A stretch of DNA of 37,718 bases from Bacteroidia bacterium. Lineage in GTDB: Bacteria; Bacteroidota; Bacteroidia; Cytophagales; JAAEPT01. Below the pieces are notes generated by a model that did not search any database, had not been told where the DNA came from, and worked only from the letters and a program-made list of their open reading frames with translations. The number at the start of each line of letters is the position of its first letter. The first letter of the stretch is position 1. The stretch is from contig JAUIJC010000038.1 in the NCBI GenBank assembly GCA_030431525.1, positions 1-37,718 on the forward strand. Reading direction: 5' to 3'. Below are positions 1 to 37,718 of the stretch, piece after piece. The position numbers and the translations under genes are program-made.

Positions 1-6
1 AATGAG

Positions 7-72
7 TCCATTTTCCTGTCCGTTTGATTATTTACTTATATGACGCTGGACAGGGAAATGGATTTTTCTTTT
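7..72 (+). terminator. Long inverted repeat followed by a T-rich tract at the window edge
   Basis: A 15-base arm at 7-21 (TCCATTTTCCTGTCC) pairs with 48-62 with a single G-T wobble, and the right arm is followed by a T-rich stretch at 63-73. The 26-base loop is long for an intrinsic terminator, so this may end a gene left of the window or be one arm pair of an intergenic repeat. The sequence shows the pairing; the role is inferred. Confidence 0.4.
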
Positions 73-124
73 TGAAAAAAAGTTTTGAACACGAGTGGTA
101 TGAAACCCGACGCTATGGATACAG

Positions 125-227
125 CACATGCGAACCACAGACGGTCAATAGCGGTAGGTTTTATACCTACCGACCATGTGAGTTACCCTTAAAGCAACAG
201 CATTGAGGCGGACCTGCTTATCCGCCC
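125..227. repeat. Nested palindromic intergenic element (REP-like)
   Basis: Several stems lie close together. CGGTAGGT at 152-159 pairs with 165-172, GGTC at 143-146 can pair with GACC just outside it, and CACATG at 125-130 pairs with CATGTG at 175-180. A further stem GGCGGA (207-212)/TCCGCC (221-226) follows. The last one is the reverse complement of the GGGCGGA...GGTCCGC hairpin near 11704-11726, so it looks like an opposite-orientation copy of the same short repeat. There is no convincing gene in 1-268; a 60-codon open frame at 24-206 runs through these palindromes and is not credible. Confidence 0.5.
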
Positions 228-268
228 ACAGGTATCGGGCAGTGGCCAAGACTTTTATCACAACATCT

Positions 269-907
269 ATGATTTCATCCAATAAAAGCGTTTACAGCAT
301 TGATTCCCTCAGGGAAACCCTGATCAAATTAGCCACGCTGAACATCATCCTTTGCGATGAAGACTGGCTACGATATCACCGTTTCACCAAGGGATGGGAC
401 GAGCATGTTGACTTGGCGAAAATCGACAATGGCTCTGGGGACAACCTGCTTATTTTCTTCACAGACAAGGGCTGTCTCATCAAGGGTTTTGCCCATGAAT
501 CCGAGGTGAGCCCTTATGCACAAGGCGAATTCAAGCTTTGGGACGGCATGTACCATGGGCTCCCCTCCCATTTTGAGGAGTTATTAGATGATGAATCCAT
601 CGAAAAAGATGATGTCACCTTCTGCCTCTGGAGAACCTTTGAAGACGGTAGATGGAACAAGGGAGACATCAAATTTGAGCATGGCGAAGATGACGGCTCA
701 GGATTTCTGTTGGAGACAATTTTCAGCAATGCCACAAGCTTCGGCGAATGGGCTACCGATTACTTTGAAATGGAAATCCCAAAACAACACATCTCAAGCA
801 TCTATAATGATGAACCCATCACCGATGAATTGATTTTGGGAATCAATGCCTCATGCGATTTGGAGGCGGTCAAGGAAGAACTAAAAGAGCTTGGGGTGAT
901 ACGCTGA
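269..907 (+). CDS. Conserved-looking hypothetical protein, cytosolic, 212 aa
   Basis: I do not recognise the family. The ATG at 269 (MISSNKSVYSIDSL) is preferred over an upstream in-frame TTG at 203 because the extra residues would be encoded by the palindromic repeat. The protein is strongly acidic and rich in W, F, D and E, with no signal peptide or membrane segment. Segments such as FTKGWDEHVDLAKIDNGSGD and LWRTFEDGRWNKGDIKFEHG give an alternating beta-strand look; the C-terminus (residues ~175-212) is helical and charged. The size and acidity resemble small cytosolic proteins often found singly in Bacteroidota, some of which are immunity proteins, but no toxin gene is adjacent. It stands alone, convergent with the next gene, and is followed by a bidirectional terminator. 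Confidence 0.75.
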   Translation: MISSNKSVYSIDSLRETLIKLATLNIILCDEDWLRYHRFTKGWDEHVDLAKIDNGSGDNLLIFFTDKGCLIKGFAHESEVSPYAQGEFKLWDGMYHGLPSHFEELLDDESIEKDDVTFCLWRTFEDGRWNKGDIKFEHGEDDGSGFLLETIFSNATSFGEWATDYFEMEIPKQHISSIYNDEPITDELILGINASCDLEAVKEELKELGVIR

Positions 908-912
908 AACAC

Positions 913-944
913 AAAAAAAGCCGATCTAACGACCGGCTTTTTTC
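913..944. terminator. Bidirectional intrinsic terminator
   Basis: AGCCG (919-923) pairs with CGGCT (934-938) and is flanked by an A-run on the left and a T-run on the right. It can end both the plus-strand gene finishing at 907 and the minus-strand gene finishing at 976. Confidence 0.8.
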
Positions 945-975
945 ACAACTATTAATCACTAAATATTATTACAAA

Positions 976-2568
976 TCAATGAATCATCACCTTATAATTT
1001 TTTGTCTGTCCTTGGATTTGCACCTCCAACAAATACATCCCTTCAGGCAAATCTAATTGATAGGAATTGCCAGACATTTTACCCAAATCATACAACAGCT
1101 CACCTTGCATATTTAACAAGCTTATTTTTTCAGCATTTTCACTTCCTAAATCAACATTAAAATGTCCATTACTTGGGTTAGGGTAAACGCTAATTCCTCC
1201 GAATAAACGGTCTTGGATGGAAGTCAACGTAACATTGACACATTCGGATTTGGCGACGCAACCGTTTTCAGTCAATTCTACGGCATAAGTCCCCGAACCA
1301 CTTGGAACAAACGATTGGTTTGTTTCGCCCTCAATCGCACTGTCGTCATTACAATCAACCCACTGATAGCTTGCTTCTGTATTATTTGCCGTCAGTGTTC
1401 CTCCCAAATTTTCAATGGTAATGTCAGAAACGGAATTGATGGTCAAGTCCAAGGTTACGACCGAATCACAACCATTCGCATTCGTCAACGTGAAGGTCGG
1501 CGAAGTGGTGGAAGCTGTGTAGGTCATGCCGTCGATCCATTCATAACTCCCGCAAGCCGTCACCACGTCCGTACCAGAAGTCGCATTGTTGATCGTCAAA
1601 TTCAAGGTCACAATGGAATCACAGCCGTTTTGTGCCCCTCCATAAAGGATGAAATTGGCGGTATTGTTTGAAGCGGTGTACACCTGACCATCTTCCCAAG
1701 TGTAGCTTTCACAAGCGGTGACAACATCCACGCCCTGTGCTGGAGTACACGCACAATCAGTGCTGTAACGGACGTTATTTGCGTTCACAAAATTCTCCCC
1801 CACCCAATTATCTTGGCTCCATTGCGCATCATCGACCTGAATACAAGAAAGGGCAGGCAACTTTGTCAAGTTCAGTTGTTGGAGGTTTTGATTAGCGCCA
1901 TTCGCCAAATTCAATGTTGCCAACTGGTTACAGGTTTTCATTTTTAGCGTACCCAGATTACTCAAAGCGCTCAAATCCAAGGAAGTTATATCACTTGTTT
2001 CCGAAATCTCCAGATAACGCAAAACCGTGTTATTACTCAATTCAACAGGACTTCCCTGTGCTGTGAAAATTAGGGTATCAAGCAATGGAAAAGGAGTCAG
2101 ATCAGTAATTCCCGTTCCTCTTCCGGCATCAAAATACCGTAGCGAAGGAAGGTTGTAAACAGAGTGCTGAAAGTTCGATAATTGGGAATCTTGGACATCT
2201 AAACGCTCCAAACTTGGCAAATCTAAATGAGCCGAAGTTACCCAAGAACTCCAAACATTCAATACCGCCAAATTCTGTTGGTCCAACATTAAAGGCAAAT
2301 CTAAATTCACACCAACAATCGTCAGCTCCTCCAAACCCTCAAACGCTTCAATCCCTGTCAAATCTCGAATTTCATTCTCAAACGAATACACATCCAACAC
2401 TCTCACCTCTTGAACATTTGCACGCGCCACCTCTCCGTCTTGCACATCATCAAAACCCATGTTGATCAAATATTGCTCAAATGCTTGATCAGGAACCCAA
2501 ACAAATTCTTGCGCCTTACATACAAAAGACATGCATACAGCAAACAACAATACAGTAAATTTTTTCAT
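976..2568 (-). CDS. Secreted leucine-rich repeat protein with T9SS sorting domain
   Basis: Predicted 530-aa exported surface protein. The start is placed at MKKFTVLLFAVCMSFVCKAQ, a clear signal peptide, rather than eight codons upstream. Residues ~60-250 carry irregular leucine-rich units (for example LPSLERLDVQDSQLSNF and LSNLGTLKMKTCNQLATLNL). Two ~50-residue repeats follow (~285-390), each with a TAC-SY-W-DG core and ending GCDSxVTLxLTIN, a module common in Bacteroidota adhesins. An Ig-like SYQW segment comes next. The last ~75 residues (from VYPNPSNGHFNV to NYKVMIH) are a type A T9SS C-terminal domain. The role is probably binding to a polymer or a partner cell; the ligand cannot be inferred. 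The gene is convergent with the gene ending at 907, and its 5' flank is shared with the protease remnant. Confidence 0.9.
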   Translation of the reverse strand: MKKFTVLLFAVCMSFVCKAQEFVWVPDQAFEQYLINMGFDDVQDGEVARANVQEVRVLDVYSFENEIRDLTGIEAFEGLEELTIVGVNLDLPLMLDQQNLAVLNVWSSWVTSAHLDLPSLERLDVQDSQLSNFQHSVYNLPSLRYFDAGRGTGITDLTPFPLLDTLIFTAQGSPVELSNNTVLRYLEISETSDITSLDLSALSNLGTLKMKTCNQLATLNLANGANQNLQQLNLTKLPALSCIQVDDAQWSQDNWVGENFVNANNVRYSTDCACTPAQGVDVVTACESYTWEDGQVYTASNNTANFILYGGAQNGCDSIVTLNLTINNATSGTDVVTACGSYEWIDGMTYTASTTSPTFTLTNANGCDSVVTLDLTINSVSDITIENLGGTLTANNTEASYQWVDCNDDSAIEGETNQSFVPSGSGTYAVELTENGCVAKSECVNVTLTSIQDRLFGGISVYPNPSNGHFNVDLGSENAEKISLLNMQGELLYDLGKMSGNSYQLDLPEGMYLLEVQIQGQTKNYKVMIH

Positions 2569-2592
2569 AAAATCTCTCTTAACGTAACACAC

Positions 2593-2824
2593 AAACCATT
2601 TAATATTGAATGCATAAATACTTTAAAAAAGTAACCCATACCACCCCAATAAAACCCAATTTTATTACACGTTTAAACACTTATAAAAGAAAGAATTTCA
2701 TCTTACTACCAGCAATTAATCACCACAATAAATAAACACAACACACTGACTTATAACAAAAAACAACAACAACTAAACAAATCAAACAACCATGTTTAAC
2801 CACATATACTTCTCTCCATAAAAC
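2593..2824. promoter_or_regulatory. AT-rich divergent intergenic region with a GTTTAAACAC motif
   Basis: This region separates the minus-strand leucine-rich gene from the plus-strand protease remnant. It is very A-rich on the plus strand. GTTTAAACACTTATA at 2671-2685 contains an 8-base palindrome and recurs as GTTTAAACACGTATA at 3301-3315 and, degenerated, as GTTTAACCACATATA at 2794-2808. The motif could be an operator or core promoter shared by these secreted-protein loci; that is inference from recurrence. Confidence 0.4.
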
Positions 2825-3034
2825 ATGGAATCATATCCACTTATGCTTTTCACTGTTGACATTGGCATTATGCCCTCATATTTATTCGCACAGCAACAGG
2901 TGCATGACATGAGTGCACAGTCAGCCGACATTTATGCCTTGGACTCAGAGATGAGCGAATTGAGTAAAGGCATCTGCTTCATCCAAATTAGGATGAATGA
3001 AGGAGTCGCCACCTGAAAGTTGGTAGTGGAATAA
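2825..3034 (+). pseudogene. Remnant of a T9SS-exported protease gene: signal peptide joined to C-terminal tail, with a nonsense codon
   Basis: The first ~30 codons match the start of the 3410 metalloprotease gene: PSYLFAQQQVHDM lines up with PSLLFAQEQGQDL, mostly at codon level. From ~2935 the frame matches the last ~30 codons of the protease genes: KGICFIQIRMNEG lines up with KGIYFIQIRVNEG. At 3014-3016 a TGA replaces the arginine codon of the conserved RKLVVE tail (CGA in the subtilase gene), yet AAG-TTG-GTA-GTG-GAA-TAA still follows in frame to 3034. Everything between, some 1.6 kb or more of coding DNA in a full-length relative, is missing. The downstream hairpin matches the one after the 8735 gene. 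It is best read as a third tandem protease gene that lost its middle by deletion. A short secreted peptide is possible but unlikely. Confidence 0.8.
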
Positions 3035-3051
3035 GCTCATTGCGCTTAAGG

Positions 3052-3090
3052 AAAAAGGGCTGTGTCAAAAAATTGATACAGCCCTTTTTT
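3052..3090 (+). terminator. Intrinsic terminator after the protease remnant
   Basis: A 17-base stem, AAAAAGGGCTGTGTCAA (3052-3068) with TTGATACAGCCCTTTTT (3073-3089), has a 4-base loop and a T-run. The GGCTGTGTCAA/TTGATACAGCC core is the same as in the hairpin after 11404, including the same G-T wobble position. Confidence 0.85.
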
Positions 3091-3409
3091 ACGAATCACC
3101 GCTTCCACCAAAGCACTAAAAGCAAAAGTTATCACATCATTATTCAAAAAAACTACAAAGGTTTAAAATCAAAAAACCATAAATAAATCATGTAACAACA
3201 CTATCGCCAACACAACATAAATACCAACAAAACCATTCTTAAAAAGCAAACAACAGCAACAACTAAACGAAATTACCAGAATAAAAAAATCACAACACAT
3301 GTTTAAACACGTATATTTTTACACATAACGGCATGAATTTAAATAGCCTTTTAGTGTTACCATTCACCAAGCTGAATTATAGTTTATTCAAGACACTAAA
3401 AAGCTTAAT
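3091..3409. promoter_or_regulatory. Long A-rich leader upstream of the metalloprotease gene
   Basis: No gene is visible in these ~320 bases. The plus strand is depleted in G. It shares with the region upstream of the remnant an ACAACTAAAC tract (near 3260 and 2769) and a CATGTTTAA-CAC-TATA motif (3299-3315 and 2791-2808). TATATTTTT at 3312-3320 loosely resembles the Bacteroidetes TAnnTTTG box but lacks the G, so no start site can be assigned. Confidence 0.35.
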
Positions 3410-6400
3410 ATGAAGACATTACTACTATTATGCTATATTTTAATCCCCTCACTTTTATTCGCTCAGGAACAAGGGCAAGACCTTAAAAAATTGACAAACG
3501 GATTCCCCCAAGAGTCCCTTGTACTTCTGCCCACCAGTTCCAGCGATGTTGCTTTTGAGGTGAAGCAAACCAAGGGCGCTCTTCCCGCTTCGCTCCAAGA
3601 AAAATATCCTGAAATACACTCTTATGAGGGCATAAGTGCAGACGGCACATTGAACGCTGTCTTCACCATCACTCCATCAAAAGTATTCGGCCATATCATC
3701 GAAGCGGACGGCATCGTCCGTTTTGATGCGGACTTCACGGACACTCTCTATGAGTTTCACACTGAAAAGGAGACGTTTAAGTCCATTGACAATTATTGTG
3801 ACCATGCCGACCACCAATATGAGGACCACCTCCCTCCTTCTGCCGAAGCTTGGAACATGAGGATTGCCGACAGCGCAGAAGAGGATGTTGAGGAATCTGC
3901 GACTCCCTCTGGCTCCAGCGGTGAAAAGCTTATCACTTTTATAGTTGCCGTCTCTTATTCTGGTGCCGAGGCCGAACGCGCCGGTGTGACCACTAAAGCC
4001 GAGGCCATGGCGGTAATCAACAGCAACATCACGGCCATTAACAAAGCCTTCCGAAACGAACTACAAATCCAGTTTGTCGTCCACCCCAACAACGACCAAA
4101 TCATCTTTTTCGACTCCTCAACAGACCCCTTCGGACTGGGTGGAACAAACACGATGTTGGGCACCCACAACGACTTCCTGAAAACCGCACTTGGCGAGGA
4201 CACCTATGACCTTGGCATTTTGTTGCACCCCGGCGAAGGACTCGGCTGGGCAGGTGGAAGACTGTGCGCTGGCTCCAAAGGACGATGTGCGACAACAAAC
4301 AACGTTGGGCTCCACCGCCATGAGGTGGGCCACATGCTCAGCGGTGCGCATATGTATAGCCGTGACGCCTCCAACGGTATTTCCGCATTGGGAAAAACCA
4401 TGGTAGGAGCCAACTGGTCAGTCGTGCATCCCTACAACTATGACCGCATGCGCGATGTCATTCTGACCCAGCACGCCAACACGGGTTGTGGAGTGGAGAC
4501 GGCAACAGGAAACACCCCTCCTGTGCTCACTTTGGACATTCCAGAAACCATAGCCATTCCTGCCAACACGCCATACGTACTGAGCGGACACGCCACGGAC
4601 ATCGACGGCGATACCTTGACCTATTCGTGGTATCACATGCAAGCAGGAGAAGACGACACAAACAACCTCCTTTTTGCCCATGAACGCCCTTCGGAAACGG
4701 GTAATGTGAGGTACGTTCCCAGCCTCTCTTCCTTGCAAGACAACATCAAGGACCCCTATTCCAAACTGGCCACGGTGAACCGGAAAATCATTGCACGATT
4801 GGTCGTGCGTGACAACCAAAAACCTGTCGGAAGCTATGTGTACAAGGAAATCCAAATGACGACCGACTCCAGCGCTGGTCCTTTCGTGGTCACCTACCCG
4901 AACCAAAAGGAGCTTTTCAGCGGGAACAGCGACATCACCGTCACTTGGGACGTGGCGAACACCGACAACACCATTATCAATGCAAGCAAGGTGGACATCC
5001 TTTTATCTACTGATGGAGGCACTACTTTTTCCACCTTGCTGGCCAACACCCCCAACGACGGGAGTCAAGCAGTCACCCTTCCGAACACGCCAAGCGATTC
5101 CTGCCGAATCAAAGTACAGGCAACTGGAAACGTCTTTTATGACTTCAGTGATGAGCATTTCGAAATCATTGACCAAAGCATTTCCGAATTCCGGTTCCTA
5201 ATGGCGGATTCCGTCCAGTCCGTTTACACCGAAACAAGCTGTTCATTCCCCTTCGGGATGTACTATTTGGGAGGCTACAACAAGACCATTGATGCGAGTA
5301 TCACCGGATTGCCATCAGGGGTCAGCCATACCTTCCCAGCACAGTTCACTGGAGAGGTAAAAGGTGACTTGACACTCTCTGGAATAGGGTCTTTGGCTTT
5401 GGGCCGATACCCCTTCACCATCCAACTGCAGGAACAGGGCTCGGCTGAAATCCATGAATACCAACTCGTATTAGTGAAACGCGATGTGGGTCAAGGCATC
5501 ACTGGGGGCGCGCTGAACCTACAAGAATATGACGCCCACATGACCGCTGACTGGACTGGATTAAACACAGCCGAGTTCACCGTGTCAGCTTGGATAAAGC
5601 CCGACCAAACAACAACTCGTGCAGGCATCATCAATCTGGACAACAACTTTGTGTTGTTGATTGACAACGGACAGCTCAGGTATGCCCACCCAAGTACCAA
5701 TTCCCAAAACTGGAAAACGGTTGATGGTGGAATGGTTAAAGAAGGCGAGTGGAACCACGTGGCGGTTGTAGTTCGTCAAGCCTATGAGGAGCTGTACGTC
5801 AACGGCCAATACGCACGTAGCCAGTACAGCGACCAAAACCCTTTGACCCCGCTTAAGGGAACGTTGGAATTAGGAACGTTTAAGGATAAATGGTACTGGA
5901 AATACACAGGCCTCATTGACGAGGTGCGCATCTACAACGAAGCGAGGTCTGCCGAGCAAATCTGGCAGGAAATCCACCAGACCTCTACCGCCGACGAGCC
6001 AAGCTTGATTGTTTACTACCAATTCAACGAACCTCAGGGGGAACAGCCGTTAGATGTGCGAAGCCGATTTAGAGGAAACCTCATTGATGGGGCTTTTGTG
6101 GAAACCAGTTCCTCCATCCCAACGGCATCCACCACCTACATCAGCCAGCCACAAAGCGACCAGCTCATGGACTTTGGCCCTGCCAATGTCACCATGGAGC
6201 TAAACGCCTTTGACGATTCCCGCACCGTGGCCGTCCACAAATTTGACATCAGCCCAAATACCATGGAAGGCATTTCGCCGACAGCGAACACTTTCCAAGA
6301 GTATTGGGAAATCAACGACTACCCTGATGAGCCCATCTTGGACATCAAAAAACTTGGATTCAAACTCAGCACCGACATCACCACCGAACAGGCCAACAAA

Positions 6401-8611
6401 TTTGTAAACTACAACCTGTATCATCGTGGCCAGACCTCGGATTCCATTTGGACAAAAATTGGAACCGCCTCCAGCGCTGATGCCACGAATGACTTGGTGG
6501 CTTTTGATAATGTCAGCCATACTGGGCAGTTCATCATCGTGGAGGAAACCGCCCCCGTGTTGGGATACGTTCTCATTAAGGATGATTTCGACTGCTTGCC
6601 TGTCCAAAACCAATTGACGGGCTCGACCCTCCAATATGAGCTGGCGGGCTCCAACCTCACTGGCGACCTCACGGTAACTCACAGCAATCCGCTGTTCTCC
6701 TTCTCCCTCACCGAAAACGGAACCTACGAACAACAGCTTACGATTTCCCCACAATCCGAAGTGGTGACAAGAAAGACCTTGTTCATCCGTCTGAATTCTC
6801 CCGATTCTGGTGAGCTACAGGACACCATCACCCTAAGTAGCGCTGGCGCAGACACTGTCCAAATTTTCCTCAAGGCTGAAGTCTTGCGTGAAGCCTCCTG
6901 TAATGCGAACGCCTTTGAGTTCGACGGCTCAGGACAAAAAATCAATATTGAAGACTTGGACTTTGCACCAACCGCCTTCACCGTTGAATTCTGGCTGAAG
7001 CCATATTCCTACGGGAATTACAACCAGATGATAGGCAACAAATGGGGGGAATTCCTATTCCATTTGGACGACGACGGAGCAATCGCTGTAGGCGTGGACG
7101 TGGCCACGCGCTTTTACACGCCTGACAACTTCGTGACTTTGAACCAATGGATGCACGTGGCCTATACCTTCGACAACGGAACGGCCAACTTGTACTTTGA
7201 CGGTCAACTCTATGACACTAAAACAGGCGTAACTATGCCTGAAACTTGGAACTCAAACTTCACCATCGGCACCTCCTCAACATCCAATGCCATGGACGGC
7301 CAAATGGATGAGTTCAGGATTTGGCGCAAAGCACGGACGCAGGCTGAAATCCAAAAGTACATGGGTGAAATCTACCCGCTGAACAATGCCTGTTCGGACT
7401 CCTTGATGGTCTATTACCAGTTCGAAGAAATGACCAATGGCTATGTGGAAAACATCGCTGACCCAAAATTCCAAGGTAGGCTGAACACTACCGTCAATGT
7501 CATTCCATCCACGGTTTCAGTGATATGCGATTCCAACCAAAACCCAACGGTTTCAATCACCACGGACAAAACCGACTACACGATTGGTGATGAGGTCACT
7601 ATTCAGTGGACGGCAAACGACCCCGATGGAACAATCGCTTCCATTGATGTTACCGTGAACGGAACCACCATAGCCACCTCAGGTAATTCTGCTATTTGGA
7701 CTTCTGATACCACTGGCTCAATTGTCATTGCCATCACCGTCACGGATGACAAAGGCGCTACAGCCACCAATCAGACGACAATCAACATCCTTCCAAACCA
7801 AGACCCGATGGTAGCCATCTCCACTGATAAAACCGACTATTCCTTTGGAGAAAACGTCGCCATCAACTGGACCGCGAGCGATTCGGATGGGGCTATCACT
7901 TCCATTGAGATTCAAGTGGACGGTACAACCATTGCCACCTCGGGAAGCGCCACCAGTTGGACGCCCATCAAAACGGGGACAATCATTGTTTCCATCACCG
8001 CCACCGATGACAAGGGTGCTACCGCTTCCCAGCAAAGCTCAATTACGGTGACTGAAGATGCCACAAGCCTGAACGCCGACCAGAGCGACAACGGCACGAT
8101 TTCTTTCTCGGTGACAGGCACGGACCCATCGAATATTTTCTCCATTCAATACTTCATCAAAAATGCTGATGGAGACATCATCGACAGCAAGCGAGTTTTC
8201 AGCCCGAATGACTTGAATTACGACTGGTTCATCAACCACACAGGCAATGTCAGTGTGGAAGCGGTTATCACATTCAACAACTTCAACACCAGCAACACCG
8301 ATGCGCTAAGCATGGCTGTCCAGCGCCCATTGGGCATCGGGGATGAATTGCTCACCACCTTGGACTTTAGCCTGTTCCCGAACCCTGCTTCCGAACAACT
8401 GCATATTCAATACACCTTGGACCGAAATGCCGAAGTGGCCATTGAAGTGTTCAGCATGGACGGCATCAAGGTGAACACCCTAAACAAAGGCTCGCAAAGC
8501 ATCGGCTCCCATACCTTGGACGCAAACATCATGGACTTGAAAAAAGGCATCTATTTCATCCAAATCAGAGTGAACGAAGGCTTTGCCGTTCGCAAGCTCG
8601 TGGTGGAATAA
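3410..8611 (+). CDS. Giant secreted zinc metalloprotease (reprolysin-like) with LamG, Ig-like and T9SS domains
   Basis: A 1733-aa exported protein. The signal peptide (residues 1-18, ending LLFAQ) is followed by a prodomain-like region to ~160 and a metalloprotease domain at ~165-375. The zinc site is HEVGHMLSGAH at 304-314: H304, E305, H308 and H314 fit the zincin pattern HExxHxxGxxH, except that the usual glycine is shifted one place (S311, G312). GKTMVG downstream is the likely Met-turn. Then come Ig/PKD-like modules (~365-590), a LamG domain (~696-850), a second LamG (~1165-1310), two near-identical Ig-like repeats beginning NQNPTVSITTDKTDY and NQDPMVAISTDKTDY (~1378 and ~1464), and a T9SS type A domain from FPNPASEQLH (~1653) to KLVVE. 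It probably degrades extracellular protein while anchored or released at the surface. The final ~350 residues are shared with the next gene. Confidence 0.93.
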   Translation: MKTLLLLCYILIPSLLFAQEQGQDLKKLTNGFPQESLVLLPTSSSDVAFEVKQTKGALPASLQEKYPEIHSYEGISADGTLNAVFTITPSKVFGHIIEADGIVRFDADFTDTLYEFHTEKETFKSIDNYCDHADHQYEDHLPPSAEAWNMRIADSAEEDVEESATPSGSSGEKLITFIVAVSYSGAEAERAGVTTKAEAMAVINSNITAINKAFRNELQIQFVVHPNNDQIIFFDSSTDPFGLGGTNTMLGTHNDFLKTALGEDTYDLGILLHPGEGLGWAGGRLCAGSKGRCATTNNVGLHRHEVGHMLSGAHMYSRDASNGISALGKTMVGANWSVVHPYNYDRMRDVILTQHANTGCGVETATGNTPPVLTLDIPETIAIPANTPYVLSGHATDIDGDTLTYSWYHMQAGEDDTNNLLFAHERPSETGNVRYVPSLSSLQDNIKDPYSKLATVNRKIIARLVVRDNQKPVGSYVYKEIQMTTDSSAGPFVVTYPNQKELFSGNSDITVTWDVANTDNTIINASKVDILLSTDGGTTFSTLLANTPNDGSQAVTLPNTPSDSCRIKVQATGNVFYDFSDEHFEIIDQSISEFRFLMADSVQSVYTETSCSFPFGMYYLGGYNKTIDASITGLPSGVSHTFPAQFTGEVKGDLTLSGIGSLALGRYPFTIQLQEQGSAEIHEYQLVLVKRDVGQGITGGALNLQEYDAHMTADWTGLNTAEFTVSAWIKPDQTTTRAGIINLDNNFVLLIDNGQLRYAHPSTNSQNWKTVDGGMVKEGEWNHVAVVVRQAYEELYVNGQYARSQYSDQNPLTPLKGTLELGTFKDKWYWKYTGLIDEVRIYNEARSAEQIWQEIHQTSTADEPSLIVYYQFNEPQGEQPLDVRSRFRGNLIDGAFVETSSSIPTASTTYISQPQSDQLMDFGPANVTMELNAFDDSRTVAVHKFDISPNTMEGISPTANTFQEYWEINDYPDEPILDIKKLGFKLSTDITTEQANKFVNYNLYHRGQTSDSIWTKIGTASSADATNDLVAFDNVSHTGQFIIVEETAPVLGYVLIKDDFDCLPVQNQLTGSTLQYELAGSNLTGDLTVTHSNPLFSFSLTENGTYEQQLTISPQSEVVTRKTLFIRLNSPDSGELQDTITLSSAGADTVQIFLKAEVLREASCNANAFEFDGSGQKINIEDLDFAPTAFTVEFWLKPYSYGNYNQMIGNKWGEFLFHLDDDGAIAVGVDVATRFYTPDNFVTLNQWMHVAYTFDNGTANLYFDGQLYDTKTGVTMPETWNSNFTIGTSSTSNAMDGQMDEFRIWRKARTQAEIQKYMGEIYPLNNACSDSLMVYYQFEEMTNGYVENIADPKFQGRLNTTVNVIPSTVSVICDSNQNPTVSITTDKTDYTIGDEVTIQWTANDPDGTIASIDVTVNGTTIATSGNSAIWTSDTTGSIVIAITVTDDKGATATNQTTINILPNQDPMVAISTDKTDYSFGENVAINWTASDSDGAITSIEIQVDGTTIATSGSATSWTPIKTGTIIVSITATDDKGATASQQSSITVTEDATSLNADQSDNGTISFSVTGTDPSNIFSIQYFIKNADGDIIDSKRVFSPNDLNYDWFINHTGNVSVEAVITFNNFNTSNTDALSMAVQRPLGIGDELLTTLDFSLFPNPASEQLHIQYTLDRNAEVAIEVFSMDGIKVNTLNKGSQSIGSHTLDANIMDLKKGIYFIQIRVNEGFAVRKLVVE

Positions 8612-8631
8612 ACCCAACAAGGCACCGACAT

Positions 8632-8664
8632 AAAAGGCAGTCATCATTGAACGACTGCCTTTTT
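8632..8664 (+). terminator. Intrinsic terminator between the two protease genes
   Basis: AAAAGGCAGTC (8632-8642) pairs perfectly with GACTGCCTTTT (8653-8663) around a 10-base loop and runs into Ts. The two protease genes are therefore probably transcribed separately even though only 123 bases separate them. Confidence 0.85.
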
Positions 8665-8734
8665 CATGCCTTTGAAAACCACATTAATTCCCTTCTCACT
8701 AAACCAATCAGTAACCTGTCTTTTAGACCCTTTT

Positions 8735-11404
8735 ATGAAGAGACTTCTACCAACCCTGCTTTTCACTGCTGTGCTGATAAGCTCTACGCTTTTTGCACAC
8801 GCTCAAAACGCCTACAATGTCATTGCAAGCGTTCCCGACAAGAATGTTCCCGTGTACCTTACGGACACCGTCACCTTGACCTTTGACGCCTTGCCCGCTT
8901 CAGATTTCAAGATTAGATTAAATTCCAGCCCGTCTCCCCTGCCGAGCGAGGCATCAACGGTCTATAACTCCACTGACGCTTCCGTCTGTGCTGTGGATCG
9001 CACAAACAACACCTTGACCTTGTATGTGGGGAATTTCGTGAAACAAACCATTCTGGTATATTCCTCCAGCCTCCTGCGCCACAGCAGGGAATACTACCTG
9101 ACCATTGACTTCAAGGAGGTGGGTTACACCTTCCGAACCGAGGACCTTGGAGGCGTCAAGGAGCGCCGTTCGGCCAATATGATGGATGAGGATTACAACA
9201 TCACCGACGGGTATAGCCTGAGCGATTATCACAAAACGACGATTGAAGACGGTTACACACGACATCATTTCGACAAGGACAATTTCTACCAAACCTATGG
9301 CGCAAAGGGCAATGGGGTGAAGCTGGCCATTGTGGACGCCACCATCATTCCTGAATCTGACGTGGGCAACTCTGTCGTTTATTCAACCTTTGACATCCCA
9401 AGCTCGAAACTCAGCCCTGACCTGAACCGTGGAGACCATTATTACAACCACGGCATCCAGATGGCACGTTACGCATTGGACTATGCCCCACGCTCGGACA
9501 TCTATGCTTTTGACAAGTTTATGAGTGGAGGAAATGCTTTCTTTTACCTCGCCCATGTCCATGACATTGATATCTGGTCTCAGTCTGGCTCATTTATTAG
9601 GGTGGATAACAACCAAGTTTCGGCCATGAAGGAGTTGATTGACGATGGCATGGTCGTATCCAGAAGCCTCGGAAATAACTCAGCGGAGCTGAATACCCTT
9701 GATGATTATACCCACGAGGAAATCTTCTTCCCCTATTTCTATGATTTGACGGGCTCAAAAGGGGCCTTTGTCAGCCTGCAGGCGGTGCGTCCATCTCAGG
9801 GAGATTACAAAACCTTGAGAGCGAAAGCTGGCCTCTCAAATCCTTACACGCTCTGTGTTGTGGAAACTGGCAATGGGGCCACATCGCAGGCGACAGCCAC
9901 ATTCTCGGGAATTGTTTCCTTGCTTATGGAAATTAACAGGGAAAGGAATTCACAGTTCACCAATCAGGAATTGGTGGAATGCCTTTTCCAAACGGCAACG
10001 GACATTGGCGCCACTGGCGTGGATTCGGTATTTGGCTATGGCTTGGTGAATGTGGAAGATGCCTCCGACATGGTTTACAACGGCATCCACCCTACGTTCA
10101 AGCTCTATGAGGAAATCTCCTCCAACCATAGGCAGACCGTCAAAAATGCGTTTGACCTCAATCATTTGGACACCCTCCAAAACAGGCTTTTCACCAATGT
10201 TTCTTTCGACACCACCGAAGCCTACAAATTCAGGTATCCAACGGACCCGACCACACTCATCAAACGACGCCAAGTGTTGCTGAATGTTGATGGACAGTAC
10301 AGCATGTATGCTTTCTTGGACAGCATCGCCTTGGCTGTTGGGCTCTCCACCGACAAATCAGATTACTCGCTCGGCAATGATGTCACCATCAACTGGACGA
10401 CTACAAACCCTGATAGAAACATTGCTTCGATTGATGTGAAAGTGGACGGAACAACGGTTGCCACTTCTGGAAATTCCTTCAAGTGGACCTCTGATAAAAA
10501 GGGAGAAATCACCCTTTCCATTACGGTAACTGATATTGATGGAGCAACAGTAAAAGACGAAATGACCATCAATATTGGCGATGCCGTCAACCAAGACCCT
10601 ACGGTTTCCATCTCTACCGATAAAACTGACTACACACTCGGCGATGAGGTTTCTATCATTTGGGATGCTAACGACACGGACGGAAACATCGCTTCCATTG
10701 ATGTGAAAATTGATGGCAAAACCCTGACTACAGCTGGCAATTCCACCAAATGGAAATCCGACAAAACAGGGACAGTCACCATCTCCATTACCGTCACCGA
10801 CAACGAGGGCGCTACCGCTACCGACCAAGTCATTGTTGACATCGTTGAACCCGTCAATGCCCTTTTAACGGCCCAAAACGCTAACAGTGAGGTCAGCCTT
10901 TCTATTTCTGGAATTGACCCAAATCAGGTTGCCTCCGTGGGGTACGTGATTAAGGACGATAATGGAATAGTCATCGATAGCGAGGAGGTGTATGGCGCTG
11001 AAAGCTTGAATTATGTGTGGGCCATCAACTACACAGGAAATATTACTGTGGAAGCAACTGTTACTTTTAACGATAACTCAAGCATCACATCCAACTCAGT
11101 CAAGCTGGCTGTCCAGCGTCCATTGGGCATCGGGGATGAATTGCTTACCGCCTTGGACCTGACATTATTCCCGAATCCAGCCTCTGAACATCTGAATATT
11201 CAATACACCTTGGACAGAAATGCCGAAATAGCCATCGAAGTGTTCAGCATGGACGGGGTAAAAGTGGCGGACTTGTCCAATGGCACCCAGTCGCAAGGTG
11301 ACCATGAGTTAAACGCTCCGATTTCGGATTTAAACAAAGGCGTCTACTTCATCCAAATAAAAGTGAATGACAGCTTTGCCATCCGAAAATTGGTGGTGGA
11401 ATAA
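8735..11404 (+). CDS. Secreted subtilisin-like serine protease (S8) with Ig-like repeats and T9SS domain
   Basis: Predicted 889-aa exported subtilase. The start at MKRLLPTLLFTAVLISSTLFAHAQ is chosen because an in-frame ATG at 8666 lies directly after the terminator stem and would precede the signal peptide by 23 residues. The catalytic domain spans ~190-450, with the triad visible as D201 (KLAIVDATI), H239 (YYNHGIQMARYA) and S384 (GNGATSQATATFSGIVSLL). The motifs deviate from the usual DTG, HGTH and GTSMA forms, but all three residues are kept. A beta-rich module (~450-530) follows, then two Ig-like repeats (from ~533 and ~622) and a region ending in FPNPASEHLNIQY and KLVVE, the T9SS sorting domain. 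The last ~350 residues are highly similar to the end of the metalloprotease next door, partly at DNA level. Confidence 0.92.
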   Translation: MKRLLPTLLFTAVLISSTLFAHAQNAYNVIASVPDKNVPVYLTDTVTLTFDALPASDFKIRLNSSPSPLPSEASTVYNSTDASVCAVDRTNNTLTLYVGNFVKQTILVYSSSLLRHSREYYLTIDFKEVGYTFRTEDLGGVKERRSANMMDEDYNITDGYSLSDYHKTTIEDGYTRHHFDKDNFYQTYGAKGNGVKLAIVDATIIPESDVGNSVVYSTFDIPSSKLSPDLNRGDHYYNHGIQMARYALDYAPRSDIYAFDKFMSGGNAFFYLAHVHDIDIWSQSGSFIRVDNNQVSAMKELIDDGMVVSRSLGNNSAELNTLDDYTHEEIFFPYFYDLTGSKGAFVSLQAVRPSQGDYKTLRAKAGLSNPYTLCVVETGNGATSQATATFSGIVSLLMEINRERNSQFTNQELVECLFQTATDIGATGVDSVFGYGLVNVEDASDMVYNGIHPTFKLYEEISSNHRQTVKNAFDLNHLDTLQNRLFTNVSFDTTEAYKFRYPTDPTTLIKRRQVLLNVDGQYSMYAFLDSIALAVGLSTDKSDYSLGNDVTINWTTTNPDRNIASIDVKVDGTTVATSGNSFKWTSDKKGEITLSITVTDIDGATVKDEMTINIGDAVNQDPTVSISTDKTDYTLGDEVSIIWDANDTDGNIASIDVKIDGKTLTTAGNSTKWKSDKTGTVTISITVTDNEGATATDQVIVDIVEPVNALLTAQNANSEVSLSISGIDPNQVASVGYVIKDDNGIVIDSEEVYGAESLNYVWAINYTGNITVEATVTFNDNSSITSNSVKLAVQRPLGIGDELLTALDLTLFPNPASEHLNIQYTLDRNAEIAIEVFSMDGVKVADLSNGTQSQGDHELNAPISDLNKGVYFIQIKVNDSFAIRKLVVE

Positions 11405-11421
11405 GCTTGCTTAGCTAAAGC

Positions 11422-11460
11422 ATGAAGAGGCTGTGTCAATCGTTGATACAGCCTCTTCAT
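11422..11460 (+). terminator. Long hairpin after the subtilase gene
   Basis: An 18-base stem, ATGAAGAGGCTGTGTCAA (11422-11439) with 11443-11460, has one G-T pair and a 3-base loop. No T-run follows, so it may act as an RNA stabiliser or a weak terminator. The core is shared with the hairpin at 3052-3090. Confidence 0.7.
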
Positions 11461-11479
11461 ACTTTAGGGGCAGACCTCA

Positions 11480-11669
11480 TGTTGCATTAAGCTCAAATAT
11501 TCGACCCCTCCTCTGTCCTCCCCTTATCCAAGGGGAGGAGAATGTTACAGGTAATTCCTGCCAATTATGGTTTTCAGACTATAGGCTGATGGTTTCTCCT
11601 CCCCTTTTGAAGGGGAGGACAGAGGTGGGGTTGCCCCAGAGTTTGGGAATTTCCGTCCTTAATGCAACA
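11480..11669. repeat. MITE-like palindromic element
   Basis: The outer ends are perfect 11-base inverted repeats, TGTTGCATTAA (11480-11490) and TTAATGCAACA (11659-11669). Inside lie two long imperfect inverted arms, 11504-11542 and 11594-11631, about 90% matching, each of which is itself a hairpin (CTCCCCTT...AAGGGGAG). The whole unit can fold into one large cruciform. No open frame of coding quality is present. This type of CTCCCCTT-rich element is a familiar intergenic filler in Bacteroidota; the present arrangement is read directly from the bases. Confidence 0.65.
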
Positions 11670-11732
11670 GCATGGGCAGGCCTATGTGTCTGCCCGAAAA
11701 CCCATGGGCGGACACACAGGTCCGCACCTTCA
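11662..11732. repeat. Double-hairpin REP-like element
   Basis: GGGCAG/CTGCCC around 11673-11696 is followed by GCGGAC/GTCCGC around 11706-11726, giving two adjacent hairpins that begin with the GCAACAGCAT also seen at 193-202. The GGGCGGA...GGTCCGC hairpin has an opposite-orientation relative at 207-227. It lies between the MITE-like element and the start of the next gene. Confidence 0.55.
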
Positions 11733-11787
11733 GGAAATAATTTGAAACCCTTATTTTTATCCTATTCAGGAAAACGCTGGCAACCCC

Positions 11788-12444
11788 ATGAACACGAACC
11801 CAAAAGTCGATGAGTTCTTCGAAAATGTCCAACAGTGGCAGGATGAGCTGAAAAAACTCCGCTCCATCGTTCTCGAATGCGGATTGGTTGAGGAGCTGAA
11901 ATGGCGCCAACCATGCTACACCTTCAAGGGCAAAAACCTCATTATTCTGGGTGGCTTCAAAACGAACTGTATCATCAGCTTTTTCAAAGGCGCCTTGTTG
12001 AATGACTCGGAAGGAATTCTTGAAAAGCCTGGGGAAAACACGCAATCTGCGCGCGTGATCCGCTTCACGGACATCCAGCAAATCATCGAAAAGGAAGCCA
12101 CACTGAAAGCCTATATCTACGAGGCCATCGAAGTGGAAAAAGCAGGATTGAAGGTGGATACTTCCAACCAACCAGCTCTTGACATTCCTGAAGAGCTCCA
12201 ACAAAAAATGGATGCCGTTTCGGCTTTCAAGACCGCCTTTGAGGGATTGACTCCAGGGCGACAAAAAGCCTATATCATGTTCTTTGCCCAAGCAAAACAG
12301 TCCAAGACACGGACAGCACGCATCGAAAAATTCACTCCTCGAATATTAGATGGCAAAGGCATGAACGACTGCACTTGTGGGCTTTCGAAAAAGATGCCTG
12401 GGTGTGATGGCTCACATAGGCAGTTGAAGGATAAGGCTGGTTAA
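11788..12444 (+). CDS. YdeI/DUF1801-like protein with C-terminal CDGSH iron-sulfur motif
   Basis: A 218-aa cytosolic protein. Residues ~1-115 fit the YdhG/YdeI (DUF1801) fold, with the typical EELKWRQPCYTFKGKNLIIL strand-turn and the ISFFKGALL segment. Residues ~130-185 are the helical YdeI tail (ALDIPEELQQKMD, LTPGRQKAY, KTRTARIEK). The last 24 residues hold NDCTCGLSKKMPGCDGSHRQ, which fits the [2Fe-2S] pattern C-x-C-x2-S-x3-P-x-C-D-G-S-H exactly (C195, C197, C206, H210). YdeI-type proteins are linked to stress or peptide resistance in some bacteria without a settled activity; the added motif suggests a redox or iron-sulfur role. It appears to be a single-gene unit, preceded by palindromic repeats and followed by the three-hairpin element. 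Confidence 0.85.
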   Translation: MNTNPKVDEFFENVQQWQDELKKLRSIVLECGLVEELKWRQPCYTFKGKNLIILGGFKTNCIISFFKGALLNDSEGILEKPGENTQSARVIRFTDIQQIIEKEATLKAYIYEAIEVEKAGLKVDTSNQPALDIPEELQQKMDAVSAFKTAFEGLTPGRQKAYIMFFAQAKQSKTRTARIEKFTPRILDGKGMNDCTCGLSKKMPGCDGSHRQLKDKAG

Positions 12445-12462
12445 TCTACTCATCAACATTTA

Positions 12463-12563
12463 GCAAAGGACGTTGTCCTTTGCTGACGTATTTCGCCCTT
12501 ACAGGGCTACCACTTTTCAGCCCTGTAAGGGCGAAATATGTTAACGATGGATAGAATCCATCG
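12463..12563. repeat. Three-hairpin intergenic repeat, copy 1
   Basis: Three perfect hairpins stand in a row. A is GCAAAGGAC (12463-12471)/GTCCTTTGC (12475-12483). B has 20-base arms at 12489-12508 and 12519-12538 built on CGCCCTTACAGGGCT. C is CGATGGAT (12545-12552)/ATCCATCG (12556-12563). The order is A-B-C. The element sits between two convergent genes (ends at 12444 and 12586) and could terminate both. Copy 2 at 18395-18496 has the order C-B-A, so the copies are inverted relative to each other. Confidence 0.85.
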
Positions 12564-12585
12564 CCCAACACACCTGCGTCTCCTC

Positions 12586-14007
12586 CTAAAAACTATAATT
12601 CATCACCAAATCCCAGTGAAACATTTTCACCTTGTTTAGGGTAAAGTCAGGATTATCGTGGTCGCCTCCAAGGCTACCCTTGTAGGTGATGTAATACTCT
12701 GCCACCAAGCCCTTGAGCACACCGCCAAATTGGTAATAGGCATTGAGACCAAGCTGGAAATATGAGGGCAAACTGGTCTTATTGAGGCTGGCCTGAGTTG
12801 GGTCCGTAAGGTAATAATGCCCATAGGACGCCTTCACATCGAGCTTGTCACCACCCAATTCCCACTTCCTGCGGAGGTCCACCATAAAGGCATTCATATC
12901 ACCTTGCCCCTCACTGCGCTCCCTTTTTTGGAAGACAAACAGAAACTCCCGTCCCCATTCCCGAGGAAAGAGAAATCGACCGTGAGCCGTAATGCGGTTA
13001 TAATTGCAGGTAAATGTCCACAGCTTGTTCATTCGGAGTTCCATCCGCCCACCAAATACATGGGAAAGCTTATCTTGAAAATACCGCTTGTTGAAATCCT
13101 CGTTTCCGCCATTGCCCACTTGGTGCTCAAAAATGTATTGTCCCCCGATTCGGCCATCCAACCCAAATAATTTCCCCTTGTAAAAGGCTTCCGCATAAGT
13201 AGCATTGAAGATGTTCTCGACATAAAAATTGTGGACCTTAAAATCGAATCGCTTTTTCGCCAAGGACATGGCCACGATGAATAGGCCATTGCTCTCAAGA
13301 TTTCCTGCATAACCCGAAGGGCTGTCATCTGGATTTCGCCCTGTGGAATACACGCCAATACTGTTTCGCAAACGAAACCAGCCCCTCGACCCACGGGGAG
13401 CCACATGGGAAATATATCCTGCCTCCAATTTCAAGTCTTTGAATGAGGTGTTTGTGTACCAAAACCCTTGCGCCAAGGTTGGTATCATCCGTCCGTCCTG
13501 TGGGTTGAACAATGGCGTATTGAGCAAATGCCTGCCAAGCCAAAATTGATGTTTGCGCCACTTGAAATCGATATAAGCGGTTCCAAGCAATGCCACCTCC
13601 TCAATCTCTCGGTCGGTGATATCATAGAGCACAATCTCATAACGACTCTGGCGCCCCGTCAATGAATCCAACTCACCTGAATTGCCCAAAATCTCCACCG
13701 TAGCATAAAACCGAGTAGCCAGCCGAAATCCCTTCCAACGGGTGGTTTGATAACCCAGATTGCCACCAAGCGCCCATGAATACCAGTCTTGCAGTTCCCC
13801 TTGGTTCACGGTGTTCATCATGTAGGTCCTAAACTGTCCCGAAAATGAACCGTTGCTCAAGAAAAAAACCGAACTGGTGTCCTTTACTGGCGTATAGGCG
13901 GAGTCCAAATCATTATCCTGACCAACGCAGAATGTCGCCACCATGGAAAATAGGACTACAAAAATGCCTTTTCGCCACCACCCAAAACCTGAATTTAGTA
14001 TTGACAT
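12586..14007 (-). CDS. OprD-family outer-membrane porin
   Basis: A 473-aa predicted outer-membrane beta-barrel. The N-terminus has a signal peptide after a short basic stretch (WWRKGIFVVLFSMVATFCVGQ). The body alternates aromatic-rich beta-strands, contains the OprD-family stretch GRHLLNTPLFNPQDGRM (~160-178) and ends in a phenylalanine (MNYSF), the usual barrel-assembly signal. OprD-type channels pass small charged or organic solutes. It lies 268 bases downstream of the sulfur operon on the same strand, with a structured repeat between, so it may be transcribed independently. A role in passing sulfur compounds or small acids is possible but not shown by the sequence. Confidence 0.85.
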   Translation of the reverse strand: MSILNSGFGWWRKGIFVVLFSMVATFCVGQDNDLDSAYTPVKDTSSVFFLSNGSFSGQFRTYMMNTVNQGELQDWYSWALGGNLGYQTTRWKGFRLATRFYATVEILGNSGELDSLTGRQSRYEIVLYDITDREIEEVALLGTAYIDFKWRKHQFWLGRHLLNTPLFNPQDGRMIPTLAQGFWYTNTSFKDLKLEAGYISHVAPRGSRGWFRLRNSIGVYSTGRNPDDSPSGYAGNLESNGLFIVAMSLAKKRFDFKVHNFYVENIFNATYAEAFYKGKLFGLDGRIGGQYIFEHQVGNGGNEDFNKRYFQDKLSHVFGGRMELRMNKLWTFTCNYNRITAHGRFLFPREWGREFLFVFQKRERSEGQGDMNAFMVDLRRKWELGGDKLDVKASYGHYYLTDPTQASLNKTSLPSYFQLGLNAYYQFGGVLKGLVAEYYITYKGSLGGDHDNPDFTLNKVKMFHWDLVMNYSF

Positions 14008-14076
14008 TCTTCTAAGAACAAGCTCAAAAAAAGGAAGGAGACAACACCTCCAATGTTGTCAACTTAAGAGGGAAAG

Positions 14077-14234
14077 TTTTTTACCACGGAGAAAGGGAGG
14101 TAAGGAGACTCAATATTGTTCAATAATGAATTATTGGTCTATGGGAAAATATGACACCTCCTTCCCCAAAGACTTGGTCTTTTCTCCTTTGAAGAATAAC
14201 CTGCTCCTTTTCTCCCTTTCTCCGTGGTTAAAAT
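14077..14234. repeat. Inverted-repeat element with CCACGGAGAAAGGGAG arms
   Basis: TTACCACGGAGAAAGGGAG at 14081-14099 and its extension to 14107 pair with 14204-14230, giving ~25-base arms around a ~96-base centre with no credible coding frame. It lies between the end of the sulfur operon (14275) and the porin start (14007). Similar ACCACGGAG-type repeats are widespread in intergenic DNA of environmental bacteria; that statement is general knowledge, not a search result. Confidence 0.65.
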
Positions 14235-14274
14235 TTATTCACCAATAATCTCTCCTTCCTCAAAACTTATACGG

Positions 14275-14688
14275 TTAATGAGGCAATTTGTGTCGAATCA
14301 ATCCATAAACAAAGGTGCCCATCGTTGCGCTTAACACAACGACAACAAACACTGGGAATCCATAGCCCAACAAGATAAACATCGGTCCAGGACAAGCGCC
14401 CGTCATGGCCCAACCCAATCCGAAGATGGTACCGCCAATCAGGTAGCGTGGGAAACTCATTGCCTTGTCAGAGAAGGAAATTTCAGACCCCTCAATAGAA
14501 TTCATGTGCTTGCGCTTGATGATTTGCACAACAATGATCCCGATCACCACTGCTGAACCAATCACACCATACATGTGGAAGCTCTCGAAGCGGAACATCT
14601 CGAAGATGCGGTACCAGGAAACGACTTCGGCCTTGGCCAGGGTGATGCCGAACAACACGCCGACCAATAGATATTTTAGGAATTTCAT
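14275..14688 (-). CDS. YeeE/YedE-type membrane protein, C-terminal half (DUF6691)
   Basis: A 137-aa inner-membrane protein with about four hydrophobic segments (residues ~4-22, ~38-58, ~82-102, ~106-130). The signature GWAMTGACPGPMF near residue 97 is the cysteine-containing motif of the YeeE/YedE thiosulfate transporter family, here in a half-size form. Full-length YeeE carries two such halves in one chain and passes thiosulfate by cysteine relay; this gene and the preceding one (15346-14783) together supply both halves. It is the last gene of the sulfur operon. The 94-base gap to the partner gene holds AGAC/GTCT-rich repeat-like sequence. Confidence 0.88.
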   Translation of the reverse strand: MKFLKYLLVGVLFGITLAKAEVVSWYRIFEMFRFESFHMYGVIGSAVVIGIIVVQIIKRKHMNSIEGSEISFSDKAMSFPRYLIGGTIFGLGWAMTGACPGPMFILLGYGFPVFVVVVLSATMGTFVYGLIRHKLPH

Positions 14689-14696
14689 TTTTTAAA

Positions 14697-14780
14697 GACT
14701 TTAGAAGTGAGACGTTAGACATTAGCACAGCCGTTTGGGAGGGCTACCGTCTAAAAGCGTAGCGGTCTAATATCCGTTTC
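14697..14780. repeat. AGAC/GTCT-rich spacer inside the sulfur operon
   Basis: The short units GACGTTAGAC (14711-14720), CCGTCTAAAAG (14747-14757) and CGGTCTAA (14763-14770) can pair in several registers. This resembles degenerate intergenic repeat DNA rather than a regulatory site. It separates the two YeeE/YedE half genes. Confidence 0.35.
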
Positions 14781-14782
14781 CA

Positions 14783-15346
14783 TTAAAGCGCCAACACGTA
14801 CGGCAAAATCACCCAAGTCATCAACAGACCGCCAATGAAGAAGCCTACAACAGCGATCAAGGATGGAATCTGCAAATCACTCAATCCGCTAATGGCATGA
14901 CCAGAGGTACATCCACCGGCATAGCGAGTACCAAAACCTACCAAGAAGCCACCGCCAACAAGCATGATCAATCCACGAAGGGAGAACAATGCGTCAAAGC
15001 TGAACAGCTCTGGTGGCAGGAAGCCTTTATGTTCAACGCCCAATTCTTGCAAGGCGAGTACGGTGCTATCTGAAATGTCCACCATAGGGTTGGCGGGCGT
15101 CATGAAATGGTGAGCGATAAATCCGCCGATGATGGTTCCCAGCACGAAGACAAGGTTCCAAATCTGGCTCTTCCAATCGAAACGGAAGAAGTCTGAGAAC
15201 TTGCCTCCGCCACCGATGGCGCACATGGTTCGTAGGTTGGCCGAAACCCCGAAGTTTTTGCCGAAATAGAGCAACAAGAACATGGTCAGGGCGATCAAAG
15301 GGCCCGCCACATACCACGGCCACGGTTGCATAATGAATTCTTTCAT
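14783..15346 (-). CDS. YeeE/YedE-type membrane protein, N-terminal half
   Basis: A 187-aa inner-membrane protein. The start at MKEFIMQPWPWYV is chosen over an upstream in-frame ATG because the preceding 22 residues are hydrophilic and atypical. There are about five hydrophobic segments; the family motif GFGTRYAGGCTSGHAISG near residue 140 contains the conserved cysteine and glycines of the YeeE/YedE (sulf_transp) fold. A second motif, RTMCAIGGGGKFSDF, near residue 40 fits the same family. With the downstream half protein it probably forms a thiosulfate or related sulfur-species importer that feeds, or is fed by, the persulfide dioxygenase-rhodanese enzyme upstream. Confidence 0.88.
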   Translation of the reverse strand: MKEFIMQPWPWYVAGPLIALTMFLLLYFGKNFGVSANLRTMCAIGGGGKFSDFFRFDWKSQIWNLVFVLGTIIGGFIAHHFMTPANPMVDISDSTVLALQELGVEHKGFLPPELFSFDALFSLRGLIMLVGGGFLVGFGTRYAGGCTSGHAISGLSDLQIPSLIAVVGFFIGGLLMTWVILPYVLAL

Positions 15347-15446
15347 GGTTTGTTTCTGATTTCTGTCAGTGAAAGCTTGACAGGATGGTTCCGATATTTG
15401 TAATGTGCCCAAGCAGGGTCTTTTTACAACGCTAAAACGCTCTGGT

Positions 15447-15674
15447 TTAGGTGTGTTTGATCTTTTTTATGACTTGAATCACGATGACTCGGGTGAGTAA
15501 TACCCAAGGAGTGCCGTGGAGCAACAAGTCAAACCAGTCCATGGCCTGCATGCCATTGGCTCCACCCATCACCCAACGCAACTTCCCCACAAGGTGAGGC
15601 TCTGGGCTAAATGGCGCCAAACCCAGCGTAAGGCTCAGCATTAGCAAGATTTTCCAGTCATTCAAGGCCTTCAT
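15447..15674 (-). CDS. Small membrane protein of the sulfur operon, 75 aa
   Basis: A 75-aa protein with two hydrophobic segments (WKILLMLSLTLGLAPF near the N-terminus and WVLLTRVIVIQVI near the C-terminus), joined by a loop with HLVGKLRWVMGGANGMQAMD. Similar short proteins are often found next to YeeE/YedE genes in Bacteroidota; I recall them carrying a generic transporter label that the length does not support. Position between the dioxygenase and transporter genes suggests an accessory membrane role. It could be a small subunit of the importer. Function unknown. Confidence 0.75.
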   Translation of the reverse strand: MKALNDWKILLMLSLTLGLAPFSPEPHLVGKLRWVMGGANGMQAMDWFDLLLHGTPWVLLTRVIVIQVIKKIKHT

Positions 15675-15697
15675 AAGCGTTTCCTATGAAGAATAAA

Positions 15698-15766
15698 TTA
15701 AGACGCAAGACTGAAGCCACACCCAATTGACAGCACAGGGCATGTCTTCAACTTCTTGCGTCTTAA
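15698..15766. repeat. Perfect inverted repeat TTAAGACGCAAGA
   Basis: Perfect 13-base arms, TTAAGACGCAAGA at 15698-15710 and its complement at 15754-15766, are separated by 43 bases; a second inner pairing of CTGAAG with CTTCAA extends it. It lies in the 111-base gap between the dioxygenase gene and the small membrane protein gene and may attenuate transcription into the transporter genes or be a dispersed repeat copy. Confidence 0.6.
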
Positions 15767-15785
15767 ATCATTCTGAAGATTTTTC

Positions 15786-17195
15786 TTACAACAAGGTGCT
15801 TGGACAAACGTAAGCCGTCTTGTCGATATCAGTCTGCTCGATGTCCTTCCAACCGCCGTCCACGTCAACCAACTTATCGTAGCCACGGGACTTAAGGATG
15901 GAAATGGCAATCATGGAGCGGTATCCTCCAGCACAGTGCACGTAGTATTCCTTGTCTTTGTCCAAGGCCTTCATTTCTTCACTGATAAAGTCCAATGGAT
16001 GGTTTTCGGCAATCACCACGTGCTGAGACAAGAACTCGCTGTTCTTACGAACATCCACCACATTGGCCTGACCAGCCTTAACTTTTTCGGCCAAACCTTG
16101 GGCTGATACCCAATCCACGGTAGTCACATCACGGCCTGCATCTTTCCAAGCTTGGAAACCACCTTTGAGGTAACCCAACACATTGTCATATCCCACACGG
16201 GCAAGACGGGTCACCACTTCCTCTTCACGGCCTTCGTCGGCGATGAAGACAATCGGGTGCTTGATGTCGGTGATCAAAGCGCCCACCCATGGAGCGAAGT
16301 TGCCGTCGATACCGATGAAGATGCTTCCTGGAAGGTATCCCTTGCGCACCTCACGCTGGTTTCGGGTATCCAATACCAAGGCGCTGTTAGCGTTAGCCAC
16401 TTCCTCGAATTTGTCCACGTCAAGCGCAACAAGGCCTTTTTCATACACCTCGTCGATGCTGTCGTAGCCCATCTTGTTCATCATCACGTTTTTCGGGAAG
16501 TACTGCGGTGGAGTCACCAAACCTTCCGTCACCTCCTTGATGAACTCGTCTTTTGACATGTCAGCACGAAGCGCGTAGTTGAATTTCTTCTGGTTGCCCA
16601 AGCTGTCGTAAGTCTCCTTACTCATGTTCTTACCACAAGCGGAACCAGCACCGTGACCAGGGTAAACCACCACGTCATCAGGCAAAGTCATGATTTTGTT
16701 GCGGAGGCTATCATAAAGCAAGCTTGCCAAGTCGGCTTGGCTCAAGTCTGATTTCACCGCCAAGTCTGGACGTCCCACGTCACCGATGAACAAAGTGTCA
16801 CCTGTGAAGATGGCCTTCTGATTGCCATTCTCGTCCTTCAACAAGTAAGTGGTAGACTCCATGGTGTGCCCTGGGGTGTGCAACACTTGGATGGTCACAT
16901 CGCCCAACTTGAACTCTTGGTTGTCCTTGGCCACCACCACATCATAGGCTGGATTTGCCGTAGGCCCGAACACGATGTCAGCACCAGATTTCTTGGCCAA
17001 ATCGATGTGACCAGAAACGAAGTCAGCGTGGAAGTGAGTTTCGAACACATACTTGATTTTCGCTCCCTCCTTCTCCGCCTTATCCATATAAGGCTTGGTC
17101 TCACGCAATGGGTCGATGATGGCTACCTCCCCTTTTGACTCAATGTAATAGGCCGCTTCGGCGAGACAGCCAGTATAGATTTGCTCAATATTCAT
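15786..17195 (-). CDS. Persulfide dioxygenase-rhodanese fusion (ETHE1-like MBL fold with two rhodanese domains)
   Basis: A 469-aa cytosolic enzyme. Residues ~1-230 are a metallo-beta-lactamase fold of the ETHE1 type: THFHADFVSGH (H54, H56, D58), HTPGHT (H110), TGDTLF (D133) and PGHGAGS (H181) supply the iron-site residues expected of a sulfur dioxygenase, which oxidises glutathione persulfide to sulfite. Two rhodanese domains follow. In the first (~258-355) the active-site loop reads FIADEGREEE and lacks the cysteine; in the second (~365-460) CAGGYRS keeps it (C421). The enzyme probably moves sulfane sulfur to or from thiosulfate and oxidises persulfide. It is the first gene of the operon with the small membrane protein and the YeeE/YedE halves, consistent with sulfide detoxification or thiosulfate use. 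No regulator gene is adjacent. Confidence 0.93.
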   Translation of the reverse strand: MNIEQIYTGCLAEAAYYIESKGEVAIIDPLRETKPYMDKAEKEGAKIKYVFETHFHADFVSGHIDLAKKSGADIVFGPTANPAYDVVVAKDNQEFKLGDVTIQVLHTPGHTMESTTYLLKDENGNQKAIFTGDTLFIGDVGRPDLAVKSDLSQADLASLLYDSLRNKIMTLPDDVVVYPGHGAGSACGKNMSKETYDSLGNQKKFNYALRADMSKDEFIKEVTEGLVTPPQYFPKNVMMNKMGYDSIDEVYEKGLVALDVDKFEEVANANSALVLDTRNQREVRKGYLPGSIFIGIDGNFAPWVGALITDIKHPIVFIADEGREEEVVTRLARVGYDNVLGYLKGGFQAWKDAGRDVTTVDWVSAQGLAEKVKAGQANVVDVRKNSEFLSQHVVIAENHPLDFISEEMKALDKDKEYYVHCAGGYRSMIAISILKSRGYDKLVDVDGGWKDIEQTDIDKTAYVCPSTLL

Positions 17196-17248
17196 AGTAG
17201 TAGTAGTTATTCTGTTGCTTGAAAAGCCTTGACTTTCAAGGTATGTTA

Positions 17249-17256
17249 CAAAAGTA
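17249..17256 (-). promoter_or_regulatory. Candidate -7 box of the sulfur operon
   Basis: On the minus strand TACTTTTG fits the Bacteroidetes TAnnTTTG box, 53 bases upstream of the dioxygenase start. No TTTG lies 19-21 bases further upstream, so the assignment rests on one element. Confidence 0.35.
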
Positions 17257-17467
17257 CGGCACGGACATAGGGGTTTTCAGTAACAATAATCACACTTGAT
17301 GCACCTATTCTGGAGCGCTGGAGCCTGTTGCGAATAACCCTAACATGAAGAACGAACCCTGACAGTCCATTGTTGGTGACACATATCACAGAAGGTACAT
17401 GGAAGTCAAGGGGTTACTTTTTCGCTCAAAGTATTATTCTACTTAGACCACCTTTTTTTTATGGCTG

Positions 17468-18391
17468 ATGGGCGACCTGCTTTTAACCGATTTTTTGGAC
17501 AAAATTCTGGAAAACCTCAAGGGAACTTGGGTTTATGAGGAATTGAAGGATCTGGAAATACTGGACTTTGATTTTAGTCCAGCCAACGACAAGCTATACC
17601 TCAAAGCTCACAAGAGCTATTATAGCTGTGAACTGAAATTATGCCTTGAAAATGGCTGGGTTGAATACTTTCAGACGCATTACCACGCAGGCTTGGACTA
17701 TCAGCTGTTTTTGGAACTGCCCCTCACCCAACTCAATGAGCTCCGAGAATTGCTTGCCCTTTCAGCCTTGGATCAGAAAAAATATTGGAAACCCAACGGG
17801 CTATATAAAGAGGCAAACAACATGGTGGCCACGGTCATTGTCAACGAGCTGGGGGCTACCAAAGTGATTCAACACTGTGCGTATGGCAGCCAACTCCCTT
17901 GGGAAAAGAGGCCTTCATTTTTTTCGCCACGCGCCCTCATCATCGCCGCACATGCACCTTTGGCCTTACGGATCACGCTCTACTTGATTCTGTTGTTTAT
18001 GGTCAGTTTTGTGGGAATTGTGATCATCAAACTCCACTCGATCCCATTGCTATGCGCCATCATCGCTACCCCACTGATGGCCATCGCCCTCTCCTTTCAC
18101 TACAGCGTTTTCAAGAAAAAAGTGCTCAAGGGCATCTCACCCGAAAAAATCGTCCTCGAAACCTATTATCTGGGCCTGCGGCTAAGACGCAAACTGTTTG
18201 ACCGCTCCTTGATTCACCTCCAGTCAGGACGGCATTCCGTCAACGGCCCCAAATTCCAACTTAATCGGGCCATGTATTCCATCTACCTGACCGACACCAA
18301 GCACTCCGCACTCGTTTTCGAATCAGAAATCGCGGATGAGGTGTTGGAAGAAATCAACAACATCCAGACCTTCTTAGAAGGTGCGGCTTAA
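17468..18391 (+). CDS. Unknown membrane protein, 307 aa
   Basis: I do not recognise a family. Residues ~1-150 are soluble and acidic with a mixed alpha/beta look (LEILDFDFSPANDKLYLKAH). Two membrane helices follow at ~163-183 and ~189-211. The C-terminal ~95 residues are basic then amphipathic (LRLRRKLFDRSLIHLQSG, AMYSIYLTDTKHSALVFESE), a layout like PH-type domains next to paired helices, but this is only a resemblance. The start ATG at 17468 is used; a nearby ATG at 17461 is out of frame. It is divergent from the sulfur operon and convergent with the TPR lipoprotein gene, with the three-hairpin repeat in between. No operon partner. Confidence 0.75.
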   Translation: MGDLLLTDFLDKILENLKGTWVYEELKDLEILDFDFSPANDKLYLKAHKSYYSCELKLCLENGWVEYFQTHYHAGLDYQLFLELPLTQLNELRELLALSALDQKKYWKPNGLYKEANNMVATVIVNELGATKVIQHCAYGSQLPWEKRPSFFSPRALIIAAHAPLALRITLYLILLFMVSFVGIVIIKLHSIPLLCAIIATPLMAIALSFHYSVFKKKVLKGISPEKIVLETYYLGLRLRRKLFDRSLIHLQSGRHSVNGPKFQLNRAMYSIYLTDTKHSALVFESEIADEVLEEINNIQTFLEGAA

Positions 18392-18394
18392 TGT

Positions 18395-18496
18395 CGATGG
18401 ATTCCATCCATCGCTAAGGAAAATCGCCCTTACAGGGCTTTACAGTGACAGCCCTGTAAGGGCGTTTCTCCACAGCAAAGAACTTTAGTCCTTTGC
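18395..18496. repeat. Three-hairpin intergenic repeat, copy 2 (inverted)
   Basis: Hairpins occur in the order C-B-A: CGATGGAT (18395-18402)/ATCCATCG (18406-18413); CGCCCTTACAGGGCT (18425-18439) with its exact complement at 18450-18464; and GCAAAGAACT (18475-18484)/AGTCCTTTGC (18487-18496) with one mismatch. Length (102) and hairpin order mirror copy 1 (101 bases). It fills the gap between two convergent genes ending at 18391 and 18503. Confidence 0.85.
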
Positions 18497-18502
18497 CTTC
18501 AT

Positions 18503-19555
18503 TTAATGCCCATACACCTTATACTCCTTCTTGTACCTCTCCCAATCAAAATCAGCGTAATTCGCCTTATCGGCATCGCTCATTTGGTGACAAGCCATGC
18601 ACGACACTGAGGAATGAATCATCATAATGTCCTCATCGGCGTAGTTCTGTCCAGCCAACACGGGCTCCCTGAATTTCTGCACATTCACTTGGGCTGAATC
18701 AATGCGCTTCTGAAGCAACTCCTTGAAGTCCCACGACTCATATTCTGGAATCTGCTTGGCCAAACCATACACCTCCACGGCCTTCTGCCAATCGCCATCC
18801 TTCACCAGCATGTCGCCCATATTCATGTAAAAGCCCTCCACATTATGCGGTGCTATCCATGAATTCCAACAGGCGCGCTTGCGCTTCAAATCATCCTCCT
18901 CGGCCTCCATGGGCAAATACTTGGTGATATCAGGATGCTCGCGGTCGAACTTCTCACAATAACATTCATCCAAAGTTTTCCACTGCCATTCCAAGGCCTT
19001 GTCGAATTGCCACGATTCATGGGACAATTGGCTCAGGGAATAACCAACCGTGAAATAGTTGAACTCCTTCCATTGGTGAATGGACTTTTTTCCGTTGAAA
19101 TAACCATCCGTCACAAGGCTTTTATCATCTGAAATGGAGCCAACCGCCATTTTCAAATCCGCCAAAAAACCAAGGATACGCGGGTCCTTGGGATTCAACT
19201 TATAGGCTTCGCCAAAATACTTTAGTGCCAACGTGCCATGGTCCGTGATGGTCGGCGGAATGGTGTCCAGCTTGCGACGCTCGCTCAATGCCCAGATATG
19301 GCTGAAGCCCAAATGCGCCACCGTTTCCAAGTGATTGGGATTTTCATTGTAAGCAGCCGACAAATAGAACAATACGCTGTCCAAATTTTCATAATGCCCA
19401 CCGTGCAACTGCTCCCAAAAATAGTTGTTGGCATAAGTGGAAAGCGCTGTGGTTTTCTCGGCCTCCTCAGCATCCTTCTTGCGGTTTACCGTCTTTACGG
19501 AAAGGGTACAGCCAAGCATGGCCAACAGGGAAAAGAGAATCAATGCTTTTTTCAT
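18503..19555 (-). CDS. TPR-type lipoprotein with a single heme c motif
   Basis: A predicted 350-aa periplasm-facing lipoprotein. The start at MKKALILFSLLAMLGC places a lipobox cysteine at residue 16; the 20 codons upstream are rejected. Residues ~40-270 form helical pairs in the TPR style (LDSVLFYLSAAYNENPNHLE, ALKYFGEAYKLNPKDPRILG, GDWQKAVEVYGLAKQIPEYE). Near the C-terminus SSVSCMACHQMSDADK contains CMACH, a CxxCH heme c attachment motif, the only one in the protein. No distal methionine can be assigned with confidence. It may be a redox or sensing lipoprotein. A terminator separates it from the upstream glutathione peroxidase gene, so it is probably its own unit. Confidence 0.82.
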   Translation of the reverse strand: MKKALILFSLLAMLGCTLSVKTVNRKKDAEEAEKTTALSTYANNYFWEQLHGGHYENLDSVLFYLSAAYNENPNHLETVAHLGFSHIWALSERRKLDTIPPTITDHGTLALKYFGEAYKLNPKDPRILGFLADLKMAVGSISDDKSLVTDGYFNGKKSIHQWKEFNYFTVGYSLSQLSHESWQFDKALEWQWKTLDECYCEKFDREHPDITKYLPMEAEEDDLKRKRACWNSWIAPHNVEGFYMNMGDMLVKDGDWQKAVEVYGLAKQIPEYESWDFKELLQKRIDSAQVNVQKFREPVLAGQNYADEDIMMIHSSVSCMACHQMSDADKANYADFDWERYKKEYKVYGH

Positions 19556-19614
19556 GGAAAACAGGCGTAGTTGTTTTTGCGAAATCTGGAGAGCACAAAG
19601 GAAAAAAATTGGCA

Positions 19615-19644
19615 TAAAAAAACCTCCTTGTAATCCAAGAAGGT
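19615..19644 (-). terminator. Terminator after the glutathione peroxidase gene
   Basis: On the minus strand AACCTTCTTG pairs with CAAGGAGGTT (one wobble, 5-base loop) and runs into seven Ts (plus-strand A-run 19616-19622). Confidence 0.8.
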
Positions 19645-19673
19645 TAAGGTTTGATGGAAATGAAACACATGAA

Positions 19674-20231
19674 TTATATCATATCCGTAATCTTCTTACT
19701 CATCGGCTTAGTCGTGGAATAAAATACATCAATCAAACGCCCTTGCTCATCAAGCAGGTACTTTTGAAAATTCCATTTCACATGGGAGGTCTTCACGCCG
19801 TTCTCCTCTTTCTCCGTCAGCCATTTGTAAATCGGGTGCTGGCCATCACCTTTCACCTCAATTTTCTCAGTCATCAAAAAGGTCACGCCGTAATTTTTCT
19901 TGCAGAAAGCCTTAATCTCTGAAGCATCCCCCGGCTCCTGATGGCCGAACTGGTTGCAGGGAAATCCGATGATGACCAGCTTGTCCTGATACTTTTCATG
20001 GAGCTGTTGCAACTCCTCATACTGGGGCGTGAAACCACATTCTGAGGCGGTATTCACCAAGAGCAGTTTCTTCCCTTTGAAATCATTGAGGTTGATTTCC
20101 TTTCCATCGAGGGAGTTGATCTTGAACGCTTGATCGAATAATGAGCGTGGGGATTCACTGGCGGGCATACAAGCAAGTAACCCAAGCAGGGCTACCATTG
20201 AGGCTAAAACAATTCTCTTCATCACTTTCAT
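19674..20231 (-). CDS. Glutathione peroxidase-family lipoprotein
   Basis: A 185-aa thiol peroxidase of the GPx fold, reducing hydroperoxides with a cysteine rather than selenocysteine. Visible catalytic residues: C65 in NTASECGFTPQY, Q94 in GFPCNQFGHQEPG, and W153-N154 in VKWNFQKYLLD. The N-terminus VALLGLLAC is a lipobox, implying attachment to the cell envelope. The start at 20231 (MKVMKRIV) is chosen; an ATG three codons later (20222) is equally possible. The gene follows the zinc exporter gene by 59 bases and likely shares its transcript, suggesting a joint metal or oxidative stress role. Many bacterial GPx enzymes use thioredoxin rather than glutathione. Confidence 0.9.
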   Translation of the reverse strand: MKVMKRIVLASMVALLGLLACMPASESPRSLFDQAFKINSLDGKEINLNDFKGKKLLLVNTASECGFTPQYEELQQLHEKYQDKLVIIGFPCNQFGHQEPGDASEIKAFCKKNYGVTFLMTEKIEVKGDGQHPIYKWLTEKEENGVKTSHVKWNFQKYLLDEQGRLIDVFYSTTKPMSKKITDMI

Positions 20232-20290
20232 TTTTCTTAAAATTCTTGGACTTACATACGCTTTCCTTGCAAATCGGGATGTTTTTAGGC

Positions 20291-21220
20291 TCAAGGCAAG
20301 CCTTTTTCCTTCAAATGCCAACACACCTCATCCTCGAATTCCATCTCCACGGTGTGGTGCCAAATACCTTCGGATTTAATGGTTTCCGCGATTTTGGTTT
20401 TCAAACCCATCATTTCCTCGCGAGAGGTTTCCTTGTCAATCACCAAGTGGAAAGAAAGGATATGACGTTCACCGTCCAATGACCAGAAATGGATATCATG
20501 GACTTCCTTTGTCTTGGGCAATTTAAGTAGATCAGTTTGCAAGCGCTCCAAATCTACATCCTTGGGAATGGCCTGCAAAAACACACTGAACAGCTTCTTG
20601 AAATTGCCCAGCACATGCCATAAAATATAGGCCGTGATACCCAATGACAACAACGGGTCAATAATCGGCCAATCGAAGAAATACATCAGCAAGGAGCCAA
20701 TCAACACGGCCACCCAGCCCAGCACATCCTCAAACAAGTGGAGCATCACCGCGCGGTTGTTCAGACTTTTATTGTCCCCTTTTTTCAGGCGAAAAACGGC
20801 TAATCCGTTGAAGGCTATGCCCAACAAGCTCATCCAAATCATTCCCTCGGAATGCACTTCCTGAGGATTTAACAAGCGTGGAATGGTCTGGCTGAAAATG
20901 AAAATGCTACCCGCAAAAAGGATGATGGAATTGATGAGCGCCCCAAAGGGCGAAAACCTGTGGTAACCGTATGAAAAGCTTTTGTCCCTGCCCTTTTTGG
21001 AATAGCGCTCCAAGAAATAGGCTGAACCAATGGCCACCGTGTCGCCCAAATCATGGACGGCATCGGACAGGATGGCGATGGAATTCGTGAGAATCCCGCC
21101 GACAATCTCCAGAATGGTGAAGGTGACGTTCAGAGCGAAGGCCGTCAACAGGCCTTTCTCTGTCTGGTCGTGATGATGGTGGTGGTCGTCGTGCATACGC
21201 TTCTTCTTCCTCCCCATCAA
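20291..21220 (-). CDS. Cation diffusion facilitator (zinc-type) exporter
   Basis: A 309-aa inner-membrane antiporter exporting divalent metal for protons. The N-terminus is histidine-rich (HDDHHHHHDQ, residues ~10-19), a metal-binding tail seen in zinc CDFs. Six membrane helices span ~24-210. The metal site appears as SDAVHDLGD in helix 2 and HLFEDVLGW in helix 5, both HxxxD, the zinc-selective arrangement. The C-terminal cytosolic domain (~215-309) has the CDF ferredoxin-like pattern, including EVHDIHFWSLDGERHILSFHLV. It heads a two-gene unit with the glutathione peroxidase lipoprotein. Cobalt or cadmium are alternative substrates. Confidence 0.92.
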   Translation of the reverse strand: MMGRKKKRMHDDHHHHHDQTEKGLLTAFALNVTFTILEIVGGILTNSIAILSDAVHDLGDTVAIGSAYFLERYSKKGRDKSFSYGYHRFSPFGALINSIILFAGSIFIFSQTIPRLLNPQEVHSEGMIWMSLLGIAFNGLAVFRLKKGDNKSLNNRAVMLHLFEDVLGWVAVLIGSLLMYFFDWPIIDPLLSLGITAYILWHVLGNFKKLFSVFLQAIPKDVDLERLQTDLLKLPKTKEVHDIHFWSLDGERHILSFHLVIDKETSREEMMGLKTKIAETIKSEGIWHHTVEMEFEDEVCWHLKEKGLP

Positions 21221-21318
21221 GTTATAGGTTTAGCAGGCTGAAAACGGAAATGTCACCAACAAAAAATGACTGGAAACAATCGTCTCCAGCCAAAACATCC
21301 TTAAACACAAAATGAACC

Positions 21319-23052
21319 TTAGCGCACCACCAATTTCACTTGATCCACCCAATCCAACTCCTGCAATCGAACAATGTACTGACCTGAAGCCAAGCCTTCG
21401 GCAAAATCAATAGAAACAGTCTGCCCTTCCCCAATCACCAACTCTTGGGCCCAATGAACCCGTCCTTTCAAATCCACAATAGTCAGATTCACAGTTCCTT
21501 CTCCCAATCCAGCGATGTTGAGCGCCTCATTGCCTGACATCAAACTTGGATAAACCGCCACATTTCCATCCCAATAAACAGCCACTACTTTGCTCAAAAT
21601 TTCCTCCCCGTTATCCTCCGTTTGTTTCAATCGATAATAATTCCAGCCACGGGAAGGTTGCTCATCTGAAATCTCATAGTTGAGCGCGTCGGAAGGGTCA
21701 ATCCAAGCATAATCTTCAAAAGAGATTCCATCCTTACTGCGTTGCAACTGGAAGCCGTTATTATCGAGGTTGGAAGCAATTTCCCATTCCAAACCAATGG
21801 ATGATTCGTCTGCATTTCCGACAAAGGATACAATGTCCACTGGCAACACAGTGATATCAGGATTCCCGAAAGTGACAAAGCCTGTTGAATAATCCTCCAC
21901 AATCTGATCGCTTTCCACCGAACCACTTAGCACAGTTCCAGAAGAAGAGCCATCAACCAACTCCCAGATTCCCGTGGAAGCCATGCGAGCAGAAGCCGAG
22001 GAGTTATCCACAAACTTTGCGATTTCAACATCCAACGGCGTGATGATTCCGCTGTGGTCATCCCAATACAAATTGATTTCTGAAAAGGAGTTTGTCCCCT
22101 CACCCATCAAGTACCAATATTCCTTATCGCTAATTCCGGACAAGGTCGCTTCATCATAGTCAGCACCAACAGCCGTATTTGGGTCCTCAAAGAAATACTC
22201 AGCAGTATAAGACGCCGTTACGCTATTCAACTGGCCAATACCAATCGGGCCATACTCGCCTTGGTCTCCTGTTGGGAATACAAATACATTTCCTCCTGTC
22301 ACCCCCTTCTTTCCAATCTTCTTTACTGGGCCGTCCACATGGCTGGCATCAGAACCACCAGCAACCAAGGCCTCATCTTCAAAAATCAACAGATTGGTTT
22401 CTGTGGTTGAAAGGATGCCATTCGTGAAAGTCATCGTCCCATAAATGGTCAGCGGGCTCCCCAAGGTCAAAGGGGTCTGGCTATCGAGCACCACATTGTA
22501 ATACGTCCATTCCTCATTCAAAATTTGGTCGCCAGGAATCACGGAACGTTCGGTAGTTGCATTGAAAGTCAAGGTGCCCCCAGACATGTCCAGCTTGCCA
22601 TAAAGGTGAAGGAAGTTAAAATTGCCCGCCACCATGAAATCACCTCCCGTCATTTCAATCAGCACGCGGTCGGCTTTGTAGGTGTTGAAGTACACATTGT
22701 TCACACTCAGCAATCCACCGTCGACAATCAACACTCGAAGCATTCCCGTGCCATTATCCATGGTCAAATCATGCTCTACAGTAAGGCTCCCCTCAATGAT
22801 GAGATCCTGACGGCCGTCCATGAAAAGGCTGTTGATGTTCACTACTTCACCACTTGGAATGGTGACCTCATACCAACCATCTAAGCTCACCGTATCCGTT
22901 GAGCTTGGGACACAGGTACAGGCACTGCCGTCAACCTCCCAGAGGCTGGAGTCATTCCAGTCCCCACTACCATTAGCAGAAAGGACCCTTGCTTGTGCAG
23001 TTTGAAAGATGAAAAGGGCAATTATCGAAGTAAAAAGTGTGCGAAGTTCCAT
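21319..23052 (-). CDS. Secreted beta-rich surface protein with T9SS domain
   Basis: A 577-aa exported protein. The signal peptide (residues 1-21, ending FQTAQA) precedes a beta-helix-like body with repeated turn patterns (GSGDWNDSSLWEVDGSACTC at the start; LDMSGGTLTFN and LLIFEDEALVAGG later), typical of Bacteroidota adhesins whose mature part begins with GDW-SLW. Residues ~405-500 are a fibronectin-like segment (LEWEIASNLDNNGFQLQRSKDG ... NYYRLKQ), widely found just before T9SS tails. The final ~75 residues run from VAVYPSLMSG to QVKLVVR and form the sorting domain; the usual YPNP reads YPSL. Likely surface-attached or released; ligand unknown. Single-gene unit. Confidence 0.87.
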   Translation of the reverse strand: MELRTLFTSIIALFIFQTAQARVLSANGSGDWNDSSLWEVDGSACTCVPSSTDTVSLDGWYEVTIPSGEVVNINSLFMDGRQDLIIEGSLTVEHDLTMDNGTGMLRVLIVDGGLLSVNNVYFNTYKADRVLIEMTGGDFMVAGNFNFLHLYGKLDMSGGTLTFNATTERSVIPGDQILNEEWTYYNVVLDSQTPLTLGSPLTIYGTMTFTNGILSTTETNLLIFEDEALVAGGSDASHVDGPVKKIGKKGVTGGNVFVFPTGDQGEYGPIGIGQLNSVTASYTAEYFFEDPNTAVGADYDEATLSGISDKEYWYLMGEGTNSFSEINLYWDDHSGIITPLDVEIAKFVDNSSASARMASTGIWELVDGSSSGTVLSGSVESDQIVEDYSTGFVTFGNPDITVLPVDIVSFVGNADESSIGLEWEIASNLDNNGFQLQRSKDGISFEDYAWIDPSDALNYEISDEQPSRGWNYYRLKQTEDNGEEILSKVVAVYWDGNVAVYPSLMSGNEALNIAGLGEGTVNLTIVDLKGRVHWAQELVIGEGQTVSIDFAEGLASGQYIVRLQELDWVDQVKLVVR

Positions 23053-23383
23053 AGGCTAAAAGTTGAGGAGTTGAAAAAAATGCCTGAACAGCCTTTAGTA
23101 CGCACCCTTTATTTCAGGGTTTTGCACACCCCTAGTTCACGTTGAAGAAAGAGGACTAACCAGCATCAAAAAAGCCCCTCACAGCCTATTCAGAGTGGAA
23201 AAAGATTTTTCAAAAAAAATTTGAGCTAGACATCCCCTATCTCATGATACGCAAGGAAAAGGGGGCGAAAACAATAGCTCCAAAAAATTTCCCACTTTGG
23301 GAAAACACCGCTCCCAACCTTCACCAAGCCGAACCACACCAATTCAAGATTTCCTAACTTCACAGAACACGTATGTTGTGATT
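23053..23383. other. Intergenic region between divergent genes
   Basis: These ~330 bases hold no gene I can support and no clear TTTG/TAnnTTTG promoter on either strand. A possible coding extension of the deacetylase gene back to 23297 is rejected because it lacks family character. Confidence 0.4.
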
Positions 23384-24286
23384 GTGCTCAAGATTGCCTA
23401 CCACCCCAACTACCACCACCCTATTCCCAAGAACCATCGCTTTCCGATGGCCAAATACTCGCAGTTGCCCGAGCTGTTAAAAAGGGAGCACGCCTTTACC
23501 GAGGAGTATTTTTTTGAGGCGCAAATGGTGGAAGATGACATCATCCTGACCACACATGACGCCGATTATCTGGAACGGCTCCACAAGGGCACCATCAGCA
23601 GAAAAGAAGAGCGGGAAATTGGCTTCACCTATTCGCCAGAACTGATTACACGGGAAATCACCATTCTTGGGGGAACAATTCAATGTGCTGAATATGCACT
23701 GGAAAACGGCGTGGCAATGAACATTGCGGGAGGTACGCACCACGCCTTCACGAACCGAGGCGAGGGCTTTTGCATTTTGAATGACCAAGCCGTGGCCACC
23801 AACTACCTTCTCGGAGAAGGCAAGGCGAAAAAAGTGCTGATTATCGACCTCGATGTCCACCAAGGAAACGGCACGGCAGAGATTTTCAGGAACAATCCCA
23901 ATGTGTTCACCTTCAGCATGCACGGCGAACACAACTACCCTTTCCGCAAAGAAAAATCAGACCTCGACATTCCCTTACCCAACGGCGCCAACGACAGCTA
24001 TTTCCTGAACACCCTGAAGAACGTCTTGCCGAGAATCATCTCCACCTTCAAACCCGATTTCCTTTTCTATCAATCTGGGGTGGACATTTTAGCCACCGAC
24101 AAACTTGGAAAACTGGGTATGACACTGAACGGCTGTTTCCGACGTGATGAATTCGTGTTGGGCTTGGCGCATCGCCTTGAAATCCCCATCGTGGCCTGTA
24201 TGGGTGGCGGGTATTCCCCGAATCTGGAGGATATTTTAGAAGCACATGCGAATACCTATCGGATTGCGAAGGCTTTTTGGGGGTGA
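23384..24286 (+). CDS. Histone deacetylase-family amidohydrolase
   Basis: A 300-aa cytosolic zinc amidohydrolase of the HDAC/AcuC superfamily, removing acetyl or related acyl groups from lysine, polyamine or small-molecule substrates. The start is taken as GTG at 23384 because the product then begins LKIAYHPNYHHPIPKNHRFP, the standard N-terminus of this subfamily, and has normal length; the upstream in-frame ATG at 23297 adds unrelated residues. The zinc ligands are D157 and H159 (IDLDVHQGNGT) and D234 (YQSGVDILATDKLG). GGTHHAF (H119, H120) supplies the proton-shuttle histidines and MGGGY (Y277) the transition-state tyrosine. All key residues are present, so it should be active. It is isolated, convergent with the phosphatase gene. 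Confidence 0.93.
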   Translation: MLKIAYHPNYHHPIPKNHRFPMAKYSQLPELLKREHAFTEEYFFEAQMVEDDIILTTHDADYLERLHKGTISRKEEREIGFTYSPELITREITILGGTIQCAEYALENGVAMNIAGGTHHAFTNRGEGFCILNDQAVATNYLLGEGKAKKVLIIDLDVHQGNGTAEIFRNNPNVFTFSMHGEHNYPFRKEKSDLDIPLPNGANDSYFLNTLKNVLPRIISTFKPDFLFYQSGVDILATDKLGKLGMTLNGCFRRDEFVLGLAHRLEIPIVACMGGGYSPNLEDILEAHANTYRIAKAFWG

Positions 24287-24289
24287 AAT

Positions 24290-24336
24290 GGAAACAAAAA
24301 ATCCCCCATCCAGCCAATTGACCGAACGGGGGAGCC
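24290..24336 (-). terminator. Candidate terminator between convergent genes
   Basis: On the minus strand TCCCCC (24333-24328) pairs with GGGGGA (24307-24302), followed by a T-run (plus-strand A-run 24296-24301), which suits the phosphatase gene. A second perfect hairpin, TAAAATCA (24341-24348)/TGATTTTA (24353-24360), lies at the phosphatase stop codon. Confidence 0.6.
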
Positions 24337-24357
24337 CTATTAAAATCAGCCTTGATT

Positions 24358-26421
24358 TTACTCTTTAATAAACCTGCGGGTTTTCACCTGCTCACCGATG
24401 GAAAGGCGGACAAAGTAAATGCCTGACACCAATTCGGAAATATCATTCTGCAACACATAAACACCTTCCTGTTGTGAAGGAAGCTGAACGGACTGCTGTA
24501 CCACCCCGTTGATGTCCATGATTTCCATCCTCACGCTTTGGGCGGAGGAAACACCGTACTGAATCACCAACTCATCGACGGCTGGATTCGGGTAGGCACC
24601 GAACAACACGGCATCTTCATAAGTATCCGCAACGCTGGTGATGACCTCATTACGGGCCAATTGTGGCGCATCCACCTTTTCAGGGGCTTGCTGAGCGATT
24701 GCCGTCAAATGGTTTTCTCCATCGAACATGCCAAAGGAGCTACCAGCATAATTCTCTGTATTACTCTTTTGGGCAATATCATCCACATAATAGAAATCGC
24801 CCTGAACGGAATCAGCGGTCACATTCAAGACAAGGTATCCGTGCTGGTCAAGGTCCGCATACTTCATGTGCGGGTTGTAATTCACCTCAAAAGGCACATC
24901 CTTCAAAGCGGGATTCAGGGCACGCAAGTCAGTATTCATAAACACCTCGAAAAGTGCTGAGTTTTGCGCACCAATGTTCTCATCAAAGTTGGCGGAAGTG
25001 ATCGATGGTACCACAAACTCACCTCCTACTGCGCCTTGGCCAGTCGACTTGTCATAGCTAAGGCTTGGGTACGGCAAGTAACTGATACCTACCTTGCCCA
25101 TTGGGGTATCCAATGAATCCGTTGGGTAGTAGGTTGGCTGGGCAACAATGTCGTAGGCCATGGAAGAATGAAAATCACCCGTGAGCCATACCATATTTTC
25201 CACGCCATTCGACTGCAGGGAATCAATCAACAACTGGCGCTCCACTGGATACCCATCCCAAATATCCAAAAAGAGGGACTCAACGGCGACAATGGAATCT
25301 ATGTTGGTGATATCTGGCGTACCATCATCCATTCCAGCGGCAAAACCAACACTAAACGGGGAGAAAATCACTTGGTTGGCCACAATTTTCCATTTGGCGG
25401 ATGACGTCTTCATCTCCTCGAGGAACCACTCGCGCTGTTCTGAACCGAGCATGGTATGGTTCGGATCCAGCATCACAGGATCAAAAATGCTTGTCGGCTG
25501 TTTGGTACGCGCCTTTAGGCGGGAATCCAAGACTACAATTTCAGCCAAGTCGCCATAGCTCAATGTACGCTCGACATCGGTGCCATTTGATTCTCGAATC
25601 GGCATCCACTCAAAGTAAGCCTGCAAGGCTTCTTTCTTGCGGTCTTCCCAGCTACCCTCGGTTTTCTCATCGTGGTTTTCCGCGCCATCCTTGTAGGAAT
25701 CGTTAGCCGTTTCGTGGTCATCATACACCACAATAAATGGGTGTTGCTGATGAGCCTTTCTCAAATCCTCATCCAATCGGTAAAGAGAATAACGTGTGCG
25801 GTAGTCGTCCAAATTGACAATTTCTTGGGTAGGGACATTCCTACGCTCGGTCAGATTGGCGTTGCCATAATAATCAGCAGGGTACTCGTAGATGTAATCC
25901 CCCAAGTGAATCACCGCATCCAAATCGGCGCGTTCTGCAATGCGACCATACGCATTGAAATAGCCAGCCTCATAGTTGCTGCATGAAACGACAGCAAACT
26001 TTAGATGCTCGGCGTTAGTCGACGCTGTTCTTGTACGACCAAGGACAGAATTTTTGCCCAATGCACGGAAATAGTAGTAATAAGTAGTCTCCTCGCTCAG
26101 CCCTGTCACATCCACCTTCACGGTGTAATCCTTGGTCTCGTCAGTAGTAACGGTGCCACTAACAACCACATCCTGCAAGTCCATATCCGTGGCAACAAAA
26201 TACTCCACCTCAACGGACTGGTCAGTTTCTGGAGTAACACGTGTCCAAATGATCACACGGTCAACCAAAGGGTCTCCGGAGGCTACCCCGTGGTAAAAGG
26301 GCGCCATTTGCGGGTCATAAGGTAGTTCCTCCTGAAGGCGTGCCGTGCTCACCACCGACTGCGCCCTACCAAGCACAGGGAAAATCAGGCTCAGCAAAAC
26401 AATAGGTATAATAGCTTTCAT
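24358..26421 (-). CDS. Secreted PhoD-family alkaline phosphatase with T9SS domain
   Basis: A 687-aa exported phosphoesterase releasing phosphate from mono- or diesters outside the cell. Signal peptide 1-20 (PVLGRAQ). The PhoD N-terminal domain (~40-130) has HGVASGDPLVDRVIIWTRV. The catalytic domain (~135-560) shows the metal-binding motifs VVSCSNYEAGYFNAY, IHLGDYIYEYPADY, YDDHETANDSY and WLTGDFHSSMAYDI, matching the iron-calcium site of this family. The C-terminal ~75 residues (FGAYPNPAVDELVIQYG to RRFIKE) are a T9SS sorting domain, unlike the Tat-exported PhoD of Bacillus. No phosphate regulator or transporter gene is adjacent and no Pho-box can be judged. Confidence 0.94.
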   Translation of the reverse strand: MKAIIPIVLLSLIFPVLGRAQSVVSTARLQEELPYDPQMAPFYHGVASGDPLVDRVIIWTRVTPETDQSVEVEYFVATDMDLQDVVVSGTVTTDETKDYTVKVDVTGLSEETTYYYYFRALGKNSVLGRTRTASTNAEHLKFAVVSCSNYEAGYFNAYGRIAERADLDAVIHLGDYIYEYPADYYGNANLTERRNVPTQEIVNLDDYRTRYSLYRLDEDLRKAHQQHPFIVVYDDHETANDSYKDGAENHDEKTEGSWEDRKKEALQAYFEWMPIRESNGTDVERTLSYGDLAEIVVLDSRLKARTKQPTSIFDPVMLDPNHTMLGSEQREWFLEEMKTSSAKWKIVANQVIFSPFSVGFAAGMDDGTPDITNIDSIVAVESLFLDIWDGYPVERQLLIDSLQSNGVENMVWLTGDFHSSMAYDIVAQPTYYPTDSLDTPMGKVGISYLPYPSLSYDKSTGQGAVGGEFVVPSITSANFDENIGAQNSALFEVFMNTDLRALNPALKDVPFEVNYNPHMKYADLDQHGYLVLNVTADSVQGDFYYVDDIAQKSNTENYAGSSFGMFDGENHLTAIAQQAPEKVDAPQLARNEVITSVADTYEDAVLFGAYPNPAVDELVIQYGVSSAQSVRMEIMDINGVVQQSVQLPSQQEGVYVLQNDISELVSGIYFVRLSIGEQVKTRRFIKE

Positions 26422-26582
26422 CGTCTTTTTTTTTGATGCAAGCTACGCTTCGGTGCTAACCCGAAAGTTGAGGCTGTCTTATGGAAAGATTAAGTTTTGG
26501 AGGGGATTGTTTGGGGAATATTACATGGCTGAAAACACGAGAGAATACGACTATAAATAGCCTAAAAAAATGAATACCCACA

Positions 26583-26619
26583 AAAAACAAAAACCCCTTC
26601 AGAAACTAATTTGAAGGGG
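26583..26619 (-). terminator. Terminator of the tRNA-Ser gene
   Basis: CCCCTTCA (26594-26601) pairs with TGAAGGGG (26612-26619) and, on the minus strand, is followed by a T-rich tract (plus-strand A-rich 26583-26593). Confidence 0.85.
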
Positions 26620-26626
26620 CTTAGTG

Positions 26627-26711
26627 CAGAGAGTGAGGGATTCGAACCCCCGGTACCTCGCGGTACAACGGTTTTCAAGACCGCCGCATTCGACCACTCT
26701 GCCAACTCTCT
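26627..26711 (-). tRNA. tRNA-Ser (anticodon UGA)
   Basis: An 85-nt gene. The acceptor stem AGAGAGT/ACTCTCT, the D-arm GGCAGAGTGGTCGAATGC, the anticodon loop CTTGAAA (anticodon TGA), a long class II variable arm (GTACCGCGAGGTAC) and the T-arm GGGGGTTCGAATCCCTC can all be read on the minus strand. The discriminator is G; CCA is not encoded. It decodes UCA and related serine codons. Confidence 0.97.
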
Positions 26712-26727
26712 GTGTAGAATGGTGATA

Positions 26728-26759
26728 CAAAAGTAGGAGGAGCCTCACTATTTTGCAAA
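26728..26759 (-). promoter_or_regulatory. Promoter of the tRNA-Ser gene
   Basis: On the minus strand TTTG (26759-26756), a 20-base spacer and TACTTTTG (26735-26728) match the Bacteroidetes primary sigma consensus TTTG/TAnnTTTG exactly, placing the start site shortly before the mature tRNA end at 26711. Confidence 0.85.
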
Positions 26760-26776
26760 CACCAGAACGACTTTTT

Positions 26777-27307
26777 TTACTTTAATATGCCTTGAATGTA
26801 GTGCCAGAGCACAACACCAGCTGTTACTGAGACATTTAGGGAATGTTTGGTTCCAAACTGCGGGATCTCCAAATATCCATCACAGAGAGCCAAGGCCTCG
26901 TCTGAAACGCCAAACACCTCATTCCCCATCACAAAAGCATACTTTTCGTCGGCTTTGGGTGAAAACTCCAAAAGCGAAGTACTCTTGTCGGTTTGCTCCA
27001 GAGCGTAGATTTGGTACCCTTCTTCTTTGAGCGCCTGAAGCGCTTCCTCGGTTTTTGGGAAATGCTTCCAGCTTACACTGTCCTCTGCCCCAATGGCCGT
27101 CTTGCGAATATCGCGGTGAGGTGGCTTACCAGTAATCCCACATAAATACAGACCCTCTGCCGCAAAAGCGTCACAAGAACGGAATGCGGAACCAACATTA
27201 TTCAGGCTTCGCACATTATCCATCACAATCACAACAGGATGCTTCTTAGCCTCCTGAAACTCGTCTACGGAAAGGCGATTCAACTCCTCGGCAGTCAATT
27301 TCTTCAT
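26777..27307 (-). CDS. TrmH/SpoU-family RNA 2'-O-methyltransferase
   Basis: A 176-aa SPOUT-fold methyltransferase that uses S-adenosylmethionine to 2'-O-methylate tRNA or rRNA. The three family motifs are present: NVRSLNNVGSAFRSCDAF (motif 1, catalytic Arg), AFVMGNEVFGVSDEAL (motif 2) and IPQFGTKHSLNVSVTAGVVLW (motif 3), the latter two building the knotted cofactor site. It is of the short type without an N-terminal RNA-binding extension, so the substrate nucleotide cannot be told. It starts 9 bases after the DUF4421 gene and is likely the last gene of that cluster, directly upstream of tRNA-Ser on the same strand but with a separate tRNA promoter. Confidence 0.92.
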   Translation of the reverse strand: MKKLTAEELNRLSVDEFQEAKKHPVVIVMDNVRSLNNVGSAFRSCDAFAAEGLYLCGITGKPPHRDIRKTAIGAEDSVSWKHFPKTEEALQALKEEGYQIYALEQTDKSTSLLEFSPKADEKYAFVMGNEVFGVSDEALALCDGYLEIPQFGTKHSLNVSVTAGVVLWHYIQGILK

Positions 27308-27316
27308 GAAGCAAAA

Positions 27317-28345
27317 TTAAGATTTCTTGCGCTTCCAGCGAGCCAAAGAGAAACGGTAGCCAGCAAACAACTTGATTATGCCTGTATTGCGCTCAATAGA
27401 AACCCCTTCTGTACCATGAAGCACCTGCATGTCCGAAAACATGGTTAGACCTGTATAAAATCGGTCGGAGTTATATCCCATTGCCGCCCTAAGGGTTCCC
27501 TTAGTGGTTAGGACTCGATAGTCTGTAAATTCTTCATCCGTCCTGCCTTTGTATTGCCCCAGCTGTACGCCAAGACCAAACTGCAAGGAAGCTGTGAGAA
27601 AGAAATGATCTCTAATCACAAAGGAATGGGCGTAACCTGGCTGAACGCCAAAATTCAATGTCGCTACTTTTTCCACATCGACCTTTTGAGAAAAATAGGC
27701 CTCCAGCGGAGGAGGGAGCACAGGCTTGTCCGTCCCTAAGGAAAACATGTTTACATAGCCTCCAAGGATAAAAGAGCCAGCAGACTTCTTTTGCCTTTCG
27801 TTTTGGAGAAATGCCGCCCGATAGGAAAACCGTTTATGGTTAAACACATAGTAGAAATCACCTCCGAGGGTGATGGTACCCATACTACTGTTGAGTGGTG
27901 GCGGACCTTGCCAATTTTCTTCAAACGCGCGGACATTGTTTAAGAAAAAACCACGGTAATATTGGGCATAAATATCGACACCAATCTTTCGTCCATAACT
28001 GTTCGCCACCAAAGCAAAGTGATCGGTGTGACCATTCTCCTCAGCCTCGGAACTTGTCACAGGCAAGGTGACATTCAAGCCTAGCCACTTGTAATGAAAG
28101 CCAACCCCTACCCCAACGGAAGTATTTGGCGCATAGCGCAAGCTCCTATCCCCCTCTACATCCCTAAAAGAGATGCGGTGGGTTTTACTAACGGCAATAA
28201 CTCTTGGAGAAAATAAATGGGATAAATCAGCGATATAAGCGGAATCACGCCCACGAAGGACATCATCTTTTGGGCCAGCATAACTTTGCCCCATAGCTCC
28301 CATCCACAACAGAGACAACCAACAAAAAGATAGAATACGGCTCAT
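27317..28345 (-). CDS. DUF4421-type outer-membrane protein
   Basis: A 342-aa predicted exported barrel-like protein. The signal peptide is residues 1-20 (LLWMGAMGQ). The body begins with a soluble stretch (DSAYIADLSHLFSPRVIAVSKTH) and continues in alternating aromatic strands such as TSVGVGVGFHYKWLGLNVTLP and IKLFAGYRFSLARWK, which fit the Bacteroidota DUF4421 family. No function is established for the family. It sits between a sensor kinase gene (11 bases upstream) and the methyltransferase gene (9 bases downstream) in a tight same-strand cluster, so co-transcription is likely; a link in function with the kinase is possible. Confidence 0.85.
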   Translation of the reverse strand: MSRILSFCWLSLLWMGAMGQSYAGPKDDVLRGRDSAYIADLSHLFSPRVIAVSKTHRISFRDVEGDRSLRYAPNTSVGVGVGFHYKWLGLNVTLPVTSSEAEENGHTDHFALVANSYGRKIGVDIYAQYYRGFFLNNVRAFEENWQGPPPLNSSMGTITLGGDFYYVFNHKRFSYRAAFLQNERQKKSAGSFILGGYVNMFSLGTDKPVLPPPLEAYFSQKVDVEKVATLNFGVQPGYAHSFVIRDHFFLTASLQFGLGVQLGQYKGRTDEEFTDYRVLTTKGTLRAAMGYNSDRFYTGLTMFSDMQVLHGTEGVSIERNTGIIKLFAGYRFSLARWKRKKS

Positions 28346-28356
28346 TCAGGTAGTCA

Positions 28357-30294
28357 TTATTGAATGGCAAAATTTTCCTCATGCTCAACGTGATGAGCAT
28401 CCAACCTTAGCCTAAGCTCAACCCTGAAGCCTTCTCCTTCTTGGCTATCCACCACAATCCGTCCACCCAAGGCTTCCACCTGCGAGCGCACCATATGAAG
28501 CCCAACACCCTTACCTTCCACATGATGATGGAATCGCTGATAAATCCTGAATAGCTTGTGTCCGTGGCGCTCCATATCCATCCCCAAACCATTGTCTTGA
28601 ATCACAAGAACAAGCTCATTGGCTTCCTGATAAGTTTCGACCTCAACCACCAAGCGGCGCTCAGGGTCTCGGAACTTAAGCGCATTCGAGAATAGACGCT
28701 CCATCACGCCGTAAAGAAAGAGGTAATTGGACACAAAATCCTTGACTTGGAAATTGGTCAAAAGCTTCATTCTACTCCTCGTGACTTCATGGTGCATACC
28801 AGAGGTTATCCTTTCAATCAGTCCAGGTAGATGAATCTGTTCCCGCTCAAGCGTTGTTTTCTTTGAGGACAGTAAAGAACTGTTAAGATCATGCACCACT
28901 TGGTCCAAGCGCTCGGCACATTCCAATGATTTTGACACCACCACCTCATTAAAGGAATCCTCGGGGTCTTTATGATTGTACATCCTCACCATTCCCAAAA
29001 GGCTGGCGATAGGCGCACGCATGTTGTGGGACAACATGTGGCTGTATTCCTCCAAACTCTTGTTTTGGATAAGAAGCTCCTTGTTCAACCCACGCAATTC
29101 GAGCTCAGATAGGGAGATTTTTTCACGATAGGAATTTATTCGATCAGCCAATGCCAAGGCGAAAAAGCACATTTCCAACGAGGAGCCGATCTGCTTGGCA
29201 TTCGCCGTAACAATATTCAGCGGCAACACTCCAAGAGTTTTCAGGATATAGACCATCATGAAACCAAGGAAAAAGAACCACGCCACCAAATAGAATCGAG
29301 CAAATGAATACTTGCGCCACACCACGATCCCTGCATAATAAAGGAAAAGGAAGGAAACCAGCGCTGAGTAGGTCAGCAACTTCGAGGCAAGGTATTGGTG
29401 CCCCAAAATATTAACCACAATGGGTACCGCCATCAAAATCATTAAGCCATTGATGATGGTGTCTCCCAGCTTAAAATGCTTGTGCGTTTGAAGAAATACT
29501 TTTGAAAACAGGATACATCCAAAGGTTGACAAACAGCCTATGGCAGGCCCATAATCATGGATGAACAACATATTATTCCCCAACCAAAAAGCGATATCAC
29601 CGTTTACCCACGCCACATAAAGACCTGCTGTTACCAAATAAACGAGATAAGCACTATACGCCTTGTCTTTGGTAGAAAAATATAAGAACCCATTATAGAC
29701 AAACATCAACAGGATAAACCCATAATAAATGCCGTCGATTAGGTGCTTTATATGCACCTCTGAGGTCCACAGCTGAGTACTGGTAATAAAGAGAGGGAAC
29801 TGCAGACGCATACTCTTGACCCTCAAAAAATAGGTGGATTCAACCCCCAGAGGCGGATCCAACAAAAAGACAAAGCGGTTTGTCGAATAGCCATGACGAC
29901 CTCGGGGCAAGCTTTTGCCTACCGTAATCGGCTCAAGCGAGGTGTCATTTGTCCGATATAATGTAAGAGAATCCAGCACCCATTCCCCCACTGTAAGGAG
30001 GCAAAGCCCATCAAAAGTCTTATTGATGGTGAACTTTACCCAAATAGCCTCGTCCTCATCAATGTCAGGAAAATTGAGGTTATCCATTTTGCTAGGCTGA
30101 AACCGCTGATCGAATTCTTTGGAAGAAACCTCTTCAAACGAATAGGATGCTAAGGTATCCCTAAAAATAGCGACTTCCCGACCGATATTCTCTTGGCCAA
30201 TCCCCTCAAACCGAATGACTCCCTGGCAGTGCGCCACCTGCGCGAATAAGAGAAGAAAAATAAGATATAAACCCCTTCTTATAACTTCCTTCAT
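28357..30294 (-). CDS. 7TMR-DISM sensor histidine kinase
   Basis: A 645-aa membrane sensor kinase. The start at MKEVIRRGLYLIFLLLFAQ is chosen because it gives a proper signal peptide; an ATG 17 codons upstream is less likely. Residues ~30-185 form an extracellular 7TMR-DISMED2-type beta-sandwich (WVKFTINKTFDG, YFLRVKSMRLQFPL). Seven membrane helices follow at ~190-390, then a coiled linker. The HisKA domain contains SHMLSHNMRAPIASLLGM with phospho-acceptor H423; the HATPase domain has LFSNALKFRD (N box), DNGLGMD (G1) and GKGVGLHMVRSQVEALGG (G2). The DISMED2 domain usually senses a carbohydrate or related ligand. There is no receiver domain and no response regulator next door, so the partner is encoded elsewhere. 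Confidence 0.93.
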   Translation of the reverse strand: MKEVIRRGLYLIFLLLFAQVAHCQGVIRFEGIGQENIGREVAIFRDTLASYSFEEVSSKEFDQRFQPSKMDNLNFPDIDEDEAIWVKFTINKTFDGLCLLTVGEWVLDSLTLYRTNDTSLEPITVGKSLPRGRHGYSTNRFVFLLDPPLGVESTYFLRVKSMRLQFPLFITSTQLWTSEVHIKHLIDGIYYGFILLMFVYNGFLYFSTKDKAYSAYLVYLVTAGLYVAWVNGDIAFWLGNNMLFIHDYGPAIGCLSTFGCILFSKVFLQTHKHFKLGDTIINGLMILMAVPIVVNILGHQYLASKLLTYSALVSFLFLYYAGIVVWRKYSFARFYLVAWFFFLGFMMVYILKTLGVLPLNIVTANAKQIGSSLEMCFFALALADRINSYREKISLSELELRGLNKELLIQNKSLEEYSHMLSHNMRAPIASLLGMVRMYNHKDPEDSFNEVVVSKSLECAERLDQVVHDLNSSLLSSKKTTLEREQIHLPGLIERITSGMHHEVTRSRMKLLTNFQVKDFVSNYLFLYGVMERLFSNALKFRDPERRLVVEVETYQEANELVLVIQDNGLGMDMERHGHKLFRIYQRFHHHVEGKGVGLHMVRSQVEALGGRIVVDSQEGEGFRVELRLRLDAHHVEHEENFAIQ

Positions 30295-30448
30295 TGTCTT
30301 GAAAGTTGACCGTATTGTTTTTAAACGAAGGCGTTTTATAAACAAAAACCAAGCCTAATTTCACAAAACTAGACTTCCAGCCTCAAACATGGACACAAAA
30401 ATAACCAAAGCTTTCACCTTCTCCATATAAAAACACAAAGCAAACAAG

Positions 30449-30482
30449 AAACGGCTACCCCTTACCAAAGGAGTAGCCGTTT
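30449..30482 (-). terminator. Terminator after the LamG protein gene
   Basis: AAACGGCTAC (30449-30458) pairs with GTAGCCGTTT (30473-30482), and the interior CCTT/AAGG extends the stem. The minus-strand tail is only moderately T-rich. Confidence 0.75.
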
Positions 30483-30504
30483 AAAATTCAGACAATCTGC
30501 AAGC

Positions 30505-32310
30505 TTACTTCACCAGCAGCTTCTTGGAATCCACAATCTCACCCGAACCATTTACAACATTCAGGAAGTAAAGACCAGCAGCGCCCAAAGCGTCCACATC
30601 AATCTCAATCAATTGCTCATCGATAGCGTCAACAAATACCTCCTGACCTTGTAGGTTGGTCACGGAAATGCTGTATCCTGTCATCAAGGAATAATCTCCA
30701 GTGTTCACGAATACGATGTCGCGAGCTGGGTTAGGATAAGCAATCATCTGGTTAGAAGCACCATTAGCCAAACCAGTGATTTTGTCCAATACCAAGGTGT
30801 CTGTTACTGTAGTGCGCTCTACAACTTCAACTGTATCATAAATAACTTGAACAACTTGAACGGTGTCGTAAACAGTGACTACTTCAACAGTTTTACCATT
30901 TGACTCAGCAGCAATTTCTTGAGCAGAAAGTGCTTTGCCGTAAAATTTCACATCATCAATGTTTCCGTAGAAGGTTTGGGTTCCATCCATCATTGTACCG
31001 ATGCGAAGGTCCGTGCCAGTCCAAGCAATATCTCTTGTAGCTGTCCTTGAGTTTTTCAATTCGCCATTCATATAAATAGCCATCTCACCATTGTTCCATG
31101 TGCCGGCAATATGTACCCACTCGTTCAATGGCAATGAATCAGGAGAACTCAAGAAATCATAACCACCATTATTGTAAATGTGGAATGTTGGCTTACCCTT
31201 GAAAATGCTTAAAGTAAAGTCACGGTTTGGATTGACTTGAGTCAATACCATCATGGTCTCACGGCTTTTATCACCAGTGTAAACCCAAGCACTCATGGTA
31301 AACTCTGAAAGGTTTTTGGCTTCATCCAATGAATCCTCCAACACCAAATATCCTGACCCAAAAGCACGAGCGCCCAAAGCATCTCCATTTCGGTCATCAG
31401 TACTGTAAGTATTTTGATCCGCTTTTACATGGATAGAAGAATTGCCACTTACCTCATTCAGACTCTCATTATTAAAATTGAAGTGGAAAATGAGGTCGTC
31501 AGCACTTGGAGGATTTCCATTACAGGCCATGGTGTCATACACTGTAACGTTAGTTGTATCATAGACCATCACATTCGTAGTGTCGTACACTGCCACTTCA
31601 ACCGTCTTAGTACAGAAACCGCCGTCAGTAGCAACCTCCTCAGCGGAAAGGGCACGGTTATAAATTTTCACTTCATCAATGAAACCTTCAAACGGCTCTG
31701 AACCATCGTGAAAACTACCAATTTCCAAATCAGTTCCTGTCCAGCCAATGGTAGCCTCAGTAACAACCCGGGTATTTTTTAGCTCACCATCCACATAAAT
31801 GGACATTGTACCATTATCAAAAGTCGCTACGATGTGCACCCATTGATTTAATGGCAAAGGATCAGGAGAGAAACAGAAATAGTATTCATCAAAATTGACA
31901 TTGAAATGGAAGGCTGGTTTACCGTCAAAAATACTGAGAACAAAATCTCTGTTCGGGTTCACCTTCGACACAATCGTGTTTCTGGAGCCAGCATTTGGGC
32001 TAAACACCCAAGCACTTAAAGTAAACTCTGAAAGCTGATCAACTTTCCCGTCTACATCTTCCAGAGACAAATAAGCTCCGCTCTGAAAAGCACGGGCATT
32101 TCCATTAACCCCAGCCATGTCTGCGATAGACGAAGTGTTATTGTCAGTAACATTGACCGTTGAATTCCCACTTGTTTCCGATACGGTATTCCCGTCAAAG
32201 CTAAAGTGCATCAACAAGGATGGATCTGAAGACTGTGCGAAAGCACCAAACGACATAAAAGTCATTGCGACAACCATCAATTTGATTGCCTTAGAAGTAA
32301 AGGTTTGCAT
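30505..32310 (-). CDS. Secreted protein with two LamG domains and T9SS domain
   Basis: A 601-aa exported surface protein. Signal peptide 1-25 (SFGAFAQ). It is an internal duplication: unit 1 (~30-235) and unit 2 (~272-485) are LamG/concanavalin-like domains sharing FHFNF, LSEFTMSAWVY, NRDFTLSIFKGKP, LNEWVHIAGTWNNGEMAIYM and AWTGTDLRIG motifs. Each is followed by a linker of VYDT units (VYDTTNVMVYDTTNVTVYDT after the first; TVYDTVQVVQVIYDTVEVVE after the second). The last ~75 residues (IAYPNPARDIVFVNTG to KKLLVK) are the sorting domain. LamG pairs bind glycans or proteins; no catalytic motif is visible. It has its own promoter and terminator. Confidence 0.9.
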   Translation of the reverse strand: MQTFTSKAIKLMVVAMTFMSFGAFAQSSDPSLLMHFSFDGNTVSETSGNSTVNVTDNNTSSIADMAGVNGNARAFQSGAYLSLEDVDGKVDQLSEFTLSAWVFSPNAGSRNTIVSKVNPNRDFVLSIFDGKPAFHFNVNFDEYYFCFSPDPLPLNQWVHIVATFDNGTMSIYVDGELKNTRVVTEATIGWTGTDLEIGSFHDGSEPFEGFIDEVKIYNRALSAEEVATDGGFCTKTVEVAVYDTTNVMVYDTTNVTVYDTMACNGNPPSADDLIFHFNFNNESLNEVSGNSSIHVKADQNTYSTDDRNGDALGARAFGSGYLVLEDSLDEAKNLSEFTMSAWVYTGDKSRETMMVLTQVNPNRDFTLSIFKGKPTFHIYNNGGYDFLSSPDSLPLNEWVHIAGTWNNGEMAIYMNGELKNSRTATRDIAWTGTDLRIGTMMDGTQTFYGNIDDVKFYGKALSAQEIAAESNGKTVEVVTVYDTVQVVQVIYDTVEVVERTTVTDTLVLDKITGLANGASNQMIAYPNPARDIVFVNTGDYSLMTGYSISVTNLQGQEVFVDAIDEQLIEIDVDALGAAGLYFLNVVNGSGEIVDSKKLLVK

Positions 32311-32344
32311 TATGCAAAGAGTTAAAATGTGTTAAAAAACAGCT

Positions 32345-32375
32345 CAAACCTAAGCATATAACACTGGAAATCAAA
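32345..32375 (-). promoter_or_regulatory. Promoter of the LamG protein gene
   Basis: On the minus strand TTTG (32375-32372), a 19-base spacer and TAGGTTTG (32352-32345) fit the Bacteroidetes promoter consensus, with the start codon at 32310 leaving a leader of about 28 nt. Confidence 0.75.
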
Positions 32376-32406
32376 TGCTTGAAATAACAATAGACCTTTT
32401 TAGACA

Positions 32407-32435
32407 CAAAAAAAGGCACGTTTTTCAACGCGCCT
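32407..32435 (-). terminator. Terminator after ppnP
   Basis: On the minus strand AGGCGCGTT pairs with AACGTGCCT (one wobble, 4-base loop) and is followed by a run of Ts (plus-strand A-run 32408-32414). Confidence 0.85.
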
Positions 32436-32458
32436 AGAAATCTATTTCCTGAGAAGGA

Positions 32459-32740
32459 TTAACGGTAACGGCAAAGATAAGCCGTGTCCACCTCAACCTT
32501 AACACCGAATTTTTGGTTGGCCTCCACTTCGAAAGTCTCGCCCTCACCAAAGGTCTTCCACTCAGATGCCTCTGGCAAAAGGATGGTCAATGCACCGCTT
32601 ACGACGGTCATGTACTCCTTCTTGGAAGTGCCAAACTCATATTCTCCCGGAGCCATTACACCAACAGTAGCAGGCCCGTCTGCCTCAGTGAAAGCCAAGG
32701 AAGTCACCTTGCCTTCGAAGTAGTTATTTACGTCAAACAT
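32459..32740 (-). CDS. ppnP: Pyrimidine/purine nucleoside phosphorylase PpnP (DUF1255 cupin)
   Basis: A 93-aa single-domain cupin. The start [17 protein letters not shown] is chosen because it matches the family start and length (the E. coli protein has 94 residues); an ATG 14 codons upstream overlaps the probable promoter. Family features include [29 protein letters not shown] and [16 protein letters not shown], ending in AYLCRYR. PpnP splits nucleosides with phosphate to free base and ribose-1-phosphate. It lies between RecQ and the LamG gene with a candidate TATTTTTG box at 32766-32759 on the minus strand, although the nearest upstream TTTG is 24 bases away. Confidence 0.93.
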
Positions 32741-32802
32741 GTTGAATGATTTTTTGCGCAAAAATACGCATTCTTTAGGCACAGATATCGCAAAAAAATC
32801 CG

Positions 32803-34956
32803 TCAGACTTCCTCAGTCCTGTGATTGCGTTTCCACCACGAGAGGCTTAACCTGATTTGGTGGAATGGCACTTCCTCTTGCAAATGTTCGAACAATGGCC
32901 TCAAGGCTGATTCCTCGCCTGTTTCCTCAATGGCTTTCACTACACGTTGCAATACAGGCTCTTCCACATAACGGAAGATATCCACATAACAACCCATCTC
33001 ATACAGCTGTCCCAAATGAGAAAAAACCGTCACCTCAGTCATGCCTCTTTCCTTGGCAATCTCCTCCACGGCTTTCCCCTTTCGGTGTAAGGCATAAGTG
33101 ACCAGATGGGTCACCCCAGCAATGGCTTTTGCCTTTCCATCACGGTCGGCCTCCATCACGTAATCAAGGATTTCATTGATAAAGCGCGCACCATAGTTCT
33201 GGAACTTGGCCTCGGACATACCAGAAACCTGACGCATTCCAGAGGCCGTGACAGGACGCTTTTTCACCATATCCTTCAGCGTAGCATCCGAGAAGATGGC
33301 ATCCGGTGCCAACCATGTCTCGCCAGCGATTGTCTTCCGCAAATCGCGAAGGCGTTCGAACAATCCATCCTCGAAGAGTTCGCGCTTGGTTTTCCGTTTG
33401 GAAGAAGTCCTTTCCTCGCCAACGCTAGATTTCTCCCTGATGGTGTATTCAGCCAACCCAACGGAACGGCTTTTAAACAAAACCTCCCTGCCAGCTTCCG
33501 TGCATCGGACTACATGGTTTTGATCATAAGCCAGTTCGATCAAACCTTGGTTCAGCATTTGGGAAATGTAATCCAACCAAACCACTGGCCCTAAATCACG
33601 ACCAGCCCCATAGGTTTTGATCTTGTCGTAGCCCTTTTCCAAAATCTCTTGCCGAGCGGAACCACGCAACACGTCAATCAGCAAGCTCATGGAAACCTGC
33701 TCTTTCAGGCGAACCACAGCAGACAAAGCCTTTTGAGCCAATTGGGTACCGTCAAACTGTTTTGGAGGATCCAAACAGACATCGCAATTGCCACAATCCT
33801 TTTGCCTGTCCTCCCCGAAATAACTCAGCAACATCCTACGACGACAGGTTTTTGCCTCGGCAAACTGCTTCATACGATCCAGTTTGGCCTGTTGGATATC
33901 AGCCTGCCCACTATCAGCGATGAATCCCTCCAGAATCATCACATCCCGATAGCTATAAAACAGCAAGGTATCCGAATCCAAGCCATCCCTTCCCGCACGA
34001 CCAATTTCTTGGTAGTAACTCTCAATGTTTTTCGGAAGGTTATGGTGAATAACGAAGCGCACATTGGACTTGTCGATACCCATTCCAAAGGCGATGGTGG
34101 CGCACATGATTTGGGTATTATCCCTCAGAAATTCATTCTGTTTATGCGCACGTTCATCCGCCGAAATTCCTGCATGATAGAAATCAGCCTTGTAGCCGTT
34201 CTTCTGCAAAAACTTTGAAAGGTCTTCCGTATTCTTCTTGCTGAGGCAATAGATAATGCCCGATTGGTTGGGGCGTTCCTCCAAAAAATCAAGAATCTGG
34301 TCGCGCACTCGCTGGCCCGGCCTTACTTCCAAACTAAGGTTAGGCCGATCAAAAGAAGCCAAAAACAGCTTGGGCTCCTTCAGCATCAACTGCGTTTTTA
34401 TATCCTTTCGAGTAAGGCGATCGGCCGTGGCCGTCAAGGCAATGACTGGTATCTCAGGAAAGTTGGCTTTTAGAAACTTGAGCTTTGTGTACTCGGGACG
34501 AAAATCATGTCCCCACTGGGAAATACAGTGCGCCTCATCAACAGCAAACAAATTGAGTTTTAACTGCTTGAGGAAATTAAAAAATGAAACAGTCAATAAG
34601 CGCTCAGGAGAAACATAAAGCAACTTCAGTTCACCCTTTCGGGCTTCATTCAAAATGTGATTCTCCTCAGAGGCAGAAAGTGTACTGTTAAAATATCTGG
34701 CAGGGATTCCGTTGGCCCTGAGGGCATCAACCTGATCCTTCATCAAGGCGATTAGTGGAGAAATGACAATGGCCATCCCCTCCTTCAGCATGGCCGGCAA
34801 CTGGTAGCAAATGGATTTACCACCACCCGTTGGCATAACCGCCATCGTATCCTGCCCGCTCATCACCGAGGAAATGATGTCCTCCTGATTGGGCCTGAAA
34901 CTGTCGTAACCAAAATATTTTTTGAGTGCCACTAAGGCCTCCTGCTGGAGTGGCAT
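32803..34956 (-). CDS. recQ: ATP-dependent DNA helicase RecQ
   Basis: A 717-aa 3'-5' helicase acting in recombination repair and stalled-fork processing. The helicase core (1-340) shows Walker A TGGGKS (43-48), DEAH (140-143), the RecQ aromatic loop segment [19 protein letters not shown] (175-178) and [10 protein letters not shown] (316-325). The zinc-binding site is C371, C388, C391 and C394. The winged-helix RQC domain (~400-510) and an HRDC domain (~525-600) follow. The C-terminal ~100 residues carry a helix-turn-helix segment ([20 protein letters not shown]), an extension typical of Bacteroidota RecQ and absent from the E. coli enzyme (about 610 aa). It lies 72 bases downstream of the DciA-like gene, same strand. 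Confidence 0.96.
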
Positions 34957-35028
34957 GAACGTCTATTTTTGAGCGGGAACCCAACGTTCCACAATTCCTT
35001 TCCTCTTAACCGAATGCACCTTGGCAAA

Positions 35029-35364
35029 TCACAACAAAACCACCTCTTGAATCACTCCTTCGCCAAACTCCCTGCAGATGATCTCAACGATTTTTCGCTT
35101 CGACATGGCAAGCTCCTTCTTAAGCGGGGCGGAGGTTATCTGCACAAAGAGTTTCCCATCCTTTACAAAAATGCGCCCCGTTCGGTTCGCAATCATCTTC
35201 CCCATCATGGCCTCCCACGACTCCACGATGGAAGCCTCCTGCAATCGGTGCCCCAGTTTGCTGGTTTCCATCCAAGCCTTCAGCCCTTCACCCAGCGACA
35301 TGGCTCCTGCACGTCTTCCTGCACGATTACGAGTCTTATAGTACTTGTTCTGAAAGAAATCCAT
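35029..35364 (-). CDS. DUF721/DciA-like protein
   Basis: A 111-aa basic protein of the DUF721 family, some members of which (DciA) help load the replicative helicase DnaB where no DnaC is present. The family pattern is clear: LGEGLKAWMETSKLGHRLQEASIVESWEAMMGKMIANRTGRIFVKDGKLFVQ, shown here in parts as GEGLKAWMETSKLGHRL, VESWEAMMGKMIANRT and GKLFVQITSAPLKKEL. The basic N-terminal tail (KYYKTRNRAGRRAG) suggests DNA contact. Two possible -7 boxes lie upstream on the minus strand, TATCTTTG (35396-35389) and TACTTTTG (35416-35409), neither with an ideal upstream TTTG. It probably shares a transcript with recQ. Confidence 0.85.
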   Translation of the reverse strand: MDFFQNKYYKTRNRAGRRAGAMSLGEGLKAWMETSKLGHRLQEASIVESWEAMMGKMIANRTGRIFVKDGKLFVQITSAPLKKELAMSKRKIVEIICREFGEGVIQEVVLL

Positions 35365-35442
35365 TCGGCTTTCATTGATTGGGAATCACAAAGATACGGC
35401 TCTGAAGGCAAAAGTATTTCTCCCACTATTCCCTTTAGACAC

Positions 35443-35470
35443 AAAAAAGCCACTGGGAATCCAGTGGCTT
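35443..35470 (-). terminator. Terminator after glycogen synthase
   Basis: AAGCCACTGG (35447-35456) pairs perfectly with CCAGTGGCTT (35461-35470) around a 4-base loop; on the minus strand a T-run follows (plus-strand A-run 35443-35448). Confidence 0.9.
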
Positions 35471-35496
35471 CAAAGAATGATCAACTTTCTTAAACC

Positions 35497-37311
35497 TTAG
35501 ATCTGCTCAATCGGCGTGTCCTGTAGGATGGCTGAATAAGCTTTGTCATAATAGCTGTAAAGGTTCTTCCAATCAAATTCATCAGAAAGACTCTCTACCA
35601 TATTCCTTTGCTGGATGCGCTCACGACGGTTTTGTTGCACAAAGGCAAACATATAATCAGCCAGCTCATTAGCTGAATCGTCAAAGCTTTTACCACGACG
35701 CTCGATAACACCCAAGCCCTTATCTCCAGCTTCAGGCATATTCTTCTTCACAAAGTCACCAAAGCCAGCCAAATCACTCGTCACTGAAGGTACACCACGA
35801 ACCACACACTCAAGTGGCGTGTAGCCCCACGGCTCATAATAACTTGGGAAAATACCCAAGTGACAACCCCTCACAAACTGTCCATAATCCAAGTGGAACA
35901 ATGGATTGGTTGAGTTGATGAAATCAGGGTGGTAAACAATCTTCACCTTGTCCTCAGGCTTGTTTACCATATCTGAACTACGAATAAAGTTCAGAAGTGG
36001 GTCTTCACCATCGTTCACCAAATTATGCGTCACCACTGGTGGCAAATGATCAACCTTCCAAGATTGGATTGTTCGGCGGTAACGTAGACGCCAGTACTCA
36101 TCTACAAACTCGCTCAATTCAGGAAGCTTATCCGTATTGCTCTGCGCTGCGCTAAAGAACAAACGTTCTCCAACCTGTTGCTGAATTGCCTCACAGGTTT
36201 CCTTGAGCTCCTCCATGATGGCCCTTGATTGCAAGGCCTGAACATTCACAGAATGATAAGGCTGCTTGGTAACAAAGAACATGACAACATTCATGTCAAT
36301 GCCAGCATCCTTCATTCGGTGATTTAACCTCGCCAAGGCCTCCATGGTCAAGTCATATCCCTTGTTAGAATATTCGAAGCGACCTGAAGTGAAAAAGTAA
36401 AGTGTCTTATCAAGATCAAAGGTATAGCTCGGGAAGAAATGCCCGCGGATAAAGTCCTCAATCTTGTCTTTGTATTTTTTGTGCAAGGTCTGAAACTCCT
36501 GCAGGGCCTCATAGCGGTTTACGTTCATGCCATTCGGCATAACCACCTCAGGCTTTCGACCAATGATATTTACGCATTCATTAGCCGTCACCTCACTCAC
36601 CGTAGAAAAAATATGAGCTCCATGAGCAGCCGCTCTCTCAATACGAACTTGCGCCTCAATGTTAAAGTGAATGGCCTCCTTCAACCAATCCACTGCGTGA
36701 AGATGGTCGTAAAAATATGGATTATTCATCGCCAAATAGCGTCCCAATAGCGTAGCATGTGTCGTAAACACAACCTCCACAGGAACATTATCCTGACGGA
36801 GCATTGGCACACACACCCCAGCCATCCACTCATGGATGTGGGCGAGCAACCTTGTACCCTTATCCTCTTTGATATGTGCTAACTCGGAAAGGAATGCTTT
36901 AGTAAGGTACCCAAAAGCAATCACTTGCTCCAGCAATTGATCGCTGTGGCGAGTCTCGATATCATGTTTTTCCCAAAGCTCATATTTGATATTCCCCAAA
37001 AAATGGAAGGCACTCGTAGGGTTAATCAATACGGTCTTTGGCTTTCCGCTTACTAGCCAATAGCCATAGTAAACCTCATAGCCCCATTCACGGAGACGCT
37101 GAACCGCTTTGAAAGCGTCATCATCACTTTCTGTAATTTCTTCAAACTCGCGACTGTCAACATAAGGACCAACTAATAAATAGTCGTCACCCCAGTTGTC
37201 AATCATAGTCTCAACCTTCGAGCGGATTACCGTGTAAATCCCTCCTACCTGATTGCAAACCTCCCAAGCAATTTCTACTAGGGAAGCATTTCCGTAATTA
37301 TTCCGGTTCAT
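35497..37311 (-). CDS. Glycogen synthase, GT3 (eukaryote-like) family
   Basis: A 604-aa retaining glucosyltransferase that extends glycogen. It is of the GT3 type known from fungi and animals and also found in Bacteroidota, not the bacterial GlgA (GT5) type. The start MNRNNYGNASLVEIAWEVCNQVGGIYTVI begins with the donor-site glycine loop (WEVCNQVGGIYTV). HIHEWMAG and FTTHATLLGRYLA follow, and the acceptor/catalytic motif is FPSYYEPWGYTPLECVVRG (~485-503). The C-terminal helix NRRERIQQRN (~568-577) corresponds to the arginine cluster that binds glucose-6-phosphate in yeast enzymes, but keeps only some arginines. The long phosphorylated tails of animal enzymes are absent. It is a single gene with its own terminator. 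Confidence 0.94.
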   Translation of the reverse strand: MNRNNYGNASLVEIAWEVCNQVGGIYTVIRSKVETMIDNWGDDYLLVGPYVDSREFEEITESDDDAFKAVQRLREWGYEVYYGYWLVSGKPKTVLINPTSAFHFLGNIKYELWEKHDIETRHSDQLLEQVIAFGYLTKAFLSELAHIKEDKGTRLLAHIHEWMAGVCVPMLRQDNVPVEVVFTTHATLLGRYLAMNNPYFYDHLHAVDWLKEAIHFNIEAQVRIERAAAHGAHIFSTVSEVTANECVNIIGRKPEVVMPNGMNVNRYEALQEFQTLHKKYKDKIEDFIRGHFFPSYTFDLDKTLYFFTSGRFEYSNKGYDLTMEALARLNHRMKDAGIDMNVVMFFVTKQPYHSVNVQALQSRAIMEELKETCEAIQQQVGERLFFSAAQSNTDKLPELSEFVDEYWRLRYRRTIQSWKVDHLPPVVTHNLVNDGEDPLLNFIRSSDMVNKPEDKVKIVYHPDFINSTNPLFHLDYGQFVRGCHLGIFPSYYEPWGYTPLECVVRGVPSVTSDLAGFGDFVKKNMPEAGDKGLGVIERRGKSFDDSANELADYMFAFVQQNRRERIQQRNMVESLSDEFDWKNLYSYYDKAYSAILQDTPIEQI

Positions 37312-37555
37312 AGGCTGTTGTGCATTAAAAAGATCAAATCAAAAAAGTCAGGAATTCTAAGGAAATAAGACTGCCACAAGCAAAATGCACGAGTTTATCT
37401 TCACTTGCCAAGCCTTGTTTCATCCCTTATCCACAAAAATAAGTTTTTGTCTGAGAATTCATACTACAGTAAACTCCAATGTTACGTAAGCAATCACATT
37501 CCATCCACTATTTAGACAAGGCAAGACTAATTAACATACTGTTAAAAAAATGGCC
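37312..37555. other. Intergenic region between glycogen synthase and 5S rRNA
   Basis: No gene is visible. A single TATTTTTG box on the minus strand (37441-37434) could start the glycogen synthase transcript with a ~115-nt leader, but no matching TTTG lies 19-21 bases upstream. Confidence 0.3.
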
Positions 37556-37591
37556 ACAAAAAAACCCTCTTGGAACTTAATCCAAGGGGGT
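37556..37591 (-). terminator. Terminator of the rRNA operon
   Basis: ACCCTCTTGGA (37564-37574) pairs with TCCAAGGGGGT (37581-37591) with one wobble and a 6-base loop; on the minus strand a T-run follows (plus-strand A-run 37557-37564). Confidence 0.88.
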
Positions 37592-37602
37592 TGTATTAGG
37601 GT

Positions 37603-37710
37603 TGGCGGCGTCCTACTCTCCCACATGTTACTGCAGTACCATCGGCGCTGTGGGGCTTAACTTCTCTGTTCGGGATGGGAAGAGGTGGAACACCCACGCA
37701 AATACCGCCA
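37603..37710 (-). rRNA. rrf: 5S ribosomal RNA
   Basis: Read on the minus strand, TGGCGGTATTTGCGTGGGTG begins the gene and GTAGGACGCCGCCA ends it; the ends pair as helix I. The core CCCATCCCGAACAGAGAAGT and AAGCCCCACAGCGCCGATGG are standard bacterial 5S sequence. Length is ~108 nt, and the exact ends may differ by a few bases. The 23S and 16S genes would lie to the right, outside the window. Confidence 0.97.
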
Positions 37711-37718
37711 TTGCCTTG

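Follow-up and report, generated by a model that had tools for sequence, protein, structure and literature searches.

A probable T9SS cargo pseudogene beside two large related genes in a Bacteroidia genome

A gene remnant adjoins two large related genes

Upstream of two large related genes lies a stretch of about 0.4 kb which resembles both of them and encodes almost nothing of either, and this raises the question of what gene it once was and how it was reduced to its present state. The initial annotation had described it as a fossil protease gene. The window analysed here is the whole stretch of 37,718 nucleotides, i.e. contig C64 of a 4.24-Mb genome, and all whole-genome searches cover those 4.24 Mb. 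The main features of the locus, with domains assigned by Pfam/NCBIfam, are as follows:

976-2565, minus strand: LRR protein gene upstream of the remnant, with a C-terminal T9SS type A sorting domain
2721-3089, plus strand: the gene remnant
3410-8611, plus strand: intact paralogue (3410 gene), a reprolysin-like M12B metalloprotease with LamG-like domains, PKD-like repeats and a T9SS type A sorting domain
8735-11404, plus strand: intact paralogue (8735 gene), with a weak S8 subtilase match, PKD-like repeats and a T9SS type A sorting domain

Together with a gene located on contig C58, the 3410 and 8735 genes are the three intact paralogues used for comparison. The open reading frame of the remnant (2825-3016) encodes 63 amino acids, while the paralogues encode 889 to 1733, and it differs from them by a large deletion and an in-frame stop. 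Region 2721-3089 is thus very likely a pseudogene of a T9SS cargo protein. It is composed of a flank and a signal-peptide end of the 3410 type and of a sorting-domain end and a hairpin of the 8735 type, and its homology runs collinearly from the promoter flank to the terminator; of the region that should connect the signal peptide to the second half of the sorting domain, almost nothing is left. The T9SS type A sorting domain itself is abundant in this genome (125 PF18962 matches at E <= 0.01), and therefore the organism exports many proteins by this route.

The 5' flank and the signal-peptide end resemble those of the 3410 gene

Upstream of the deletion, three blocks of the remnant have counterparts, in the same order, around the start of the 3410 gene:

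2721-2782, plus strand: distal 5' flank block, whose homologue upstream of the 3410 gene is 3211-3273
2786-2836, plus strand: proximal 5' flank block, pairing with 3292-3344 and containing the word CATGTTTAACCACATATA at 2791-2808
2858-2908, plus strand: signal-peptide-coding remnant, reading ..IMPSYLFAQQQVHD and pairing with 3415-3481, with a gap of about 13 nt relative to the 3410 gene
3298-3315, plus strand: counterpart of the flank word upstream of the 3410 gene, found by a 0-mismatch genome search

The distal block scored 50 against its counterpart (shuffle maximum 31-46) and 62.8 in a comparison with 1000 double shuffles, none of which reached this score (maximum 58.2). The proximal block scored 40.0, a value reached by one of 1000 shuffles, and the signal-peptide block scored 48.5, with a maximum of 31.6 in 1000 shuffles (z 9). 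At the signal-peptide end, 29 of the 38 positions printed in the alignment of 2870-2907 with 3443-3480 are identical. Because signal peptides resemble one another, we also scored the three blocks against 45 gene starts from this genome, almost all of them belonging to T9SS cargo genes. The 3410 gene ranked first for each block, scoring 50, 32 and 38 for the distal, proximal and signal-peptide block, respectively, while the best of the 43 other genes scored 25, 21 and 27. The earlier suggestion that the signal-peptide end matches the 3410 gene was thus confirmed, and identity upstream of position 2900 exceeds the chance level, extending into two flank blocks that had not been part of that suggestion.

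The 18-base word CAYGTTTAAMCACNTATA has just three exact occurrences in the whole genome, at 2668, 2791 and 3298, and thus the similarity of the flanks is peculiar to this locus and does not reflect a genome-wide promoter; a scan for sigma-70-type promoters gave no excess over shuffles. The copy at 2668-2685 lies 123 bases upstream of the one at 2791, and its surroundings have no significant homology to the 3410 flank. A further candidate block, 2640-2720, was rejected as being at chance level (217 of 1000 shuffles reached its score). Homology between the 5' flanks of the remnant and the 8735 gene was likewise not significant (75 of 1000).

Although its end is recognizable, the signal peptide of the remnant has decayed in the start-codon region and the hydrophobic core. 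The frame opening at 2825 begins with MESYPLM, has a net charge of -1, carries Asp in the hydrophobic stretch and has no positive n-region, unlike 10 intact reference signal peptides, whose charge is +1 or +2.

The 3' part is half a sorting domain interrupted by a stop codon

The downstream part of the remnant contains:

2917-3034, plus strand: remains of a T9SS type A sorting domain, from its C-terminal half, with a single TGA interrupting the frame
3014-3016, plus strand: in-frame TGA, at a codon that specifies Arg in the three intact paralogues (3410, 8735 and C58; codon alignment)
3017-3034, plus strand: KLVVE-TAA tail beyond the TGA, which precedes the true stop by five codons (sequence and alignment)
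3052-3089, plus strand: intrinsic-terminator-like hairpin, with a homologue after the 8735 gene at about 11424-11458

In both neighbouring genes, the tail pairs with the final 34-42 codons. In the whole-genome search, 2934-3034 matched 8511-8611 of the 3410 gene with 73% identity (E 4.8e-10), and 2966-3086, which includes the hairpin, matched 11336-11457 of the 8735 gene with 76% identity (E 6.3e-15); the rest of the 4.24-Mb genome gave no strong match. A tail end common to both neighbours, as first proposed, is therefore well founded, and this DNA homology to the sorting domains of intact cargo genes marks the remnant as derived from a T9SS type A cargo gene.

The frame reads HDMSAQSADIYALDSEMSELSKGICFIQIRMNEGVAT*KLVVE*, where the 3410 gene has LNKGSQSIGSHTLDANIMDLKKGIYFIQIRVNEGFAVRKLVVE*. 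The signal-peptide end and the sorting-domain remnant share one reading frame, and the TGA is the sole frame-breaking change in the tail, so that a short product may conceivably have worked until recently. The change from an arginine codon to TGA, with KLVVE and TAA following in frame, was correctly recognized at the outset. At the profile level, 2957-3034 corresponds to positions 44-71 of TIGR04183 (E 0.029), i.e. the last 28 profile positions, KLVVE end included, yet its scores are below the curated cut-offs of both TIGR04183 (14.4 bits, cut-off 23) and PF18962, Por_Secre_tail (12.8, cut-off 27). In comparison to a complete domain, the first half is missing and the conserved Tyr and Arg are lost. 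As the TGA precedes KLVVE, the C-terminal motif is left untranslated and the domain is probably not a functional one. Efficient secretion is reported to depend on the C-terminal residues of type A sorting domains, among them conserved lysines in motif E (PMC10202324, PMC4804311). The remnant most likely makes no working product, since the frame opening at 2825 has neither a usable signal peptide nor a catalytic or folded domain, and it ends before the last residues of the T9SS export signal.

The exact form of the hairpin is shared with the 8735 gene

The hairpin at 3052-3089 has a folding energy of -26.5 kcal/mol (z -7.2), and together with its flank it scored 44.4 against the 8735 counterpart, with a shuffle maximum of 35.2. 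As related hairpins are common both in this genome and in other genomes of the order, we rejected the hairpin alone as a proof of paralogy; it is informative only in its exact form and together with the adjoining tail. This exact form, GGCTGTGTCA..TGATACAGCC, is found in the genome only at 3058 and 11429, which bears out the likeness to the 8735 hairpin noticed at first. An Rfam scan gave no match near gathering scores.

Another hairpin of this genome, the 29-base GGCTGTCTCAAATCTACCCTGAGACAGCC, is present in seven identical copies on either strand (C36:93449, C49:91, C55:56077, C58:46294, C62:41589, C68:65 and C69:21514). For two of the seven, a contig start is no more than about 120 bases away, and perhaps this hairpin is the end of a repeated mobile element.

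Divergence of the tail and the origin of the remnant

One might assume that a remnant combining the 5' end of one neighbour with the 3' end of the other arose by a deletion between the two, and a deletion either between or within tandem genes had indeed been envisaged. In such a fusion, a 3410-like 5' part would have been joined to an 8735-like 3' part by recombination at short repeats, which concerns how the pseudogene was formed and not whether it is one. The idea accounts for the 5' blocks matching only the 3410 gene and the hairpin matching only the 8735 gene, and along the tail the match does move from 3410-like to 8735-like, although this mosaic signal is weak (Mann-Whitney p 0.031). However, the identity of the tail over 26 codons is 72% with either neighbour, while the neighbours are 77% identical to each other, and 8 of the 30 diagnostic sites match neither, whereas a recent join of living genes would leave near-identity to the parents. 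We thus regard a fusion as possible but rather unlikely. An old join of the ancestors of both genes is indistinguishable from the derivation from a third paralogue, and older recombination or gene conversion in the tail is possible. The tail distances fit an independent third lineage, and of the two kinds of deletion originally envisaged, the one within a third paralogue is favoured. The codon-level match was said to be best with the 8735 gene; AAT, TTG and TAAGC are indeed nearer to it, but the tail protein is nearer to the 3410 gene (75% vs 58% identity).

One could also argue that this is a real mini-gene for a secreted short peptide that carries a signal peptide and a T9SS export signal, and that the TGA truncated it recently or tolerably. 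The signal-peptide end and the tail are indeed in one frame, the tail retains a third-position bias, the hairpin is kept, and in P. gingivalis GFP is exported when it carries no more than the final 22 residues of a type A sorting domain (PMC4804311, PMC10202324). Against these points stand the decayed start of the signal peptide described above, the loss of a Tyr and an Arg that are invariant in the paralogues, and the removal of the final five residues by the TGA, so that such a gene seems improbable. Even less credible is a 5' resemblance without homology, brought about by common signal-peptide codons and an AT/AC-rich intergenic composition. It is true that this genome has many signal peptides with an LFAQ-type end, that the flank is compositionally biased and that the farthest block is at chance level. 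Nevertheless, the three collinear blocks outscore their dinucleotide-shuffled pairs (0, 1 and 0 per 1000 reach the scores) as well as all 43 other gene starts, and the flank word is private to the locus, which refutes this explanation for 2721-2908.

The most likely origin, judged from the sequence, is thus a third, diverged paralogue that suffered an internal deletion. The junction at which the middle of the gene is missing can be placed as follows:

2906-2933, plus strand: junction zone, between the end of the signal-peptide homology and the sorting-domain residues AQSADIYALD

The 5' homology stops at 2908 and local 3' DNA homology to the 3410 gene begins at 2934, with a weak extension at the protein level back to about 2917. 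Differences between the tail and the 3410 gene are distributed over codon positions as 10/5/16, and this concentration at third positions indicates that most of the divergence predates the loss of function. Changes specific to the remnant affect two residues that do not vary among the three intact paralogues (Y to C and R to stop), and second codon positions carry three such changes, in comparison to 0, 0 and 2 in the others, these being very small counts over 27 codons. A plausible course of events would begin with duplication and recombination of modular genes, giving rise to a third paralogue which diverged while still functional; an internal deletion would then have removed its middle, and decay of the start region as well as the nonsense change may have come after the deletion. 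The proposal that the array once had more members is supported in the form of one more T9SS cargo gene.

We looked for an orthologous locus in one other family member and in 291 genomes of the order, and found none. The upstream LRR protein, used as a synteny anchor, gave domain-level matches only and no orthologous locus, and two genome_contigs scans for proteins related to 8735 and 3410 yielded no match.

The lost gene probably encoded a T9SS cargo, not demonstrably a protease

The label of a fossil protease gene can be retained only in part. A fossil gene with an internal deletion does lie beside two related genes, and its supposedly metalloprotease-like 5' end does share the flank and the signal-peptide end of the 3410 gene; no catalytic-domain sequence (M12B or S8) follows them in the remnant, where Pfam found no protease match. 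The KLVVE tail is the end of a T9SS type A sorting domain, of which there are about 125 in the genome, one of them on a GH18 chitinase, and thus a protease identity is unproven. Sharing such a tail is a marker of the export route and not of the enzyme class. The lost middle could have come from any cargo, and the evidence supports a fossil T9SS cargo gene.

In terms of known systems, the remnant has in common with the 3410 gene the 5' flank, the signal-peptide end and the sorting-domain tail, but lacks its catalytic, LamG-like and PKD-like regions and has a different terminator. With the 8735 gene it shares the sorting-domain tail, the sequence after the stop and the hairpin, though not the 5' flank. 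With its ends kept, its middle lost and a nonsense change, it does not differ distinctively from bacterial pseudogenes that arose when duplicated modular genes lost internal segments. This is ordinary gene decay, and the remnant is of little importance beyond annotation; it illustrates that T9SS cargo gene families with common C-terminal modules undergo a turnover in which genes are duplicated, internally deleted and left to decay. It is conceivable, but highly doubtful, that transcription of the remnant still runs from the duplicated promoter to the intact hairpin, and that the resulting short RNA, or a mini T9SS decoy peptide, affects how the neighbouring cargo genes are expressed or their products exported.

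One delivery module is found on three enzyme classes

The C-terminal module of the 3410 gene (about 355 amino acids) is 55% identical to that of the GH18 chitinase on contig C58 and 56% identical to that of the 8735 gene. This delivery module, consisting of PKD-like repeats, a linker and the T9SS sorting domain, is thus carried by a metalloprotease (window 7540-8608), a subtilase-like protein (window 10334-11401) and a chitinase (L054 on contig C58, 6367-7467). In the two proteases, the first halves of the sorting domain (about 8340-8520 vs 11130-11310) are 78-82% identical at the DNA level, while the rest of the module is mostly about 57-70% identical, a contrast which hints at local gene conversion.

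Finally, another T9SS sorting domain interrupted by one in-frame TAA is present at C18:61813-61998, and it is a second candidate for a cargo pseudogene in this genome.
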